Below the pieces are notes generated by a model, which saw only the letters and a list, made by a program, of their open reading frames with translations, made no database searches and had not been told where the DNA came from. Below are positions 1 to 64,000 of a DNA stretch of 64,000 bases, piece by piece. This stretch comes from Actinophytocola gossypii (lineage in GTDB: Bacteria > Actinomycetota > Actinomycetes > Mycobacteriales > Pseudonocardiaceae), in the NCBI RefSeq assembly GCF_025165815.1, contig NZ_JAFFZE010000014.1, forward strand, positions 248,001-312,000. The letters are read 5' to 3'. Positions within the stretch are counted from its first letter, which is position 1, and the number at the start of each line of letters is the position of its first letter. The position numbers were made by a program, and so were the translations under genes.

Positions 1-220
1 CGAGCTTCGGGTCGTCGGGCAGGTCCCAGGCGACCACACAGGTCAGGCTGAGCACGGTCAGGCCCTCGGCGAGCTGCATGGCCTGCACCGCGCACGGCAC
101 GTCGACGTGCCGGAAGCTCAGCGCGCCGTCGTCGTCCACGTGCACGTCGTGGAACGCCTCCAGCGCGGTGCGGGCCTTGGTGAGCAGGTCGGCGGTGGTC
201 AACGCCTCCTGTTCGGTCAT
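1..220 (-). CDS. conserved hypothetical protein, N-terminal part (cut by window edge)
   Basis: The first 73 residues read from an ATG at 220 and the frame runs off the left edge. The start overlaps the uppS stop (ATGA), so the two genes are probably translationally coupled. The visible part is acidic and soluble, with an Asp-rich turn (VDDDGALSF) followed by an alternating hydrophobic stretch. This loosely resembles small YbjN-type chaperone-like domains, but the match is weak and no function is assigned. I see no signal peptide or membrane segment. Confidence 0.6.
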
Positions 221-1044
221 GGGGTCTCTCCCTCGATGGAGTCGACGGCACCACCGAAGCGCCGGTCGCGGCGGGCGTACTGCTCGCACGCGCGCCACAG
301 GTCGCGCCGGTCGAAGTCCGGCCACAGGATGTCCTGGAACACCAGCTCAGCGTAGGCGGACTGCCACAGCATGAAGTTGGAGGTCCGCTGCTCGCCGGAC
401 GGGCGGATGAACAGGTCCACGTCCGGCATCTCCGGCTGGTACAGGTACCGGGCGATCGTCCGCTGGTCGACCTTCTCCGGGTTGATCTTCCCCTCGGCGG
501 CGAGCCGGGCGATCTCCCGGGCCGCGTCGCCGATCTCGGCCCGGCCGCCGTAGTTGATGCACATGGCGAGGTTCAGCACGTCGTTGCCGGCGGTGCGGCG
601 CTGCGCGGACTCCAGCTCGGCGATCACGCTGCGCCACAGCCGGGGCCGGCGGCCCGCCCAGCGGACCCGCACGCCCATCGCGTCCAGCTCGTCGGTGCGG
701 TGCCGGATGACGTCGCGGGAGAAGCCCATGAGGAAGCGGACCTCCTCGGGGCTGCGGCGCCAGTTCTCGGTGGAGAACGCGTACAGCGACAGCCACTTCA
801 CGCCCAGCTCGATGCACCCGCGGGCCGCCTCGACGACGACGGCCTCGCCGCGCTTGTGCCCCTCGATCCTGGTCAGCCCGCGCTGGTTGGCCCACCGCCC
901 GTTGCCGTCCATCACGATGGCCACGTGCCGGGGCACGAACTCGGCGGGGATGCGCGGAGGTCGCGCGCCGGACGGGTGCGGTTCCGGCGGGTCGACGGTC
1001 GTCCGTGCGCGGGGGGTGGTGCTCGCTCGTCGCCGAAGCAACAT
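217..1044 (-). CDS. uppS: isoprenyl transferase (cis-prenyl diphosphate synthase)
   Basis: 275 residues. Family members condense isopentenyl diphosphate onto an allylic primer to make the C50/C55 lipid carrier used for peptidoglycan and other envelope polymers. The motif MDGNGRWA at about residues 45-52 carries the catalytic Asp, and FSTENWRRS, the INYGGRAEI segment and the C-terminal [11 protein letters not shown] motif with the pyrophosphate-binding Arg follow in the expected order. The first 35 residues are a Pro/Arg-rich extension. The ATG at 1044 follows GGAGTGA at good spacing. The gene lies downstream of recO and era, as Rv2361c does in mycobacteria, and its stop overlaps the next start by 4 bp. 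The exact chain length made cannot be read from sequence. Confidence 0.95.
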
Positions 1045-1073
1045 TCACTCCTTCGGGGGGTCCTGTCGCGACC

Positions 1074-1823
1074 CTACTGACCGCTCGGCACGCCCTTGCG
1101 GTCCACCAGCGGCAGCGAGCGGAGCTGACGCTCGAGGTGCCACTGGAGCAGGGCGGCGATCAGTCCGCTGCCCTCGCGGCGGGCGTTGGGGGAGGCCGCC
1201 TCGGCGACGTCCCAGGTGCCCGACGCGAGCGCGTCCATCAGTACGAGGGTGTCCTGGGCGGGGATCGCGGCACCGGCCGGGCGGCAGCGCGGGCAGACCG
1301 AGCCGCCGGCGGGCACGGAGAACGACCGGTGCGGGCCGGGCTCGTTGCACCGCGCGCACTCACGGACGGCGGGCGCCCAGCCGGCGAAGGCCATCGCCCG
1401 CAGCAGGAACGCGTCGAGGACCAGGGAGGAGTCGCGCTGCCCGTCGGCCAGTGCCCGCAACGCGCCGGTGACCAGCAGGTAGAGCCGAAGAACGGGCTCG
1501 CCCTCCTCCGCGGAGAGCCGATCGGCGGTCTCCAGCACGGCGCAGCCGGCGGTGTAGCGCTGGTAGTCGGACATGATGCCGGCGCCGAACGCGTCGAGGG
1601 TCTGTACCTGGGTGATGATGTCGAGCGTGCGCCCGGTGTAGAACTGCACGTCGACGTGCGCGAACGGCTCCACCCGGGCACCGAACCGGGAGGTGGTCCG
1701 GCGCACGCCCTTCGCCACCGCCCGCACCTTCCCGTGCTTGCGGGTGACGAGCGTGATGATCCGGTCGGCCTCGCCGAGCTTCTGCACGCGCAGCACCACA
1801 CCGGTGTCGCGGTAGAGGCTCAC
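1074..1823 (-). CDS. recO: DNA repair protein RecO
   Basis: 249 residues, the normal length. RecO anneals single strands and helps load RecA in the RecF pathway. It shows the N-terminal OB-fold start (YRDTGVVLR...EADRIITL), an all-helical middle, and a zinc module with Cys at about 156, 159, 177 and 180 (CARC and CPRC). The start is a GTG at 1823 with only a weak purine-rich leader. It sits between era and uppS on the same strand, the order remembered for mycobacteria (Rv2362c). Confidence 0.94.
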   Translation of the reverse strand: MSLYRDTGVVLRVQKLGEADRIITLVTRKHGKVRAVAKGVRRTTSRFGARVEPFAHVDVQFYTGRTLDIITQVQTLDAFGAGIMSDYQRYTAGCAVLETADRLSAEEGEPVLRLYLLVTGALRALADGQRDSSLVLDAFLLRAMAFAGWAPAVRECARCNEPGPHRSFSVPAGGSVCPRCRPAGAAIPAQDTLVLMDALASGTWDVAEAASPNARREGSGLIAALLQWHLERQLRSLPLVDRKGVPSGQ

Positions 1824-1890
1824 CGCCCCATGGTCTCATCCCCCACCGACGGTTTCGGCGCTGGACCGTTCCTCGCCGGCGGCGAACACG

Positions 1891-2799
1891 TCAGAAGCCG
1901 AGGCGGCGGAGCTGCTTCGGGTCGCGCTGCCAGTCCTTGGCGATCTTGACGTGCAGGTGCAGGTAGATCTTGCTGCCGAGCAGGGCGGCGATCTGCCGGC
2001 GGGCGGTCGAGCCGACCGTGCGCAGGCGCTCCCCCTTGTGGCCCAGCACGATGCCTTTCTGGCTGTCGCGCTCGACATACAGGTTGGCGTAGACGTCCAG
2101 CAGGTCGTCGCGGTCCTCGCGGGGGAGGATCTCCTCGACGGTGACCGCGATCGAGTGCGGGAGCTCGTCGCGGACGCCCTCCAGGGCGGCCTCGCGGATC
2201 AGCTCGGCGATCAGGGTCGCCTCCGGCTCGTCGGTCAGCTCGCCGTCGGGGTAGAGCTGGGGGCCCTCGGGCAGGCGGGAGACCAGGACGTCGGCCAGCT
2301 GGTCCACCTGGAAGCCGTCGACGGCCGACACCGGGATCAGGTCGGCGAACTCCAGTACCTCCTGCAGCGCCACCAGCTGGTCGGCGACCTGCTGCCGCGA
2401 CGCCACATCGGTCTTGGTCACGATGCCGACGACCGGCGTGTGCCGCGCCAGCTTCACCAGCTCGGCGGCGATGAACCGGTCCCCCGGCCCGATCTTCTCG
2501 TTCGCCGGCACGCAGAAGCCGATCACGTCCACCTCGGACCAGGTGGCCCGGACCACGTCGTTGAGCCGCTGCCCGAGCAGCGTGCGCGGGCGGTGCAGGC
2601 CGGGGGTGTCGACGATGATCAGCTGGGCGTCCTCGCGGGCGACGATGCCGCGGATGGCGTGCCGGGTCGTCTGCGGCTTGCTCGACGTGATCGCGACCTT
2701 CGCGCCGACGAGCGTGTTCGTCAGCGTGGACTTCCCGGTGTTGGGCCGCCCGACGAAGCAGGCGAAGCCAGAGCGGTGGGGAACGTCCGGTGTGGTCAC
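1891..2799 (-). CDS. era: GTPase Era
   Basis: 302 residues. Era is a GTPase that binds 16S rRNA during 30S assembly. G1 is GRPNTGKST at 17-25, G3 is DTPG at 64-67, and G4 reads TKTD at 128-131 in place of the usual NKxD. The C-terminal third carries the KH RNA-binding domain with the VLGHKGERLR loop. The start is GTG at 2799. Upstream and downstream neighbours (cytidine-deaminase-like gene, corC-like, ybeY, recO) are the usual actinobacterial era neighbourhood and fit a ribosome-maturation role. Confidence 0.95.
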   Translation of the reverse strand: MTTPDVPHRSGFACFVGRPNTGKSTLTNTLVGAKVAITSSKPQTTRHAIRGIVAREDAQLIIVDTPGLHRPRTLLGQRLNDVVRATWSEVDVIGFCVPANEKIGPGDRFIAAELVKLARHTPVVGIVTKTDVASRQQVADQLVALQEVLEFADLIPVSAVDGFQVDQLADVLVSRLPEGPQLYPDGELTDEPEATLIAELIREAALEGVRDELPHSIAVTVEEILPREDRDDLLDVYANLYVERDSQKGIVLGHKGERLRTVGSTARRQIAALLGSKIYLHLHVKIAKDWQRDPKQLRRLGF

Positions 2800-2819
2800 C
2801 CGCTCATTGTCGCCCTCGG

Positions 2820-3143
2820 TCAGTGCAGCGCACCGGACGGGTCGGCGTGCAGCACCGGCGCGTCCGCGGTCAGGTCGGCGACCGCGGCCAGCGACGCGGG
2901 GTCGAGCTTCTGCTCGTCGGTCACCACCACCGCCGCCTCCAGCCCCTCGACGCCGGACGACACCGCGGCCGCGACCGCCGCCTGCAACGCCGTGAGCGAC
3001 AGCGACGGCAGCGCCACCGTCGCCGCCACGTACGTCCGGCCGTCCAGGTCACGCACCGCCGCCCCCTCGACGGCACCGGTCCGCGCCCTCGCCGACCTGG
3101 CCAGGGTGATCAGCTTCGCGTCCTCGGGGTCCAGGTCAGGCAC
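2820..3143 (-). CDS. small cytidine-deaminase-like protein lacking zinc ligands
   Basis: 107 residues starting at a GTG that overlaps the end of the corC-like gene by 8 bp. The strand and turn pattern (DGRTYVAATVALPSLSLTALQAAVAAA) resembles the cytidine deaminase fold, and databases often name these proteins that way. The zinc motifs needed for catalysis (H/C-A-E and P-C-x-x-C) are absent; the aligned stretch reads ALQAAV. It is therefore unlikely to deaminate anything. It corresponds in position to M. tuberculosis Rv2365c. The role is unknown, but its fixed place between era and the CBS-domain gene suggests a link to them. Confidence 0.75.
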   Translation of the reverse strand: MPDLDPEDAKLITLARSARARTGAVEGAAVRDLDGRTYVAATVALPSLSLTALQAAVAAAVSSGVEGLEAAVVVTDEQKLDPASLAAVADLTADAPVLHADPSGALH

Positions 3144-4467
3144 GCTCCACGCTCCTCTCGTCCTCGCCGTCGGCGGTCTCGGTCGTGGCGACGGCGGCGG
3201 GCACGGCCCGCGCCACCACCGACGTGATGCGCATCCGGCCTCGGTTGTCCTTGCCGCCCTCGGCCCGCAGCCGCAGGCCCGCGATCTCGGCCTCGGTGCC
3301 CGGCAGCGGTACCCGGCCGAGCCGCTGGGCCAGCAGGCCTCCGACGGTCTCCACGTCGTGCTCCCCCAGCTCGGTGCCGAACAGCTCGCCGAGGTCGGCG
3401 ACCGGCAGCCGGGAGCTGACCCGCACCGCGCCGTCGTCGAGGTGCTCGACCGGCGGGCGGTCCTCGGTGTCGGACTCGTCGGTGATCTCGCCGACGATCT
3501 CCTCCAGGATGTCCTCGATGGTCAGCAGCCCGGCGGTGCCGCCGTACTCGTCGACCGCGACGGCCAGGTGGTTGCGGGATAGCTGCATCTCGCGCAGCAG
3601 GTCGTCGAGGCGCTTGGTGTCCGGCACGAACGTGGCCTCGCCCATCAGCTCGCCGACCCGGCGCTGCAGGTCGCCGCCCCGCGCGTCCAGGGCGACCTTC
3701 ACCAGCTCCTTGAGGTTCACCACGCCGACGATCTCGTCGACCGACTCGCCGATCACCGGCAGCCGGGTGTAGCCGGTGCGCAGGGACAGCGCGAGCGCCT
3801 GCCGGACGGACTTGGTCTGCTCGATCCACACCATCTCGGTCCGCGGCACCATCACCTCGCGGGCGATCGTGCCGCGCAGCTCGAACACCGAGTGGATCAT
3901 CTCGCGCTCGCCCTCGTCGACGACGCCGCTCTCCTGCGCCAGGTCGACCAGCTCGCGCAGCTCCACCTCGGAGGAGAACGGCCCCTGCCGGAACCCGCGA
4001 CCGGGCGTGATCGCGTTACCGACGACGATCAGGAACCGGGACAGCGGCCCCAGCACGGTCCCGAGCGCCCGCACCGGCCCGGCCGCGATCAGCCCGACGG
4101 CGTAGGGGTGCTGGCGGCCCAGGGTGCGCGGCCCGACGCCGACCAGCACGTAGGACACGACGAGCATGCCGACCGCGGCGACCAGCCCGGCGATCCAGCC
4201 GCGCTCGATGAGCTGCATGCAGGCGACGGTGACGATGACGGTGGCGGCCAGCTCGCAGCCCAGCCGGAGCAGCAGCAGGAGGTTGATGTGCCGGGGCCGG
4301 TCGGACACCACCGCGATCAGCTGTCTGGCGCCCGCGCGGCCGGTGCGCAGCAGGCCCTCGACGCGGGCGCGGGACACCGCGGACAGGGCCGCGTCGGCGC
4401 ACGCGAACAGACCGGCGGCCACCACGAGCAGCACTGCGATCACCAGTAAGCCCGCCGAGTCCGACAC
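3136..4467 (-). CDS. hemolysin-family CBS-domain membrane protein (CorC/CNNM type)
   Basis: 443 residues from a GTG at 4467, chosen because a GGGGGAAG leader precedes it and it lies 13 bases after the ybeY stop; a longer frame would run into ybeY. The N-terminal DUF21 region has about four membrane segments to residue ~180. It is followed by two CBS modules (around VMVPRTEMVWIE and EIVGVVNLKEL), then a CorC_HlyC domain near the C-terminus (VSSRLPVADLGELFG). Family members are implicated in divalent cation, mainly Mg2+, efflux or homeostasis. It matches Rv2366c in position. Hemolytic activity is not implied. Confidence 0.9.
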   Translation of the reverse strand: MSDSAGLLVIAVLLVVAAGLFACADAALSAVSRARVEGLLRTGRAGARQLIAVVSDRPRHINLLLLLRLGCELAATVIVTVACMQLIERGWIAGLVAAVGMLVVSYVLVGVGPRTLGRQHPYAVGLIAAGPVRALGTVLGPLSRFLIVVGNAITPGRGFRQGPFSSEVELRELVDLAQESGVVDEGEREMIHSVFELRGTIAREVMVPRTEMVWIEQTKSVRQALALSLRTGYTRLPVIGESVDEIVGVVNLKELVKVALDARGGDLQRRVGELMGEATFVPDTKRLDDLLREMQLSRNHLAVAVDEYGGTAGLLTIEDILEEIVGEITDESDTEDRPPVEHLDDGAVRVSSRLPVADLGELFGTELGEHDVETVGGLLAQRLGRVPLPGTEAEIAGLRLRAEGGKDNRGRMRITSVVARAVPAAVATTETADGEDERSVERA

Positions 4468-4480
4468 CGCTTCCCCCCGC

Positions 4481-5038
4481 TTACTCGTCCGGCTGTTTGT
4501 CCTGCTCGGGCGCGGTGAGCCCGACGGCACCGAGCAGCTTGTCGTCCTCGCGGCGCTGCGCGGCCCGGCGCTCCGCGGCGGCGCGTTCGGTCCTGAAGTC
4601 GGCCAGGATCCGCTTCTGCAGGGTGAACATCTCGCGTTCCTCGGCCTGTTCGGCGTGGTCGTAGCCGAGCAGGTGCAGCACGCCGTGGACGGTCAGCAGG
4701 TGCAGCTCGTCCATCAGGCTGTGGCCGGCCTTGTGCGCCTGGTCGCGGGCGAACCGCGGGCACAGCACCAGGTCACCGAGCAGGGTTGGCCCGAGGTCCG
4801 GGGCGTCGGGCCTGCGGGCCGAGTCGAGCTCGTCCATCGGGAAGGCCATGACGTCGGTCGGCCCGGGGAGGTCGAGGTAGCGCTCGTGCAGGTCGGCCAT
4901 CACGTCCAGCCCGACGAGCATGACCGACAGCTCGGCGAGCCGGCTGACCCGCATCCGGTCCAGCGCGAACCGCGCGGCGGCGACGATCGACGGCTCGTCG
5001 ACCACCACGCCCGACTCGTTGGCGATCTCGATACTCAC
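4481..5038 (-). CDS. ybeY: rRNA maturation endoribonuclease YbeY
   Basis: 185 residues, GTG start at 5038 after GAGGGGGCGAC. The metal-binding motif [11 protein letters not shown] at 118-128 supplies the three His that hold the catalytic zinc. YbeY acts in 16S rRNA 3'-end processing and ribosome quality control. The last ~30 residues form a charged Glu/Arg tail beyond the catalytic core. It lies between phoH and the CBS-domain gene, the standard arrangement (Rv2367c). Confidence 0.95.
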
Positions 5039-5118
5039 GTCGCCCCCTCGCGGGCTCGGTCGCGCCGCTCGCGGTCGCCCTGTGACATTGGTTCGCTCGC
5101 AAGCTCACTCACGTGTCG

Positions 5119-7290
5119 TCAGCGTCCCCGTCGCGCCTGCCCGCGTGGACCCTGGTGCCGCACGGTGCTCTCCTCGGCGTCCTGGGTGGCCTGCCAGCGG
5201 TCGTAGGCGTCCACGATGTCGCCGACCAGCTTGTGCCGCACGACGTCGTTGCTGCTCAGCACGGAGAAGTGCACGTCGTCGACGCCTTCGAGGATGCCCT
5301 GTACGACCTTGAGCCCGCTCTTCTGGCCGCCCGGCAGGTCGACCTGCGTGACATCCCCGGTGACCACGATCTTGGACCCGAACCCGAGCCGGGTCAGGAA
5401 CATCTTCATCTGCTCCGGCGAGGTGTTCTGCGCCTCGTCGAGGATGATGAAGGCGTCGTTGAGCGTGTTGTGGGTCAGCAGGTAGTCCTCGGTGACGTAC
5501 AGCGAGTCCTCGGCAGCCACTTGGATGCAGACGGCTTCCTCGGTGCCGGCGGGGTCGATGCGGTCGATGAACCGCATCGGGCGACCGCTGCCGGTGGCGT
5601 TGTACTTGTCGCGCTTCCGGCGCAGTCGGAACGGTTCGACTCCTGCCGGCAACCGGATGTCGACGACGTGGCTGTCGTGCCGGTAGGGCACGTCGCGCCC
5701 CTTCGCCCGCCCCGGGCGCCGGGCGTCCTTGAGCCGGGTGTGGGTGTAGGCCACTCCGCCCAGCGAGCGCACCAGGGTGACCACGTCGTCCCTGAGCCGC
5801 GGCGAGGTCGTCCCGTACTGAACTCGGCAGGTCCGGCCGCGTTGGGTGACCGGACCACCGTCGGAGTCCAGCAGGCCTTGGAGCACGGCGAGGCGGACCT
5901 CCGCCGCGTTGTTCAGGTACTCCTCCGGAACGAACTTCGAGTTCGACCTGGAACCGCAGAGCCCGAGTCGGCGCATCACCTCGGTGATCGGGTTCGCGAT
6001 CGTCACCGTGTCGCCTGGCTGACGAACCCGATTCAACACGTAGTCCGGCCCGGACTTCCACCGAGCCTGAATGCCGGGCACCAGGCTCTCCAGCACCTCC
6101 GCCAGCTCGGGGTCCTCGGTCGCGAAGCCCGGGGTGGTCGAGCCGGTCAGGCAGCCGTCGCCGAGGAGGAGGCCGAGGGCGTATGGGTCGAGGGGGACCT
6201 CGCGTTCCGGCAACGCCACGGGCTTGCTCAGCAGGGGAAGCTCGTAGTTCCGGTAGTGGGCGGTGCGTAGCTTGCCCACCATCTCCTTGGTCTCCACCAC
6301 ACGCCACGGCCTCGACCGCGCACGGTCGTACTGGTTCTTGACCGCCCAGAGGTGGTCTTCCGAGCAGAGCGTGGACGCGCCGTCCTGGGTGGTGACGCGG
6401 TAGATCTTCTTCGGCCCCTGCGGGTAAACGCCGAGGACCGGGGTGGGCTCGCCGTTGGAGCCGACCACCAGGTCGCCGACCTCGAGCTCGCCGATCGGGC
6501 GGAAGCCGGACGGGGTGAGGACCTTGGTGTGCACCGGCTGCGCGCGACCCCGCATGTACGCGAGTGGGGCAACTTCGATCGTGCCGGCCTGCATGAGGCG
6601 GGGGATCGACTCGGGGTCGACCATGTCGTGCAGGGCGTCGTAGAGGGGGCGCAGGTAGGGGTCGATCTTCTCGTAGAGGGTGCCAGGGAGGAAGCCGAGG
6701 CGTTCGCCCGCCTCGACGGCGGGGCGGGTGAGGATGATGCGGTTGACCTGCTTGGCCTGCAGGGCCTGCACGGCCTTGGCCATCGCGAGGTAGGTCTTGC
6801 CGGTGCCGGCCGGGCCGATGCAGAAGACGACCGTGTGCTGGTCGATCGCGTCGACGTAGCGCTTCTGGTTGAGCGTCTTCGGGCGGATGGTGCGGCCGCG
6901 GCGGGAGACGATGTCGAGGCTGAGCACCTCGGCGGGCGACTCGGCGGCGCCGGCGGACAGCATGGCGACCGTGCGGCGGACGGCGTCCGGCCCGAGCTGC
7001 TGGCCCTTGCCGGCGAGGGTCACCAGTTCGGCGAACACGCGCTCGGCGAAGGCCACGTCGGCGGGTTCACCGGAAAGGGTGACCTCGTTGCCTCGGACGT
7101 GGATGTCGGCGTCGAGCAGGTCCTCGGCGACCCGGAGGTTCTCGTCGCGGGAGCCGAGCAGGGCGAGGACCGCCTGGTCGGGGACGACGAACCGGGACTG
7201 GGCCGGCGTTCCGAGCGAGCCCGCCTCGGCCGGGCCGTTGGTCGACTGTGCAGAAGTCTGGGGCGCGTCGCCCCGTGCGGTACCGGTCAC
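5119..7290 (-). CDS. phoH: PhoH-family ATPase interrupted by an intein
   Basis: 723 codons in one uninterrupted frame from a GTG at 7290. Without the insert the host is about 364 residues, the usual PhoH size. Residues ~33-120 form a KH-like N-terminal region. Walker A is GPAGTGKT (159-166). The substrate-side segment TRPAVEAGERLGFLPG lies at 188-203. Walker B IILDEAQN begins near 615, and VVTGDVTQVDLP is at 642-653. The insert falls after MRGR and before TLNDAFIILDEAQ, so it separates the two halves of the ATPase and must be spliced out for function. PhoH proteins are RNA-linked ATPases or helicases, often next to ybeY as here. The C-terminus is basic (RGQARRGR). Confidence 0.93.
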   Translation of the reverse strand: MTGTARGDAPQTSAQSTNGPAEAGSLGTPAQSRFVVPDQAVLALLGSRDENLRVAEDLLDADIHVRGNEVTLSGEPADVAFAERVFAELVTLAGKGQQLGPDAVRRTVAMLSAGAAESPAEVLSLDIVSRRGRTIRPKTLNQKRYVDAIDQHTVVFCIGPAGTGKTYLAMAKAVQALQAKQVNRIILTRPAVEAGERLGFLPGTLYEKIDPYLRPLYDALHDMVDPESIPRLMQAGTIEVAPLAYMRGRAQPVHTKVLTPSGFRPIGELEVGDLVVGSNGEPTPVLGVYPQGPKKIYRVTTQDGASTLCSEDHLWAVKNQYDRARSRPWRVVETKEMVGKLRTAHYRNYELPLLSKPVALPEREVPLDPYALGLLLGDGCLTGSTTPGFATEDPELAEVLESLVPGIQARWKSGPDYVLNRVRQPGDTVTIANPITEVMRRLGLCGSRSNSKFVPEEYLNNAAEVRLAVLQGLLDSDGGPVTQRGRTCRVQYGTTSPRLRDDVVTLVRSLGGVAYTHTRLKDARRPGRAKGRDVPYRHDSHVVDIRLPAGVEPFRLRRKRDKYNATGSGRPMRFIDRIDPAGTEEAVCIQVAAEDSLYVTEDYLLTHNTLNDAFIILDEAQNTSPEQMKMFLTRLGFGSKIVVTGDVTQVDLPGGQKSGLKVVQGILEGVDDVHFSVLSSNDVVRHKLVGDIVDAYDRWQATQDAEESTVRHQGPRGQARRGR
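5467..6543 (-). other. class 3 intein with LAGLIDADG homing endonuclease
   Basis: Residues 250-608 of the PhoH frame (359 aa). The C-terminal junction is canonical: DYLLTHN followed by extein Thr609. Residue 1 is Ala (AQPVHTKV), not Cys or Ser, yet the class 3 Trp-Cys-Thr set is present: Trp in block B (CSEDHLWAV), Cys in block F (EAVCIQV, Cys588) and the Thr before HN in block G. Two dodecapeptide motifs, YALGLLLGDG (370-379) and VLQGLLDSDG (469-478), with KFVPEEYL between them, mark a DOD-type homing endonuclease. Splicing chemistry is inferred from these residues. Confidence 0.9.
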
Positions 7291-7398
7291 GTGCTTTCGG
7301 TCCTGCCTTCTGCGCTGGTCGCGCCCGCTCGTCGATCCGTGTCGCCAGCAATGCTAGCCGCACCCACCGACATCCCGCATCGACGTTGCGTCCGCCGG

Positions 7399-7752
7399 TC
7401 AGCCGGTCGGTCGGCCGAACGTCCCGAGCTGCTCCCCGCCGAGGACGTGCAGGTGGGCGTGGAACACGGTCCGTCCGGCGTGCTCACCGGTGTTGAACAC
7501 CAGCCGGTATCCGGGCTCGGCCATGCCCTCGAGCCGGGCCACCTCGGCTCCGGCGCCGACGACGTCGGCCAGCAGTCGCGGGTCGGCGGCGGCCAGCGCG
7601 GCGGCGTCCTCGTGGTGGGCCTTCGGGACGACCAGGACGTGCACGTCAGCCTGCGGGTTGATGTCCCGGAAGGCGAGCGTCGTCGGGGTCTCGTGCACCT
7701 TCGTGGACGGAACGTCCCCGGCGACGATCTTGCAGAACAGGCAGTCCGACAT
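7399..7752 (-). CDS. HIT-family nucleotide hydrolase/transferase
   Basis: 117 residues from ATG 7752. The catalytic histidine triad HAHLHV is at 98-103 and the N-terminal CLFCKIVAGDVPS segment is typical of the HINT branch, whose members remove AMP or related groups from nucleoside phosphoramidates. The two Cys at residues 4 and 7 match the zinc-binding pair of this branch. It lies 9 bases upstream of the LigD-type polymerase stop and downstream of that gene, so the two could be cotranscribed. The physiological substrate is unknown. Confidence 0.92.
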   Translation of the reverse strand: MSDCLFCKIVAGDVPSTKVHETPTTLAFRDINPQADVHVLVVPKAHHEDAAALAAADPRLLADVVGAGAEVARLEGMAEPGYRLVFNTGEHAGRTVFHAHLHVLGGEQLGTFGRPTG

Positions 7753-7761
7753 GCGTGCAGG

Positions 7762-8709
7762 CTAATCGGTCGGCTCGGCCGGGAGATCGTCCCGGTCGGC
7801 CCATTCGAGGAGTTCGTCGAGCGAGTACACGGCGTCGTCGATCCCCGCGTGCAGGTCGCCCAGCTCCGCGTACCGCGCGGGCACCGTGGCGATCGTGAAG
7901 TCCCGGGGATCGACGTCGTCCAGCTCGTCCCACCGGATCGGTGTCGACACCCGCGCCTCCGGCACGCCGATCACCGAGTACGCGCTCCGGATCGTGTGGT
8001 CCCGCGCGTTCTGGTTGTAGTCGACGAACACGGTGCTCGGATCCCGTTCCCGGCGCCACCAGCTCAGATCCACGAGGTCACCGGCCCGCCGCTCCACCTC
8101 CCGCGCGAACGCGTGCGCCGCCCGCCGCACGTCCGCGAACCCCCACCGGGGCTCGATCCGCACGTAGATGTGCAGCCCCTTGCCGCCGGACGTCTTGGGC
8201 CACCCCACCGCGCCCAGTTCGTCCAACACCTCCCGCGCGACTCCCGCGACCCGCCGCACCCGCTCGAACGAGCAGTCCGGCATCGGGTCCAGGTCGATCC
8301 GCCACTCGTCCGGCTTCTCGGTGTCCGCCCGCCGCGAGTTCCACGGATGGAACTCCACACAGGACATCTGCACGGCCCACGCCACGCTGGCCAACTCGGT
8401 CACACACAGCTCGTACGCGTGCCGCCCGTACCGGGGAAAGTCGACCCGCACCGTCTCCACCCACGGCGGCGCCCCTCGCGGCAGCCGCTTCTGGTGCACC
8501 TTCTCCCCGTCGACCCCGTCGGGAAACCGGTGCATCATGCACGGCCGCTCCCGCAACGCCCGCACCACCCCGTCCCCCACGGCCAGGTAGTACCGCACCA
8601 GATCCAGCTTCGTCTCCCCCCGAGCCGAAAAGTAGACCCGCTGCGGATTGGAGACCCGCACAACCCGATCCCCAACCTCGATCTCCTCAACCGGAGTCCC
8701 CTTACCCAC
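7762..8709 (-). CDS. stand-alone LigD-type DNA polymerase/primase domain protein
   Basis: 315 residues from a GTG at 8709 (VGKGTPVEEIEVG). This start is chosen because the conserved family sequence begins there and the open frame farther upstream is low-complexity and repeat DNA. It is the polymerase domain of bacterial non-homologous end joining. RIDLDPMPD supplies the two metal-binding Asp, GGKGLHIYVRIEP follows, and the distal motif FVDYNQNARDHTIRSAYS is present. There is no ligase or nuclease domain and no ku gene nearby. It may extend primers or fill gaps with ribonucleotides alongside a separate ligase elsewhere. Confidence 0.88.
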   Translation of the reverse strand: MGKGTPVEEIEVGDRVVRVSNPQRVYFSARGETKLDLVRYYLAVGDGVVRALRERPCMMHRFPDGVDGEKVHQKRLPRGAPPWVETVRVDFPRYGRHAYELCVTELASVAWAVQMSCVEFHPWNSRRADTEKPDEWRIDLDPMPDCSFERVRRVAGVAREVLDELGAVGWPKTSGGKGLHIYVRIEPRWGFADVRRAAHAFAREVERRAGDLVDLSWWRRERDPSTVFVDYNQNARDHTIRSAYSVIGVPEARVSTPIRWDELDDVDPRDFTIATVPARYAELGDLHAGIDDAVYSLDELLEWADRDDLPAEPTD

Positions 8710-8790
8710 CCCCCAAACGTAAACCCCTCCCCCACCCCCGCAACCCCCAAACCGCCCCACCCCACCCAACAACACCACAAACCGCCCGCG

Positions 8791-8900
8791 ACGAAAACGC
8801 GGAACGTTCACAACGCGAACGCACGACTCACGCAACGGGAACGTACGACTCACGCGACGGGAACGTACGACTCGCGCGACGGGAAAGAGGGACTCACGGC
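8791..8900. repeat. five 22-bp tandem units, locus A
   Basis: Five head-to-tail units of exactly 22 bp start at 8791, 8813, 8835, 8857 and 8879. The two central units (8835-8856 and 8857-8878) are nearly identical, with consensus ACGGGAACGTACGACTCACG plus CG; the outer units decay. Each contains the palindrome CGTACG. The array sits 82 bp upstream of the LigD-type polymerase start and has no spacers, so it is not CRISPR. The same unit recurs at 53569-53634. Confidence 0.9.
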
Positions 8901-9216
8901 CCGGAACGGGGGTTGTGAGGGCCGGCGCTGGTCAGTGGCAGCGCACCCGCGCTGGTTCGGGAGGAGCTGGCACCGTGGGGGGTTCCGGGGGGCTCGGCCC
9001 CCAGATAGATACGCCGAGGATTCCCCGGCGAGCGCGTTCCGCGAGCAGGGGTCCCCCGAATCCGAGGATGCCGCGTTGCGGTGAAGCCTGGGGGTCGCTC
9101 CACCGCAACGCGGCGCCGCCGGACCGAGGGGGGAGGTGTCCGGCGGTAGTCGGACGCCCAGCACGGGAATCACGCCCCCATGCCGTGCACTGCAAAGCGT
9201 AGACCGTCGCGCACGC
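8901..9216. other. hairpin-rich intergenic region without a convincing gene
   Basis: About 315 bp between rsmE and the repeat array. Open frames here lack ribosome sites and recognisable protein features, so I call no gene. The stretch is unusually palindromic: GGGGGC-TCG-GCCCCC at 8988-9002, CGCCG...CGGCG near 9012-9030, a GGGGTCCCC block near 9049-9057, and a perfect 14-bp inverted repeat at 9070-9114. It could be a transcription barrier between rsmE and the polymerase gene, an extragenic repetitive element, or a structured RNA. Confidence 0.6.
9070..9114. repeat. perfect 14-bp inverted repeat, 17-nt loop
   Basis: The left arm 9070-9083 (GCCGCGTTGCGGTG) pairs exactly with the right arm 9101-9114 (CACCGCAACGCGGC). 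The stem is very stable and lies about 100 bp downstream of the rsmE stop on the minus strand, so it may act as a terminator. No T-tract follows. Confidence 0.8.
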
Positions 9217-9954
9217 TCAGCGCCAGCGCCCGGTGCGGACTCCTAGTGCGGCCAGTGCCGCCGCGCCGGCCGTGGAGGCCCGCAGAACGGTCGGGCCCAG
9301 CCGCACTACCTGCGCTCCCGCCGCCACCAGTGCCTCGGACTCGTGGTCGGAAATACCTCCCTCTGGCCCGGTCACGACCACCACGTCGCCGGTCTCCGGG
9401 AGCGGAACCTCAGCCAGGGGTGCACTGCCCCTCGAGTCGAGCACTAGCGCGCACGCCGCGTCGGCGACCAGCGCGGCCAGTTCGGCGGTCGACACGGGCT
9501 CCGCGACGTCGGGCACGCGGGCGCGGCGGGACTGCTTGGCGGCCTCGCGGGCGGTGCTCCGCCAGCGCGCCAGTGCCTTCTCCCCGCGCGGGCCGTCGTC
9601 CCATCTGGCCACGCAGCGGCTGGCTCGCCACGGCACGACGGCGTCCACGCCGCACTCGGTGGCCAGCTCGACGGCCAGCTCGCCGCGGTCGCCCTTGACC
9701 AGGGCCTGGGCGAGCACCACCCGGGGCGTGGGCTCGGGCTCCTGCCAGCGCCGGGACACGGTCAGTGTGAGCGCGGTCCTCCCCTGCACCGACGCGACGA
9801 CGCACGCCGCCGCGCCGCCGCGGCCGTCGGCGACCACCAGGTCCTCCCCCGGTCCGAGCCGGCGCACGGCCGCGGCGTGCCGGCCCTCCGGTCCGTCGAG
9901 TACGAACGACGTACCGGAGGGCAGCTCGGGGACGAGGAAGACCGGGGCGGTCAC
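9217..9954 (-). CDS. rsmE: 16S rRNA (uracil1498-N3)-methyltransferase RsmE
   Basis: 245 residues of the SPOUT superfamily. RsmE methylates U1498 of 16S rRNA near the decoding site. The N-terminal PUA-like segment contains [13 protein letters not shown]. The SAM-binding knot motifs are [12 protein letters not shown] and [12 protein letters not shown] near the C-terminus. The GTG start at 9954 overlaps the dnaJ stop by 3 bases (GTGA), so it is translationally coupled to dnaJ, as for Rv2372c/Rv2373c. Confidence 0.93.
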
Positions 9955-11099
9955 CGGTGACGTGCGCGCAGCCGGGAGAACAGCCCGCCGCCCCGCCCGT
10001 TGGCGGAGGCGATCACGTGCCCCTCCTCGCCGCGCAGGTTCGCGAGTTCGCGCAGCAGCTCGGTCTGCCGGGCATCGAGCTTGCCTGGGATGTCGACCTC
10101 GACGTGCACGTGCAGGTCACCGCGGCCGTCGACGCGTCCGGACGAGCGCAGCCGGGGCAGTCCGTGCCCGGCCAGCAGCAGCTCGGTGCCGGGCTGGGTA
10201 CCCGGCTCGAGGTCCAGCTCGACGGTGTCGTCGAGGGTCTCCAGCGGTTGCACGGAGCCGAGCGCGGCGGTGGTCATCGGGATCCGGATCGTGCAGTGCA
10301 GGTCGGCGCCGTCGCGTTCGAACGTGGCGTGCGGCCGCTCCACGACCTCGACGTACAGGTCGCCGGCCGGTCCGCCGCCGGGGCCGACCTCGCCCTGGCC
10401 GGACAACCGCACCCGCATGCCCTCGGCCACGCCGGGCGGGACCTTCGCGGTGATCGTGCGCCGGGCGCGGACCCGGCCGTCGCCGCCGCACTGGCGGCAC
10501 GGGTCGGGGATGACCTCGCCGACGCCCCGGCACACCGGGCACGCCCTGGCGGTGACGACCTGCCCGAGGAACGACCGCTGCACGGACTGCACCTCGCCGC
10601 GGCCGGCGCAGGTGTCGCAGACCTGCGGGGAGCTGCCCTCGGCGCAGCCGGAGCCGCGGCACAGGTCGCACAGGACGGCAGTGTCGACGGTCAGCTCGCG
10701 GCTGACGCCGGTGTTGCACTCCTCGAGGGTCAGCTCGATCCGGATGAGCGCGTCCGAGCCGGGCTGCACGCGGCTGCGCGGTCCCCGGCCGGCTCCGGCT
10801 CCGCCGCCGCCGAAGAACGCGTCCATGATGTCGCCGAGCCCGAACCCGGCGAACGGGTCGCGGCCGCCGCCACCGCCGCCGTTGCCGAGCGGGTCGCCGC
10901 CCAGGTCGACGATCTTGCGCTTCTGCGGGTCGGACAGGACCTCGTAGGCCGCCGTCACCTCGCGGAACCGCTCCTGCGCCGAGTCGTCCGGGTTGACGTC
11001 CGGGTGCAGCTCGCGGGCGAGCTTGCGGTAGGCGCGCTTGATCTCCTCGGAGGTCGCGTCCTGCCGCACGCCGAGTGCGCCGTAGTAGTCCCTTGCCAC
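9951..11099 (-). CDS. dnaJ: chaperone DnaJ
   Basis: 382 residues. It has an N-terminal J domain with the HPD tripeptide (ELHPDVN) that stimulates DnaK, a Gly-rich linker around 80-115 and four zinc repeats: [24 protein letters not shown] and [10 protein letters not shown]-terminal substrate-binding half follows. The GTG at 11099 is preceded by GGAGG. It lies directly downstream of hrcA and upstream of rsmE. It is the dnaJ2 type of actinobacteria rather than the dnaK-operon copy (inference from context). Confidence 0.94.
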
Positions 11100-11171
11100 C
11101 GTGTCCTGTCCTCCTGCCCTGGTGACCTTCTGCTCACCTGGGTCGCGTGCTCGCTTCCTGCGTGGCCGGCG

Positions 11172-12197
11172 TCAGCGCCCGGCCAGAATGTCTCCCACGT
11201 AGTTGGCAACGGCCCGCACCGCCGCGATCGTGCCCGGGTAGTCCATCCGAGTGGGCCCGACCACACCCATTCCGCCGAGCAGTGTCTCCTGCGGGCCGTA
11301 GCCGATGGACACCACCGAGGTGCTGCGCATCTCCTCGGCCTCGTTCTCCTCGCCGATCCGCACGGTCACCATGCCGGGGGACCCGGCCGCGGCGAACAGC
11401 TTGAGCACGACGACCTGCTCCTCGAGCGCCTCCAGGATCTGGCGCAGGGAGCCGGGGAAGTCGGCGGCGTTGCGGGTCAGGTTGGCGGTGCCGCCGAGCA
11501 CCAGCCGCTCCTCCGGGTGCTCGACCAGCGACTCGACCAGCACGGTGGCCAGTCTGGTCATCGCGTCCCGCAGCTCGGCCGGCGACTCCTCGATCAGGTC
11601 GGCGACCTTGGCCGCCGCGTCGGTGACGCGGTGGTCGACCAGCGCCGAGTTGAGCATGGTGCGCAGGCGGGCGACGGTGTCCTCGGTGATGACGTCGCCG
11701 AGGTCGATCATCCGCTGGTCGACCCGGCCGTTGTCGGTGATCAGCACGAGCATCACGCGGGCCGGGGTGAGCGAGACCAGCTCGATGTGCCGGACCAGCG
11801 AGTAGGTCAACGTCGGGTACTGGATGACGGCGACCTGCCGGGTGAGCTGGGCCAGCATCCGGACGCTGCGGCGCAGCACGTCGTCGAGGTCGATCGCGCC
11901 GTCGAGGAAGGAGCTGATGGCCCGGCGCTCGGCTCCGGAGAGCGGTTTGACCTCCGAGAGCCGGTCGACGAACAGCCGGTAGCCCTTGTCGGTGGGGATG
12001 CGGCCGGCGCTGGTGTGCGGCTGCGCGATGTAGCCGTCCTCCTCGAGGGAGGCCATGTCGTTGCGCACGGTGGCGCTGGACACGCCCAGGTTGTGTCGTT
12101 CGACGATCGCCTTGGACGCCACCGGCTCCTGGTTGGAGACGTAGTCCGCGACGATCGCGCGCAGCACCGCGAAGCGGCGCTCGTCCGTGCTGGCCAC
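11172..12197 (-). CDS. hrcA: heat-inducible transcription repressor HrcA
   Basis: 341 residues from a GTG at 12197 with the strong leader GGGAGGTGACACG; the longer upstream frame is not supported. It has an N-terminal winged helix ([31 protein letters not shown] region) followed by the GAF-like HrcA core. HrcA represses chaperone genes through CIRCE elements. I searched the 5' region and the hrcA-dnaJ gap and found no CIRCE copy, so its targets, probably groES/groEL, lie outside the window. Confidence 0.94.
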
Positions 12198-12307
12198 CGT
12201 GTCACCTCCCGTCTTCACCACAAGTTTACGGATCGCCGGTCGTGGATTACCTCGTTGCCCCACATGCGAGAATTCGGTCACCATTCCTCGACCCAGGACC
12301 ACGCACC

Positions 12308-13576
12308 GTGAAGATGGACAACAGCCCGGCCAGGGGCACCCGTGACCTGCTGCCGGCCGCCGTCGCGACCCGGGACCGGGTGCTCGGCCTCATCCAGGAC
12401 GTCTACCGCCGGTTCGGCTACCAGCGCATCGAGACCCCCGCGCTGGAGCGGATCGAGCGGCTGACCGGTGGGCAGGGCGGGGAGAACGAGAAGCTGCTGT
12501 TCCGGGTCCTGCGCCGGGGCCTGGACGAGCAGTTGCCGGCGGGTCCGCTCGCCGATCTGGTGGACCTGGGCCTGCGTTACGACCTGACGGTGCCGCTGAC
12601 CCGGTTCTACAGCCAGTACCGGGCCGAGCTGCCGCAGCCGTTCCGGTCGTTCCAGTTCGGGCCGGTGTGGCGGGCGGAGCGGCCGCAGAAGGGTCGCTAC
12701 CGGCAGTTCTACCAGTGCGACATCGACCTGCTCGGCGAGCCGAGCGTGCTGGCCGAGGCCGAGCTGATCGAGGCGACGACGGAGGCGCTGGCGGCGGTCG
12801 GGCTCACCGGGACCGAGGTGCGGCTGTCCGACCGGCGGTTCCTGGCTGCGCTGGCGAGCGCGGCCGGGGTGCCGGACGAGGCGACCGGCGGGTTCTTCGT
12901 CACCGTCGACAAGTTGGACAAGATCGGCTGGGAGGGCGTCGAGCGGGAGCTGGTCGACGGGCGGGGGCTGCCGTCGGCGGTCGTCACGTCCGCGCGGGAC
13001 GCGATCGGCGCGCTCACCGACCTGCCTGCGGTCAAGGTCGCCGACGTGCTGGCCGACGCGGTGCCGGCGCTGCCGGACGCGGTCGCCGAGGACCTGGCGA
13101 CGACGGCGGCGTGCCTGGCCGCGCTGCCCGGCGACGTGCGGTGGTCGTTCGATCCGACGCTGGTGCGCGGGATGGGGTACTACACGGGGCAGATCTTCGA
13201 GGTCTCGCACCCGGACTCGGCGGGATCGATCGCCGGCGGCGGGCGGTACGACGAGCTGGTCGGCCGGTCGCTGGGCACCGAGGTGCCGGCGTGCGGGTTC
13301 TCGATCGGGTTCGAGCGGATCGTGGACCTCGTCGCCGCCGACGCCCCGGGCGAGCGGGTGGCGGTGCTGTTCGACGCGGACGTGCCGGTCGAGCGGGCGC
13401 TGGCGGTGGCGCGGCGGCTGCGGGCGGAACGCGGTGGGGTGGTGTCCCCGGTGCGGCGCGGCGGCAAGTTCGCCGCCCAGCTGGGTCGACTGGAGAGCTG
13501 GGGCTTCACCGGTTTCGTGCCGGTCCGGGCCGACGACGCGGACCTGCCGGACGTACGCCCGCTGCGACGCGACTAG
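12308..13576 (+). CDS. hisS: histidyl-tRNA synthetase (possibly a second copy)
   Basis: 422 residues from a GTG at 12308 preceded by AGGA at 9-base spacing; an ATG at 12314 is the alternative. Class II signatures are clear: motif 1 region [19 protein letters not shown], motif 2 [20 protein letters not shown], the HisRS-specific VRGMGYYTG and a terminal motif 3 [10 protein letters not shown]...GFSIGFERI, then an anticodon-binding domain. It should charge tRNA-His. In related genomes hisS usually sits by relA, so a gene divergent from hrcA may be a paralog. It converges on the next gene with a 4-bp overlap. Confidence 0.88.
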
Positions 13577-13989
13577 GACACCTGATCGCGGCGCGCCCGG
13601 ACCTTGCGGTAACTCCAGCCGAGCAGGGCGAACAGCACGACCCCGGACAGGATCAGGCTCGATCCGGCGCTCCAGCCGGGAAACGGCAGCCACGGGAACA
13701 CGCGCAGTCCCCACAGGACGCCGGCGACGATCAGTCCGAGCCCGGCGAGCACGGAGCCGGCGATCCGCAGTGGGGAGGACACGCTGTCCTCGGCGGCCTT
13801 CATCGCGCGGTCGCGCACCGGGTCGACGTGCCGTTCGAGCGCGGGGAACTCGGCGGCCAGGATCACCAGCCCGGCCAGCACGAGCAGCAGGCCGGGCCCG
13901 GGAAGCACGAGCAGCGCGACGCCGATGAGCAGGATCGAACCACCGACGAGGGACATCGTGACGCGCTTCACATGATCTTTGGCGGGCAT
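13573..13989 (-). CDS. small PGPGW-type membrane protein
   Basis: 138 residues from an ATG at 13989 behind GGGAGCACT. It has two N-terminal membrane segments surrounding the motif LPGPGLLLVLAGL, an amphipathic loop (residues ~50-75, HVDPVRDRAMKAAEDSV) and two more hydrophobic segments before a basic tail. This is the PGPGW (TIGR02611-like) family of unknown function. Its stop overlaps the convergent hisS stop, so the two transcripts overlap tail to tail. Confidence 0.85.
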   Translation of the reverse strand: MPAKDHVKRVTMSLVGGSILLIGVALLVLPGPGLLLVLAGLVILAAEFPALERHVDPVRDRAMKAAEDSVSSPLRIAGSVLAGLGLIVAGVLWGLRVFPWLPFPGWSAGSSLILSGVVLFALLGWSYRKVRARRDQVS

Positions 13990-14033
13990 AGTGCTCCCAT
14001 CGTGACCCGCCGCGCCCGCTTTCGCCCGATCGG

Positions 14034-15236
14034 TTACCCCCGGATCGGCACCGACGACGCTCCCCGGAGGTTGAGCCGGCCGTTCCAGCGCACGTCGCCG
14101 TCGAGCGCGAGGTTCGGGAACCGGGAGACCAGCCGCCCGATCGCGAGGCGGCCTTCGAGCCGGGCGAGGGCGGCACCGAGGCAGTGGTGCGGGCCGGCGC
14201 CGAACGACAGGTGCCGGTGGGCGTTCTGGCGTTCCAGGTCGAGCGAGTCGGCGGTGGGCCCCCAGAACCGCTCGTCGTGGTTGGCCGAGCCGAGGCAGGC
14301 GATGATGAACGAGCCGGCCGGGATGTCGCGGTCCCGGATCGTCAGCGGTGCGGTGGTGATCCGGCGGGTCTGCTGCACCGGGCTGTCGTAGCGGAGCAGT
14401 TCCTCGACCGCGTTCGGTGCGAGGTCCGGCCGGGTGCGCAGCAGGTCGAACTGCTCGGGGTTGGCGAGCAGCGCGACGACACCGTTGGCGATCAGGTTCA
14501 CCGTGGTCTCGTGGCCGGCGACGTAGAGCAGCAACACCTGTGCGATCAGCTCGTCGTCGCTGAGCCGGTCGCCGTCCTGCTCGGCGGCGATCAGCGCGGT
14601 GAGCAGGTCGTCGGCCGGGTTGGCGCGCTTCCACTCGACGATGTCCCTGGTCATCTCGGCCAGGGCGATCTCGGCCTCGGTGATCGCGCGGATCACGTCG
14701 GGATCGGTCACGACCTCCAACGAGCGCACCAGGGTGCCGGTCAGCTCGCGCAGCCGGGTCTGGTCGGTGGGCGGGGTGCCGAGCATCGTCGAGATCACCG
14801 CGAACGGCAGCGGGAAGGCGAGCTCGTCGACCAGGTCGACCGGGCCGCCGTCGGCGATCCGGTCCAGCGAGGCGTCGACCAGGTCGGTGACCATCGGCTC
14901 CAGCGCGGCGATCGCGCGCGGGGTGAACACCTTCGCCACGAGCGAGCGCAGCCGGGTGTGGTCGGGCGGGTCGCGGTCGAGCATGGAGGCCACCAGCGGG
15001 GCGCGGTCGGCGCCGAGCGCCTCGTACTGCGCGCGAACCGGGCCGTCGGCGAGGTTGCGGTCCTCGACGGAGAGGCCGGCGCGCAGTAGCCGGGTGACGT
15101 CGTCGTAGTGCGAGAGGAACCAGAAGCCGAGGGGGTGTTCCTGCACCGGGTCGGTGTCGCGGAGTTCGCGGTAGTGCGGGTAGGGGTTCGCGGCGAACCC
15201 GTCCGCGACCGGGTTGAACACAGCCGCCTCGGTCAT
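14034..15236 (-). CDS. cytochrome P450
   Basis: 400 residues from ATG 15236. The I-helix oxygen-binding motif AGHETT, the ExxR motif EELLRYDSP and the heme loop FGAGPHHCLGAALARLE with its axial Cys are all intact. It is a soluble class I bacterial P450 that needs ferredoxin partners, and none are encoded nearby. It is divergent from a TetR regulator with a palindrome between them, so it is probably the regulator's target. The substrate is unknown. Confidence 0.93.
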   Translation of the reverse strand: MTEAAVFNPVADGFAANPYPHYRELRDTDPVQEHPLGFWFLSHYDDVTRLLRAGLSVEDRNLADGPVRAQYEALGADRAPLVASMLDRDPPDHTRLRSLVAKVFTPRAIAALEPMVTDLVDASLDRIADGGPVDLVDELAFPLPFAVISTMLGTPPTDQTRLRELTGTLVRSLEVVTDPDVIRAITEAEIALAEMTRDIVEWKRANPADDLLTALIAAEQDGDRLSDDELIAQVLLLYVAGHETTVNLIANGVVALLANPEQFDLLRTRPDLAPNAVEELLRYDSPVQQTRRITTAPLTIRDRDIPAGSFIIACLGSANHDERFWGPTADSLDLERQNAHRHLSFGAGPHHCLGAALARLEGRLAIGRLVSRFPNLALDGDVRWNGRLNLRGASSVPIRG

Positions 15237-15260
15237 GATCTCACCTACTCCCTGTCGGTT

Positions 15261-15277
15261 ACATACACAACGTATGT
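15261..15277. promoter_or_regulatory. inverted-repeat operator between P450 and tetR
   Basis: ACATAC-ACAAC-GTATGT, a perfect 6-bp inverted repeat centred between the divergent start codons at 15236 and 15292. The motif TATATT at about 15280-15285 lies beside it. This is the placement expected for a TetR repressor controlling both genes. Confidence 0.7.
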
Positions 15278-15291
15278 CGTATATTTCGCGC

Positions 15292-15894
15292 ATGTCAACG
15301 GCGAAGAGCAGGCGGGACCAGTTCACCGAGGAGACCCGCGCCGCCCTGCTGGCGGCCGCGACCCGCCGGTTCGCGACGCTGGGTTTCGCCGGCACCTCGC
15401 TGGAGGACGTCGCCGCGGACATCCGAGCCACGCGCGGCGCGGTGTACCACCACTTCTCCAGCAAGCGGGCGCTGTTCGAGGCGGTGTTCCAGGACCTGGA
15501 GCGGAACGCCAACGACCGGGCGGCCGAGGCGGGCGCGCTCGGCGCGGACGCGTGGCAGGCCGCGCTGCTCGCGCTGGAGGAGTTCCTCGACCAGTGCTGC
15601 GACCCGGTGTACGGGCGGATCGTGTGGCTGGAGGGGCCGCTGGCGCTCGGCTGGACCGCCTGGATCGAGGCGGAGCAGAACTTCGCCTACGGCCTGGTGG
15701 AACGGTTCATCCGGGACCTGCGCGACGGCGGCCACCTCACCCCGGTCCCGCTGACCACGACGACACAGCTGGCGTTCGGCATGCTGGGCGCCGCGGGCCA
15801 GGCACTGGCGGCGGCCACACCGGAGGAACGCCCGCGGATCAGGTCGGAGTACCTGGACCTGATCGCCCGCCTCCTGACCGGCCTCCGCGCCTGA
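15292..15894 (+). CDS. TetR-family transcriptional regulator
   Basis: 200 residues from ATG 15292; upstream in-frame ATGs would start inside the palindrome. The N-terminal helix-turn-helix (AAATRRFATLGFAGTSLEDVAADIRATRGAVYHHFSSK region, residues ~20-57) is typical TetR. The C-terminal half is the ligand-binding domain. Divergence from the P450 gene and the shared palindrome suggest local repression and autoregulation. The ligand is unknown and could be the P450 substrate or product. Confidence 0.93.
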   Translation: MSTAKSRRDQFTEETRAALLAAATRRFATLGFAGTSLEDVAADIRATRGAVYHHFSSKRALFEAVFQDLERNANDRAAEAGALGADAWQAALLALEEFLDQCCDPVYGRIVWLEGPLALGWTAWIEAEQNFAYGLVERFIRDLRDGGHLTPVPLTTTTQLAFGMLGAAGQALAAATPEERPRIRSEYLDLIARLLTGLRA

Positions 15895-15918
15895 ACCACC
15901 GCGTCCGCTGGGTAGCGT

Positions 15919-17160
15919 TCAGGTCAGGCGGCGGACGACCGCGTCGGCGAGGAGGCGGCCGCGGGGGGTGAGTACGCAGCGGCCGAAGCGGCCGTCGACG
16001 CCGGCCAGTGCGGCCGGGTCGAGCAGGCCCTCGTCGGCGAGGACGTGGGCCTCCCGCTGGGCCGGTGGGGTCAGGGCGTCGATCACCAGGCCGTCGACCA
16101 GGCGCAGTTCGAGCAGCACGCGCTCCAGGTGGCGGTCCTCGTCGGTCAGGGTCTCGCGGGCGGCGGCGGGGGAACGGCCCTCGGCCAGCGCTCTGGCGTA
16201 GCTCGCCGGGTGCTTGACGTTCCACCAGCGCACCCCGCCGACGTGGCTGTGCGCGCCGGGACCGGCCCCCCACCAGTCCGCACCGTGCCAGTAGCCCAGG
16301 TTGTGCCGGCACCACGCCGCCGGGCCGGCCGCCCAGTTGGACACCTCGTACCAGTGCAGGCCGGCCGCCGACAACGCCGCGTCCACCTGCTCGTACCGCG
16401 CCGCCAGTACGTCGTCGTCCGGCTCGGGGAGGTCGCCGCGGGCGATGCGGCGGGCCAGGGCGGTGCCCTCCTCGACGATCAGGGCGTAGGCCGACACGTG
16501 GTCGACGCCGGCCGCGAGCACGGCGTCGAGGGACGTGGCCAGGTCGTCCGCGCGCTCGCCCGGGGTGCCGTAGATCAGGTCCAGGTTCACGTGGTCGAAG
16601 CCGGCCGCCCTGGCCTCGCGGGCCGCGGCGGCGGCGCGGCCGGGGGTGTGGGTGCGGTCCAGGACCGCGAGCACGTGCGGGGCGGCGGACTGCATCCCGA
16701 GCGACACCCGCGTGTAGCCGGCGGCGCGGATGCCGGCGAAGAACGCGGGCGAGGTCGACTCGGGATTGGACTCCGTGGTGACCTCGGCGTCGGTGGCCAG
16801 GCCGAACGACGTCCGCACGGCGTCGAGCACCTCGGCGAGGCCGGTGTCGCCGAGCAGGGACGGGGTGCCGCCGCCGACGAACACCGTGTCGGCGGGCGGT
16901 GGCGTGCCGAGCACCGACGCGGCCAGGTCCAGCTCGCGCCGCAGGCCCTCCAGCCAGGACCGGGGCGACGCGGGCGAGGACGTCAGCTCCGCGGCGGTGT
17001 AGGTGTTGAAGTCGCAGTAGCCGCACCGCGTAGCGCAGAACGGCACGTGCACGTAGACGCCGAACGGCCCGCGCCCGAGCCCGCTACGGGCGGACTCGGG
17101 CAGCGAACCGTCTGCCGGCGCGGCGTCGCCGTCGGGAAGCGCGGATGGCACGCCTCCCAT
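15919..17160 (-). CDS. hemW: radical SAM heme chaperone HemW
   Basis: 413 residues. The motif VHVPFCATRCGYCDF carries the CxxxCxxC cluster ligands, and GGGTPSLL, the GMQS segment and the C-terminal HemN-like region follow. These proteins were once called oxygen-independent coproporphyrinogen oxidases, but the single-cluster HemW type acts in heme delivery. The first 30 residues are an unconserved extension from the ATG at 17160. It corresponds to mycobacterial Rv2388c and converges on tetR. Confidence 0.9.
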   Translation of the reverse strand: MGGVPSALPDGDAAPADGSLPESARSGLGRGPFGVYVHVPFCATRCGYCDFNTYTAAELTSSPASPRSWLEGLRRELDLAASVLGTPPPADTVFVGGGTPSLLGDTGLAEVLDAVRTSFGLATDAEVTTESNPESTSPAFFAGIRAAGYTRVSLGMQSAAPHVLAVLDRTHTPGRAAAAAREARAAGFDHVNLDLIYGTPGERADDLATSLDAVLAAGVDHVSAYALIVEEGTALARRIARGDLPEPDDDVLAARYEQVDAALSAAGLHWYEVSNWAAGPAAWCRHNLGYWHGADWWGAGPGAHSHVGGVRWWNVKHPASYARALAEGRSPAAARETLTDEDRHLERVLLELRLVDGLVIDALTPPAQREAHVLADEGLLDPAALAGVDGRFGRCVLTPRGRLLADAVVRRLT

Positions 17161-17175
17161 CCTCCGCCCGACCGG

Positions 17176-17901
17176 TCAGCGGAAGACGAGCAGGGTCACC
17201 ACGCACGCCCCGGCGGTGAGCACGAGGAACACGAACCCGTAGATGGGGGTCTTGCGGCACCAGTGGGTGTTGCGGTCGATCGCCACCCGGCCCGGGCCGG
17301 TGAACAGCAGCGTGAACGCGGCCGCCGCGTACATCATCTCCAGCTCGACGCCGCCGAGGAACGTGTTCCAGTCCCCCTTGACGACGATCACGTTGGCCAT
17401 CACGCCGAGCACCGCCGCGGCGCCGGCCGGGGTGAACAGGCCGAGCACGAGCAGCACGCCGCCCGCGGTCTCGCTCACCGCCAGCACCCAGGCGAGGATC
17501 GTGGGCTCGGTGAAGCCGAAGCCCTCGAGCATCCGCTGGGTGTTGTCCATGCCGAGGTCGGTGAACCAGCCGAACAGCTTGTCCAACCCGTGCACGACGA
17601 ACAACCCGCCGAGCACCAGCCGGAGCACCAGCAGACCGAAGTCCAGCCCGCCGTGCCAGGTGTGGGTCTTGCGCGCCGGCTCGTCGAAGGCGCTGCCGAA
17701 GGAATCGTCGTCGTCGTCGAACCCCGTCGAGGACGAGGAGCCGGGGAGCACGGTCGTCGCCGAGCCGCTGTAGTCGTCGTCGTCGTACATCGACGTGCCC
17801 GACCCGCCGCCGTAGCCGGAGAAGTCCTCCGTGTCGGCGTTGTAGCGGCCGCTGTCCGCGTAACCGCCCGCGGCCCGTGGGCGGTTGTCGTCTGTAGTCA
17901 C
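17176..17901 (-). CDS. DoxX-family membrane protein with acidic N-terminal tail
   Basis: 241 residues from GTG 17901. The first ~85 residues are cytosolic-looking, Asp/Ser/Gly-rich low complexity with runs of four to five Asp (YDDDDY, FDDDDD). Four membrane segments follow, starting at LGGLFVVHGLDKLFGW, typical of DoxX. Family members are linked to redox or thiol stress complexes, with no settled activity. Its stop lies 15 bases from the hemW start, so the two may be cotranscribed. Confidence 0.85.
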   Translation of the reverse strand: MTTDDNRPRAAGGYADSGRYNADTEDFSGYGGGSGTSMYDDDDYSGSATTVLPGSSSSTGFDDDDDSFGSAFDEPARKTHTWHGGLDFGLLVLRLVLGGLFVVHGLDKLFGWFTDLGMDNTQRMLEGFGFTEPTILAWVLAVSETAGGVLLVLGLFTPAGAAAVLGVMANVIVVKGDWNTFLGGVELEMMYAAAAFTLLFTGPGRVAIDRNTHWCRKTPIYGFVFLVLTAGACVVTLLVFR

Positions 17902-17951
17902 CCCGCGCAGGGTAGGGCATCGGCCGAACGCGCGTGCCCACGGTGCGGAGA

Positions 17952-18866
17952 TCAGTACGCGCCGTGCACGAGGTTCCTCGGCTCCTCGCCCGCCGCGAAC
18001 CGGGCGACCTCCTCGGCGACCACGGCGTAGGCGCGGCGGAGGTAGTCGTGCACGCTGCCGGCGACGTGCGGGGTCAGCAGCAGGCCAGGCGCCGACCACA
18101 GCGGGTGGTCGGCCGGCAGCGGCTCCGGGTCGGTGACGTCCAGGGCGGCGCGCAGCCGGCCCGAGGTGAGCTCGGCGAGCAGCGCGTCGGTGTGCACGAC
18201 CTTGCCCCTTGCCGCGTTGACCAGCACCGCTCCGTCGGGCATCCGAGCCAGGAACTCGGCGTCGACCAGGCCGGTCGTGGCGTCGGTGAGCGGCACCATG
18301 AGCACCACCGCGTCGTGCGAGCCGAGCAGATCGGGGACCTCGTCGATGCCGTGCACGCCGTCGCGGGCGCGGGTGCCGACCAGGGTGCAGGTGGCGTCGG
18401 ACGCCTCGACGCGGCGCTTCATCCGGTTGCCGAGGTCGCCCGCGCCGAGCACCAGCACCCGCTTGTCCTGCAGGGTGTCGGTGGCGCGCCGGAGGGACCA
18501 GTCGCGGGCCTTTCGGACGTACTCGAAGCCGATCAGCTCCCGGTAGACGGCGATGAGCGCGCCCAGGGCCCACTCGGCGGTGCTGCCGCCGTGCGCGCCG
18601 CGGGCGGTGGAGAGCAGGACGTGCTCGGGGATGCGCCCGATCCAGTTCTCCGCGCCGGTGGTCTGCAGCTGGATCAGGCGCAGGCTCGGCAGCTGTTCGA
18701 CGTAGTGGGCCGGGTCGGTGGTGGCGAGGAAGCTCGGCACCAGGACCTCGGCGTCGCCCGGCAGCGGCGCAGCGCGGTCGTAGTGGACGGTGTCGATGCC
18801 GTCGATGCCGGCCAGCGCGGCGACGCCCTGCTCGTCGGGCACCAGAACTCTGATCGTCACGGTCAC
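17952..18866 (-). CDS. D-isomer specific 2-hydroxyacid dehydrogenase
   Basis: About 304 residues. The NAD(P)-binding Rossmann motif is VLGAGDLGNRMKRR. The catalytic Arg lies in NAARGKVV, the Glu in DPEPLP and the His in LLTPHVAG, so the active site is complete. It should reduce a 2-keto acid or oxidise a D-2-hydroxyacid; the substrate is not predictable. Three in-frame GTGs (18878, 18866 and 18860) could start it. 18866 is chosen because GAGAGG precedes it at workable spacing. Confidence 0.88.
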   Translation of the reverse strand: MTVTIRVLVPDEQGVAALAGIDGIDTVHYDRAAPLPGDAEVLVPSFLATTDPAHYVEQLPSLRLIQLQTTGAENWIGRIPEHVLLSTARGAHGGSTAEWALGALIAVYRELIGFEYVRKARDWSLRRATDTLQDKRVLVLGAGDLGNRMKRRVEASDATCTLVGTRARDGVHGIDEVPDLLGSHDAVVLMVPLTDATTGLVDAEFLARMPDGAVLVNAARGKVVHTDALLAELTSGRLRAALDVTDPEPLPADHPLWSAPGLLLTPHVAGSVHDYLRRAYAVVAEEVARFAAGEEPRNLVHGAY

Positions 18867-18912
18867 CCACCCTCTCACGTGATGTTCACCCGGCCTGACC
18901 TAGCTTGGATTC

Positions 18913-20109
18913 ATGGGAGTCGGGTGGCGGAGGCTGGTGGCCGGGCTGACGGCCGGCGGGGTGCTGCTCACCGCCGGGTGCGCCTCGTTCAGCGACCAGC
19001 CGGAGGAGTGGCGCCCGCAGGACCAGGTCACCCCGCAGTCGGCCCCCGAGCCGCAGGTCCCCGGCGAGAACGACGGCGGCCCCGGCGGCGGCGGAGGTGG
19101 CGCGGGCGGTCAGCGGCAGCCGCGGCCCTCGGACATCCGGCCGCCGGAGGGCTGCACGGACTTCCACCCCGCGGTCATCGGCACCTGCATGGACCGGGTG
19201 ACCGCGGTGGCCGCGCTGCCCGGCAACGGGAACGACCCCACCGCGCTGGTCGGCGAGCGCGCCACCGGCCGGATTCTGCGGGTCAAGAAGGACACCGAGC
19301 CCAAGGTCGTGGCGGTCGCGCCGGTCGACGCGTCCACCGGCGGCGGGCTGACCGGGCTCGCGCTGTCCCCGACCTACGCCGAGGACCAGCTGATCTTCGC
19401 CTACATCACCACGCCGACCGACAACCGGCTGGTCCGGATCGCGCCGGGCGACACGCCGAAGCCGGTGCTGACCGGGATCCCGCGCGGTCCGAGCGGCAAC
19501 CGGGGCGCGCTGTCCGTCGACCACCGGGGCGCCCTGCTGGTGGCGACCGGCGACGCGGGCAACCCGGCGCTGGCGAACAACCCGGCGTCGCTGGCCGGGA
19601 AGGTGCTGCGGGTCGACCCGTCCGGCAAGCCGGCTCAGGGCAACCCGGACCCGACGTCGCCGATCGTGGCCGACGGCCTGCACTCCCCCGGCGGCGTGTG
19701 CGCGTCGCTGGACGGCTCGCGGATGTGGGTCACCGACCGCGGCGTGCAGCGGGACCTGCTCTACCAGCTGGAGCCGGGCAAGCCGCTGACCACGCCGGCG
19801 TGGAGCTGGTCGGACCGCCCGGGCGTGGCGGGCTGTGTGTCCACGCCGGACGCGGTGTGGGTGGCGATGTCGACGGCCGGCAACCTGCAGAACCTGCCGC
19901 TGGCCGAGGACGGCTCGTTCTCCGGCAAGCCGGCGGTGAGCATGGCCGGCGACGAGGGCTTCGGCCGGCTCGGCGGCATGGACCTGGTGAACGACCAGGT
20001 CGCGGTCGGCGGCACCGTCAACAAGGACGGCGGCACCCCGGTCTCCAGCGACGACCGCGCCGTGACGATCGTGGTCACCGGCGGCAACCAGGCCGGCGGC
20101 CCCGACTAG
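18913..20109 (+). CDS. secreted lipoprotein with sugar-dehydrogenase-like beta-propeller
   Basis: 398 residues. It has an N-terminal lipoprotein signal with the lipobox LLTAGC (Cys at ~23), then a Pro/Gly-rich linker to about residue 75 (GGPGGGGGGAGG). The propeller follows with GLTGLALSPTYAEDQLIFAY, the ATGDAGNP segment and LHSPGGVCAS, typical of the glucose/sorbosone dehydrogenase family that can bind PQQ. It is expected on the outer face of the membrane. PQQ use is not demonstrated. The last codons overlap the convergent kinase-like gene by 4 bp. Confidence 0.85.
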   Translation: MGVGWRRLVAGLTAGGVLLTAGCASFSDQPEEWRPQDQVTPQSAPEPQVPGENDGGPGGGGGGAGGQRQPRPSDIRPPEGCTDFHPAVIGTCMDRVTAVAALPGNGNDPTALVGERATGRILRVKKDTEPKVVAVAPVDASTGGGLTGLALSPTYAEDQLIFAYITTPTDNRLVRIAPGDTPKPVLTGIPRGPSGNRGALSVDHRGALLVATGDAGNPALANNPASLAGKVLRVDPSGKPAQGNPDPTSPIVADGLHSPGGVCASLDGSRMWVTDRGVQRDLLYQLEPGKPLTTPAWSWSDRPGVAGCVSTPDAVWVAMSTAGNLQNLPLAEDGSFSGKPAVSMAGDEGFGRLGGMDLVNDQVAVGGTVNKDGGTPVSSDDRAVTIVVTGGNQAGGPD

Positions 20110-20993
20110 TTCCGCACGTCGGCCAGCACCGCGCGAATCACGTGCCGGGCGTTGCGCGCCATCGCCGGGTTCGTCCGCCGGTAGTACGGCAGCGCGATCA
20201 GGGCCTGCGACAGGGTCCGGCCCCGGCCGCGGACCCAGGTCGCGTCGTCCACGGCCAGCGCCTCGCGGAAGACCTCGCGCGCGTCGGGCGGCAGCAGGTT
20301 CCACGCGGGGAACAGGTCGCAGGCCGGGTCCCCCGTCCCCGCGCAGCCGAAGTCGATCACCGCCACCAGCCGGCCGCCGTCGACGAGCAGGTTGCCCGGC
20401 ATCAGGTCGGCGTGCAGCCACACCGGCGGCCCGTCCCAGCCGGGCGCCCGCAGCGTCTCCTCCCACACCGCGGTCACCGCGTCGTGGTCGACGTCCTCCT
20501 CCGGGATCCCGCGCAGCGCGTCGATCGCCGCCCGGGTGTCCGCGTCCAGGGTCGCGACCGGGCCGCCCCGGTGTGCCGTCGGCGCCCCGGGCAGGGTGAC
20601 GCCGCGCATCGCCGCCACGAACGCGGCCAGGTCCTCGGCCAGTCGCGCCGGCTCGGTCGGTGCGCCCGCCTCCGGCGGCTCGCCGGCCAGCCACCGGTAC
20701 ACCGACCACGGCCACGGGTACCCCTCGGCCGGCTCTCCCGCGCCGAGCACCTCGGGGATGCTGGTGGGCAGATGCGGCGCGAGGCGGGGCAGCCAGTGCC
20801 GCTCGGCCGACACGTCCTCGACCCCGCCCCGGACCAGCGGTAGCCGGACGACCAGGTCGTCGCCCAGCCGGTACACGGCGTTGACCGTGCCGCCGGAGGG
20901 CCACCGCCGCACCGGCAGTCCGGCCCACCGGGGGAACTGGCCGGCGACCAACCGCCGCACCAGGTCGTCGTCAACGGTCGGCCCTTCGCTCAT
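20106..20993 (-). CDS. aminoglycoside phosphotransferase-family kinase
   Basis: 295 residues from ATG 20993 (ATG 21002 is possible). It has the kinase-like fold with the catalytic loop WLHADLMPGNLLV (Asp and Asn) and the metal motif VIDFGCAGTGDP. The N-lobe begins SGGTVNAVYRLGDDLVVRLP. The family phosphorylates small molecules ranging from antibiotics to housekeeping metabolites. No resistance gene neighbours are present, so resistance should not be assumed. Confidence 0.87.
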   Translation of the reverse strand: MSEGPTVDDDLVRRLVAGQFPRWAGLPVRRWPSGGTVNAVYRLGDDLVVRLPLVRGGVEDVSAERHWLPRLAPHLPTSIPEVLGAGEPAEGYPWPWSVYRWLAGEPPEAGAPTEPARLAEDLAAFVAAMRGVTLPGAPTAHRGGPVATLDADTRAAIDALRGIPEEDVDHDAVTAVWEETLRAPGWDGPPVWLHADLMPGNLLVDGGRLVAVIDFGCAGTGDPACDLFPAWNLLPPDAREVFREALAVDDATWVRGRGRTLSQALIALPYYRRTNPAMARNARHVIRAVLADVRN

Positions 20994-21046
20994 GGCGATC
21001 ATGGGAACAGTGGGCGCCCGGGGCCGTCAAACGTCTTTCCGGCCGG

Positions 21047-22247
21047 TCAGCCCAGCCGCTCGAACCAGTCGAGGGTCAGCGGGATCGCGGCGCGGCCCGC
21101 GGTGAAGTGATCGAGGTCGCCGAGGTCGACCAGGTCGGCGTCGGCGCCGTGCCGCGCGAGCATGGCCCGGCAGTTCGTCGAGTTCTCGATGTCGACGTCC
21201 CGGTCACCGGTCGAGGTGTAGAGGCGGACCGGGACGCCGGGCCGCCAGCCGCGGCAGGCGGTGTCGTTCTCGGCCAGGACCCGGCGCAGCACACCGGTCG
21301 GGTTCACCAGCCGGGCCAGGAACGACTCGGTGAACAGCTCCGCCGGCGAGGCGGGCAGGCCGGCCACGATGTCGGCCTCCTGGTGGTCGTTGTCGAACAG
21401 GACCGGGATCGTCGTGTCGTACGGAGCACGGAACGCCTCGGACGGGTCGTCCCACAGGCCGTACTCGCGGTTCCAGGCGACCGTCGCGTACGCCAGGTAG
21501 AACGTGGCGCTCAGGTGGTCGAGGCGGCCGTCGAGCGCGGCCGGGAGCTCCGCGCCCCGGATGTCGAGCGGACCGCTCAGCGACGCGATCGCCTCGGCGC
21601 GGAAGTAAACCGCCGCGCCGCAGCTCGCGGCCGAGCAGCATCGCGGCCTGACCCCCCTGGGAGAACCCGGCCACGTAGACCTCGCGGTCCAGCCTGGCCA
21701 GACGCCGGGCGGCGCGCAGCGCGTCGACCGACGCGGTCACCGTCGGCTCGGCCACCATGTACGGATGCCGGCCCTGGCCGGCGCCGAGGCCGAGGTAGTC
21801 GGGGGCGACGGTGGCGTACCCGGCGGTCGCGAACTGGACGGCGGCCGCGCGGTCGAGGTTGTCCGACACCGAGGCGACGTCGCCCCGGTAGGCGCGGGTG
21901 CCGTGCAGCCACGCCACCACCGGCAGCCGCCGCCCGTGAGTGCGGCGCGGCAGCACGACCAGCGTGCTCGCCACGGTCCGGCGACCGTCCACCCCGGACG
22001 TCGGGTAGACCACCCGGTACAGGTCGACGCCGTGCCGCGCGGCCGCCGCGTCCAGGCCGTGGTCGGCCAGGTAGGCGGCGACCTCGGCCCGGCCGAGGCT
22101 CGCGATCCTGGTCGCGCCGGCGTGCTGCTCCGGCTCGGCGGCGACGGTGGCCGGCCCGGCGGCGACGGCCGTGGCCGGGGTGCCGACGAGCACGGCGGCG
22201 CACAGCGCTGCCGTGACGGTCCTGGTGGCGATTCCGGTCCTGCGCAT
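21047..22247 (-). pseudogene. secreted alpha/beta hydrolase (lipase-like) with a frameshift
   Basis: Starts at ATG 22247 after GGGAGGACAG, with a Sec signal peptide (RTVTAALCAAVLVGTPATAVAA). The first frame carries the nucleophile motif AGFSQGGQ and then degenerates after LGREL near 21625. The conserved protein resumes one base further on at AVYFRAEAIASLSG (about 21615) and continues to the stop at 21047, including the region VRLYTSTGDRDVDI and the likely catalytic His in LDHFTAG. One extra G in the run CGGCGCGGCGG explains it. It is either a real inactivated gene or a sequencing error. Confidence 0.85.
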
Positions 22248-22343
22248 TCCCTGTCCTCCCAAGGGTTCTGGTGTCACACCGAACCCTGGCGGACGGAACG
22301 GGAAAGCGGGATGGGGTGAGCCACCGGACCCGGGTGGGGCCAG

Positions 22344-22376
22344 CCGGTGGTGCCGGGCGACACCCGGCACCACCGG
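22344..22376 (-). terminator. hairpin terminator after gatB
   Basis: CCGGTGGTGCCGGG at 22344-22357 pairs perfectly with CCCGGCACCACCGG at 22363-22376 around a 5-nt loop. It lies 6 bases past the gatB stop. There is no U-tract, which is common for actinobacterial terminators. It separates the gatCAB transcript from the frameshifted hydrolase. Confidence 0.8.
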
Positions 22377-22382
22377 AGGGGA

Positions 22383-23891
22383 TCAGCCGGCGCAGCGCTC
22401 CAGGATCAGCTCGCGGACGCGCTTGGCGTCCGCCTGGCCCTTGGTCGCCTTCATCACCGCACCCACGATCGCGCCGGCGGCCTGGACCTTGCCGCCGCGG
22501 ATCTTGTCGGCCACGTCCGGCTGGGCGGCCAGGGCCTCGTCGACCGCCGCGTACAGGGCGGAATCGTCGGAGACGACCTCGAGGCCGCGGGCGGCGACGA
22601 CCGCGTCGGGCTCGCCCTCGCCGGCCAGGACGCCGTCGACGACCTCGCGGGCGAGCTTGTTGGTCAGTTTCCCGTCGGCCACCATGGCCGCGACCCTGGC
22701 CACCTGGGCCGGGGTGATCGGCAGCTCGGCCAGTTCGACGCCGCGGGTGTTCGCCTCCTGGGACAGGTAGTTCACCCACCAGGCCCGGGCCTCGTTCGGG
22801 GTGGCACCGGCGTCGACGGTGGCCGCGACCAGGTCGACCGCGCCAGCGTTGACCAGGTCACGCAGTTCCAGGTCGGACAGCTGCCAGTCGGCCTGGATGC
22901 GCTTGCGGCGCTGCCACGGCATCTCCGGCAGGGTCGCGCGGAGCTTCTCCACCCACTCCGCGGACGGCGCGATCGGCACCAGGTCGGGCTCCGGGAAGTA
23001 CCGGTAGTCCTCCGAGGTCTCCTTGCGCCGCCCGGCCGACGTGCTGCCGGTGGACTCGTCGAAGTGCCTGGTCTCCTGCAGGATCTCGCCGCCGCCGGCG
23101 AGCACCGCGGCCTGCCTGGTCATCTCGTAGCGCACCGCGCGCTCGACGCTGCGCAGCGAGTTGACGTTCTTGGTCTCGGTGCGGGTGCCGAACACGGTGG
23201 TGCCCTTCGGCATCAGCGACACGTTCGCGTCGCAGCGCAGCGAGCCCTGGTCCATCCGCACGTCCGAGACGCCCAGCGCGCGCAGCAGGTCCCGCAGCGC
23301 GGTCACGTACGCGCGGGCGACCTCGGGGGCACGCGCGCCGGTGCCGGTGATCGGCTTGGTGACGATCTCGATCAGCGGCACGCCGGCCCGGTTGTAGTCC
23401 AGCAGCGAGTGCTCGGCGCCGTGGATGCGGCCGGTCGCGCCGCCGACGTGCAGCGACTTGCCGGTGTCCTCCTCCATGTGCGCGCGCTCGATGCCGACCT
23501 CGACCACGGTGCCGTCCTCGAGCTCCAGGTCCAGCTTGCCGTCGAACGCGATCGGCTCGTCGTACTGGGAGGTCTGGAAGTTCTTCGGCATGTCCGGGTA
23601 GAAGTAGTTCTTCCGCGCGAACCGGCACCACTCGGCGATGTCGCAACCGAGCGCCAGGCCGATCCGGATGGCCGACTCGACGGCGGCGCCGTTGACCACC
23701 GGCAGCGCGCCCGGCAGGCCGAGACACACCGGGCAGACCTGGGTGTTCGGCTCGGCGCCGAACGCGGTCGGGCAGCCGCAGAACATCTTGGTGTTGGTGG
23801 ACAGCTCGACGTGCACCTCGAGCCCGAGCACCGGGTCGAAGCGCGCCAGGACCTCGTCGTAGTCGAGCACGTCCGCCGTTGACGCAGTCAT
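22383..23891 (-). CDS. gatB: Asp-tRNA(Asn)/Glu-tRNA(Gln) amidotransferase subunit B
   Basis: 502 residues from ATG 23891, overlapping the gatA stop (ATGA). The N-terminal cradle contains [19 protein letters not shown] with part of the zinc-binding Cys set, and CPVCLGLPG follows. The tail is the helical YqeY-like tRNA-binding domain (about 350-500). GatB phosphorylates the misacylated aminoacyl-tRNA and passes it to ammonia from GatA. This is the expected indirect route to Gln-tRNA and Asn-tRNA in actinobacteria. Confidence 0.96.
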
Positions 23892-25408
23892 CGGGCAGCG
23901 ACCTCCAGCTCCGGAACGCGGTTGATCAGCGGGCCGCCCCAGGCCTTGTCCCGGGCGGCCTCGTAGGCGGCGGCAACCTTGTACATCCGCTGCTCCTGCA
24001 GCGCGGGTGCCATCACCTGCAGGCCGACCGGCAGACCGTCGTCGTCGGACAGTCCGGCCGGGACGCTCATCGCCGGCGTGCCCGCGAGGTTGGCCGGGAT
24101 CGTGCACAGGTCGGCCCGGTACATCGCCACCGGGTCGTCCACCCGCTCGCCGATGCGGAACGCGGTGGTCGGGGTGGTCGGCGAGACCAGCACGTCGACG
24201 TCGCCGAACGCGCGCTCGAAGTCCCGGGAGATCAGCGTGCGGACCTTCTGCGCCTGGCCGTAGTACGCGTCGTAGTAGCCGGAGGACAGCGCGTAGGTGC
24301 CGACCATGACGCGGCGCTTGACCTCCGCGCCGAAGCCGGCCTCCCGGGTGAGCGCCATGACCTGCTCGGCGCTGTTCCCGTTCTCGTCACCGACCCGCAG
24401 CCCGTAGCGCATCGCGTCGAACCGGGCCAGGTTCGACGAGCACTCGCTCGGCGCGATCAGGTAGTACGCCGGCAGCGCGTAGTCGAAGTGCGGGCAGGAC
24501 ACCTCGACGACCTCCGCGCCGAGCCCGCGCAGCGCCTCGACGGCCTGGTCGAACGCGGCGATCACGCCGTCCTGGTACCACTCGCCGGTGAACTCGCGCA
24601 CCACGCCGACCCGCAGGCCGCGCAGGTCGCCCGCGGCGCCCTCGCGGGCGGCGGCGACCACCGGCGGGACCGGCGCGTCGATGGAGGTGGAGTCGAGCGG
24701 GTCGTGCCCGCCGATCACCTCGTGCAGCAGCGCGGCGTCCAGCACCGTGCGCGCGCACGGCCCGCCCTGGTCGAGCGAGGAGGAGAACGCGACCAGGCCG
24801 TAGCGGGACACGCCGCCGTAGGTCGGCTTGACCCCGACGGTGCCGGTGACCGACGCCGGCTGGCGGATCGAGCCGCCGGTGTCGGTGCCGATCGCCAGCG
24901 GAGCCTGGAACGCGGCCAGCGACGCCGACGAGCCGCCGCCGGAGCCGCCGGGGATCCGGTCGAGGTCCCAGGGGTTGCGGGTGACGCCGTACGCGGAGTT
25001 CTCGGTGGAGGAGCCCATGGCGAACTCGTCCATGTTGGTCTTGCCGAGCACCACGACGCCGGCGTCGCGCAGCTTGCGGGCGACGGTCGAGTCGTACGGC
25101 GGGATCCAGTTCTCCAGGATCTTCGAGCCGCAGGTGGTGGGGATGCCCTCGGTGGCGAACACGTCCTTGAGCGCCAGCGGCACGCCGGCGAGCGGCGAGG
25201 CGACCGGCCGGCCGGCGGCCACGTCGTCGTCGACCCGCTGGGCGGCGGCGAGCGCGCCGTCGGTGTCGACGTGCAGGAAGGCGTGCACGGTCTCGTCGAT
25301 GGCGCCGATCCGGTCGAGGTGGGCGCGGGTGACCTCGACGGAGGACACCTCACCGGCGTGGATCTTCGCGGCGAGTTCGGCCGCGGTCGAGTGCGTCAGG
25401 TCGCTCAT
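23888..25408 (-). CDS. gatA: Asp-tRNA(Asn)/Glu-tRNA(Gln) amidotransferase subunit A
   Basis: 506 residues. The amidase-signature triad is visible: Lys in GVPLALKDV, cis-Ser and nucleophile Ser in [14 protein letters not shown] and [13 protein letters not shown]. GatA hydrolyses glutamine and channels ammonia to GatB. It overlaps gatC upstream and gatB downstream by 4 bp each, so the three subunits are made from one coupled transcript. Confidence 0.96.
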
Positions 25409-25704
25409 GCTTCCTCCCCCAGGATCCGGGGCACGCGGAACCGGCCTTCCTCGACGGCCGGCGCGCCGGCCAGGGCCTGCTGCTGGCTGAGCCCGGGACG
25501 CGGTTCGTCGGCGCGGAAGACGTTGCGCAGCGGAACGGCGTGCGAGGTGGGCGGGATCTCCTGGGCCGCTACCTCACCGACACTGGCCACCGACTGGAGG
25601 ATGACGTCCAGCTGACCGGCGAACTTGTCCAGTTCGTCCTCGGTGACAGCCAGCCTGGCCAGGCGAGCGAGGTGAGCGACCTCCTCGCGGGAGATGTTGG
25701 GCAC
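25405..25704 (-). CDS. gatC: Asp-tRNA(Asn)/Glu-tRNA(Gln) amidotransferase subunit C
   Basis: 99 residues from GTG 25704, with AGGGAG 8 bases ahead. [15 protein letters not shown] is the hallmark N-terminal helix; GatC is a small belt that stabilises the GatA-GatB pair. It is first gene of the gatCAB operon; the 186-bp gap to the divergent ACT gene must hold its promoter. Confidence 0.94.
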
Positions 25705-25890
25705 TGGACGAACTCCCTGCGTATGTGCTGAGTTGGGTGGACCGAGTCTATTTCGAGTGCTCGCCGCGACCCGAACGGGTTGTCCCGGGTACTAGGGTCC
25801 GGCGGATCCCGGCCCGTGGACGGCGAGGCGCGGGACGTTCGGCGCGTCTGCGACAATCGTCGGCCGGCACGAGACTAGGAGGCGTTCGCC

Positions 25891-26544
25891 TTGTCCTTCC
25901 TGATCCGGGTGGCGCTCCCGGACGTCCCGGGGGCGTTGGGGTCCGTGGCGTCCGCGCTCGGCGAGATCGGTGCCGACATCCTGAGCGTGGACGTGGTGGA
26001 GCGGAGCTCGGGCACGGCCATCGACGACCTGGTGGTCGAGCTGCCGAAGGGCCGGTTGCCGGACGTGCTGATCACCGCAGCGGAGTCGGTGCCGGACGTC
26101 GAGGTCGACGCGGTGCGCCCGTACGCGGGCGTGCTGGACACCCATCGCGAGCTGGAGCTGGTGGAGGAGGTCGCCGGCCAGCCGGACGACGGCCTGGCGA
26201 TCTTCACCGAGGGCGTGCCGAGGATCGTCCGCGCCGGGTGGGCGATGGTCGTGGGTCCCGGCGACGAGGGCGCGCGCACGCTGACCGCGAGCACCGCCGC
26301 GCCGCAGCTGCGGGAGCTGGACCTGCCGTGGCTCCCGCTCGCCAGGGCGACGGTGCTGGACGGTGAGGAGAGCTGGGTCCCGGAGACCTGGCAGGAGCTG
26401 GGCACCGAGCTGGCCGCGACACCGCTTGGCAAGCCGGAGCGGGTGCTGTTGGTCGGTCGGCCGGGTGGCCCGCAGTTCCGCGCGGCAGAGGTGGCGCGGC
26501 TGGCGCACCTGGCGGGCATCATCGCCGTCGTGCTGTCCGGCTGA
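25891..26544 (+). CDS. ACT-domain protein
   Basis: 217 residues from a TTG at 25891, set by AGGAGG 9 bases upstream and by the family beginning MSFLIRVALPDVPGALG. The N-terminal ACT domain (residues 1-75) normally binds amino acids or other small ligands. The C-terminal ~140 residues have no catalytic motif I recognise, though WLPLARATVLDGEESWVPE suggests a second folded domain. It corresponds to Rv3013, which also faces gatC. Its role may be amino-acid sensing tied to tRNA amidation, but that is inference. Confidence 0.85.
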   Translation: MSFLIRVALPDVPGALGSVASALGEIGADILSVDVVERSSGTAIDDLVVELPKGRLPDVLITAAESVPDVEVDAVRPYAGVLDTHRELELVEEVAGQPDDGLAIFTEGVPRIVRAGWAMVVGPGDEGARTLTASTAAPQLRELDLPWLPLARATVLDGEESWVPETWQELGTELAATPLGKPERVLLVGRPGGPQFRAAEVARLAHLAGIIAVVLSG

Positions 26545-26546
26545 GC

Positions 26547-27317
26547 GTGTTCACGCGGTACGTCGCCCTGGGCGACAGCCAGACCGAGGGCCTGCTGGAC
26601 GGCGACGAGACGCACGGGTACCGGGGCTGGGCCGACCGGCTGGCCGCTCTGCTCGCGACCGTTCAGCCGGACCTGCGCTACGCCAACCTGGCCGTCCGCG
26701 GCCAGCTGGCCCGGCAGGTGCGCGACACCCAGCTCGCGCCCGCACTCGCCCTGCGCCCCGACCTGGCGACGGTGATGGCCGGCGTCAACGACATCCTCCG
26801 CCGCCGCTTCGACCAGGAGGCCGTGCGGACGCACCTGGAGTCGATGTTCGCCGAGCTGACCGGGGCGGGCGCGCACGTGCTGACCGTGACCTTCCCCGAC
26901 CCGGCCCGCCTGATGCCCGCGGCGCGGCTGCTCAGCACCCGCGCGCTGCGCCTGAACGCCGCCATCCGCGCGGCGGCCGAGCCGCACGGCGTGACCGTCG
27001 TGGACATGGCGCGGTACCCGATCAGCTCCGACCCGCGGCTGTGGAGCGCGGACCGCCTGCACCTGAACTCGTTGGGCCACACCACGATGGCCGCCGCCGC
27101 GGCGCACGCGCTCGGGTTGCCGGGTAGCGGTCCGGAGTGGTCGGCGGCCCTCGACCCGCTGGCGAGACCGGCGCTGCGGCGACGTGCCGAGGCGGAGCTG
27201 CGCTGGATCGCGGGCGTCGCCGGCCCGTGGCTGCTGCGCCGCGTGCGGGGTCGCTCCTCCGGCGACGAGCGGGTCGCCAAGCGGCCGGACCTCGCGCCGT
27301 TCACCGTCGAACCGTGA
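26547..27317 (+). CDS. SGNH/GDSL-type hydrolase
   Basis: 256 residues from a GTG two bases after the ACT stop, so cotranscribed. Block I is ALGDSQTEG with the nucleophile Ser, block II AVRGQ, block III GVND and block V DRLHLNSLGH with Asp and His. All catalytic parts of an SGNH esterase are present. There is no signal peptide, so it is cytosolic. The last ~50 residues are a basic tail (LLRRVRGRSS). The substrate is unknown. Confidence 0.9.
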   Translation: MFTRYVALGDSQTEGLLDGDETHGYRGWADRLAALLATVQPDLRYANLAVRGQLARQVRDTQLAPALALRPDLATVMAGVNDILRRRFDQEAVRTHLESMFAELTGAGAHVLTVTFPDPARLMPAARLLSTRALRLNAAIRAAAEPHGVTVVDMARYPISSDPRLWSADRLHLNSLGHTTMAAAAAHALGLPGSGPEWSAALDPLARPALRRRAEAELRWIAGVAGPWLLRRVRGRSSGDERVAKRPDLAPFTVEP

Positions 27318-27326
27318 CGCCGGGCC

Positions 27327-27815
27327 TCACGAGCTGGCGGGCGTGCCGAGTTTCGCCGCTTCGCTGTGTTGGATCGCGGCCGCCCGGAGTTGGTAGTCCG
27401 CGATGACCCGGAGCTGTTCGGTGGTGTAGCGCTCGCGGAGTTCGTCGAGCCGGCTCGTCAGGCCGACGAACAGCTCGCCGATACGGCGAGCGCCCTCGGC
27501 CGTGGAGACGAGCAGGAGCCGGCGTCCGTCCGCGGGGTCAGGTCGCCGTTCCACGAAGCCGTTCTTCTCCAGCCGGGACAGCACGGCGGAGATCGAGTTC
27601 TTGGCCAGTCCGGTGCGTTCGGCGAGTTCCTTGGCGGAGATGTCGCTGTACCGCCGGATGAGCTCCAGCACCTTCCCGTCGGTGGGACCGAGACCCACGG
27701 AGCTGGACACGTTGGTGTGAAAGAGAACCGCGGCCGTGCTGAGTACCCGGCCGGCGTCCGCGACCGCCTGGACCGCCGCGGCGCGCTCCTCGTCGTCGTC
27801 TGAGGTGCCCATCAT
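27327..27815 (-). CDS. MarR-family transcriptional regulator
   Basis: 162 residues. It has a winged helix with ELAERTGLAKNSISAVLSRLEKNGFVERRPDPADGR (recognition helix and wing, ~60-100), flanked by dimerisation helices. Its start is only 30 bases from the start of the divergent membrane-protein gene, and a perfect 11-bp inverted repeat lies over that gap. It therefore very likely represses the membrane protein/multicopper oxidase operon and itself. The signal is unknown. Confidence 0.92.
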   Translation of the reverse strand: MMGTSDDDEERAAAVQAVADAGRVLSTAAVLFHTNVSSSVGLGPTDGKVLELIRRYSDISAKELAERTGLAKNSISAVLSRLEKNGFVERRPDPADGRRLLLVSTAEGARRIGELFVGLTSRLDELRERYTTEQLRVIADYQLRAAAIQHSEAAKLGTPASS

Positions 27816-27830
27816 CTCAGGCTAGCGGCT

Positions 27831-27862
27831 GATATAGTTCGATCAATGGAACGAACTATATC
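27831..27862. promoter_or_regulatory. MarR-type operator overlapping a start codon
   Basis: GATATAGTTCG (27831-27841) and CGAACTATATC (27852-27862) are exact inverted repeats with a 10-bp spacer. The ATG of the next gene (27846) lies in the spacer, and TATAGT at 27833-27838 would be a -10 box only 7 bases before that ATG. This predicts a leaderless transcript repressed by steric block. Confidence 0.75.
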
Positions 27863-28235
27863 GACCACCGTCCGCGCTTCCGCGACGCTGGTGACCGGCG
27901 CGCACTGCCTGCTGGTGTGCGCGCAACCGGTGCTGGCCGGGATGAGCCTGGAAGGGGTTCCCAACGCGATCGAGTGGCACGGCGGCAACGGATCGATCAT
28001 CCTCACGGTCGCCATGGTGCAGGTCCTCACCGGCGCACTGTGGTGGAAGCCCGGCGGGGGGTCGCCGTGGGTTCCGTTGGCGGCCCTCGCGCTCTTCTTC
28101 GCGGAGTCGGTCCAGCACGGGTGGGGGCACGCGTTCCGGTTGACGTTGCACATCCCGCTGGGCATCGCGATCGTCGTGCTCAGCGTCGTCCTGTTCGTGG
28201 TGCTCGTGCGGGCACCGCGGTCCCGGCCGTCATGA
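27846..28235 (+). CDS. small polytopic membrane protein, unknown function
   Basis: 129 residues, about four membrane segments (VRASATLVTGAHCLLVCAQPVLAG, IILTVAMVQVLTGALW, WVPLAALALFFAESV and IPLGIAIVVLSVVLFVVLV). Several His lie at membrane ends (EWHGGNG and QHGWGHAFRLTLH), which could bind heme or metal; this is speculative. The stop overlaps the multicopper oxidase start (ATGA), so the two are coupled and may share a pathway at the membrane. Confidence 0.85.
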   Translation: MERTISTTVRASATLVTGAHCLLVCAQPVLAGMSLEGVPNAIEWHGGNGSIILTVAMVQVLTGALWWKPGGGSPWVPLAALALFFAESVQHGWGHAFRLTLHIPLGIAIVVLSVVLFVVLVRAPRSRPS

Positions 28236-29740
28236 CGCCGGCCAGCGGGCCGTCGCGCCACGCGATGAGCCGCCGCTCCTTCCTGGGTCTCGCGGGTGCG
28301 GGCCTGGCCGTCGCGAGCTGTGGCGTGTTCGACGCACGCGACCCGATCAGCACCGTCGGACGTGTCGACTTCCGCGATCCGCTGCGCATCCCGCCCCTCG
28401 CCGAGAGCGTGGTACGGGACGGCGCCCGGGTGTTCGAGCTCGTCACCCAGGCCGGTCGCACGCGGATCGTCGACGCGGGGGTCGCCGACACCTGGGGCGT
28501 CAACGGCGCTCTCCTCGGTCCGACGCTGCGGGCCCGGCGCGGCGAGCGGGTGCTGGTCCACGTGCGCAACGACCTGCCCGAGACGACCACGCTGCACTGG
28601 CACGGCATGCACCTGCCCGCGGCGGCGGACGGCGGGCCGCACCAGGCCGTCGAGCCGGGCGCGACCTGGTCGCCGTCGTGGACGATCGACCAGCCGGCCG
28701 CGACGCTCTGGTACCACCCGCACCCGCACGGGCAGACCGAACGCCACGTCTACCGCGGCCTCGGCGGGTTGTTCATCGTCGACGACGACGAGGAGTCCGC
28801 GCTCGCGCTGCCCCGCGACTACGGCGTCGACGACATCCCCGTCATCGTGCAGGACAAGACCTTCGACGACTCCGGTCGGCTCGTGGAGACCGACCGGGTG
28901 GACAACGGCATGCTCGGTGACACGATCCTGGTCAACGGCACCGCGGCGCCCGTGTTCGAGGCGAGCGCCACCCGCACCCGGCTGCGACTGCTCAACGCGT
29001 CGACCGCCCGCAGCTACGCCTTCGGCATCGACGACGACCGTCCACTCGAGCTCATCGCGACCGACGGCGGGCTGCTGCCCGCACCCGTCCCGACCAGGCG
29101 CGTGCTCCTCACCCCGGGTGAACGCGCCGAGGTGATCCTCCACCTCGAACCGGGCGAGTCGGTCGTTCTGCGCTCCTACCCACAGGAGCTGGGGCTCTCG
29201 GCCAGCCGAGCGCGCACGACCGGTGCCACGGACGAGCTGGACGTCATGCTCGTCCGCGCCGTCGCCGATCCCCGTCGCTCGCCCGCGCCCCCTCGGGTGC
29301 TCGCGGCCGCGCCCGACCTGCACACCCACCGGGTCGCCGCGACCCGGTCCTTCGAGCTGCGCTCCGACCGCATCAACGGCGAGTCCATGGACATGGGCCG
29401 CATCGACGAGGTGGTCACGGTCGACACGACCGAGATCTGGGAGGTGCGCAACGCGCACGGTCAGCCGCACAACTTCCACGTGCACGACGTGCGGTTCCAG
29501 GTCCTGAGCATCGGCGGGGAGCCTCCGCCGCCCGAGCTGTCCGGCTGGAAGGACACGATCTACCTCCCGCCGGACGTCGACATCCGCCTCGCCCTGCGCT
29601 TCACCGACCACACCGACCCGGCCGTCCCGTACATGTACCACTGCCACCTGCTCTGGCACGAGGACAAGGGAATGATGGGACAGTTCGTCGTCGTCGACGA
29701 GGGCCAGTCAGCCACGGCCGGCGGTCACGGCCATGGCTGA
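28232..29740 (+). CDS. multicopper oxidase (CueO/SufI/bilirubin-oxidase type), Tat-exported
   Basis: 502 residues from ATG 28232. It has a twin-arginine signal (SRRSFLGLAGAGLAVASCG, Arg 14-15) with a Cys at 30 that could be a lipobox. All copper motifs are intact: TLHWHGMH, WYHPHPHG, HNFHVHDVRF and the C-terminal HCHLLWHEDKGMMGQF, which supplies the type 1 and trinuclear ligands. It should oxidise a metal ion or phenolic substrate outside the membrane with O2. The His-rich tail GGHGHG may bind copper. Substrate and inducer are unknown. Confidence 0.93.
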   Translation: MTPASGPSRHAMSRRSFLGLAGAGLAVASCGVFDARDPISTVGRVDFRDPLRIPPLAESVVRDGARVFELVTQAGRTRIVDAGVADTWGVNGALLGPTLRARRGERVLVHVRNDLPETTTLHWHGMHLPAAADGGPHQAVEPGATWSPSWTIDQPAATLWYHPHPHGQTERHVYRGLGGLFIVDDDEESALALPRDYGVDDIPVIVQDKTFDDSGRLVETDRVDNGMLGDTILVNGTAAPVFEASATRTRLRLLNASTARSYAFGIDDDRPLELIATDGGLLPAPVPTRRVLLTPGERAEVILHLEPGESVVLRSYPQELGLSASRARTTGATDELDVMLVRAVADPRRSPAPPRVLAAAPDLHTHRVAATRSFELRSDRINGESMDMGRIDEVVTVDTTEIWEVRNAHGQPHNFHVHDVRFQVLSIGGEPPPPELSGWKDTIYLPPDVDIRLALRFTDHTDPAVPYMYHCHLLWHEDKGMMGQFVVVDEGQSATAGGHGHG

Positions 29741-29755
29741 CGGGAGGCGAACCGG

Positions 29756-30166
29756 TCACCCGAGCGTGGACCACGTCCGCAGATCACGCGCGATTCCGTC
29801 CAGTACGTCGAAATCCCGGTCCCGGTGCACCAACACGGCGTTCGTTCGGACCGCCACAGCAGCGATGAGACAGTCCGTCAGCGAACGCACTGGCGTACCT
29901 CGCTCGCGTGCCGCGAGGTACAGCCGGGTCGCGACGTCGAAGTCGGTTTCGGGTGCGACGCTGAGTTGTACGGCCCCGTCCAGGACGCGGTCGACCGCGT
30001 GTAGATGAACCCGTTTCGTCCCCGCACGCACCTCGAAGGCCACCGGTTGGGTCACAGCGACCTGCGCGGGGTCCTCTCGCAGCTTCCGCATCGCACGCGC
30101 CGCGCCGGACTCGGTCTTGCGAAACCATTCGATCCAGACCGAGGTGTCGACCAGGTAGAGGTTCAC
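29756..30166 (-). CDS. vapC: VapC-type PIN-domain toxin
   Basis: 136 residues from GTG 30166, overlapping the vapB stop (GTGA). The PIN motifs are [12 protein letters not shown] (first Asp), the Glu in [10 protein letters not shown], and [11 protein letters not shown] plus HRDRDFD for the distal acids, so the nuclease site looks complete. VapC toxins cleave specific RNAs such as tRNA or rRNA. An alternative longer frame to 30214 would overlap vapB more and lacks support. Confidence 0.9.
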
Positions 30167-30372
30167 CAGCCGAGGACCTCGTCGCGTCGCATCTGGTCGA
30201 GATCGCCCTCCCACCCGATGCCTTGCACGGCATCGAGGTCCTCTTTGGTCAGACGTGGACCGACCAGACGCCGCAGCGCCAGGTCGACGGCTTCCTTCTT
30301 GGTCTTGAGGTTGTACTTGCGCATCGCCTCAGCGACCAGCTCGTCATCGATCTCGATGTTTGTGCGAGCCAT
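30163..30372 (-). CDS. vapB: VapB-type antitoxin
   Basis: 69 residues from ATG 30372. It has an N-terminal ribbon-helix-helix ([37 protein letters not shown] region), a DNA-binding and dimerisation module, then an acidic/Trp-containing C-terminus ([17 protein letters not shown]) that would wrap the toxin. It is first gene of the pair and sits immediately behind a palindrome, as expected for autoregulated vapBC. Confidence 0.9.
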
Positions 30373-30387
30373 GTGTATACGATACAC
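30373..30387. promoter_or_regulatory. vapBC operator palindrome
   Basis: GTGTAT-CGT-ATACAC on the coding strand, a perfect 6-bp inverted repeat directly abutting the vapB ATG and ending at the stop codon of the upstream methyltransferase gene. It is the natural VapB/VapBC binding site. Confidence 0.7.
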
Positions 30388-31179
30388 CTACGGGTTCACG
30401 GCCGTCGCCTTGAAGAAGGTGTAGTTGAAGGTGCCGCCGGGGTCGGCGGTGCGGCGCAGGTCGGCGATGCCGCGTTCCCACTCGGCTTCGGTGAGCAGGC
30501 CGGCGGCGAGCGCTTCCGCGCGGACGCCCTCCACCATCGCGACGAAGGTGTTGCGGGTGAAGCCGTCCACGACCCCGGGGCGGGAGTCGTCGGCGTAGAC
30601 GACCCGCGGGGTGACCGTGACGTCGCGGTAGTCGGCGGCGGTCAGCAGCGGGTGCAGGCGGCGGCCGATGAGGGCGTCGCCGGGTTGCAGGCGGACCAGG
30701 CAGTCGATCGTGCGCTGGGCGTGCGGGCTCGCCGGGTGGTAGTAGGCCGAGCCGTGGTCGCCCTCGATCACGGTGAGGGTGCCGCCGGGGCGCAGCACGC
30801 GGCGCAGCGACCGCAGCGCGGCGGTCGGGTCGGGCAGGTGCTCGAGCACGAAGCAGACGAAGAGGTGGTCGAACTCGTCGTCGGCGAACGGGAGCGTGAA
30901 CAGGTCGGCCTGCCGCCAGGTCACCCGGTCGCCGATCCGGGCACGGGCCGCGGCCAGCGAGTCGGCCGAGATGTCGACGGCGGTGAGGTGCGCCTCGGGG
31001 CTCGAGGCGACCAGGTGCGCGGTCTGCGCGCCGACGCCGCAACCGACCTCGAGCACCCGGGCGCCCGGCGGGTAGGCGGTGTCGCCGTGCAGCAGCTCGG
31101 CGAGGGTGTCGGCCTGGTCGCCGAGGCGGGTGGCCTCGGTGGTCGAGTAGCCGTGCACATAGCGGATCGCGGTGTCCAT
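30388..31179 (-). CDS. class I SAM-dependent methyltransferase
   Basis: 263 residues from ATG 31179. SAM motif I is VLEVGCGVGAQTAHL, the acidic turn is LTAVDISADSL, and RQADLFTLPFADDEFDHLF and LRPGGTLTVIEGD follow in UbiE-like order. The substrate is not predictable. It is upstream of vapBC on the same strand with no gap, so readthrough into vapBC is possible. Confidence 0.88.
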   Translation of the reverse strand: MDTAIRYVHGYSTTEATRLGDQADTLAELLHGDTAYPPGARVLEVGCGVGAQTAHLVASSPEAHLTAVDISADSLAAARARIGDRVTWRQADLFTLPFADDEFDHLFVCFVLEHLPDPTAALRSLRRVLRPGGTLTVIEGDHGSAYYHPASPHAQRTIDCLVRLQPGDALIGRRLHPLLTAADYRDVTVTPRVVYADDSRPGVVDGFTRNTFVAMVEGVRAEALAAGLLTEAEWERGIADLRRTADPGGTFNYTFFKATAVNP

Positions 31180-31303
31180 ACGCCTGATCCTGGCCGCGAA
31201 GTGGACCGGCGAACAGGACCACATCGGGCTCTGACAACTGGTCCACCACGCGGTCGGCAGCCACCTGCCGGGTCCAACGGGTAGAGGTGGGCATGAGCGG
31301 GTG

Positions 31304-31390
31304 AGCCACACACCATCACGGTGACCATCGAGCGGGACCCGCCGAAGGACGCGGTGCTGGGCATCGTGCTCTACGAGCGGGTGGGGTGAG
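31304..31390 (+). pseudogene. possible gene remnant (C-terminal fragment)
   Basis: A 28-codon open stretch ending in TGA reads like genuine protein (TITVTIERDPPKDAVLGIVLYERV) but has no start: a TGA lies just upstream in frame. No ribosome site is visible. It may be the tail of a decayed gene between the methyltransferase and the acetyltransferase. Chance cannot be excluded. Confidence 0.25.
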
Positions 31391-31394
31391 GCGC

Positions 31395-33999
<2,605 letters not shown>

Positions 34000-34674
34000 C
34001 TAGTCGGCCGGTGGGACATTTCCCGGCGGCTCGACGCCCGCCAGCTCGTGCACCAGATCACGGAGTTCGAGCAACCCGATCGTGTCGCGTGGTTCGCTCT
34101 CCGCGGTCTCCACCCGGCGCAGCCGTTCGGCCGCGAGCCGCTCCCCCAGCGCCGCGTCCAGCGGCAGGTACGTCATCGCCGAGCGGGCGGCCTGGTCGAG
34201 GTCGGTCATCGTCGGGTGGTGCACGGCGACGTCGACGACGCCCTCCGACCGGTCGACCTGGGCCACCACCCGCACGTCGGCGAGCCGGATCCGGTGCGCG
34301 CCGAGGTTGACCGTGACCAGCGTCGGGTCGGGCACCGGCGGGACGGCGTCGTGGTACTCCCAGATGGCGTCCTCGGGCGGGGCGGCCGCGCGCCAGGCGT
34401 CGGTGTAGGCGCGCAGCCGGGGGTCCTCCTGGCCGGTGACGACCAGCGCGTAGATCGCCCGCTGTCCGCGTTCGAGGGAGAAGTGCAGGTCCGGGTGCAG
34501 GTCCGCGACGAGCTGGCAGAGCTGGTTCTCCACCCGGTTGGGCTCCCGGTCACCGAGCGCCGCGGCGACCTCCGGCAGCATCTCCTGCCAGCCGCACCAG
34601 AACCGTTCCGCCAGCACGCGCGGGTCGGGACGGTCGGGCACGGGCTGGGCCGGTCGCCTGCGGAACCACTTCAT
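34000..34674 (-). CDS. conserved hypothetical protein upstream of ligA
   Basis: 224 residues from ATG 34674, overlapping the MoaD-like stop (ATGA). It is soluble and acidic, with a basic first 15 residues. Repeated features are WCGWQEMLPEVAAALGDRE and FSLERGQRAIYALVVTGQEDP. The central part looks like an alpha/beta domain with two strands (TLVTVNLGAHRIRLADVRVVAQV). No motif tells me its function. Coupling to the MoaD-like gene and position next to ligA are the only clues. Confidence 0.75.
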   Translation of the reverse strand: MKWFRRRPAQPVPDRPDPRVLAERFWCGWQEMLPEVAAALGDREPNRVENQLCQLVADLHPDLHFSLERGQRAIYALVVTGQEDPRLRAYTDAWRAAAPPEDAIWEYHDAVPPVPDPTLVTVNLGAHRIRLADVRVVAQVDRSEGVVDVAVHHPTMTDLDQAARSAMTYLPLDAALGERLAAERLRRVETAESEPRDTIGLLELRDLVHELAGVEPPGNVPPAD

Positions 34675-34973
34675 GCCCCCATGGTGCCCGAACCACCGGC
34701 CACGGACGGGATGATCTGGACCTCGCGGGCGCCGTCGAGCGGGGTGTCGGCGCCGGCCAGGCGGCGGCACTCCTCGCCGTCGACGAAGAAGTTGACGTAC
34801 CGGCGCAGGCCGCCCCGCTCGTCGCGCAGCCGCCGCTCCAGGCCGGGGTGGGCGGCGGCCAGCACGTCGAGCAGGTCGCCGAGCGTGGCCCGCGAGGGCA
34901 GCTCCACGTCCACCGCGGGACGGTCGCCGGCCTGCCGGCGCAGCGCGCTGGGCAGCCGCACGGTCACCGCCAC
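34671..34973 (-). CDS. MoaD/ThiS-like ubiquitin-fold protein with a tail beyond Gly-Gly
   Basis: 100 residues from GTG 34973, two bases after the propeller gene stop. It has the beta-grasp pattern VAVTVRLPSALRRQAG...VELPSRATLGDLLDVLAAAHPGLE, the NFFVDGEECR loop and IIPSVAGG. MoaD and ThiS normally end at Gly-Gly, which is adenylated; here six residues (SGTMGA) follow before the stop, which overlaps the next start codon. It either needs trimming, acts non-catalytically, or lost its original stop. Sulfur carriage is only a possibility. Confidence 0.8.
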   Translation of the reverse strand: MAVTVRLPSALRRQAGDRPAVDVELPSRATLGDLLDVLAAAHPGLERRLRDERGGLRRYVNFFVDGEECRRLAGADTPLDGAREVQIIPSVAGGSGTMGA

Positions 34974-34975
34974 GG

Positions 34976-36049
34976 CTACACCACCGCCGCGCGCACGCAC
35001 AACACGTCCGGCAGGTGCTCGGCGACCGGCTGCCAGTGCTCGCCCTCGTCCCGGCTCGCGTAGACGGTGCCGGACCGGGTGCCGAAGTAGACGCCCGCCG
35101 GGTCGGCCGAGTCGACGCACATCGCGTCGCGCAGCACGCCGGTCCAGCACGAGTCCGGCAGGCCGGTGCCCAGACCGGTCCACGAGCCGCCAGCGTCCTC
35201 GCTGCGGTACACCCGGCAGCGGCCCTCCGGCGGGAAGCGCATCGCGTCGGCCACCAGCGGCACGGTGTAGACGACGTCGGGGCGGTGCGGGTGCACGACC
35301 ATCGGGAAGCCGAAGTCGGCCGGCAGCCCGTCGGCGATGGACGCCCAGGTCCTGCCGGCGTCGTCGCTGCGGTACACGCCGCCGTGGTTCTGCGCGAAGA
35401 ACCGGTCCGGATGGGACGGGTGCTGGGCGATCTTGTGCACGCACTGCCCGAACTCCGGGTACGGATCCGGTTCGAACCAGGCCGCGATGCCCTGGTTGCG
35501 CGGCTCCCAGCTCGCGCCGCCGTCGGCGGTGACGTACACGCCGCCGGTGGACATCGCGACGGTCACCCGGTCGGGGTCGGTGGGGTGCGGCACGATCGAG
35601 TGAATCGCCTGGCCGCCGAAGCCTTCGCCCCACTTCTCGCGGTGCGGGTGGTCCCACAGGCCCCGCACCAGCTCGTAGGTCTCGCCGCCGTCGGCCGAGC
35701 GCCACAGCGCGGACGGCTCGCTGCCGGCGTACACGACGTCGGGCGGGCCGAAGGCGAACTGCCACACCCGGCGCAGCGCGGCTCCGGTGTCGGCGGGGAA
35801 CGCGACCGGCGCGTGGTCGGGTTCGTGCCAGGTCGCGCCGAGGTCGTCGCTGACGGCCACGCTCGGGCCCCAGTGCTCGCTGGTGACGCCGGCGAGCAGG
35901 CGGGGAGTGTCGCGCCGGGTGTCGAACCCGACGGCGTAGACGTCGGTCATGGGGTGCCGCGGACCGGTCAGCTCCCAGGTCGCGCGGCCGTCGGTGCTGG
36001 TGGCGAGCCAGAGGCCCTTGCGGGTGCCGATGGCGAGGACGACGGTCAC
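34976..36049 (-). CDS. BNR/VPS10-repeat beta-propeller protein (sialidase-like)
   Basis: 357 residues with several Asp-box-like repeats: SDDLGATWHEP, SADGGETYELV, TADGGASWEPR, SDDAGRTWASI, SEDAGGSWTGL and SRDEGEHWQPV. The pattern S-x-D-x-G-x-x-W in six to seven copies predicts a propeller. There is no signal peptide, so it is likely cytosolic and probably not a secreted sialidase. It is cotranscribed with the MoaD-like gene. The pairing recurs in other bacteria as far as I recall, with no function known to me. Confidence 0.82.
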   Translation of the reverse strand: MTVVLAIGTRKGLWLATSTDGRATWELTGPRHPMTDVYAVGFDTRRDTPRLLAGVTSEHWGPSVAVSDDLGATWHEPDHAPVAFPADTGAALRRVWQFAFGPPDVVYAGSEPSALWRSADGGETYELVRGLWDHPHREKWGEGFGGQAIHSIVPHPTDPDRVTVAMSTGGVYVTADGGASWEPRNQGIAAWFEPDPYPEFGQCVHKIAQHPSHPDRFFAQNHGGVYRSDDAGRTWASIADGLPADFGFPMVVHPHRPDVVYTVPLVADAMRFPPEGRCRVYRSEDAGGSWTGLGTGLPDSCWTGVLRDAMCVDSADPAGVYFGTRSGTVYASRDEGEHWQPVAEHLPDVLCVRAAVV

Positions 36050-36059
36050 CCGCGGGACA

Positions 36060-37106
36060 TTACTCCGTTTTCGCCCAGGATTCGGGGGGCTCGACGAAGC
36101 CCTTGCCGAGGTCGCGGGCGAGGCCGAGCGCGCGGCGGGCCCACGCCTGGGTGGCGCCGGCTAGCCCGCAGGCCGGGGTGGGCACGGCCTGGGTGGCGAG
36201 CCGCTCGCGGGCGAAGCCGAGCAGGTCGAACAGGTCCAGCGCCGGGCGGGCGAGGGTACGCAGCGTGGGCGGGGTGTCCGGTTCGGTGCTGGGGACCAGG
36301 CCGAGGAACAGCACGCAGCCGGCGTCGACCGCCTCGCCGAGCTGGTCGGTGAACGCGGCGGGCATGCCCTCCAGCAGGGTCGCGTCGAGGGCCACGGCCT
36401 CCGCGCCGGCCGCGCGGAGCAGCGCCACCGGCGGACGGGGCGCGCAGCAGTGCACGACGACCGGGCGCCCGGTGGCCTTCCTGGCGGCGTCGACGACGAC
36501 GGCGAGGGTCTCGCGGGCGTCGGGCTCCGGCACCGCGGCGACCGTGCCGAGCTTCGACGGGGTGGGCAGCGCGCCGGCGAGCACGGCGGGCAGCGACGGC
36601 TCGTCGAGCTGGACGACCACGTCGGCGCCGGTACGCGCGCGGACCTCGTCGACGTGCCTGGTCAGGCCCTCGGCCAGCGACTCGGTGAGGTCGCGGAGCG
36701 CGCCGGGGTCGGTGAGGACCCGGTGCCCGCGCGGCAGCTCGATCTCGGAGGTGAGCGTCCACGGCCCGGCCACCTGCACCTTCACCACGGACGGGCGGCC
36801 GGCGCGGTCGAGCGCGAGGTCGAGGGCGTCGAGGTCGCGGCGCAGGTGGTCGGCGGCGCGGCGGTGGTCGACGCCGGGCCGGGCGGTCACCCGGTAGGCC
36901 GACGGCACCAGTTCGACGGCGAGGTCGACGAGCAGGCCTGCGGCGCGGCCGACCAGGTCGGCGCCGGTACCGCGGGCGGGTAGCTCCGGCAGGTGCGGCA
37001 GGTCGGGCAGCTCGCCAAGGACGACGGCGGCCGCCTCGACCGGGTCGGTGCCCGGCATCGAGCCGACGGCGGTCGCCGTGCCGGGTGGCCAGGGTTGGGT
37101 TGACAC
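36060..37106 (-). CDS. MetE-C-terminal-like (cobalamin-independent methionine synthase family) protein
   Basis: 348 residues from GTG 37106 (VSTQPWPPGTATAVGSMPGTDP). The fold is the UROD/MetE TIM barrel, with GSMPGTDPVEA, QVAGPWTLTSEIELP, VVVQLDEPSLPAVLAG and VVVHCCAPRPP; the last carries a His-Cys-Cys cluster that could hold zinc. It is half the size of MetE, so it is not a full methionine synthase. It corresponds to Rv3015c beside ligA. Its substrate is unknown. Confidence 0.82.
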   Translation of the reverse strand: MSTQPWPPGTATAVGSMPGTDPVEAAAVVLGELPDLPHLPELPARGTGADLVGRAAGLLVDLAVELVPSAYRVTARPGVDHRRAADHLRRDLDALDLALDRAGRPSVVKVQVAGPWTLTSEIELPRGHRVLTDPGALRDLTESLAEGLTRHVDEVRARTGADVVVQLDEPSLPAVLAGALPTPSKLGTVAAVPEPDARETLAVVVDAARKATGRPVVVHCCAPRPPVALLRAAGAEAVALDATLLEGMPAAFTDQLGEAVDAGCVLFLGLVPSTEPDTPPTLRTLARPALDLFDLLGFARERLATQAVPTPACGLAGATQAWARRALGLARDLGKGFVEPPESWAKTE

Positions 37107-37130
37107 CCGGACAGTCTCGCGTACCGGCAA

Positions 37131-37142
37131 AGGTCTAGACCT
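37131..37142. promoter_or_regulatory. DasR-like operator (dre), site 1
   Basis: AGGTCTAGACCT is a perfect 12-bp palindrome matching the core of the actinobacterial DasR site (AGTGGTCTAGACCACT as I remember it). It lies directly upstream of the -35 box of the chitinase gene and 24 bp from the divergent MetE-like start. Confidence 0.7.
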
Positions 37143-37143
37143 G

Positions 37144-37172
37144 TTGACCCTGTGGTCTGAACCACTTACCGT
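37144..37172 (+). promoter_or_regulatory. chitinase promoter
   Basis: TTGACC at 37144-37149, a 17-bp spacer and TACCGT at 37167-37172 form a plausible vegetative promoter 43 bp upstream of the chitinase ATG. A second operator fills the spacer. Confidence 0.6.
37151..37166. promoter_or_regulatory. DasR-like operator (dre), site 2
   Basis: TGTGGTCTGAACCACT matches the remembered dre consensus at 13 of 16 positions and has 5-bp inverted arms (GTGGT/ACCAC). It occupies the space between the -35 and -10 boxes, so a bound repressor would block RNA polymerase. Confidence 0.65.
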
Positions 37173-37214
37173 GAAGTTCCCTGCACCTGACGTACCTCGC
37201 GAGGGTGATCAACG

Positions 37215-38174
37215 ATGCTCAGCGCGCGCAAGGTCGCGTCCACCGTTCTCGTCGCGGCCGCCGCGACCGCCGTGGTGGCCGCGCCGTCCACAGCCGAGCC
37301 CCGGGCCGCCGCGCTCGGGTCGGCGCCCTACATCGACATCACGATGCCGTCGCCGTCCCTGGTGGACGTCGCGAACGCCACCGGGCACAGGACGTTCACC
37401 CTGGCGTTCGTGCTCGCCGACTCGACCGGCTGCAACCCGTCGTGGGGCGGCACGATCCCGCTCGACGACCCGCGGATCATCGGCGACATCCGTGCCCTGC
37501 AGGCCCAGGGCGGCGAGGTGGTGGTCGCCACCGGCGGAGCGGCCGGGCCGTACCTGGAGTACACGTGCGGCAGCGCGGACGCCCTCGCCGACGCCTACCG
37601 GGAGATCCTGGACACCGTCGGCACCAACCACCTCGACGTCGACGTCGAGGCCACGATCCCGCAGGACATGGTGAACACCGCGCTCAAGCGGCTCCAGGAC
37701 GAGCGCGGCACCTCGGTCAGCTACACGATGCGGGTGCTCGGCGACGACTACGGCATGGACCCGTACTCGGTGCAGGTCCTCCAGTCGGCCGCCGCGCACG
37801 GCGTCGACGTGCTGGTGAACCCGATGACGATGGAGTTCGGCAGCAGCCGCCCGAACTGGGGCGACGCGGTGATCGCGGCCGCGGAGAGCACCCTGCGGCA
37901 GATGGGTGAGATCTGGCCAGGGCTCTCGGACGCCGAGCTGCGCGCCCGGCTCGGCGTGACCCCGATGATCGGCCAGAACTACAACGGCAAGGTGTTCGAG
38001 CTCGGGCACGCCCGGCAGCTGGTCGACTGGGCACGGGCGAACCAGATCGGCATGCTCGGCTTCTGGTCCGCCGGCCGGGACAACGGGTCGTGCCCGGGCG
38101 GTGGGGTGTCCCCCACCTGCTCGGGCATCGCCCAGGGTCCGTTCGAGTTCACCTCGATCTTCGCTCAGTTCTGA
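37215..38174 (+). CDS. secreted GH18-type chitinase
   Basis: 319 residues. It has a Sec signal peptide (residues 1-27, ending APSTAEP). The catalytic DxDxE of family 18 is D141-V-D143-V-E145 in NHLDVDVEAT, on the expected fourth strand. SYTMRVL and VNPMTMEFG supply the substrate-facing strands. No binding domain is attached. It is preceded by GAGGGTGATCAACG. Two DasR-like sites predict induction by N-acetylglucosamine-type signals. Confidence 0.88.
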   Translation: MLSARKVASTVLVAAAATAVVAAPSTAEPRAAALGSAPYIDITMPSPSLVDVANATGHRTFTLAFVLADSTGCNPSWGGTIPLDDPRIIGDIRALQAQGGEVVVATGGAAGPYLEYTCGSADALADAYREILDTVGTNHLDVDVEATIPQDMVNTALKRLQDERGTSVSYTMRVLGDDYGMDPYSVQVLQSAAAHGVDVLVNPMTMEFGSSRPNWGDAVIAAAESTLRQMGEIWPGLSDAELRARLGVTPMIGQNYNGKVFELGHARQLVDWARANQIGMLGFWSAGRDNGSCPGGGVSPTCSGIAQGPFEFTSIFAQF

Positions 38175-38566
38175 CGCAGCCCCTGGATCTGGAGCGCGGC
38201 CAGCGCCGCCATCGCGACGGCGAGTGCGAGGACGACCGCGCTGCCGAGGGTGGTCAGGTCGAGGAGGCCGGTGGCCACCAGCAGCACGCTGTCCAGCGCG
38301 GCGAGCAGGTTGACCACGACCACGGTCACCGCCCCGCGGCGGTCGACCACCGGTCGAGTGCCGAGGAACAGCACGAACGCGCCCCAGCCGAGGAAGAACG
38401 CGCCGGCACCGAACAGGGCGGGCGCCGGCACGCCGAGCGGGCCGTCGAGCACGGCGCCGAGGGCGAGGAGCGCGACCCCGGAGAGACCGGTGGCGACCCC
38501 GTCGAAGGTCAGGGCGAGGCGGAGGAGCTGGGTGGTTCTCGGCACGGTGTTCGTTGTGATCGTCAT
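38165..38566 (-). CDS. small four-helix membrane protein, unknown function
   Basis: 133 residues with four hydrophobic segments (GVATGLSGVALLALGAVL, ALFGAGAFFLGWGAFVLFLG, AVTVVVVNLLAALDSVLLVATG, SAVVLALAVAMAALAALQ). It resembles generic small integral membrane proteins of actinobacteria. It converges on the chitinase gene with a 10-bp overlap of coding ends. No function can be proposed. Confidence 0.8.
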   Translation of the reverse strand: MTITTNTVPRTTQLLRLALTFDGVATGLSGVALLALGAVLDGPLGVPAPALFGAGAFFLGWGAFVLFLGTRPVVDRRGAVTVVVVNLLAALDSVLLVATGLLDLTTLGSAVVLALAVAMAALAALQIQGLRQN

Positions 38567-38635
38567 GGTCCGACCGTGCGGCGGCGGGCACTGCCAGCAC
38601 CACGCAATCCGCTGCCAAGTGCTGCCAGCCGCGCG

Positions 38636-39784
38636 TCACCGCAGGTCGGCGGGCAGACCGGCACGCAGGTCCTCGGCGACGAGCCTCGCCGCGGCGGCCT
38701 GCCAGTTGTGCAGGGTGCGCTCCGGCACGTGGTCGGCGAACCAGGACAGCGCGCGCCGGGCGGTCGGGTCGATCTCGGTGAGCTTGGTGCGCACGCTGTA
38801 CGGGCGGACGCCCGCGACGTAGTAGAAGTAGAGCGCGTTGTAGTGCCGCCACTCCTCGCTCGTGCCGAACTCGCCGTCGCGGGGCTTGAGCCGGACGATC
38901 GTGTCCAGCAGCAGTGCCTTGAGCTCGGTGGCCCGCTCCAGCGGGGCGTCGGGCGCGCCGCGGGCGGCCAGCCGGGCGTCGATCGCCGGCAGCGCGGTCA
39001 GCGGGCTGGCCACGAGCTTGCCGAGGTCGCCGTAGTGGCGCAGCGCGAGGCGGGTGAGCCGGACGAACTCGGCCTCGGTGAGTCCGGCGAGGGCGATCGT
39101 CTCGTCGCGGCGCGGCAGGGCGTCGGCGGCCTCGCGCAGCTCCGTGCGCCGTGCCCGCAGGGGTTCCGGCAGGGCGAGCCGGTCGGCGGCGCGCTGGATG
39201 GGCCGGGCCAGCACCTGGACGGCGATGGCGGCCGCGACCACGCCGTAGAGCAGCAGGGTGAGCCCGGTCCGGTCACCGGCGAGCAGGATCGCGAGCCCGA
39301 CCTGCCCGCCGAACAGCACCGCGGTCGTGCCGGCGAGCAGCAGCGAGCCGAGCATGTCGCGGCGCAGCGTCTCGCCCTCGTCGAAGCTGTCGAAGACCGC
39401 GACGCACACCCCGAGCGCCACCAGGTCGACCCCGATGGCGGCGAGCAGCACCACCCTCGGCTCCCCCACCGTGCCGAGCAGGACCAGCCCGCCGGCGAGC
39501 CCGACGAGCAGCGCCCCGACCAGCACGTCGCCGCGCCGGGTGCGGGTCTCGCGGGCCCGAAGTCCGAGCAGGACACCGGCCCACAGGACGGCCGGGAGCC
39601 CCAGCAGGACGACGTGCGCGATCGACAGCACGGTGCCGTGCGGGCGGAGCACGTCGAGGGCCAGGGCGAGGCCGTAGCTCAGCAGCCCGGCGCCGGCGCG
39701 GCGCAGGATCGGCTTGGTGGGATCGCGGGCGAGCAGGTACAGCCCCAGCCACCAGGCGACCCCGAACGCCACCACCGACAGCAC
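38636..39784 (-). CDS. membrane protein with conserved cytosolic C-terminal domain, unknown function
   Basis: 382 residues from GTG 39784 behind GGAGGTGGCGG. Residues ~1-200 hold about seven membrane segments (VVAFGVAWWLGLYLLA onward). Residues ~230-380 are soluble and helical, with EEWRHYNALYFYYVAGVRPYS and RRALSWFADHVPERTLHNWQ. That closing segment reads like a compact helical module seen in some membrane-tethered regulators, but I cannot name it. It is flanked by unrelated genes. Confidence 0.75.
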   Translation of the reverse strand: MLSVVAFGVAWWLGLYLLARDPTKPILRRAGAGLLSYGLALALDVLRPHGTVLSIAHVVLLGLPAVLWAGVLLGLRARETRTRRGDVLVGALLVGLAGGLVLLGTVGEPRVVLLAAIGVDLVALGVCVAVFDSFDEGETLRRDMLGSLLLAGTTAVLFGGQVGLAILLAGDRTGLTLLLYGVVAAAIAVQVLARPIQRAADRLALPEPLRARRTELREAADALPRRDETIALAGLTEAEFVRLTRLALRHYGDLGKLVASPLTALPAIDARLAARGAPDAPLERATELKALLLDTIVRLKPRDGEFGTSEEWRHYNALYFYYVAGVRPYSVRTKLTEIDPTARRALSWFADHVPERTLHNWQAAAARLVAEDLRAGLPADLR

Positions 39785-39828
39785 CCGCCACCTCCCTGAC
39801 CAGAGGATGCCACGACGCCATCGGCGTC

Positions 39829-40695
39829 CTAGCCGGGCAGGTCGTCGAGGATCGCGGCCACCTCCGCCGCCCGGAACACGAAGCCGATGTGCGAGGTGTC
39901 CATGGTGTGCACGTCGTACGGGTTGTCCGGGGTCAGCGCGTCCGCCTCGGCGATCAACCGGTCCTGCATGGCGATCGGGAGTGAGCGGTCCTCGGTGAGG
40001 CGGACGTAGCCGCGGGGGATCGTGCCCCAGGTGTCCGCCTCGACCCGCGCGTCCCCGGTCATCACCGCCAGCGACTCGTCGGGTTGCAGGATGTTGAGGA
40101 AGGCCAGGAACCGCTAGTCGGTGAGGTCGGCGGCGACGGCCGCCTTCAGCGCGGCGAGCAGTTCGGGGTCGGCCGTCCGGTAGTTGGCCCGGCCGACGCC
40201 GAGGGTCGCCGGGTCGCCCACGCTGAGCGCGGACACCGTGCCCAACAGGTTGTCGGCGAACTCCGGCTCGCCGAAGTACTCGATCGGGTTGGCCCGCTCC
40301 ACACAGGACCATGCGGAGATGTACACGAGCCGGTCCACCAGGTCCGGCACCAGGTTGCCGGCCACGCTGATGGCCGTTCCACCGAGGCTCGCGCCCACCA
40401 GCACCACCGGCCCGTGCTCGGCGACGCGACGGACGACGTCGACGACCACGTCGGCGTTGTCCCGCAGGGTGACCCCGGCCAGCGTCGACGGCTCCGCCGC
40501 CCAGGCGTCGAGATCCTGCGGAGCCTGGTAGGCGACCGGGTACTGCGCGTCCAACCCGTGCCCGGGCAGGTCGACGGCGTAGCTGCGGTGGCCCAGCAGC
40601 GCGAGCTCACGCTGGATCGGGGCCCACATGAACGAGCTCGAGCCGGAGCCGTGCACCAGTACGAAGGTCGGGCGTGCCGAGGTGTTCGAAGACAT
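39829..40695 (-). pseudogene. alpha/beta hydrolase interrupted by one in-frame amber codon
   Basis: The frame from ATG 40695 carries VHGSGSSSFMWAP, the oxyanion region and the nucleophile elbow VGASLGGTA, then meets TAG at 40114-40116. The same frame continues without another stop through RFLAFLNILQPDESLAV, TWGTIPRGYVRLTEDRSLP and the likely catalytic His in DTSHIGF to 39829. The full protein would be about 288 residues, normal for the family. A single base change accounts for it. Readthrough or sequencing error are alternatives. Confidence 0.85.
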
Positions 40696-40812
40696 GACGT
40701 GTCGTCCTATGGGATCGGCCGCGGCGGACGTCACCGCCGCGGAAAGGGAATGCCGGGAACCGAGGCCTGTCGACGGCGGGTGCCCAACGCGGACACCGGC
40801 CGGAGGCCGGGC

Positions 40813-40823
40813 GAGTACTACTC
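40813..40823. promoter_or_regulatory. short palindrome upstream of the broken hydrolase and dehydratase
   Basis: GAGTA-C-TACTC, an 11-bp perfect palindrome in the 256-bp divergent gap (40696-40951). It may be an operator. Nothing else of note is visible in the gap. Confidence 0.35.
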
Positions 40824-40951
40824 AGGCATCCCGGAGACGGACGAACACGTACATGATCGTCACCCTAACCGACGCGAGCGGGTGCCGCGAACGTGTTTCC
40901 GCCAGCGGTGGTTCCGGCGCGGGGCCGAGCGGCGGGCGTAGGGTCGGCGGC

Positions 40952-41857
40952 GTGACACCAGCACTGCCCACCCCCGCCGATGTCGACAGCGCCGCCGAAC
41001 GGATCGCGCCGCACGCCCGCCGGACCCCGGTACTGCGCGCGACCGTCGACGGGCGCCCGGTGGTGTTCAAGCTCGAGCAGCTCCAGCTCACCGGCTCGTT
41101 CAAGCTGCGCGGCGCCCTCAACGCGCTCCTCGCCGGCCCGCGAGCGGAACGCGTGGTCACCGCGTCGGGCGGCAACCACGGGCTCGCCGTGGCCACCGCG
41201 GCCGGGCTGCTCGACCTGCCGGCGACCGTCTACGTCCCGGAGTCCGTGCCGGCCGCGAAGGCCAGGCGGATCGAGGCGACCGGCGCGAAGCTGATCCGCC
41301 ACGGCGCCACCTACGCCGAGGCCGCCGGCGCGGCGAAGACCGACGCGGCCGCGGCCGGTCGCCGGTACGTGCCCGCCTACGAGGACCCGCTGGTGATCGC
41401 CGGCCAGGGCACCTGTGCCGCCGAGACGGTACGTGCGGAGTCCGATGTGGACGTCCTGGTGGCCGCGGTCGGCGGTGGCGGGCTGGCCGCCGGGACCGTG
41501 CTCGGCGCCGGCGGCCGCCCGGTCGTCGCCGCGGAGCCCGTCGGCTGCGCGGCGTTCCACGCGGCGGTCGGGGCCGGGGCGCCGGTGGACTCCACAGTGG
41601 ACTCCGTGGCCGCGTCCGCGCTCGGCGCGACCAGGGTCGGCGAGCTCCCCTTCGCGATCCTCCGCGACGGTGCCAGCTCGGTGCTGGTCACCGACGCGGA
41701 GATCCTCGCCGCGCGGGACCGCCTGTGGGAGGAGTTCCGCCTGGCCGTTGAGCCGGCCGGCGCGGTCCCGTTCGCCGCCTGGCTCGCCGGTCACGTCCCG
41801 GGCGATCTGCCCTGCCTCATCCTGTGCGGCGCGAACACCGACTGGACACCCGCCTAG
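40952..41857 (+). CDS. PLP-dependent serine/threonine dehydratase family protein
   Basis: 301 residues from GTG 40952. The PLP Lys is K51 in TGSFKLRGALNAL, followed by VTASGGNHGLAVATAA and the phosphate-binding glycine loop AAVGGGGLAAG. Fold type II enzymes of this size deaminate Ser/Thr or racemise them. There is no regulatory ACT domain, so it is a catabolic or racemase-type enzyme. It converges on the double peptidase gene. Confidence 0.88.
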   Translation: MTPALPTPADVDSAAERIAPHARRTPVLRATVDGRPVVFKLEQLQLTGSFKLRGALNALLAGPRAERVVTASGGNHGLAVATAAGLLDLPATVYVPESVPAAKARRIEATGAKLIRHGATYAEAAGAAKTDAAAAGRRYVPAYEDPLVIAGQGTCAAETVRAESDVDVLVAAVGGGGLAAGTVLGAGGRPVVAAEPVGCAAFHAAVGAGAPVDSTVDSVAASALGATRVGELPFAILRDGASSVLVTDAEILAARDRLWEEFRLAVEPAGAVPFAAWLAGHVPGDLPCLILCGANTDWTPA

Positions 41858-41867
41858 CCACGCCTGG

Positions 41868-44042
41868 TCAGCGCCCGGCCGGGAACAGGTACTCCTCGGC
41901 CGGCACCGTGGTCGAGTGCGCCCAGGCGTCGAAGAACGCGCTCAGGTCCTTGCCCGACACGTCCTGGGCCAACCGCTCGAACTCGGGCCAGCTCGCGTTG
42001 CCGTGCCGGTGGTCCCGCACCCAGCGCTTCAGCAGGGTGAAGAACGAGTCGTCGCCCATGGCCTTGCGCAGGGCGTGGATCATCAGCGAGCCCTTGGAGT
42101 ACAGGGCACTGTCCAGTTCCTTGCCCTTGCCCGGGTCGTACAGGCGGGTGTCCCAGAACTCGGGGTTGTCGCGGTTGGCCTCGATCTCGTGCGCGTAGAA
42201 GCCGCTGTCCAGGTCCGCGCCCTTGTACTCCTCCCACAGCTGGTTGGCGTACTGGGCGATGCACTCCTTGATGCAGGCGTTGCGCCAGTCGCTGATGGAC
42301 ACCGCGTTGCCGAACCACATGTGGCTCAGCTCGTGCGCCATGGCGGGCTCGACCATCCCGCCCGAGTAGGTGGGCCTGCTCTGCGTCTCGAACGCGGGAT
42401 GCCCGCCCCGCGCATTGACCACGATCGCGCCGGTGTTGCCGAACGGGTACGGGCCGAACAGGTCGCTGAAGTGCTCGATCATCGGCTCGAGGAGCGCCTC
42501 GGACTCCGGCAGGATGGTCGTGCCGGTGCCGTAGGCGTAGATCACCGGGAGCCCGCTGTCCAGCGTGTCGCGGCGGACGGTGAATTTGTCGACCGCCACC
42601 GTGGACAGGTACGTGGCCATCGGCTTGTCCTTGTGCCAGCGGAAGGTGCTGCGGCCGTCGGCCCTGGTCGTCCGGCCCGGGACGCCGTTGCCCATGACCT
42701 GCCAGCCGTCCGGCACCGTCGCGGTCAGCGAGAACGTGGCCTTGTCGCTGGGGTGGTCGTTGGCCGGGTACCAGGTGGTGGCCGAGTTCAGCCCGCCGTA
42801 CACGGCGAACCCGCCGCCGTCGATGGGGTGCCACGCGTCGCCGGTCGGCTCGCCGGTGTACTTCACCCGAACGGTGAACTTCTTGCCCGATCGGATCGTC
42901 TCGCTCGGCGTGAGCACCAGTTCGTGCTCGCCCTCCCGGCGGTGCTCCGCCGGATCCCCATTCACCGTCGCCCCCGCGATGGTGTAGCCCTCGAAGTCCA
43001 GGTGGAACCGGTCCAGGTCCTGGGTCGCGGTCGCGGTGACCGTGGTGTCGCCGGTGAGCCGGTCCGGGACCGCGGGGTCGTAGTCGAGCCGGACGTCGTA
43101 GTGCCCGACGTCGTACCCGGCGTTGCCGTCCTTCGGGTAGTACGGGTCGCCGATGCCGGACAGGTCGTCGGTCCTGGCCAGCTCCCACACCGCGTCGATC
43201 AGGGCGTTCGTACTCAGCGCCTCGGTGGCCGGGTCCACATTGGACAGCGTGTCGCAGGCCTGGTGGTAGCACTCGCCCAGCCCGCTGGTGAAACCGGCGA
43301 CCGGGATCCCCTGCTCGGCGAAGGACGCGTGGTCGGAGCTGGTGCCGCCGTCGACCCTGATCGTGTCCGTGCCGTGGTCGTTCAGGTACGTCTCGAACAC
43401 GTCGGTGGCCTCGGCGCCGCTGTCGGTGAGGAGGTAGAGGCTCGGGTCCTTCGTACCGGTCATGTCGAAGTTGAGGTAGGTGTCGATCGCCGCCAGCTCG
43501 GCCTCGGACCGCTGGGCCACGTGATACCTGGAGCCGACCAGCCCGAGCTCCTCCGCGCCCCACCAGGCGAAGCGCAGGTGGTCGCCGGTCCGGAGGTCCT
43601 GTTCCGCGACGGTCAGCGCAGTCGTGAGCAGGGCGGCGGCGCCGGACGCGTTGTCGTTCATGCCGGGGCCCTCCGGCACGCTGTCCAGGTGCGCGCCGAG
43701 CAGGAGCACGTTCCCCTCGTCGCCGCCCGGCCAGTCCGCGATCAGGTTGTGCCCGGTCCGGCCGTCGTGCCGGAAGGTCTCCACCCGGGTGCGGAAGCCC
43801 GCCGCGTCCAGCTCCGCCCGCACGTAGTCCATGGACTGCCGGAAGCCGGTGGTGCCGTGCGCGCGGTTGCCGCCGTTGTCGTCGGCGATCCGCTGGAAAC
43901 GCTCCAGGTGCGGCAGGACGTCCTGGTAGGTCACGGTCGGCACGTCGGCGGACGCGGGAGCGGCGACGCTCGGCGCCGCGGCCGGCACCAGGGTCAGTGC
44001 CACGGCGGCCGCCAGCAACGGTCGGATGATGGGAATACGCAT
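41868..44042 (-). CDS. secreted M28-M1 double metallopeptidase
   Basis: 724 residues from ATG 44042. Signal peptide at 1-28. Residues ~35-292 form an M28 aminopeptidase with all five zinc ligands: H118 (GAHLDSV), D130 (MNDNASG), E164-E165 (AEE), D193 (NFDMTG) and H260 (CYHQACD). Residues ~305-720 form an M1 peptidase: HELSH at 570-574, third ligand E593 (IKEC), exopeptidase Glu in FETQSRP (E552) and Tyr648 in YSKG. Both active sites look intact. The protein probably degrades extracellular peptides stepwise. The reading frame is uninterrupted across the junction, so this is not two genes. Confidence 0.92.
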   Translation of the reverse strand: MRIPIIRPLLAAAVALTLVPAAAPSVAAPASADVPTVTYQDVLPHLERFQRIADDNGGNRAHGTTGFRQSMDYVRAELDAAGFRTRVETFRHDGRTGHNLIADWPGGDEGNVLLLGAHLDSVPEGPGMNDNASGAAALLTTALTVAEQDLRTGDHLRFAWWGAEELGLVGSRYHVAQRSEAELAAIDTYLNFDMTGTKDPSLYLLTDSGAEATDVFETYLNDHGTDTIRVDGGTSSDHASFAEQGIPVAGFTSGLGECYHQACDTLSNVDPATEALSTNALIDAVWELARTDDLSGIGDPYYPKDGNAGYDVGHYDVRLDYDPAVPDRLTGDTTVTATATQDLDRFHLDFEGYTIAGATVNGDPAEHRREGEHELVLTPSETIRSGKKFTVRVKYTGEPTGDAWHPIDGGGFAVYGGLNSATTWYPANDHPSDKATFSLTATVPDGWQVMGNGVPGRTTRADGRSTFRWHKDKPMATYLSTVAVDKFTVRRDTLDSGLPVIYAYGTGTTILPESEALLEPMIEHFSDLFGPYPFGNTGAIVVNARGGHPAFETQSRPTYSGGMVEPAMAHELSHMWFGNAVSISDWRNACIKECIAQYANQLWEEYKGADLDSGFYAHEIEANRDNPEFWDTRLYDPGKGKELDSALYSKGSLMIHALRKAMGDDSFFTLLKRWVRDHRHGNASWPEFERLAQDVSGKDLSAFFDAWAHSTTVPAEEYLFPAGR

Positions 44043-44095
44043 GATCCCGGACGCTACGGGCGGAATGTCAAGACCGGCCGTAGGACGTGTAAAGG

Positions 44096-44998
44096 TCAGT
44101 CGCCACGGCGGATCACGGCCGGGGAGTTGCCGGTGGTGCGCTTGTAGGCGCGGGAGAACGCGGCGACCGAGTCGTACCCGGTGCGGGCGGCGACCTTCGC
44201 GGGGGCGAGCCCGTCGGTCAGCAGCGTGGTGGCCAGGCGCATTCGGATGTCGGTCAGGTACGCCATCGGGGTCCGCCCCACGGTGGCGGTGAACCGCTCC
44301 GCGAACACCGACCGGGACAGCCGCGCGGCCGTCGCGAGCGTGGCCACCGACCAGGCGTACCCGGGATCCCGGTGCATCCGCGCCAGCACCGGTCCGAGGT
44401 GCGGGTCCCGCAGGGCGCCGAGGTACCCGCTGCGCGGCGCGGACCGCAGCCACGCCCGCAGCGCGTACACCACCAGCACGTCGACCAGCCGCGCGATCAC
44501 GGTCTCCGCGCCTGGTGCCGAGCTGGCCACCTCGTGGGCCAGGGTGGCCGCGAGCCCGCCGCCGGACGCCCCGGGGAGGACCAGCAGCGCGGGCAGTTGT
44601 CCGGCCAGCGGCTCGTCCGCCTGGTCGAGCACCGCCCGCCCGCACAGCAGCAGCACCGGGGTACCACCGCCGCCGTGCCGCAGCAGCGACGAACGCCGCC
44701 CGAGTTCGACGCGCGGCAACGTGTTGACGTCGTCCGCCACCCGGTCCGGCTGGTCCGCGACGCGGTGCGCACCCCCGTGCGGCACCACGGCGAGGTCGCC
44801 GGGCGTGAGCCACCGGCCCTCACCGGCACCGCCGAGCCAGCACCGCCCGGCCACCACGAAGTGGAACGACAGCCGCCCGGACTCGGGCAGTTCGATCCCC
44901 CAGGGCGCACTCAACTCGGCGCGGACGAAGTAGGTCGTCGACAGCCGCAGACCCGCCAGCACCTCGGCGAGGGGGTCGGCCGATCGAACAACCGTCAC
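44096..44998 (-). CDS. AraC-family transcriptional regulator with cupin domain
   Basis: 300 residues from GTG 44998; no strong ribosome site, and the frame is open further upstream without conservation. The N-terminal cupin-like half has HFVVAGRCWLGG and LTPGDLAVVPHGGAHRV. The C-terminal AraC double helix-turn-helix includes WSVATLATAARLSRSVFAERFTATVGRTP and VAARTGYDSVAAFSRAYKRTTGNSP. It is adjacent to the double peptidase gene but 53 bp upstream on the same strand, so it could be its regulator or cotranscribed. Confidence 0.9.
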   Translation of the reverse strand: MTVVRSADPLAEVLAGLRLSTTYFVRAELSAPWGIELPESGRLSFHFVVAGRCWLGGAGEGRWLTPGDLAVVPHGGAHRVADQPDRVADDVNTLPRVELGRRSSLLRHGGGGTPVLLLCGRAVLDQADEPLAGQLPALLVLPGASGGGLAATLAHEVASSAPGAETVIARLVDVLVVYALRAWLRSAPRSGYLGALRDPHLGPVLARMHRDPGYAWSVATLATAARLSRSVFAERFTATVGRTPMAYLTDIRMRLATTLLTDGLAPAKVAARTGYDSVAAFSRAYKRTTGNSPAVIRRGD

Positions 44999-45134
44999 GA
45001 ACAACGGATCATAGTCCGCGGCGACCTTCCGTGGGGTCGGCGAAAATCTCTTCGCCCCGGTGCGCGGTCCTGGCCCCCTCGACGGAACCGCCGCCGGCAC
45101 GGGCGGGAATTCGTGCCGACGGCGATATGGACGA

Positions 45135-45163
45135 AGTATGGAGCGGTGACGGGGACGCGTCAA
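45135..45163 (-). promoter_or_regulatory. promoter of the araC-type gene
   Basis: On the minus strand TTGACG (45158-45163), 17-bp spacer and CATACT (45135-45140). A start near 45127 would leave a leader of about 130 nt before the GTG at 44998. Confidence 0.55.
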
Positions 45164-45231
45164 TCGTCCCGTTCTCGCAAGATTCGACCACGCGAAAGAC
45201 GACCGAAAGAGGTGTTCACCTGCACTTATCC

Positions 45232-45244
45232 TGTTCAGTGAACA
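45232..45244. promoter_or_regulatory. TGTTCA-G-TGAACA palindrome
   Basis: A 6-bp inverted repeat about 70 bp upstream of the araC-type promoter, with a third TGTTCA half-site at 45213-45218. It is a candidate activator site. Confidence 0.4.
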
Positions 45245-45304
45245 TCAAGATCGATCCGTTGACAGCGATGTCTTCCGGGATATTTCCGAGAAGATTCCGA
45301 CCGC

Positions 45305-46894
45305 TCAGTACTGCTGCCACTCGTCGGTCGACAGCCGCAGCACCCTCGGGTCGTCCAATGTGGACGGAACACCCTCGCCGGTCGGCCGGCGGTCGGCCGG
45401 GAACACCTGGGCGCTCGCCAGGACGTCCGCGTCGAGGAAGCGCAGCGGCTCCGGCGGGTCCAGCCGCGGGGTCGGCGCCTCGCCCTCCTGCGCCAGCACG
45501 AAACCCCAGTCACCGAACGTCGGCACGTTGACGTGGTACGGAGTGACGGCAAGGCCGGCCGCGCGCATCGACGCCAGGACGCAGTCGAACGTCCTCGGCG
45601 CGAAGTACGGCGACCCGGCCTGCACCACCATCCGGCCGCCCGGTGCCAGCGCGCGCCGCGCGAGTAGGTAGAACTCGTGGGAGTACAGCTTCGCCGTCGC
45701 CGTCGAGTCGGGATCCGGCATGTCGACGATCACCGCGTCGAAGCGCGCGGAGTTGTCGCGCAGCCAGGCGAACGCGTCGTCGGCGACCACGCGCACCCTC
45801 GGGTCGGCGAGCGAGTCCTCGTTCAGCGCCCGCAGCGTCGGGTTCTGCCGCGCCAGCCGGAGCACGGCCGGGTCGAGCTCGACCTCGACGACCTCCCGCA
45901 CGTCGGGATAGCGCAGCACCTCGCGTAGCGCCAGGCCGTCCCCACCGCCGAGCACGAGCACCCGGTCGCGCTTCCCGGCGAGCACCGGGTGCGCCAGCGC
46001 CTCGTGGTAGCGGTACTCGTCGATCGAGGAGAACTGCAGGTCGCCGTTGAGGAAGAGCCGGGTGTCGGGCGCTCCGCCGGCCACCGGCGACGACTCGGTG
46101 ACCACGATCTCCTGGTACGACGTGGTCTCCTGGTACACCACCGGGTCCCGGTACAGCACGTCGCGGGAGTAGCGCAGGAACGTGTCGCTACTGGCGAAGG
46201 CCACTCCCAGCACCGCCAGCACGGCCAGCGTCCCGGCGGCCACCGCGAGCCGGCGTCGCCGCGTCACCGTTCTGGCGAACAGGAACAGCACCACGCACGC
46301 ACCGGCGACCGCGTTGACCATGCCGACCAGCAGCGCTCCCCTGGTCTGCCCGAGCAGCGGCAGCAGCAGGAACGGGAACGCCAGTCCGCCGACGAGCGCG
46401 CCGACGTAGTCCGCGGCGAACAGGTCCGCGGTGGCCGAACCCGCGTCCTGGCGGCGGATCCGCTGCAGCAGCGTCATCAGCAGCGGGATCTCCGCACCGA
46501 TGAGCCCGCCGACGATCAGCGAGATCGCGATCAGCGCCGGCCAGTACAGGTCGAGCCAGGTGAACGCGGCGTGCAGGCCGAGCACCGACAGCCCGCCGAC
46601 CAGCGCGAGCACCGCCTCGATCACCGCGAAGCTGGCCAACGCCCTGCGCTGCAACGGTTTCGCGGCCAGCGAGCCGATGCCCATGGCGAACACCATGGTG
46701 GCCAGCACCACCGAGGCCTGGGTGATCGAGTCGCCGAGCAGGTACGAGCCCTGCGCGACCAGCGCCAGCTCGTAGACCAGGCCGCACGCCGCGCACGCGA
46801 ACGTGGCGAACAGCAGGCCGGCCCGCATCAGCCTGGTCCGCCGGCTCTGGCGTACCGGAGCGTCGGTGTCGACCGGGTTGTCGACGACGGTCAT
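45305..46894 (-). CDS. membrane-embedded spermidine-synthase-like protein
   Basis: 529 residues. Residues ~20-235 contain about seven membrane segments (LLFATFACAACGLVYELALVAQGSYLLGD onward). Residues ~260-500 form a polyamine aminopropyltransferase fold: YQEIVVTE, LFLNGDLQFSSIDEYRYHEAL, VLVLGGGDGLALREVL for decarboxylated-SAM binding, and DDAFAWL and DMPDPDS for the catalytic Asp. No SAM decarboxylase is nearby. It is last in a six-gene coupled operon. The real product could be a polyamine or another alkylated amine at the membrane. Confidence 0.88.
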   Translation of the reverse strand: MTVVDNPVDTDAPVRQSRRTRLMRAGLLFATFACAACGLVYELALVAQGSYLLGDSITQASVVLATMVFAMGIGSLAAKPLQRRALASFAVIEAVLALVGGLSVLGLHAAFTWLDLYWPALIAISLIVGGLIGAEIPLLMTLLQRIRRQDAGSATADLFAADYVGALVGGLAFPFLLLPLLGQTRGALLVGMVNAVAGACVVLFLFARTVTRRRRLAVAAGTLAVLAVLGVAFASSDTFLRYSRDVLYRDPVVYQETTSYQEIVVTESSPVAGGAPDTRLFLNGDLQFSSIDEYRYHEALAHPVLAGKRDRVLVLGGGDGLALREVLRYPDVREVVEVELDPAVLRLARQNPTLRALNEDSLADPRVRVVADDAFAWLRDNSARFDAVIVDMPDPDSTATAKLYSHEFYLLARRALAPGGRMVVQAGSPYFAPRTFDCVLASMRAAGLAVTPYHVNVPTFGDWGFVLAQEGEAPTPRLDPPEPLRFLDADVLASAQVFPADRRPTGEGVPSTLDDPRVLRLSTDEWQQY

Positions 46895-46902
46895 GTCCTC
46901 GC

Positions 46903-47328
46903 TCAGAAGATGGCCACGGCCACGATCGCCGAGACCGACAGGTGCGACGCGCCGCTCACGTAGACCGCCGGGTGGGCCTGCTCCTCCATCAGCAGCGCAC
47001 CGAGCTTGCCCGGCGTCACCGCGTCGATGACCACGAAGGACAGTCCCATGAGGACGAGCCCGAGCAGGCCGTACGCCAGCGTGGACAGGATGCCCTGGGC
47101 CCAGTCGCCGTGGCTGGCCGCGATGGCCGTGGCGACGATGATGCCGACGCCGATGAGGTTGCTGGCCAGCAGGATGGCGGCGTTGCGGTGCCGCTGCACC
47201 CAGATCTGCTCGCGCAGGTTACCCGGGGTGAGCACGTCGACCAGCACGAAGCCGACCGCCATCAGCAGCAGGCCGGCGAGCCCGTAGGTGGCGGCGATGC
47301 CGACCTCGGAGAAGACATCGGACAGCAT
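46903..47328 (-). CDS. DUF350 membrane protein
   Basis: 141 residues with four membrane segments and an internal two-fold repeat: YGLAGLLLMAVGFVLVDVLTPGNLREQI near 15-42 and YGLLGLVLMGLSFVVIDAVTPGKLGALL near 86-113. This duplicated pattern is the DUF350 signature. The family is of unknown activity. It lies 8 bases upstream of the polyamine-synthase-like gene in the same operon. Confidence 0.85.
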   Translation of the reverse strand: MLSDVFSEVGIAATYGLAGLLLMAVGFVLVDVLTPGNLREQIWVQRHRNAAILLASNLIGVGIIVATAIAASHGDWAQGILSTLAYGLLGLVLMGLSFVVIDAVTPGKLGALLMEEQAHPAVYVSGASHLSVSAIVAVAIF

Positions 47329-47342
47329 GGGTGGGTGGCTCC

Positions 47343-48149
47343 TTATTCCTCTGGCCTGGTCTTGTTCTGGTTCGGTGTGCCCGGTTCAGGCTGGTCGGGC
47401 GGCCTGGGTCGGACATCGCCCCTGGCGGTGTTCGGGTCGTACCACTCCGGCGGCACGTACTCCGGCGGCGGAGCGGTCCGCACCGGCCGGCTGCCCTGAC
47501 CGCGCGTCCGGAACGCCCAGATGGCGAACACCACGCCGGCGACCAGCAGCACCGCGCCGAACAGGAAGGCCCCGCCGGACTGGCGGAGGAAGTCCGAGGT
47601 GGGTGAGTCGGTCGGCTCGGCGTTGTCGGCCCGCGCCTCCGACGGCGGCGCCGGGCTCGCCTCGATCGGGTCGGCCAGGCCGGCCTCGGCGGCCAGCAGC
47701 GGCAGCGCGGAGACCGCCTTGTAGACCTCGAGCCCCACGTTGTCGCCGGCCATACCCTCGGCGCTGATGATCTCCAGGCTGTCCAGGTCGCTGGTCGTCG
47801 GGCCGCTGCCCGAGCTGACCACCTGGTAGGAGGCCGAGTCCTCGATCTCGGAGGACTCGCTGGTCCACCGGATCGACGCCTGGAACTCCACGGTGGCGTC
47901 GCAGTCCCCGGTGCCGTCGTCGACGTCGGTGTCGGCGCCGAAGTTCGAGCCGACACTCTCCTGCTGACTGCCCACGTTGTCCACGTCGACGTCCCAGCCG
48001 TAGCAGACGCCCTGCTCCTGGTAGGCGTCCTCGAGCTTCTGGGCCAGGTCGTCGGCGTCGGACGGTTCGAAGATCACCTGGGCGGACGCGGTGCCCGGCG
48101 CGGCGGCGAGCAGCAGCGCGGCGGCGAGGGTGACGAGCGCGCGCCTCAC
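47343..48149 (-). CDS. secreted, C-terminally membrane-anchored protein of the DUF350 operon
   Basis: 268 residues. Signal peptide 1-23 (LVTLAAALLLAAAPGTASAQ); an extracellular domain ~24-180 rich in Asp/Ser with a pair of Cys (CYGW, GDCDA); one membrane segment near 195-217 (GGAFLFGAVLLVAGVVFAIWAF); then a cytosolic Pro/Asp-rich tail. No catalytic motif is recognised. It overlaps the DUF4247 gene by 4 bp. Confidence 0.8.
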   Translation of the reverse strand: MRRALVTLAAALLLAAAPGTASAQVIFEPSDADDLAQKLEDAYQEQGVCYGWDVDVDNVGSQQESVGSNFGADTDVDDGTGDCDATVEFQASIRWTSESSEIEDSASYQVVSSGSGPTTSDLDSLEIISAEGMAGDNVGLEVYKAVSALPLLAAEAGLADPIEASPAPPSEARADNAEPTDSPTSDFLRQSGGAFLFGAVLLVAGVVFAIWAFRTRGQGSRPVRTAPPPEYVPPEWYDPNTARGDVRPRPPDQPEPGTPNQNKTRPEE

Positions 48150-48565
48150 TTGCCCGCCCCCGGGCCGCCGCCGCGGATCCCCTCGCCGTATCCGCTGCCG
48201 GTGCCCCAGAACCCGACCACGAACGGGTACCAGTGCGCGTAGCCGCGCCGCTCGTCGTCGATGTAGATGCGGGAGCCGCCGTCGCTCGCGGTGACCGCGA
48301 CGATGTCGTCGGAGTAGCGCAGGAAGTAGCCCTTCGGGTCGACCTGCACGTCGGCCGGCGACACCGCCGAGCGGATCGACTCGTAGACCTTGGTCGGCTT
48401 CTGGTTCGAGGTGTACACGATCGAGTCACCGTCGGCGGAGACGCGCCGGTAGTTGTCCGCCAGGTGCCCACGGATGCCGCTGCCGCCGAGCAGTGCCACC
48501 AGCAGCACGATCAGCCCGACGCCGCCGAGCCCGCCGGCGATGAACAGCTTCGTTCTGGTCCTCAT
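48146..48565 (-). CDS. DUF4247 membrane-anchored protein
   Basis: 139 residues with one N-terminal anchor (LFIAGGLGGVGLIVLLVALLG) and an outer domain with RRVSADGDSIVYTSNQKP and YFLRYSDDIVAVTASDGGSRIYID, the pattern of DUF4247. A Gly-rich end (GYGEGIRGGGPGAG) closes it. Function unknown. It overlaps both neighbours by 4 bp. Confidence 0.8.
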   Translation of the reverse strand: MRTRTKLFIAGGLGGVGLIVLLVALLGGSGIRGHLADNYRRVSADGDSIVYTSNQKPTKVYESIRSAVSPADVQVDPKGYFLRYSDDIVAVTASDGGSRIYIDDERRGYAHWYPFVVGFWGTGSGYGEGIRGGGPGAGK

Positions 48566-49053
48566 ACCGGTGCCACCTCACTCAGCGTCTCCACCAGCTC
48601 ACCGGCCTGTGGGTAGGCGTGCCAGGTCCGCCAGGCGGCGCCGGTCGCGGTCGGCCAGGCACGCAGGGCGGTGACCGCGAGCGGTGAGCCGGGGAACTCG
48701 CCGACCAGCGCGTGCGGGTCGGCCTCGCAGTCCCGGACGATGTCGGCGACCCGGGCGGCCAGCGCGTCGGGGTCGAGCCGGTGGCAGCGGGCCTCGAACG
48801 TGGTGCGCAGCCCGCCGGCGACGACTTCCTCCCGCTCGGGCAGGGCGCCGGTCCGGTCGGGCAGGCAGGCCACGGTCTCCGACCAGTCGCCCACCACGAC
48901 CTGGTGCGAGGCGCCGAGCACCCGCAGTTCGAGGTCGATGCCGGGCAGGCTCACCCGATGGGTGCCGAGCGCGGGTAACGGACGCAGGCCGTAGGCGAGG
49001 CTGAGGTCCGCGGCCCGGGAGTCGGCGAACCGGGTGGACAGGCGTGCCCTCAC
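48562..49053 (-). CDS. DUF2617 protein
   Basis: 163 residues, cytosolic, no membrane segment. RVLGASHQVVVGDWSETVACL and FEARCHRLDPDALAARV agree with the DUF2617 family as I remember it. No catalytic motif. It is the second gene of the operon, coupled by 4-bp overlaps on each side. Confidence 0.78.
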   Translation of the reverse strand: MRARLSTRFADSRAADLSLAYGLRPLPALGTHRVSLPGIDLELRVLGASHQVVVGDWSETVACLPDRTGALPEREEVVAGGLRTTFEARCHRLDPDALAARVADIVRDCEADPHALVGEFPGSPLAVTALRAWPTATGAAWRTWHAYPQAGELVETLSEVAPV

Positions 49054-49658
49054 GTGCGATCACTGCCCGCCGGGTAGACGCGCAGGGCGGGCAGCGGGAC
49101 CTCCTCGCCGAGACCGGCCTCCCACTTGCCGCCGTCGAAGCGTTCGAAGCTCAGCGCCTTGCCGTTCGGGCCCTCGTAGTCGACGTACTCGACGGTCCCG
49201 CGCTCGGCGACGGTGGTGGTTCCCTCGGAGGTGTACTTGGCGGTGCCGTCCTCGTCGCGGGTGTAGGTGACGCCGCCGACCTCCATGGTCTTGCCGCCGG
49301 GAGCGGTGGCGAGGTCGGTCTCGCGCCAGAAGTAGACCTCGAGGTCGGGGTCCTCCTCGACGGACACCCAGAGCCGGTCGCCCCGCGCGTCGTCGAGGAA
49401 GTGCTCCGACCAGGAGTACCCACCCTCGGTGATCCGCAACGACCCGCGCACGAAGTACAGCTGGTCGCCGTAGTCGATCATGTCGCCGGCCCGGACCGTG
49501 CGGACGTCGGTGACGCCCTGGTGGTCGGCCAACGGGTCGACGGGCTTGCTCGGCTGTTCCGGCGCGACGGGCTTGCGGTTGGCGCGGGAGCGCATCCACA
49601 GCACCACCCCGACCCCGACGAGCGCGAGCAGGACGAGCACAAGCAGGAGCTCGGTCAC
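49050..49658 (-). CDS. DUF4178 membrane-anchored protein, first gene of the operon
   Basis: 202 residues from GTG 49658. An N-terminal membrane anchor (LLLVLVLLALVGVGVVLWM) is followed by a beta-rich domain with VRAGDMIDYGDQLYFVRGSLRITEGGYSWSEHFLDD, typical DUF4178. A second beta unit has GGVTYTRDEDGTAKYTSEG. The function is unknown; these proteins recur in membrane-stress-like neighbourhoods. The 168-bp gap to mnmA (49659-49826) must hold the operon promoter. Confidence 0.82.
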   Translation of the reverse strand: MTELLLVLVLLALVGVGVVLWMRSRANRKPVAPEQPSKPVDPLADHQGVTDVRTVRAGDMIDYGDQLYFVRGSLRITEGGYSWSEHFLDDARGDRLWVSVEEDPDLEVYFWRETDLATAPGGKTMEVGGVTYTRDEDGTAKYTSEGTTTVAERGTVEYVDYEGPNGKALSFERFDGGKWEAGLGEEVPLPALRVYPAGSDRT

Positions 49659-49826
49659 GGCCGGTCCCTCCCCAATCCAACGGCGTTGCCGGCGAGCATA
49701 GTCGTCACCCCGATCACCCGGTCGGTCGATTGACGCCGACCGTTGTGAGTTCGATATCCGAACCTTCCGCACCCGAACTGCCACCGCACACCGAGATCCG
49801 TTCGACCACGGTCGGCTGACCAACGA

Positions 49827-50915
49827 CTACCGGGTCATGGCGATGCGGCCGCTGCCGATGACCACGTCGCCGGCCGGGTCCTCGCGGTAGAGGACGACGG
49901 CCTGGCCGGGGGCGACGCCGCGTAGTTCGCCGGTCAGGCGTACGCGCAGCTCGCCGTCGACGACCGAGGCCGTGGCCGGGGCGGTGCCGCCGTGCGCGCG
50001 GACCTGGGCGACGCACTCGACCTCGCCGGCCGGCTGGTCGCCGGTGGGCCAGGTCGGGCGGGTGGCCACGATCTCGCGCACCGCCAGGCGTTCGGCGCCC
50101 CCGACGCGCACCGAGCCGGACACCGGTTCGAGCGAGAGCACGTAGCGGGGGCGGCCGTCCGGGGCGGGCACCCGCAGTCCGAGCCCGTGCCGCTGGCCGA
50201 CGGTGAAGCCGTGCACCCCGGCGTGCGCGCCGAGTACCGCGCCGGTCTCGTCGTCGACCAGTTCGCCGGGGCGTTCGCCGAGGCGGCGGGTGAGGAACGC
50301 GCGGGTGTCCCCGTCCGGGATGAAGCAGATGTCGTGGCTGTCCGGCTTCTCGGCGACCAGCAGCCCACGGTCGGCCGCCTCGGCGCGCACGTCGGCCTTC
50401 ACCGAGTCGCCGAGCGGGAACATGGCGTGCCGCAGCTGGTCCGGCCGCAGCGTCGCGAGCACGTACGACTGGTCCTTGCCGTCGTCGGCGCTGCGGCGCA
50501 GTTCCGGGCGGCCGTCGACGACCGACAGCCGGGCGTAGTGGCCGGTGCAGACCGCGTCGAAGCCGAGGGCGATCGCCTTGTCCAGCAGCGCGGCGAACTT
50601 GATCCGCTCGTTGCAGGTCAGGCACGGGTTGGGGGTGCGCCCGGCGGCGTACTCGGCGACGAAGTCCTCGACCACGTCCTCGGTGAACCGCTCGGCGAAG
50701 TCCCAGACGTAGAACGGGATCCCGAGCATGTCCGCCACCCGCCGGGCGTCGCCGGCGTCCTCGATCGTGCAGCACCCCCGGGAGCCGGTACGCAACGTCC
50801 CCGGCTTGGCCGACAGCGCGAGGTGCACCCCGGTCACGTCGTGCCCGGCCGCCACCGCCCGCGCGGCCGCCACCGCCGAGTCGACCCCACCGCTCATCGC
50901 CGCCAGCACACGCAC
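49827..50915 (-). CDS. mnmA: tRNA-specific 2-thiouridylase MnmA
   Basis: 362 residues. The PP-loop is [12 protein letters not shown]. The catalytic Cys lies in [12 protein letters not shown] and the second in SHDICFIP, with TGHYAR between. MnmA adds sulfur to the wobble uridine of tRNAs for Lys, Glu and Gln, taking sulfur from the adjacent cysteine desulfurase. The stop-to-start gap to iscS is 3 bases. It matches Rv3024c. Confidence 0.96.
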
Positions 50916-50918
50916 GGC

Positions 50919-52136
50919 CTAGACCTCCACCCGCTTGCGCGCACCGACCAGGCCGGCCGCGCGCGCCCGTTCCACCACCGGACCGATCGCCTCGGCCAGC
51001 GCGCGCACGTCGGCTCCGGTGGACGTGTGCCCGAGGGAGAACCGCAGCGAGCCGCGGGCCAGGTCGGGGTCGACCCCGGTGGCGAGCAGCACGTGGCTCG
51101 GCTGCGCCACCCCGGCCGTGCACGCCGAGCCGGTGGAGCACTCGATGCCCTTGGCGTCGAGCAGCATCAGCAGGCTGTCCCCCGCGCAGCCGGGGAACGT
51201 GAAGTGCGCGTTGCCGGGCAGCCGCGACGGCCCGCCGTCCACGTCGGACTGGCCGGGGTCGCCGTTGAGGACGGCGTCCGGCACGGCGGCCCGCACGGCG
51301 GCGATCAGCTCGTCGCGCAGCCCGGCCAGCATCTCCGCCTGGGCCTCGCGGGTGTCGACGGCCGTGCGCACCGCGGCGGCGGTGGCGACGATGCCCGGGA
51401 CGTCCAGCGTGCCCGACCGCACCTCGCGCTCCTGTCCGCCGCCGTGCAGCACCGGCACGCACGGCACGTCCCGGCCGAGCAGCAGTACGCCGACGCCGAA
51501 CGGGCCGCCGAGCTTGTGCCCGGACACGGTCAGCGCGCTCGCCCCGGACGCGCCGAAGTCGACCGCGAGCGCGCCGACGGCCTGCACCGCGTCGGTGTGG
51601 AACGGGATGCCGTGCTCGGCACAGGTGGCGGCCAGCTCACGCACCGGGTTGACCGTGCCGACCTCGTTGTTGGCCCACACGACGCTGACCAGCGCCACCG
51701 AGTCCGGGTCGCCGGCGATGGCCGCGCGGAGCGTGTCGTCGTGCACCCGGCCGAACGCGTCGACCTCCAGCAGCGTCAGCTCGGCGTCCTCGTGCTCGAC
51801 CAGCGACTCGGCGGCGTCCAGCACGGCGTGGTGCTCGACGGCCGAGACGAGCAGCCTGCGCCGCCGCGGGGTCCGTCTGGCCAGGTAGATCCCCTTGACC
51901 GCGAGGTTGTCGCTCTCCGTGCCGCCCGCGGTGAAGACCACCTCGGACGGACGGGCGCCCAGCGCCGAGGCGATCTCCTCGCGTGCCTCCTCCACCCGCC
52001 GCCTGGCGCGCCGGCCGGAGGTGTGCAGCGAGGACGCGTTGCCCCTGGCGGGCACCGCTTCGCTGAGGAGCGCGGTCATCGCCGCCGCTGCCTCGGGCAG
52101 CATCGGTGTGGTGGCCGCGTGGTCGAGATAGGTCAT
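50919..52136 (-). CDS. iscS: cysteine desulfurase (IscS/NifS family)
   Basis: 405 residues from ATG 52136 after GGAGTGGCG. The N-terminal motif is YLDHAATTP, the PLP Lys lies in [10 protein letters not shown] and the persulfide Cys in [11 protein letters not shown]. It makes the sulfur used by MnmA and possibly for Fe-S clusters. It matches Rv3025c in position, with mnmA immediately downstream. Confidence 0.94.
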
Positions 52137-52173
52137 CGCCACTCCAGCGTAGACCGCCGCCGGCGGATCAAGG

Positions 52174-53529
52174 TCACGAGCGTGCCCGGCCGAGCCGGAC
52201 GGTCAGGGCGCCGACCAACGCCAGGCCCGCCATCAGCAGGTTCAGCGGCACGACGGCGGCCGTCGGATCGGCGGTCGACGCGAACGTGGCGAGCATCACG
52301 CCGCCGAGCCCGACCATGGTCGCCGCCATCGTCATGTCGCTGACCTGCAGCGCCGAGGACACGAACCCGCGCTCGCGCTCACCGGCGTACTCGAGGCCGA
52401 GCACGCTGATCGACGGGTACGCCAGGCCCATCGACGCCCCCGCCAGCAGCCAGCACGGCACGCTGAGCCAGCCGAGCCCCCAGTCCGGGCCGATCAGCGC
52501 GGTGCAGGCCAGCGCGACGCCGAGGCTCGCCATGCCCACCCGGATCAGCCGCTCCCTCGGGATGTCCGGGTAGCGGCCCTGCCAGTGCGAGGCCGCCGCC
52601 CAGCCGCAGGCGCCGACGGTGAGCGGGAGCCCGGCCGCCGCCGGCGAGAACCCGTGCACGGCGGTGAGCGTGAGCGGCACGTACGCCTCGACCGCGAAGA
52701 ACGCGCCGGCGAACACCCCGCGCGCGAGCACCGTCGCCGGCAGCCCGCGCCGGTTGGCGAACGTCCCTCTCGGCAGCAGCACCCGCAGCCCGGGCACCAG
52801 GGCGGCGATCCCGGCCAGCGCGAGCCACCACACGGCGTGCTGGGCGGCCCAGGTCAGCGCGGCGATCCCGGCGGCGGTCGCGACCGCGGCCGGCACGACA
52901 CCCCGGCGTGCCGGCGCCCGGTCACCCCCGTTCGGCGGCAGCGACCGGATCGCGGGCAGGAGCAGCAGCACGCCGAGCAGCGCGAACGGTGTGATGCCGA
53001 GGAACACCCAGCGCCAGCCGACGTGCTCGGTGACCAGGCCGGCGGCGGTCGGCCCGACCAGCGACGGCACCACCCACGCGGCGGCCAGCAGCCCGAAGGC
53101 CGCGGGCCGGCGCCGTACCGGGAACACGAGTGCCACCAGCACGTAGATGCCGACGACCTGGGTGCCGAGCCCGAGACCCTGCAGCACCCGCCCGACGAGG
53201 AGCACCGCCATCCCGTCGGCGAGGCCCGCGGTGAACAGCCCGGCGAGGAACAGCGCCGGCCCGGTGAGCAGCGCCGGCACCGGTCCGAGCCGGTCGCTGA
53301 CCCGCCCGGAGAGCACGGTGGCCATGACGCTCGCGGCGAGGAACGCGGTGAACGGCCAGGAGTACAGGGCGGCGCCGTCGAGGTCGGCGACCATGCGGGG
53401 CATCGCGGTGGAGACCCCGAGGTGCTCGAACGCGGCGATCGTCACCAGCGTCGTCATGCCGATGGTGGTGGCCCGGTACCGGCCGCTCCACAGGGAAGCC
53501 GGCTCGGTCTCGGCGCTGGTGATGGTCAC
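52174..53529 (-). CDS. major facilitator superfamily transporter
   Basis: 451 residues from GTG 53529; a TTG at 53544 is possible but abuts the GGAGG. It has about 12-14 membrane segments. The MFS motif A analogue is [12 protein letters not shown] after TM2, and [12 protein letters not shown] and [16 protein letters not shown] are typical drug:H+ antiporter landmarks. Substrate unknown. It lies between the acyltransferase gene and iscS, an insertion relative to the mycobacterial order. Confidence 0.88.
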
Positions 53530-53568
53530 CTGGGCATCGTGCAACCTCCAGCGCGGTGGAGGTCCAGT

Positions 53569-53634
53569 CGGTCAGTGCGGGACTCGCGCGACGGGAACGT
53601 ACGACTCGCGCGACGGGAACGTACGACTCGCGGG
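53569..53634. repeat. three 22-bp tandem units, locus B
   Basis: Units at 53591-53612 and 53613-53634 match locus A (8791-8900) over essentially the whole 22 bp (ACGGGAACGTACGACTCGCG plus two). A decayed unit precedes them at 53569-53590. The repeat lies inside the 3' end of the acyltransferase gene and encodes its last ~18 residues. Confidence 0.88.
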
Positions 53635-54465
53635 GTGAGGGGCGGGGGGTCGGGGGGCGGGGAGGGCGGTGTCGACGGCGGACTCGGCGAGAGCGGCGAG
53701 TTCGCGGCGGTCGGTGGTGCGGCCGGGGGCTAGCTCGTCGAGGACGTGCACCTCGAGCACCAGGCCGCGCAGGCGGGCGACGCGGAGCACGGAGTCCACG
53801 ATGGTCTCGTCGCCGACGAAGGCGGGGGCGGTGGTGGGTGAGCCGTCGCGGAGGCGGAAGCGCAGGGCGACCGGGAGTACCGGTACGCCGCCGTCGATGG
53901 CGGCCTGGAACACCGCCGGGCGGAAGCGGCCGTGGGTGAGCCCGCACCAGGTGGTGCCCTCGGGGGTCACGTTGACCATCGAACCGGCACGCAGGACCTC
54001 GGCGAGTTCGGCGACGGTGGCCGGCAGGGAGCGCAGGCCCTCGCGGTGCACGTACACCGAGCCGGCGGCCGACACCAGCCAGCCGAGCACCGGCCAGCTC
54101 GCGATGTCCGACTTCGCCAGCGCGCGCATCGGCCGCACCGCGTTCACCGCGACGATGTCCAGCCAGGAGGTGTGGTTGTTGACCACGAGGACGCCGCGCC
54201 CGCGGGCGGCCAGCCCGTCCCCGCCGAGGCGGCGCAGCCGGACGCCGACGGACAGCAGCACCGAGCGGAACACCGCGCGCGCCACGCCCTCCCGCCCGCG
54301 CCGGCCGAGCACCGGCAGGAACACGATCAGCAGCAGCGACAGCAGCACCACGAGCACGAGCGCGGTCAGCCGCAGCCAGCACAGGAACCGGGACACCGAG
54401 GGCTCGCGCCCGGAAAGGCATCCCGGTCCGCACGGCGAGGCGGGGAACCAGGCGTGCGTGGTCAT
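53572..54465 (-). CDS. 1-acyl-glycerol-3-phosphate-type acyltransferase (probable OlsA)
   Basis: 297 residues from ATG 54465, overlapping the OlsB-like stop by 4 bp. It has an N-terminal membrane segment (LTALVLVVLLSLLLIVFLPVL). Motif I NNHTSWLD supplies His-x4-Asp; VYVHREGL and the PEGTTWCG motif bind glycerol or lysolipid phosphate. With the OlsB-like gene upstream it probably adds the second acyl chain of ornithine lipid, though phosphatidic acid synthesis is equally compatible. It matches Rv3026c. The C-terminal ~18 residues (SRESYVPVAR) come from the 22-bp repeat. Confidence 0.85.
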   Translation of the reverse strand: MTTHAWFPASPCGPGCLSGREPSVSRFLCWLRLTALVLVVLLSLLLIVFLPVLGRRGREGVARAVFRSVLLSVGVRLRRLGGDGLAARGRGVLVVNNHTSWLDIVAVNAVRPMRALAKSDIASWPVLGWLVSAAGSVYVHREGLRSLPATVAELAEVLRAGSMVNVTPEGTTWCGLTHGRFRPAVFQAAIDGGVPVLPVALRFRLRDGSPTTAPAFVGDETIVDSVLRVARLRGLVLEVHVLDELAPGRTTDRRELAALAESAVDTALPAPRPPAPHPASRTFPSRESYVPVARVPH

Positions 54466-55232
54466 GCGTGCTCGCCGAGGAAGTAGCTGAGGTACCGCTG
54501 GTCGACGTGCTCGAGTCCCAACAGGACGAACAGGTCGGCGACACCGAAGTCGGCGTCCAGCGCGGGCGGCCCGCACACCCAGGCGCCGAGCCGGAGGTAG
54601 CCCTTGAGCAGCGGCGGCAGCACCACGCGGCGGGGCGGTGTCACCCCGTCGGCGTCCCAGGGTCGCAGTGGCCGCACCCGGTACTCCGGCGGCGCGAGGT
54701 GCTTGTGCCGCACGGTCTCCCACACGCCGGCGGCGAGCGCACCGCCGTCGGCGAGCGGGATGGAGGCGCAGCCGGCGAGCCAGCGGTGCCCGGACAGCAG
54801 CAGGTAGCGCGCGATGCCGGCCCACACCAGGCTGACCACGGCGCCCGTGCGATGGTCGGGGTGCACGCAGGAGCGCCCGGTCTCCACCAGGGCGTCCCGC
54901 AGCGGGGCGATCCCCCGCAGGTCGAACTCGGTCTCCGAGTAGAGCATCCCGGCGTCGGCCACCCGTTCGGGCGGCAGCATCCGGTAGCAGCCGACGATCT
55001 CGCCGGTGTGGTCCTCGCGCACCACCAGGTGGTCGCAGTACCGGTCGAACGCGTCGACGTCCGCGCCCGGCGTGTCCGTGTGCAGGTTCGCGCCCATCTC
55101 CCCGGCGAACACGCGGTACCGGAGTCTCTGCGCCGCGCGAACCTCCTCACCGTCCCGAGCGACCAGCAGTGAGTACCGGGGCCGCGTGGATCCATCACCT
55201 GTGGTGCTGACCAGCAACTGGGCCTGCGTCAT
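54462..55232 (-). CDS. ornithine-acyl-ACP N-acyltransferase-like protein (OlsB type)
   Basis: 256 residues. It is a GNAT-like acyltransferase with RLRYRVFAGEMGANLHTDTPGADVDAFDRYCDHLVV, LVETGRSCVHPDHRTGAVVSLVW and the C-terminal LLKGYLRLGAWVCGPPALDADFGVADLFVLL, the pattern of OlsB and related hemolysin-named proteins. OlsB attaches a 3-hydroxyacyl chain to the ornithine amino group. Paired by overlap with the second acyltransferase. It matches Rv3027c in position. The amine acceptor has not been proven in this clade. Confidence 0.82.
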   Translation of the reverse strand: MTQAQLLVSTTGDGSTRPRYSLLVARDGEEVRAAQRLRYRVFAGEMGANLHTDTPGADVDAFDRYCDHLVVREDHTGEIVGCYRMLPPERVADAGMLYSETEFDLRGIAPLRDALVETGRSCVHPDHRTGAVVSLVWAGIARYLLLSGHRWLAGCASIPLADGGALAAGVWETVRHKHLAPPEYRVRPLRPWDADGVTPPRRVVLPPLLKGYLRLGAWVCGPPALDADFGVADLFVLLGLEHVDQRYLSYFLGEHA

Positions 55233-55302
55233 GCCCTCAGGTGTACGCGGCGCCCGGCAAACCTCACGTGCGCTTTACCGTGACGCGTCAGTGAACAGTG
55301 TC

Positions 55303-56271
55303 TTAGCCCTTGCGCTTGGCCGCTTCCTCGGTCAGCTGGGGCGCGACCTTGAACAGGTCGCCGACGACGCCGTAGTCGGCGATCTCGAAGATCGGCGCCT
55401 CCGCGTCCTTGTTCACGGCGACGATCGTCTTGGACGTCTGCATGCCGGCGCGGTGCTGGATCGCCCCGGAGATGCCGAGCGCGATGTACAGCTGCGGCGA
55501 CACGGTCTTGCCGGTCTGCCCGACCTGGAACTGCGCCGGGTAGTAGCCGGAGTCGACCGCGGCCCGGGACGCGCCGACGGCGGCGCCGAGCGCGTCCGCC
55601 AGCTTCTCGACGACCTCGAAGCTCTCCGCGCTGCCGACCCCGCGCCCGCCGGAGACGACCACGGACGCCTCGGTGAGCTCCGGGCGGTCGCCGCCGACGA
55701 CCGGCTCGCGGCCGGTGATCCGGGTGGCCTTCGCCGGGTCGACCGCGGGGACCTCGACGGTCTCCTCGGCGGCCGCGCCCTGGGCCTGCTCGGCGTCGAG
55801 CCCTCCGGGGCGCACCGAGATGACCGGAAGACCCTTGGCGGCCTTGGCCTTCACCACGAACGCGCCACCGAAGACCGACTGGGTGACGGTCGCGTCGTCG
55901 CCACTGCCCTCGACGCCGACCGCGTCGACCAGGAGCGCGCCGCCGACCCGCGCGGCGAGCCGGCCGGACACCTCCTTGCCCTCCGAGCCGGCGGCGACCA
56001 GCACCGCGGCCGGGGACTTCGACTCGACCAGCGCGGCCAGCACGTCGACCTTGGGGGTGACGAAGTAGTTCGCGGCGTCCTCGGACTCGGCGACGTAGAC
56101 CTTCTCGGCGCCGTAGGACGCGAGCGACTCCTTCAGCTTCGCCGCGTCGCCGGGCGCGCCGACCACGACGGCACTCGGCTCGCCGAGCGCGCGGGCCGCG
56201 GTGAGCAGCTCGCCGGTGACCTTCTTGACCTCGCCGTCCAGGTGATCGACGAGGACCAGAACCTCTGCCAT
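55303..56271 (-). CDS. etfA: electron transfer flavoprotein subunit alpha
   Basis: 322 residues from ATG 56271. The FAD domain at the C-terminus contains [47 protein letters not shown] and [12 protein letters not shown], all typical. EtfAB moves electrons from acyl-CoA and other dehydrogenases to the quinone pool. It lies 17 bases after etfB in one operon. It corresponds to Rv3028c (fixB). Confidence 0.96.
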
Positions 56272-56288
56272 TGCGTGGATTCCCTTCC

Positions 56289-57074
56289 TCAGATCAGTTT
56301 CTGGCCGACCAGGTACTCGGCGATCTTCACGCCGCCGTCGCCGTCGTCCTCGACGCGCTGGCCGGCCTCGCGCGGCGGCTTGGGCGCGGCCTCGACGACC
56401 GTGGACCACGCGTTGGCGAGGCCGACGTCGCCGGCGTCCACGCCGAGGTCGGCGATGTCGACGGTCTCGACCGGCTTCTTCTTGGCGGCCATGATGCCCT
56501 TGAACGACGGGTAGCGCGGCTCGTTGATCTTCTCGCCGACGCTGACCACCGCGGGCAGGCTCGCCTCCAGGTGGGTCAGGCCGTCCTCGGTCTCGCGGGT
56601 GACCTTGACGGTGGTGCCGTCGACGGTGACCTCGCGGGCGTGCGTGAGCTGGGGGTAGCCGAGCAGTTCGGCGACGACCGCCGGGACCGCGCCGCCCGCG
56701 CCGTCGCTCGCCTCGTTGCCGGCGATGACCAGGTCGACGTCCTCGACGGTGCGGATCGCGGCGGCCAGGACCTTCGCGGTCTGCAGCAGGTCCGAACCGT
56801 GCAGGGCGTCGTCGAGCACGTGGATCGCCTTGTCGGCGCCCATGGACAGGCCCTTGCGGATCGCGTCGGTGGCCCGGTCGGGGCCGACGCAGAGCACGGT
56901 CACCTCGCCGTCGTGCGCCTCCTTGATCTGGAGCGCCTCCTCGATGGCGCGCTCGTTGATCTCGTCGAGCACCGCGTCGGCGAAGTCACGGTCGAGGGTG
57001 TGGTCACCCTCGCTGAGCTTGCGCTCCGAATAGGTGTCCGGCACTTGTTTGACCAGCACGACGATGTTTGGCAT
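56289..57074 (-). CDS. etfB: electron transfer flavoprotein subunit beta
   Basis: 261 residues from ATG 57074. MPNIVVLVKQVPDTYSERKL, the NEASDGAGGAVPAVVAELLGYP AMP-binding region and LPAVVSVGEKINEPRYPSFKGIMAAKKK recognition loop are canonical. It is first gene of etfBA. The 215-bp gap upstream holds two short palindromes that could be its operators. Confidence 0.96.
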   Translation of the reverse strand: MPNIVVLVKQVPDTYSERKLSEGDHTLDRDFADAVLDEINERAIEEALQIKEAHDGEVTVLCVGPDRATDAIRKGLSMGADKAIHVLDDALHGSDLLQTAKVLAAAIRTVEDVDLVIAGNEASDGAGGAVPAVVAELLGYPQLTHAREVTVDGTTVKVTRETEDGLTHLEASLPAVVSVGEKINEPRYPSFKGIMAAKKKPVETVDIADLGVDAGDVGLANAWSTVVEAAPKPPREAGQRVEDDGDGGVKIAEYLVGQKLI

Positions 57075-57202
57075 TGGTCTGCTCCGACCTCCCGATGACG
57101 AGCCCATCCGCTTGTGCGACCAGAGGATATGGGGTTGCTCCGACGGTTGACCCGACCCTGCCATGCTGGTCGCGCCTTGGCACGGTGTCCTTGGCCATAT
57201 GT

Positions 57203-57238
57203 TACTCATCAGTAGCCTACCGCCGCCACTACCGGTAG
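57203..57238. promoter_or_regulatory. paired palindromes upstream of etfB
   Basis: TACT-CATC-AGTA at 57203-57214 and the perfect palindrome CTACCGGTAG at 57229-57238 lie about 130-165 bp upstream of the etfB ATG in the gap shared with degV. They are candidate sites for a fatty-acid or redox regulator. Confidence 0.45.
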
Positions 57239-57257
57239 CTAACTGGCCGTGATCACG

Positions 57258-57275
57258 CTCACCCAAATGGGTGAG
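57258..57275. promoter_or_regulatory. perfect 8-bp inverted repeat upstream of degV-type gene
   Basis: CTCACCCA-AA-TGGGTGAG ends 14 bases before the ATG at 57290. It is well placed to be an operator over the transcription start or the ribosome entry region. Confidence 0.6.
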
Positions 57276-57289
57276 TTACCCTCGTTCAC

Positions 57290-58135
57290 ATGGCTGGCCG
57301 TGTTGGGTTGGTGACGGATTCGACCTCGAGTATCCCGGCGTCGCTCGCGGCGCAGTGGGGAATCACCGTCGTGCCCACCCAGATCCGTATCGGCCAGCAC
57401 GTCCGCGCCGAGCACGTGGTGCCGTCGGACGTGCTGGTGACCGCACTGCGACGGAACATAGACGTCGCCACGTCCGCCCCGGACCCCGCCGGGTTCGTCT
57501 GGGCGTACCAGGACCTCGCCGCGCGCGGCGCCGACGAGGTGATCTCGGTGCACATCTCCGGCCGGCAGTCGGAGACCATCGAGGTCGCCCGCGCCGCCGC
57601 CGCGCAGGCGGGTATCCCGGTGCACGTGGTCGACTCGGCGACGACCGGGATGAGTCTCGGGTACGCGGTTCTGGCCGCGGCCAGAACCGCGGGCGCTGGC
57701 GGCAACGCCCGGCGGGTGATGGGCACGCTCACCAAGCGCCTGGAGCACAGCTCGGAGCTGATCTACGTCGACACCCTGGAGTACCTGCGCAAGGGCGGCC
57801 GGATCGGCGCGGCGTCGGCGTTCCTCGGCAGCGCACTGTCCCTCAAGCCGCTGCTGACGATGAAGAACGGGCAGGTCACGCCGCTGGAGCGGGTGCTCGG
57901 CGCGGAGCGCGCGCTGCGCAGGCTGGTCGACGCGGCGGTCCGCCGGGCCGACGGCCGGGAGGTCGACGTGGCGATCGAGCACTTCGGCGCCCCGGCCAGG
58001 GCGACCACGGTCCTCGACCGGCTCAAGCAACGCCTTCCGGCCACCCAGGAGATCACGTTCACGGAGGTCAGCGCGGCGATCGGCGTCCACGTCGGACCGG
58101 GCGCGGTCGGCATCACGATCTCCGCCACGCAGTGA
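57290..58135 (+). CDS. DegV-family fatty-acid-binding protein
   Basis: 281 residues. It starts VGLVTDSTSSIPASLAAQWG, the DegV hallmark, then ISVHISGRQSETIEVARAAA and VVDSATTGMSLGYAV, which line the fatty acid carboxylate pocket, and IYVDTLEYLRKGGRIG. In some bacteria DegV/FakB proteins present fatty acids to a FakA kinase. No fakA gene is seen here. Closely follows an 18-bp palindrome. Confidence 0.92.
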   Translation: MAGRVGLVTDSTSSIPASLAAQWGITVVPTQIRIGQHVRAEHVVPSDVLVTALRRNIDVATSAPDPAGFVWAYQDLAARGADEVISVHISGRQSETIEVARAAAAQAGIPVHVVDSATTGMSLGYAVLAAARTAGAGGNARRVMGTLTKRLEHSSELIYVDTLEYLRKGGRIGAASAFLGSALSLKPLLTMKNGQVTPLERVLGAERALRRLVDAAVRRADGREVDVAIEHFGAPARATTVLDRLKQRLPATQEITFTEVSAAIGVHVGPGAVGITISATQ

Positions 58136-58165
58136 ACGCTCCCTACCCCGTAGTAACCTGCCGCG

Positions 58166-58912
58166 GTGGCGGTTGACTCCCTTCCCCTGACCGGTGAGCG
58201 CACCGTGCCCGGCATCGCGGAGGAGAACTACTGGTTCAGACGCCACGAGGCCGCGTACCGAGCCCTGCGCCAACACTGCGCGGGCGCGCTCGTACTGGAG
58301 GCGGGCTGCGGCGAGGGCTACGGCGCCGACCTGCTCGCCGAGGACGCCACGCTGGTCGTGGGCCTCGACTACGACGCGCTGACCGCCGCGCACGTCGCGC
58401 GGGCCTACCCGAGGGTGCGGGCGCTGCGCGGCAACCTCGCGGCGCTGCCGGTCCGGGACGCGACCGTGGACGTGGTGGCCAACCTCCAGGTCATCGAGCA
58501 CCTCTGGGACCAGGCCGGGTTCCTGCGCGAGTGCCACCGGGTCCTGCGGCCGGGCGGGCGCCTGCTGGTGACCACGCCGAACCGGCTCACCTTCTCCCCG
58601 GGCCGGGACACCCCGCTCAACCCGTTCCACACCCGCGAACTGGACCCCGGTGAGCTGGCCGGGCTGATCCGCGACACCGGCTTCGGCGTCGAGTACCTCG
58701 GCGGCCTGCGGCACGGGCCCCGGCTGCGTGCGGTCGAGACGGCGCTCGGCGGGTCGATCGTCGACGCGCAGGTTGACGCGGCGGTCGCCGGCACCCCGTG
58801 GCCGGACGAACTGCGGGCGGCGGTGGCCGGCGTGACCGAGGGCGACTTCGACCTCGGTACCGACGACCTGGCGTCCTGTTTGGACCTGGTCGCCGTGGCG
58901 GTCCGCGCATGA
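58166..58912 (+). CDS. SAM-dependent methyltransferase of the methylglucose polysaccharide cluster
   Basis: 248 residues from GTG 58166. Motif I is VLEAGCGEGYGADLL, acidic turn VVGLDYDAL, then VVANLQVIEHLWDQAGFL and LRPGGRLLVTTPNRLTFSP. Position before the GH57 and GT4 genes matches Rv3030, placed by earlier work in methylglucose lipopolysaccharide (MGLP) assembly, so sugar O-methylation is likely. It overlaps the next gene by 4 bp. Confidence 0.87.
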   Translation: MAVDSLPLTGERTVPGIAEENYWFRRHEAAYRALRQHCAGALVLEAGCGEGYGADLLAEDATLVVGLDYDALTAAHVARAYPRVRALRGNLAALPVRDATVDVVANLQVIEHLWDQAGFLRECHRVLRPGGRLLVTTPNRLTFSPGRDTPLNPFHTRELDPGELAGLIRDTGFGVEYLGGLRHGPRLRAVETALGGSIVDAQVDAAVAGTPWPDELRAAVAGVTEGDFDLGTDDLASCLDLVAVAVRA

Positions 58913-60420
58913 CCGACGAGGGCACCTTCTGCCTGGTGCTGCACAGCCACCTGCCCTGGCTCCCCCACCACGGCACCTGGCCGGTCGGCGAGGAATGGCT
59001 GTACCAGGCGTGGGCACACTCCTACCTGCCCGTGCTCGACCTGGTCCACCGGCTCGGCGAGGAGGGCCGCCGGGACGTGCTCACCCTCGGCGTCACCCCG
59101 GTCCTCGCCGCCCAGCTCGACGACCCCTACGCGCTGCGTGCCGCGCACGACTGGCTCGGCACCTGGCAGCTGCGCGCCCGGCACGCCGCGGACCGGTGGC
59201 GGGCCGCCGACCCGCTGCTGCGCGACCTCGCCTCGGCCGAGCACCGCGCGGCGGGGTGGGCGATCGAGGAGTTCGAGACCCGCTGGCGGCACGGGTTCTC
59301 CCCGGTACTGCGCCCGCTCGTCGACGCCGGCGTGGTGGAACCGCTCGGCGGCCCGGCCACGCACCCGTTCCAGCCGCTGCTGCGCGAACCCGTCCGCCGG
59401 TTCGCCCTGGAGACCGGGCTCGCCGACAGCGCGCGGCGGATCGGCCGGGCGCCGCACGGGATCTGGGCACCCGAGTGCGGCTACGCGCCCGGCATGGAAC
59501 ACGACTACGCCCGCGCCGGTGTGCGGCGGTTCCTGGTGGACGGCCCGGCGCTGCGCGGCGACACGCACGCGGCCCGGCCGGTCGGCGGCTCGGACGTCGT
59601 CTGCTTCGGCCGCGACCTGGAGGTCACCTACCGGGTCTGGTCGCCGAAGGCCGGCTACCCGGGCGACCCCGCGTACCGGGACTTCCACACCTTCGACCAC
59701 CCGACCGGGCTCAAGCCGGCGCGGGTCACCGGCAGACACGTGCCGCCGGAGCGGAAGCGCCCGTACGACCCTGAGCAGGCCGCCGCCGCGGTGACCAGGC
59801 ACGCGGAGGACTTCGTGGCCACCGTTGTCGACCGGCTCCGCGAGCTGCGGGCCCGGCACGGGCGGCCCGCGCTGGTCGTCGCCGCGTACGACACCGAGCT
59901 GTTCGGCCACTGGTGGCACGAGGGCCCGCGGTGGCTGGAGGCGGTGCTGCGCACGTTGCCGGCGGCCGGGGTGCGGGTCACGACGCTGCGCGGCGCGGTC
60001 GAGGCGGGACACGTCGGCGCGCCGGTCGAGCTGCCCGCGTCGTCGTGGGGCTCCGGCAAGGACTGGCGGGTCTGGGACGGCGAGCAGGTCTCCGACCTCG
60101 TCGCCGCCGGGGCCGCCGTCCAGGACGAGCTGCTCGCGCTGCCGCCCGGCACGCCCGGCCACCGGGACCCGGCCCGCGACCAGCTGGTCCGCGAGGCCCT
60201 GCTGGCCCTGTCCAGCGACTGGGCGTTCATGGTCACCAAGGACTCCGCCGCCGACTACGCCCGCCGCCGCGCGAAGATCCACGGCGACCGGTTCGGCGAG
60301 CTGGCCGGCATGGTCCGCGGCGGGAACCACGAGCGCGCCGCCCGCCGCGCCGCCGAGCTGCGCGCCGCCGACGGCCCGTTCGGCCACCTCGACGCCCGGG
60401 GGCTGGCGTGCGGATCCTGA
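58909..60420 (+). CDS. GH57 glucan-branching-type enzyme
   Basis: 503 residues. The GH57 start HSHLPW is at 12-17. The nucleophile Glu is in GIWAPECGYAPG and the acid Asp in AAYDTELFGHWWHEG. Trp-rich SSWGSGKDWRVWDGEQ and a C-terminal helical domain fit 1,4-alpha-glucan branching enzymes of this family. It matches Rv3031, tied to MGLP synthesis. Branching or transglycosylation is inferred from family. Confidence 0.92.
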   Translation: MTDEGTFCLVLHSHLPWLPHHGTWPVGEEWLYQAWAHSYLPVLDLVHRLGEEGRRDVLTLGVTPVLAAQLDDPYALRAAHDWLGTWQLRARHAADRWRAADPLLRDLASAEHRAAGWAIEEFETRWRHGFSPVLRPLVDAGVVEPLGGPATHPFQPLLREPVRRFALETGLADSARRIGRAPHGIWAPECGYAPGMEHDYARAGVRRFLVDGPALRGDTHAARPVGGSDVVCFGRDLEVTYRVWSPKAGYPGDPAYRDFHTFDHPTGLKPARVTGRHVPPERKRPYDPEQAAAAVTRHAEDFVATVVDRLRELRARHGRPALVVAAYDTELFGHWWHEGPRWLEAVLRTLPAAGVRVTTLRGAVEAGHVGAPVELPASSWGSGKDWRVWDGEQVSDLVAAGAAVQDELLALPPGTPGHRDPARDQLVREALLALSSDWAFMVTKDSAADYARRRAKIHGDRFGELAGMVRGGNHERAARRAAELRAADGPFGHLDARGLACGS

Positions 60421-61661
60421 TGCTGTCGTGGGAGTACCCGCCGGTCGTGGTCGGCGGGCTCGGCCGGCACGTGCACGCGCTGGCCAGGCACCTCACCGCG
60501 CTCGGGCACGAGGTCGTCGTGCTCTGCCGGCACGAGGCCGGGACCGACGCGGCCACCCACCCGACGTCCGACACCGTGGTCGAGGGCGTGCGGGTGGTCC
60601 GGGTCGCCGAGGACCCCACCCACCTGCTGTTCGAGCGCGACCTGGTGGCGTGGACGCTCGCCATGGGGCACGGGATGATCCGCGCCGGCCTGTCCCTGCT
60701 GTCCGGGTGGCGGCCGGACGTGGTGCACGCGCACGACTGGCTGGTGACGCACGCGGCGATCACGCTCGCCGAGCACACGCGGGTGCCGCTGGTGGCGACC
60801 GTGCACGCCACCGAGGCCGGCCGGCACAGCGGCTGGCTCTCCCAACGGCTCAACCAGCAGGTTCACTCGGTCGAGTGGTGGCTGGCGAACCGGGCGGACA
60901 GCGTGATCACCTGTTCGTCGGCGATGCGGGCCGAGGTCGCGCACCTGTTCGAGCTCGACCCGACCGAGATCACCGTGATCCACAACGGCATCGAGCCGCG
61001 CGGCTGGCGGATCTCCCCCACCGCCGTGCGCGCGGCCAGGGAGCGGCACAGCCCGGCCGGCACCCCGCTGGTGGTGTACTTCGGCCGGCTGGAGTGGGAG
61101 AAGGGCGTGCTCGACCTGCTCGCGGCGCTGCCGAAGCTGCGGCGCGCGCACCCGGGCGCGCGGCTGGTGGTGGCCGGCAAGGGCGTGCAGGCGCAGGCGC
61201 TGGTCGAGCAGGCCCGCAAGCTGCGGGTTCGCCGGTCGGTGGACTTCGTCGGGCACCTGCCCGACCGGGCACTGGTGGCGCTGCTGGCGGCGGCGGACGC
61301 GGTGGTGCTGCCGAGCCGCTACGAGCCGTTCGGGATCGCCGCGCTGGAGGCGGCCGCGGTCGGTGCGCCGCTGGTGGCCTCGACCGCGGGCGGGCTCGCC
61401 GAGCTGGTCGTGGACGGCGAGACCGGGGTGTCGGTCGAGCCCGGCGACGTGGACGGCATCGTGGCCGGCGTGCGCGCGGTGCTCGCCGACCCGCCCGCGG
61501 CCGCGCGCCGGGCCAGGGCGGCGAAGGCCCGGCTGGCGCGCGAGTTCGACTGGGCCACGATCGCGGCGGCGACCACGGACGTGTACCGCTCGGCGACCGT
61601 TCGAACACACCCCGTGCTCGGCCGACCCAAGATCGCGACCGGGAACGCGTTCCGGGACTAG
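60408..61661 (+). CDS. GT4-type alpha-glucosyltransferase
   Basis: 417 residues from GTG 60408, overlapping the GH57 gene by 13 bp. The N-domain begins MLSWEYPPVVVGGLGRHVHAL, the ADP-glucose/UDP-glucose synthase-like loop. The C-domain has VVYFGRLEWEKGVLDLLAAL and the E-x7-E site PSRYEPFGIAALEA. It matches Rv3032, reported to elongate the alpha-1,4-glucan of MGLP and partly glycogen. It is the third gene of this short plus-strand operon. Confidence 0.93.
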   Translation: MRILMLSWEYPPVVVGGLGRHVHALARHLTALGHEVVVLCRHEAGTDAATHPTSDTVVEGVRVVRVAEDPTHLLFERDLVAWTLAMGHGMIRAGLSLLSGWRPDVVHAHDWLVTHAAITLAEHTRVPLVATVHATEAGRHSGWLSQRLNQQVHSVEWWLANRADSVITCSSAMRAEVAHLFELDPTEITVIHNGIEPRGWRISPTAVRAARERHSPAGTPLVVYFGRLEWEKGVLDLLAALPKLRRAHPGARLVVAGKGVQAQALVEQARKLRVRRSVDFVGHLPDRALVALLAAADAVVLPSRYEPFGIAALEAAAVGAPLVASTAGGLAELVVDGETGVSVEPGDVDGIVAGVRAVLADPPAAARRARAAKARLAREFDWATIAAATTDVYRSATVRTHPVLGRPKIATGNAFRD

Positions 61662-61698
61662 TTTCAGGGTCGAGTCGGGGCGTTTCCCCATGGCACCG

Positions 61699-61733
61699 AC
61701 GACCGTTTGCACATACGGTCGTGGGTACGACCG
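61699..61733. promoter_or_regulatory. three ACGACCG half-sites upstream of the DUF4288 gene
   Basis: ACGACCGT (61699-61706) and ACGGTCGT (61715-61722) form an inverted repeat with an 8-bp spacer, and a third ACGACCG follows at 61727-61733. The block lies 18-52 bp upstream of the ATG at 61751, where a promoter is expected. Confidence 0.6.
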
Positions 61734-61750
61734 ATCGGGGGAGAACGATC

Positions 61751-62062
61751 ATGAACATGTACGCGGCGGTGCTCGTGTACGAGTCGAGCAGTTCGCGGCC
61801 CGGCCACGCGCCGCTGTTCGAGGAGACGGTGACCCTGCTGCTCGCCGACTCGCCGGAGCACGCGGCGGAGAAGGCCCGTGCGCACGCCGAGGCCCGCGAG
61901 ACGAGCTACCGCAACGCCGTCGGCGACACGGTCACCGTGAGCTTCCGCCACCTCGTCGACGTCACCCAGGTGGACGACGAGCTCGGCGACGGCGCCGAGG
62001 TCTACCGCCGCCACTTCAGCGACTACCACGCCTACCTCGCCGTCGAGCCCCTCGCGAGCTAG
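61751..62062 (+). CDS. DUF4288 protein
   Basis: 103 residues from ATG 61751 after GGGGGAGAACGATC. MYAAVLVYESSS begins the short beta-sheet, DSPEHAAEKARAHAEARE the helix, and FRHLVDVTQVDDELGDGAEVYRRHF the rest. This looks like the DUF4288 fold. Function unknown. A 90-bp gap with an inverted repeat separates it from the glycosyltransferase gene, so it may be independently regulated. Confidence 0.82.
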   Translation: MNMYAAVLVYESSSSRPGHAPLFEETVTLLLADSPEHAAEKARAHAEARETSYRNAVGDTVTVSFRHLVDVTQVDDELGDGAEVYRRHFSDYHAYLAVEPLAS

Positions 62063-62216
62063 CTCGTCCGCCTCCCCGGGATTTTTATGCGGCGGTTGCG
62101 TTCCGGCGTGGGTGCGGGTGGCTGAGGTGGATTGTGGTTGCGTGGCTTCACGTTCCCCTGAGGTCGCTGTTGGTCGGGTGCGGGCTTTTGTGCGGAGACT
62201 GAGGACTTCGGGCGGT

Positions 62217-62972
62217 TCAGCTGCTTCGCAGGGTCTTGCGTAGGGCGGCGGAGGCTTTGCGGGACATGTCGGCTACGGCGGCGCGGCGTTCGGCGTCGGC
62301 CTCGTAGGCGGCGCGGCGGTCGCGCACGACCTTCGCCGGGATGCCGGCGGCGACGGCGTAGTCGGGCACGTCGCCCTTCACGACGGCGTGCGCAGCGATC
62401 ACGGAGCCTCGGCCGATCCTGGTGCCCTTGGTGATGGTGACCTTGGTGCACAGCCAGGTGTCCGGGCCGATGCGTACGGGGGCCTTCACGATGCCCTGGT
62501 CCTTGATCGGCTGGTGGATGTCGGCGGTGACGTGGTCGAAGTCGCAGATGTAGACCCAGTCGGCGATCAGCGCGGCGTCGCCGAGCTCGATGTCGAGGTA
62601 GCAGTTGACGACGTTCTGCCGGCCGAACACGGCCTTGTCGCCGATCCGCAGCGAGCCCTCGTGGCAGCGGATCGCGTTGCCGTCGCCGATGTGCACCCAG
62701 CGGCCGATCTCCAGCCGCCCGTAGCCGGGGCGGCAGTGCACGTCGAGGTTCTTGCCGAGGAACACCATGCCGCGCAGCACGACGTGCGGGTTGGCCAGGC
62801 GGAACTTCAGCAGCCGCCAGTACCGCACCAGGTACCAGGGCGTCCAGGCGCGGTTGCGGACCACCCAGCGCAGCGAGTCGAGGGTGAGGAACCTGGCCTG
62901 GTCCGGATCCCGCCGCGAGCGCCGCCAGCCCCGCACCCGGTCGGCCACCGGCGCACCCCACATGGACGTCAT
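62217..62972 (-). CDS. hexapeptide-repeat (left-handed beta-helix) acyltransferase
   Basis: 251 residues from ATG 62972 (another ATG at 62963). The repeats IGRWVHIGDGNAIRCHEGSLRIGDKAVFGRQNVV and IGPDTWLCTKVTITKGTRIGRGSVIAAHAVV form a LbH coil, and VAAGIPAKVVRDR is the usual close. The family includes WcaF-like and CysE-like acetyltransferases. It matches Rv3034c, implicated in MGLP acylation, so a polysaccharide acyl donor role is likely. The C-terminus is a basic helix. The 154-bp gap to DUF4288 shows nothing notable. Confidence 0.87.
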   Translation of the reverse strand: MTSMWGAPVADRVRGWRRSRRDPDQARFLTLDSLRWVVRNRAWTPWYLVRYWRLLKFRLANPHVVLRGMVFLGKNLDVHCRPGYGRLEIGRWVHIGDGNAIRCHEGSLRIGDKAVFGRQNVVNCYLDIELGDAALIADWVYICDFDHVTADIHQPIKDQGIVKAPVRIGPDTWLCTKVTITKGTRIGRGSVIAAHAVVKGDVPDYAVAAGIPAKVVRDRRAAYEADAERRAAVADMSRKASAALRKTLRSS

Positions 62973-62988
62973 GGCAGGGGACCGTAGC

Positions 62989-63066
62989 TCACGCGGCACC
63001 CGTCGCGACGACCACCAGCAACGCGGTCAGCAGGGCCAATCCGACGAAGCACAGCACCTTGCGCAT
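62989..63066 (-). CDS. 25-residue single-pass membrane peptide
   Basis: ATG 63066 to TGA 62989. The product starts MRKVLC and is one hydrophobic helix rich in Leu/Val/Ala ending TGAA. A promoter with TTGACA and a palindrome lies immediately upstream, which argues it is real despite its size. It is transcribed toward the acyltransferase gene (17 bp gap from its stop to that ATG), so it may be the first gene of that transcript. Confidence 0.6.
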   Translation of the reverse strand: MRKVLCFVGLALLTALLVVVATGAA

Positions 63067-63102
63067 AACCCCATAGATAACCCTCTTGGGGGTTACTGTC
63101 AA
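63067..63102 (-). promoter_or_regulatory. promoter with embedded palindrome for the small membrane gene
   Basis: On the minus strand TTGACA (63097-63102), 17-bp spacer, TATCTA (63074-63079) and 7 bases to the ATG, giving an almost leaderless transcript. TAACCC-CCAAGA-GGGTTA (63078-63095), an exact 6-bp inverted repeat, fills the spacer as an operator would. Confidence 0.65.
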
Positions 63103-63122
63103 TCGCCGCTACCGTCGAGCGG

Positions 63123-64000
63123 GTGACCGCACTCATCATCGACACCGACCCGGGCGTGGACGACGCCTTCGCGATCGCACTGGCGTGCGCGAGCCCGGAG
63201 GTCGACCTGCTCGGCGTGACGACCGTGTTCGGCAACGTCGGCCTGGCGATGACCACCCGCAACGCGCTGCGCCTGCTCGCGCTGTACGGCCGTGAGGACG
63301 TGCCGGTCGCGGCGGGTGCCGACCGGCCGCTGGTCTTCCCGCACCCGCACCGCGCGCGCACCGTGCACGGCCGCGACGGCCTGTCCGACCTGGCCGACAC
63401 GCTGCCGGAACGGGAGACGGGCCTGGCGAACACCGACGCCGTGTCGCTGATGGCGTCCCTGCTCGACCGGGCGACCGAGCCGGTGACGCTGGTGCCGATC
63501 GGGCCGCTGACGAACATCGCGCTGCTGCTGGCCGTGCACCCGTCGCTGACCGGGAAGATCGAGCGAATCGTGGTGATGGGCGGCGCGCTGGCCGGCGGGA
63601 ACGTCACCGCGGCGGCGGAGTTCAACCTGTGGAGCGACCCCGAGGCCGCGCGCCGGGTGCTGGTCGAGGAGGAGGTCCCCACGGTCCTGGTGCCGACCGA
63701 CCTGACCGTGCGCTGCCCGGTCGACACGGCGTGGCTGGACCGGCTCGGGGCGAGTGGCCCGCGCGGAACGGCGCTGGTCGCGCTGACGTCGGTGTACCGG
63801 CAGCACTACCGCAAGAGCCTCGGCCGCGACGGCACGGTCCTGCACGACGCGGTGGCGATGGCGGAGGCGATCAGCCCGGGTCTGCTGAAGACGACGCCGC
63901 TGCCGCTGGACATCGAGTGCGGGCAGGGCCCCGGCCGGGGGATGGTGGTGGCCGACCGGCGCGCACCCGCGGTCCGCGAGGAACTCGGCGTGCGTGGCGG
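63123..64000 (+). CDS. inosine-uridine-type nucleoside hydrolase, 5' part (runs off the window)
   Basis: At least 292 residues from GTG 63123. The Ca2+-binding N-terminal motif IIDTDPGVDDAFAI supplies the catalytic Asp cluster, VTTVFGNVG follows, IGPLTNIALLL and VVMGGALAGGNVT are conserved, and EFNLWSDPEAA and LHDAVAMAEAI complete the pocket. It hydrolyses ribonucleosides to base and ribose. Divergent from the small membrane gene. The C-terminal end lies beyond 64000. Confidence 0.92.
   Translation, partial: MTALIIDTDPGVDDAFAIALACASPEVDLLGVTTVFGNVGLAMTTRNALRLLALYGREDVPVAAGADRPLVFPHPHRARTVHGRDGLSDLADTLPERETGLANTDAVSLMASLLDRATEPVTLVPIGPLTNIALLLAVHPSLTGKIERIVVMGGALAGGNVTAAAEFNLWSDPEAARRVLVEEEVPTVLVPTDLTVRCPVDTAWLDRLGASGPRGTALVALTSVYRQHYRKSLGRDGTVLHDAVAMAEAISPGLLKTTPLPLDIECGQGPGRGMVVADRRAPAVREELGVRG

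Follow-up and report, generated by a model that had tools for sequence, protein, structure and literature searches.

A rare fusion of M28 and M1 peptidase domains in Actinophytocola gossypii and Crossiella, most simply derived from a tandem gene pair

The enzymes closest to the two halves of the protein described here are known as separate chains. SGAP, an M28A aminopeptidase of Streptomyces griseus (PDB 1cp7), has Tyr246 and Glu131 as its catalytic residues and is reported to free leucine and methionine from test substrates (PMC3426542). A surface M28 aminopeptidase of Pseudomonas aeruginosa is reported in the same source to support growth on arginine peptides as sole nitrogen source (PMC3426542). 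More secreted peptidases are reported for soil and aquatic Actinobacteria, including Pseudonocardiaceae and Streptomycetaceae, than for animal-associated families (PMC6411800). Within the M1 family, a two-domain enzyme from Deinococcus (PDB 6a8z, 6iff) comprises N-terminal and catalytic parts only, without a C-terminal cap domain. We take the source of 6a8z to be Deinococcus radiodurans.

Here we describe a protein that joins the two kinds of enzyme, encoded in a 64,000-nucleotide stretch of the Actinophytocola gossypii genome (the window; Table 1). The first-pass annotation, which gave no strand, had proposed a single 724-residue frame with complete M28 and M1 domains. The gene lies on the minus strand and has no internal stop, and the Pfam matches agree with this proposal: Peptidase_M28 at residues 99-278 (E = 3.3e-44), Peptidase_M1_N at 314-479 (1.6e-9) and Peptidase_M1 at 562-707 (7.7e-20), each exceeding its curated cut-off. 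The residues named for the two active sites, comprising the six M28 positions in Table 1, HELSH 570-574, E593, Y648 and FETQ 551-554, were likewise confirmed at their positions and align with 1cp7 and 6a8z. Read by eye, the N-terminus is hydrophobic and signal-peptide-like, without a lipobox cysteine, and four fused orthologs from Crossiella also start with a hydrophobic, Ala-rich segment; from this signal-peptide-like start, the window protein is probably secreted.

Table 1. Features of the fusion locus in window coordinates
Feature	Coordinates	Strand	Basis or position
M28-M1 fusion gene, 724 aa plus stop	41868..44042	-	ORF, Pfam, structure-relative alignment
Signal-peptide-like N-terminus, residues 1-34	43941..44042	-	Read by eye; Crossiella fusions similar
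M28 (SGAP-like) domain, residues 35-289; H118, D130, E164, E165, D193, H260	43176..43940	-	Pfam, alignment
Junction linker, residues 290-295	43158..43175	-	Compared with Crossiella fusions and tandem junctions
Two-domain M1 peptidase, residues 296-724	41871..43157	-	Pfam, alignment
M1 zinc motif HELSH-x18-E, residues 570-593	42264..42335	-	Residue check, alignment
AraC-type regulator with Cupin_6 domain	44096..45163	-	Co-directional, 53 bp upstream of fusion gene

The M28 domain scores 151.4 bits against a Pfam cut-off of 21.3, carries the residue set of the family (His, Asp, Glu-Glu, Asp, His), and aligns with SGAP in two blocks (E = 1.1e-65). All six zinc and catalytic positions of SGAP are kept, as is the equivalent of Tyr246 (Y259). 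Unlike SGAP, however, the domain is joined to an M1 peptidase and lacks a loop of approximately 20 residues before the last zinc-site His. The absence of this loop is characteristic of M28 domains with an M1 partner, whether fused or encoded by a tandem pair of adjacent genes: it is missing from 20/20 fused and tandem alignment rows but from only 1/70 lone M28 rows, and the loop length is identical in 32/32 fused and tandem loci. The two groups also differ at alignment columns 36, 275 and 279, whose Asp residues we take to be the calcium ligands of SGAP. Among lone rows, Asp occupies column 36 in 43 of 44 (a further 26 being gapped), column 275 in 54/70 and column 279 in 67/70, whereas fused and tandem rows have none at the first two columns and 4/20 at the third. 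Judged by these putative Asp ligands, the calcium site, a feature of SGAP rather than of M28 enzymes as a whole, was not found in the window protein. The Tyr246 equivalent is Tyr in 70/70 lone and 5/5 fused rows, but only in 3/27 tandem rows. Judged on these sequence characters, the M28 partner is a subfamily distinct from the lone SGAP-like enzymes, and its changes may alter substrate choice or make space for M1.

The M1 part (71.9 bits against a Pfam cut-off of 27.7) contains H570, E571, H574, E593, E552 and Y648, which presumably provide the zinc motif, the GAMEN-like Glu (E552) and the catalytic Tyr. Residues 296-714 align with residues 39-464 of the 474-residue Deinococcus chain (140.9 bits, E = 4.3e-40 for 6a8z), to which they are only distantly similar in sequence. 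The protein stops 17 residues past the Pfam M1 match, and therefore has no C-terminal domain; this fits the two-domain form, and the canonical four-domain M1 organization with its C-terminal helical domain was not found in the window protein. Besides its junction to M28, the M1 part differs from the Deinococcus enzyme around the zinc Glu, where a C-x3-C pair (C590, C594) replaces W...G. The same pair is common in lone actinobacterial M1 rows, many of which possess it. What is new here is thus the joining in one chain of a known kind of M28 enzyme and a known kind of two-domain M1 enzyme.

A search of 390 genomes from the window's family returned 12 matching genomes at E = 1e-150 or better, five of them with full-length fusions, comprising the window protein and the four Crossiella orthologs; an earlier set of 249 genomes gave the identical five. 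The fusion was found in 4/5 Crossiella genomes and in only 1/6 genomes of the window's own genus, and both domains exceed the Pfam cut-offs in all five proteins. Each Crossiella ortholog occupies a single frame, and the presence of the fused frame in four other genomes argues against an assembly or frameshift artefact. None of 297 Streptomycetaceae genomes contains the fusion, although 21 carry a close M1, and samples of 394 genomes from the class and 396 from the phylum returned it only from the window's own genome; these wide searches, conducted within Actinomycetota, evaluated the top two to four candidates from each genome. A plasmid collection contained 136 matching records, two of which cover at least 80% of the query, both with two annotated genes. 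Among the literature matches listed, no title or abstract opening describes an M28-M1 fusion. The expectation that this pairing is unusual therefore held, since neither the Actinomycetota genomes, the plasmid records, nor those titles and abstract openings reveal a common, named architecture. Across the Actinomycetota genomes searched, the fusion is genuine, though rare.

The same two proteins, in the same order and on the same strand, are encoded by separate adjacent genes at 27 distinct loci in Streptomycetaceae (Streptomyces, Kitasatospora and one further genus label) and Saccharopolyspora. None of these loci duplicates another, L012 and L195 being the most similar at 97%; counts omit loci that repeat a named contig, judged by equal length, and L203, an M1 with a partial M28 match, was counted as neither tandem nor fused. 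RefSeq-derived annotation labels the tandem pair 'M20/M25/M40 family metallo-hydrolase' and 'M1 family metallopeptidase'. With start codons guessed and ATG preferred, the first candidate M1 start lies -8 to 60 nt from the M28 stop at 26/27 loci; at the remaining one, no M1 start was called. The tandem pairs belong to the same larger clade as the fusion, but differ in having two genes, two signal-peptide-like starts, and mostly a residue other than Tyr at the position of Y259. At each of the 12 tandem loci whose junction was read, the M1 protein begins with a signal-peptide-like segment of its own. Where these loci have a stop, a spacer and a second signal peptide, the fused proteins have a linker of four residues (the four Crossiella copies) or six (the window), which runs from where M28 ends to GDPYYP, a conserved sequence of the mature M1.

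A tree was built for each domain by a quick method with SH-aLRT support and no bootstrap; besides the five fused copies, the trees contain 15 tandem rows and 69 or 70 lone ones. The fused copies form a single clade in both (support 100 in the M1 tree, 94 in the M28 tree). For M28, a support of 99 separates the fused and tandem rows from every one of the 70 lone rows. The matching M1 group (98) additionally takes in two lone M1 rows, which are the nearest neighbors of the fused M1 clade (94). The step from tandem to fused is consequently clear-cut in the M28 tree but less so in the M1 tree. The fusion thus shows a Rosetta-stone pattern, with separate adjacent relatives that group with it domain by domain, those two lone M1 rows included. 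As the fused copies form one clade within a group that holds the tandem pairs, a single fusion of a tandem pair appears to be the simplest history, and loss of M28 in the two lone-M1 lineages would account for the remaining tree pattern. The protein is most simply a fused gene pair, and so less mysterious than first proposed. Within the fused clade, both trees pair the window copy with a single copy from Crossiella (support 89 in each); this pairing, together with the absence of the gene from the other five genomes of the window's genus, makes lateral transfer possible.

Both active sites have been retained throughout. The catalytic residues of M28 and M1 are intact in 32/32 loci (5/5 fused, 27/27 tandem), with no sign of a dead domain. 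Close fused copies are demonstrably under selection against amino-acid change, with a dN/dS of 0.25 in each domain of the closest pair. The other fused pairs give 0.29-0.72, and the more distant ones 0.48-0.72, values that say little because the genes are GC-rich and diverged, making the estimate unreliable. The first-pass annotation had also suggested that one domain might process or regulate the other, for which nothing was found in support. A role as chaperone, propeptide or self-trimmer would suit the very short linker, and the M28 subfamily's lack of the 20-residue loop and the putative calcium Asp columns could reflect a new contact surface; however, tandem M1 proteins with their own signal-peptide-like starts should fold alone, and neither site is degenerate at any of the 32 loci. 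We therefore regard control of one domain by the other as very improbable.

The fusion gene is dispensable, which counts against a vital role. A close Crossiella relative (G108, taken as SN42), with DNA identity of 94-97% in the five best-matching blocks and 80% in a sixth, has lost it through a deletion of approximately 2.4 kb that also cut off the end of the kinase gene upstream; what remains of the fusion is a C-terminal stub of M1. At this locus (L163, near 8390) the shortened sensor-kinase frame stays open and runs into the stub. Seven loci carry a related M1 without an adjacent intact M28, and two of these supply the lone M1 rows nearest to the fused clade. Two tandem M1 genes, 48-49% and 56-57% identical to the window M1, occur without an adjacent M28 at L217 and L218 (G957, G919). 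An M1 paralog in the Crossiella group (L148-L151; G108, G055, G086, G125) lacks the GAMEN-type Glu and has RTLAA in place of HExxH, and is likely inactive.

The loss in one Crossiella, the unfused pairs at 27 loci, and the restriction of fused copies to one clade in few genomes are all compatible with a neutral fusion, in which independent secreted peptidases encoded side by side were fused by chance, the joined form adds nothing, and proteolysis of the linker may free the parts. We consider this rather unlikely, since the fusion is retained, with a short similar linker and no frameshift, in divergent copies whose M1 domains are 66-70% identical to that of the window.

The genomic context of the relatives suggests regulated use. 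A family of sensor kinases and OmpR-type regulators adjoins 4/4 intact Crossiella fusions and 10/27 tandem pairs, giving 14/31 fused or tandem loci outside the window against 0/67 lone-M28 controls (Fisher's test, 8e-9, ignoring kinship among loci). Flanks were at most 5 kb for the controls, with a few much shorter, and 2.5-8 kb or more for the tandem loci. The linkage was seen at 0/7 loci where a related M1 lacks a full M28 partner. Three relative orientations occur: in Crossiella, a HAMP sensor kinase and the OmpR-type response regulator sit immediately upstream of the fusion and point in its direction; in Kitasatospora, a kinase of the same family and the regulator are oriented divergently to the M28-M1 pair; and at two Streptomyces loci the two genes are found on the side of M1. 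Moreover, a MacB/FtsX permease, an ABC ATPase or a PG_binding_1 adaptor is found near 5/31 loci. These associations raise a more specific role, which we keep open: a dedicated two-component system might induce the enzyme pair, which would act alongside a MacB-like ABC transporter and a peptidoglycan-binding adaptor against particular external peptides, from competitors or cell walls, rather than on general nutrients. This seems quite unlikely, given that 17/27 tandem loci and the window locus lack the linkage, 8/10 tandem loci with the linkage come under a single genus label, and some controls are short-flanked. No two-component system, MacB-like ABC parts or peptidoglycan-binding adaptor was found near the window gene, and the homologous kinase and regulator of this genome are unlinked, at C11. 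More speculative still is a dedicated two-active-site complex, covalent here and heterodimeric in the tandem species, which would dock at the lost loop and putative calcium clamp and would destroy or harvest specific external peptides as part of a peptide-sensing envelope module of sensor kinase, regulator, MacB-like transporter and peptidoglycan-binding adaptor.

In the window, the AraC-type gene is a possible regulator of the fusion. It has no recurrent counterpart among the neighbors compared at other loci, and a promoter and terminator scan yielded one promoter-like site, at this gene, and no terminator-like site. Elsewhere in the window, a 319-residue protein with a signal-peptide-like start (37215-38174, plus strand) has no Pfam match at E = 0.1; by eye we take it to be chitinase-like. 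On the Streptomyces sp. NBC_01237 plasmid, a gene annotated 'enediyne antibiotic chromoprotein' (L195, 1902-2342) lies approximately 5.5 kb from the tandem M28-M1 pair; the sequence of L012, the only related locus sharing this neighborhood, is too short to cover the corresponding position. The window also carries a minus-strand row (45308-49784) encoding a spermine-synthase-domain protein, DUF350, a protein without a Pfam match, DUF4247, DUF2617 and DUF4178, which resembles operon variants reported around phage-shock-protein partners (PMC11237479).

Overall, we consider it probable, on the sequence comparisons above, that the protein is a secreted two-headed zinc aminopeptidase for external peptides, most simply derived from one in-frame fusion of neighboring secreted enzymes. 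Its ancestors would have been two separately secreted enzymes encoded by adjacent genes, an M28 aminopeptidase of the SGAP type and a compact M1 aminopeptidase of two domains. On fusing, the pair would have lost the stop codon of M28, the short spacer and the signal peptide of M1, leaving a linker of 4-6 residues. Outside the cell, the M28 head may remove one class of N-terminal residue, by analogy with SGAP a large hydrophobic one, and the M1 head may remove residues that stall it. Mixed peptides would thereby be shortened stepwise to amino acids for uptake, and the fusion would fix a 1:1 ratio of the heads and hold the two sites close. The two-headed reading draws support from the closest solved relatives, an aminopeptidase for the M28 part (1cp7) and a two-domain M1 for the other (6a8z), although we infer the activity of both heads, their complementary specificity and any benefit of tethering. 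The earlier proposal that joined exopeptidases sequentially trim peptides of different sequence gains indirect support from the tandem pairs, the fused clade and the intact sites. Against the two-headed reading, tethering may be neutral, seven M1 loci lack an adjacent intact M28, and five of the six genomes of the window's genus lack the gene.

Secreted aminopeptidases are commonly regarded as nutrient enzymes that can stand in for one another. The fused M28/M1 pair, with both sites kept, provides a testable case of cooperation between exopeptidases of unrelated clans, and the two-component system linked to it in relatives offers a handle on what induces these enzymes. A natural two-headed aminopeptidase could also serve in the production of protein hydrolysates. 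If the parts merely work side by side, the protein would be a modest but clean example of gene-pair fusion. As it stands, it is a rare natural fusion of enzymes that relatives make from neighboring genes, which suggests that the two work together.
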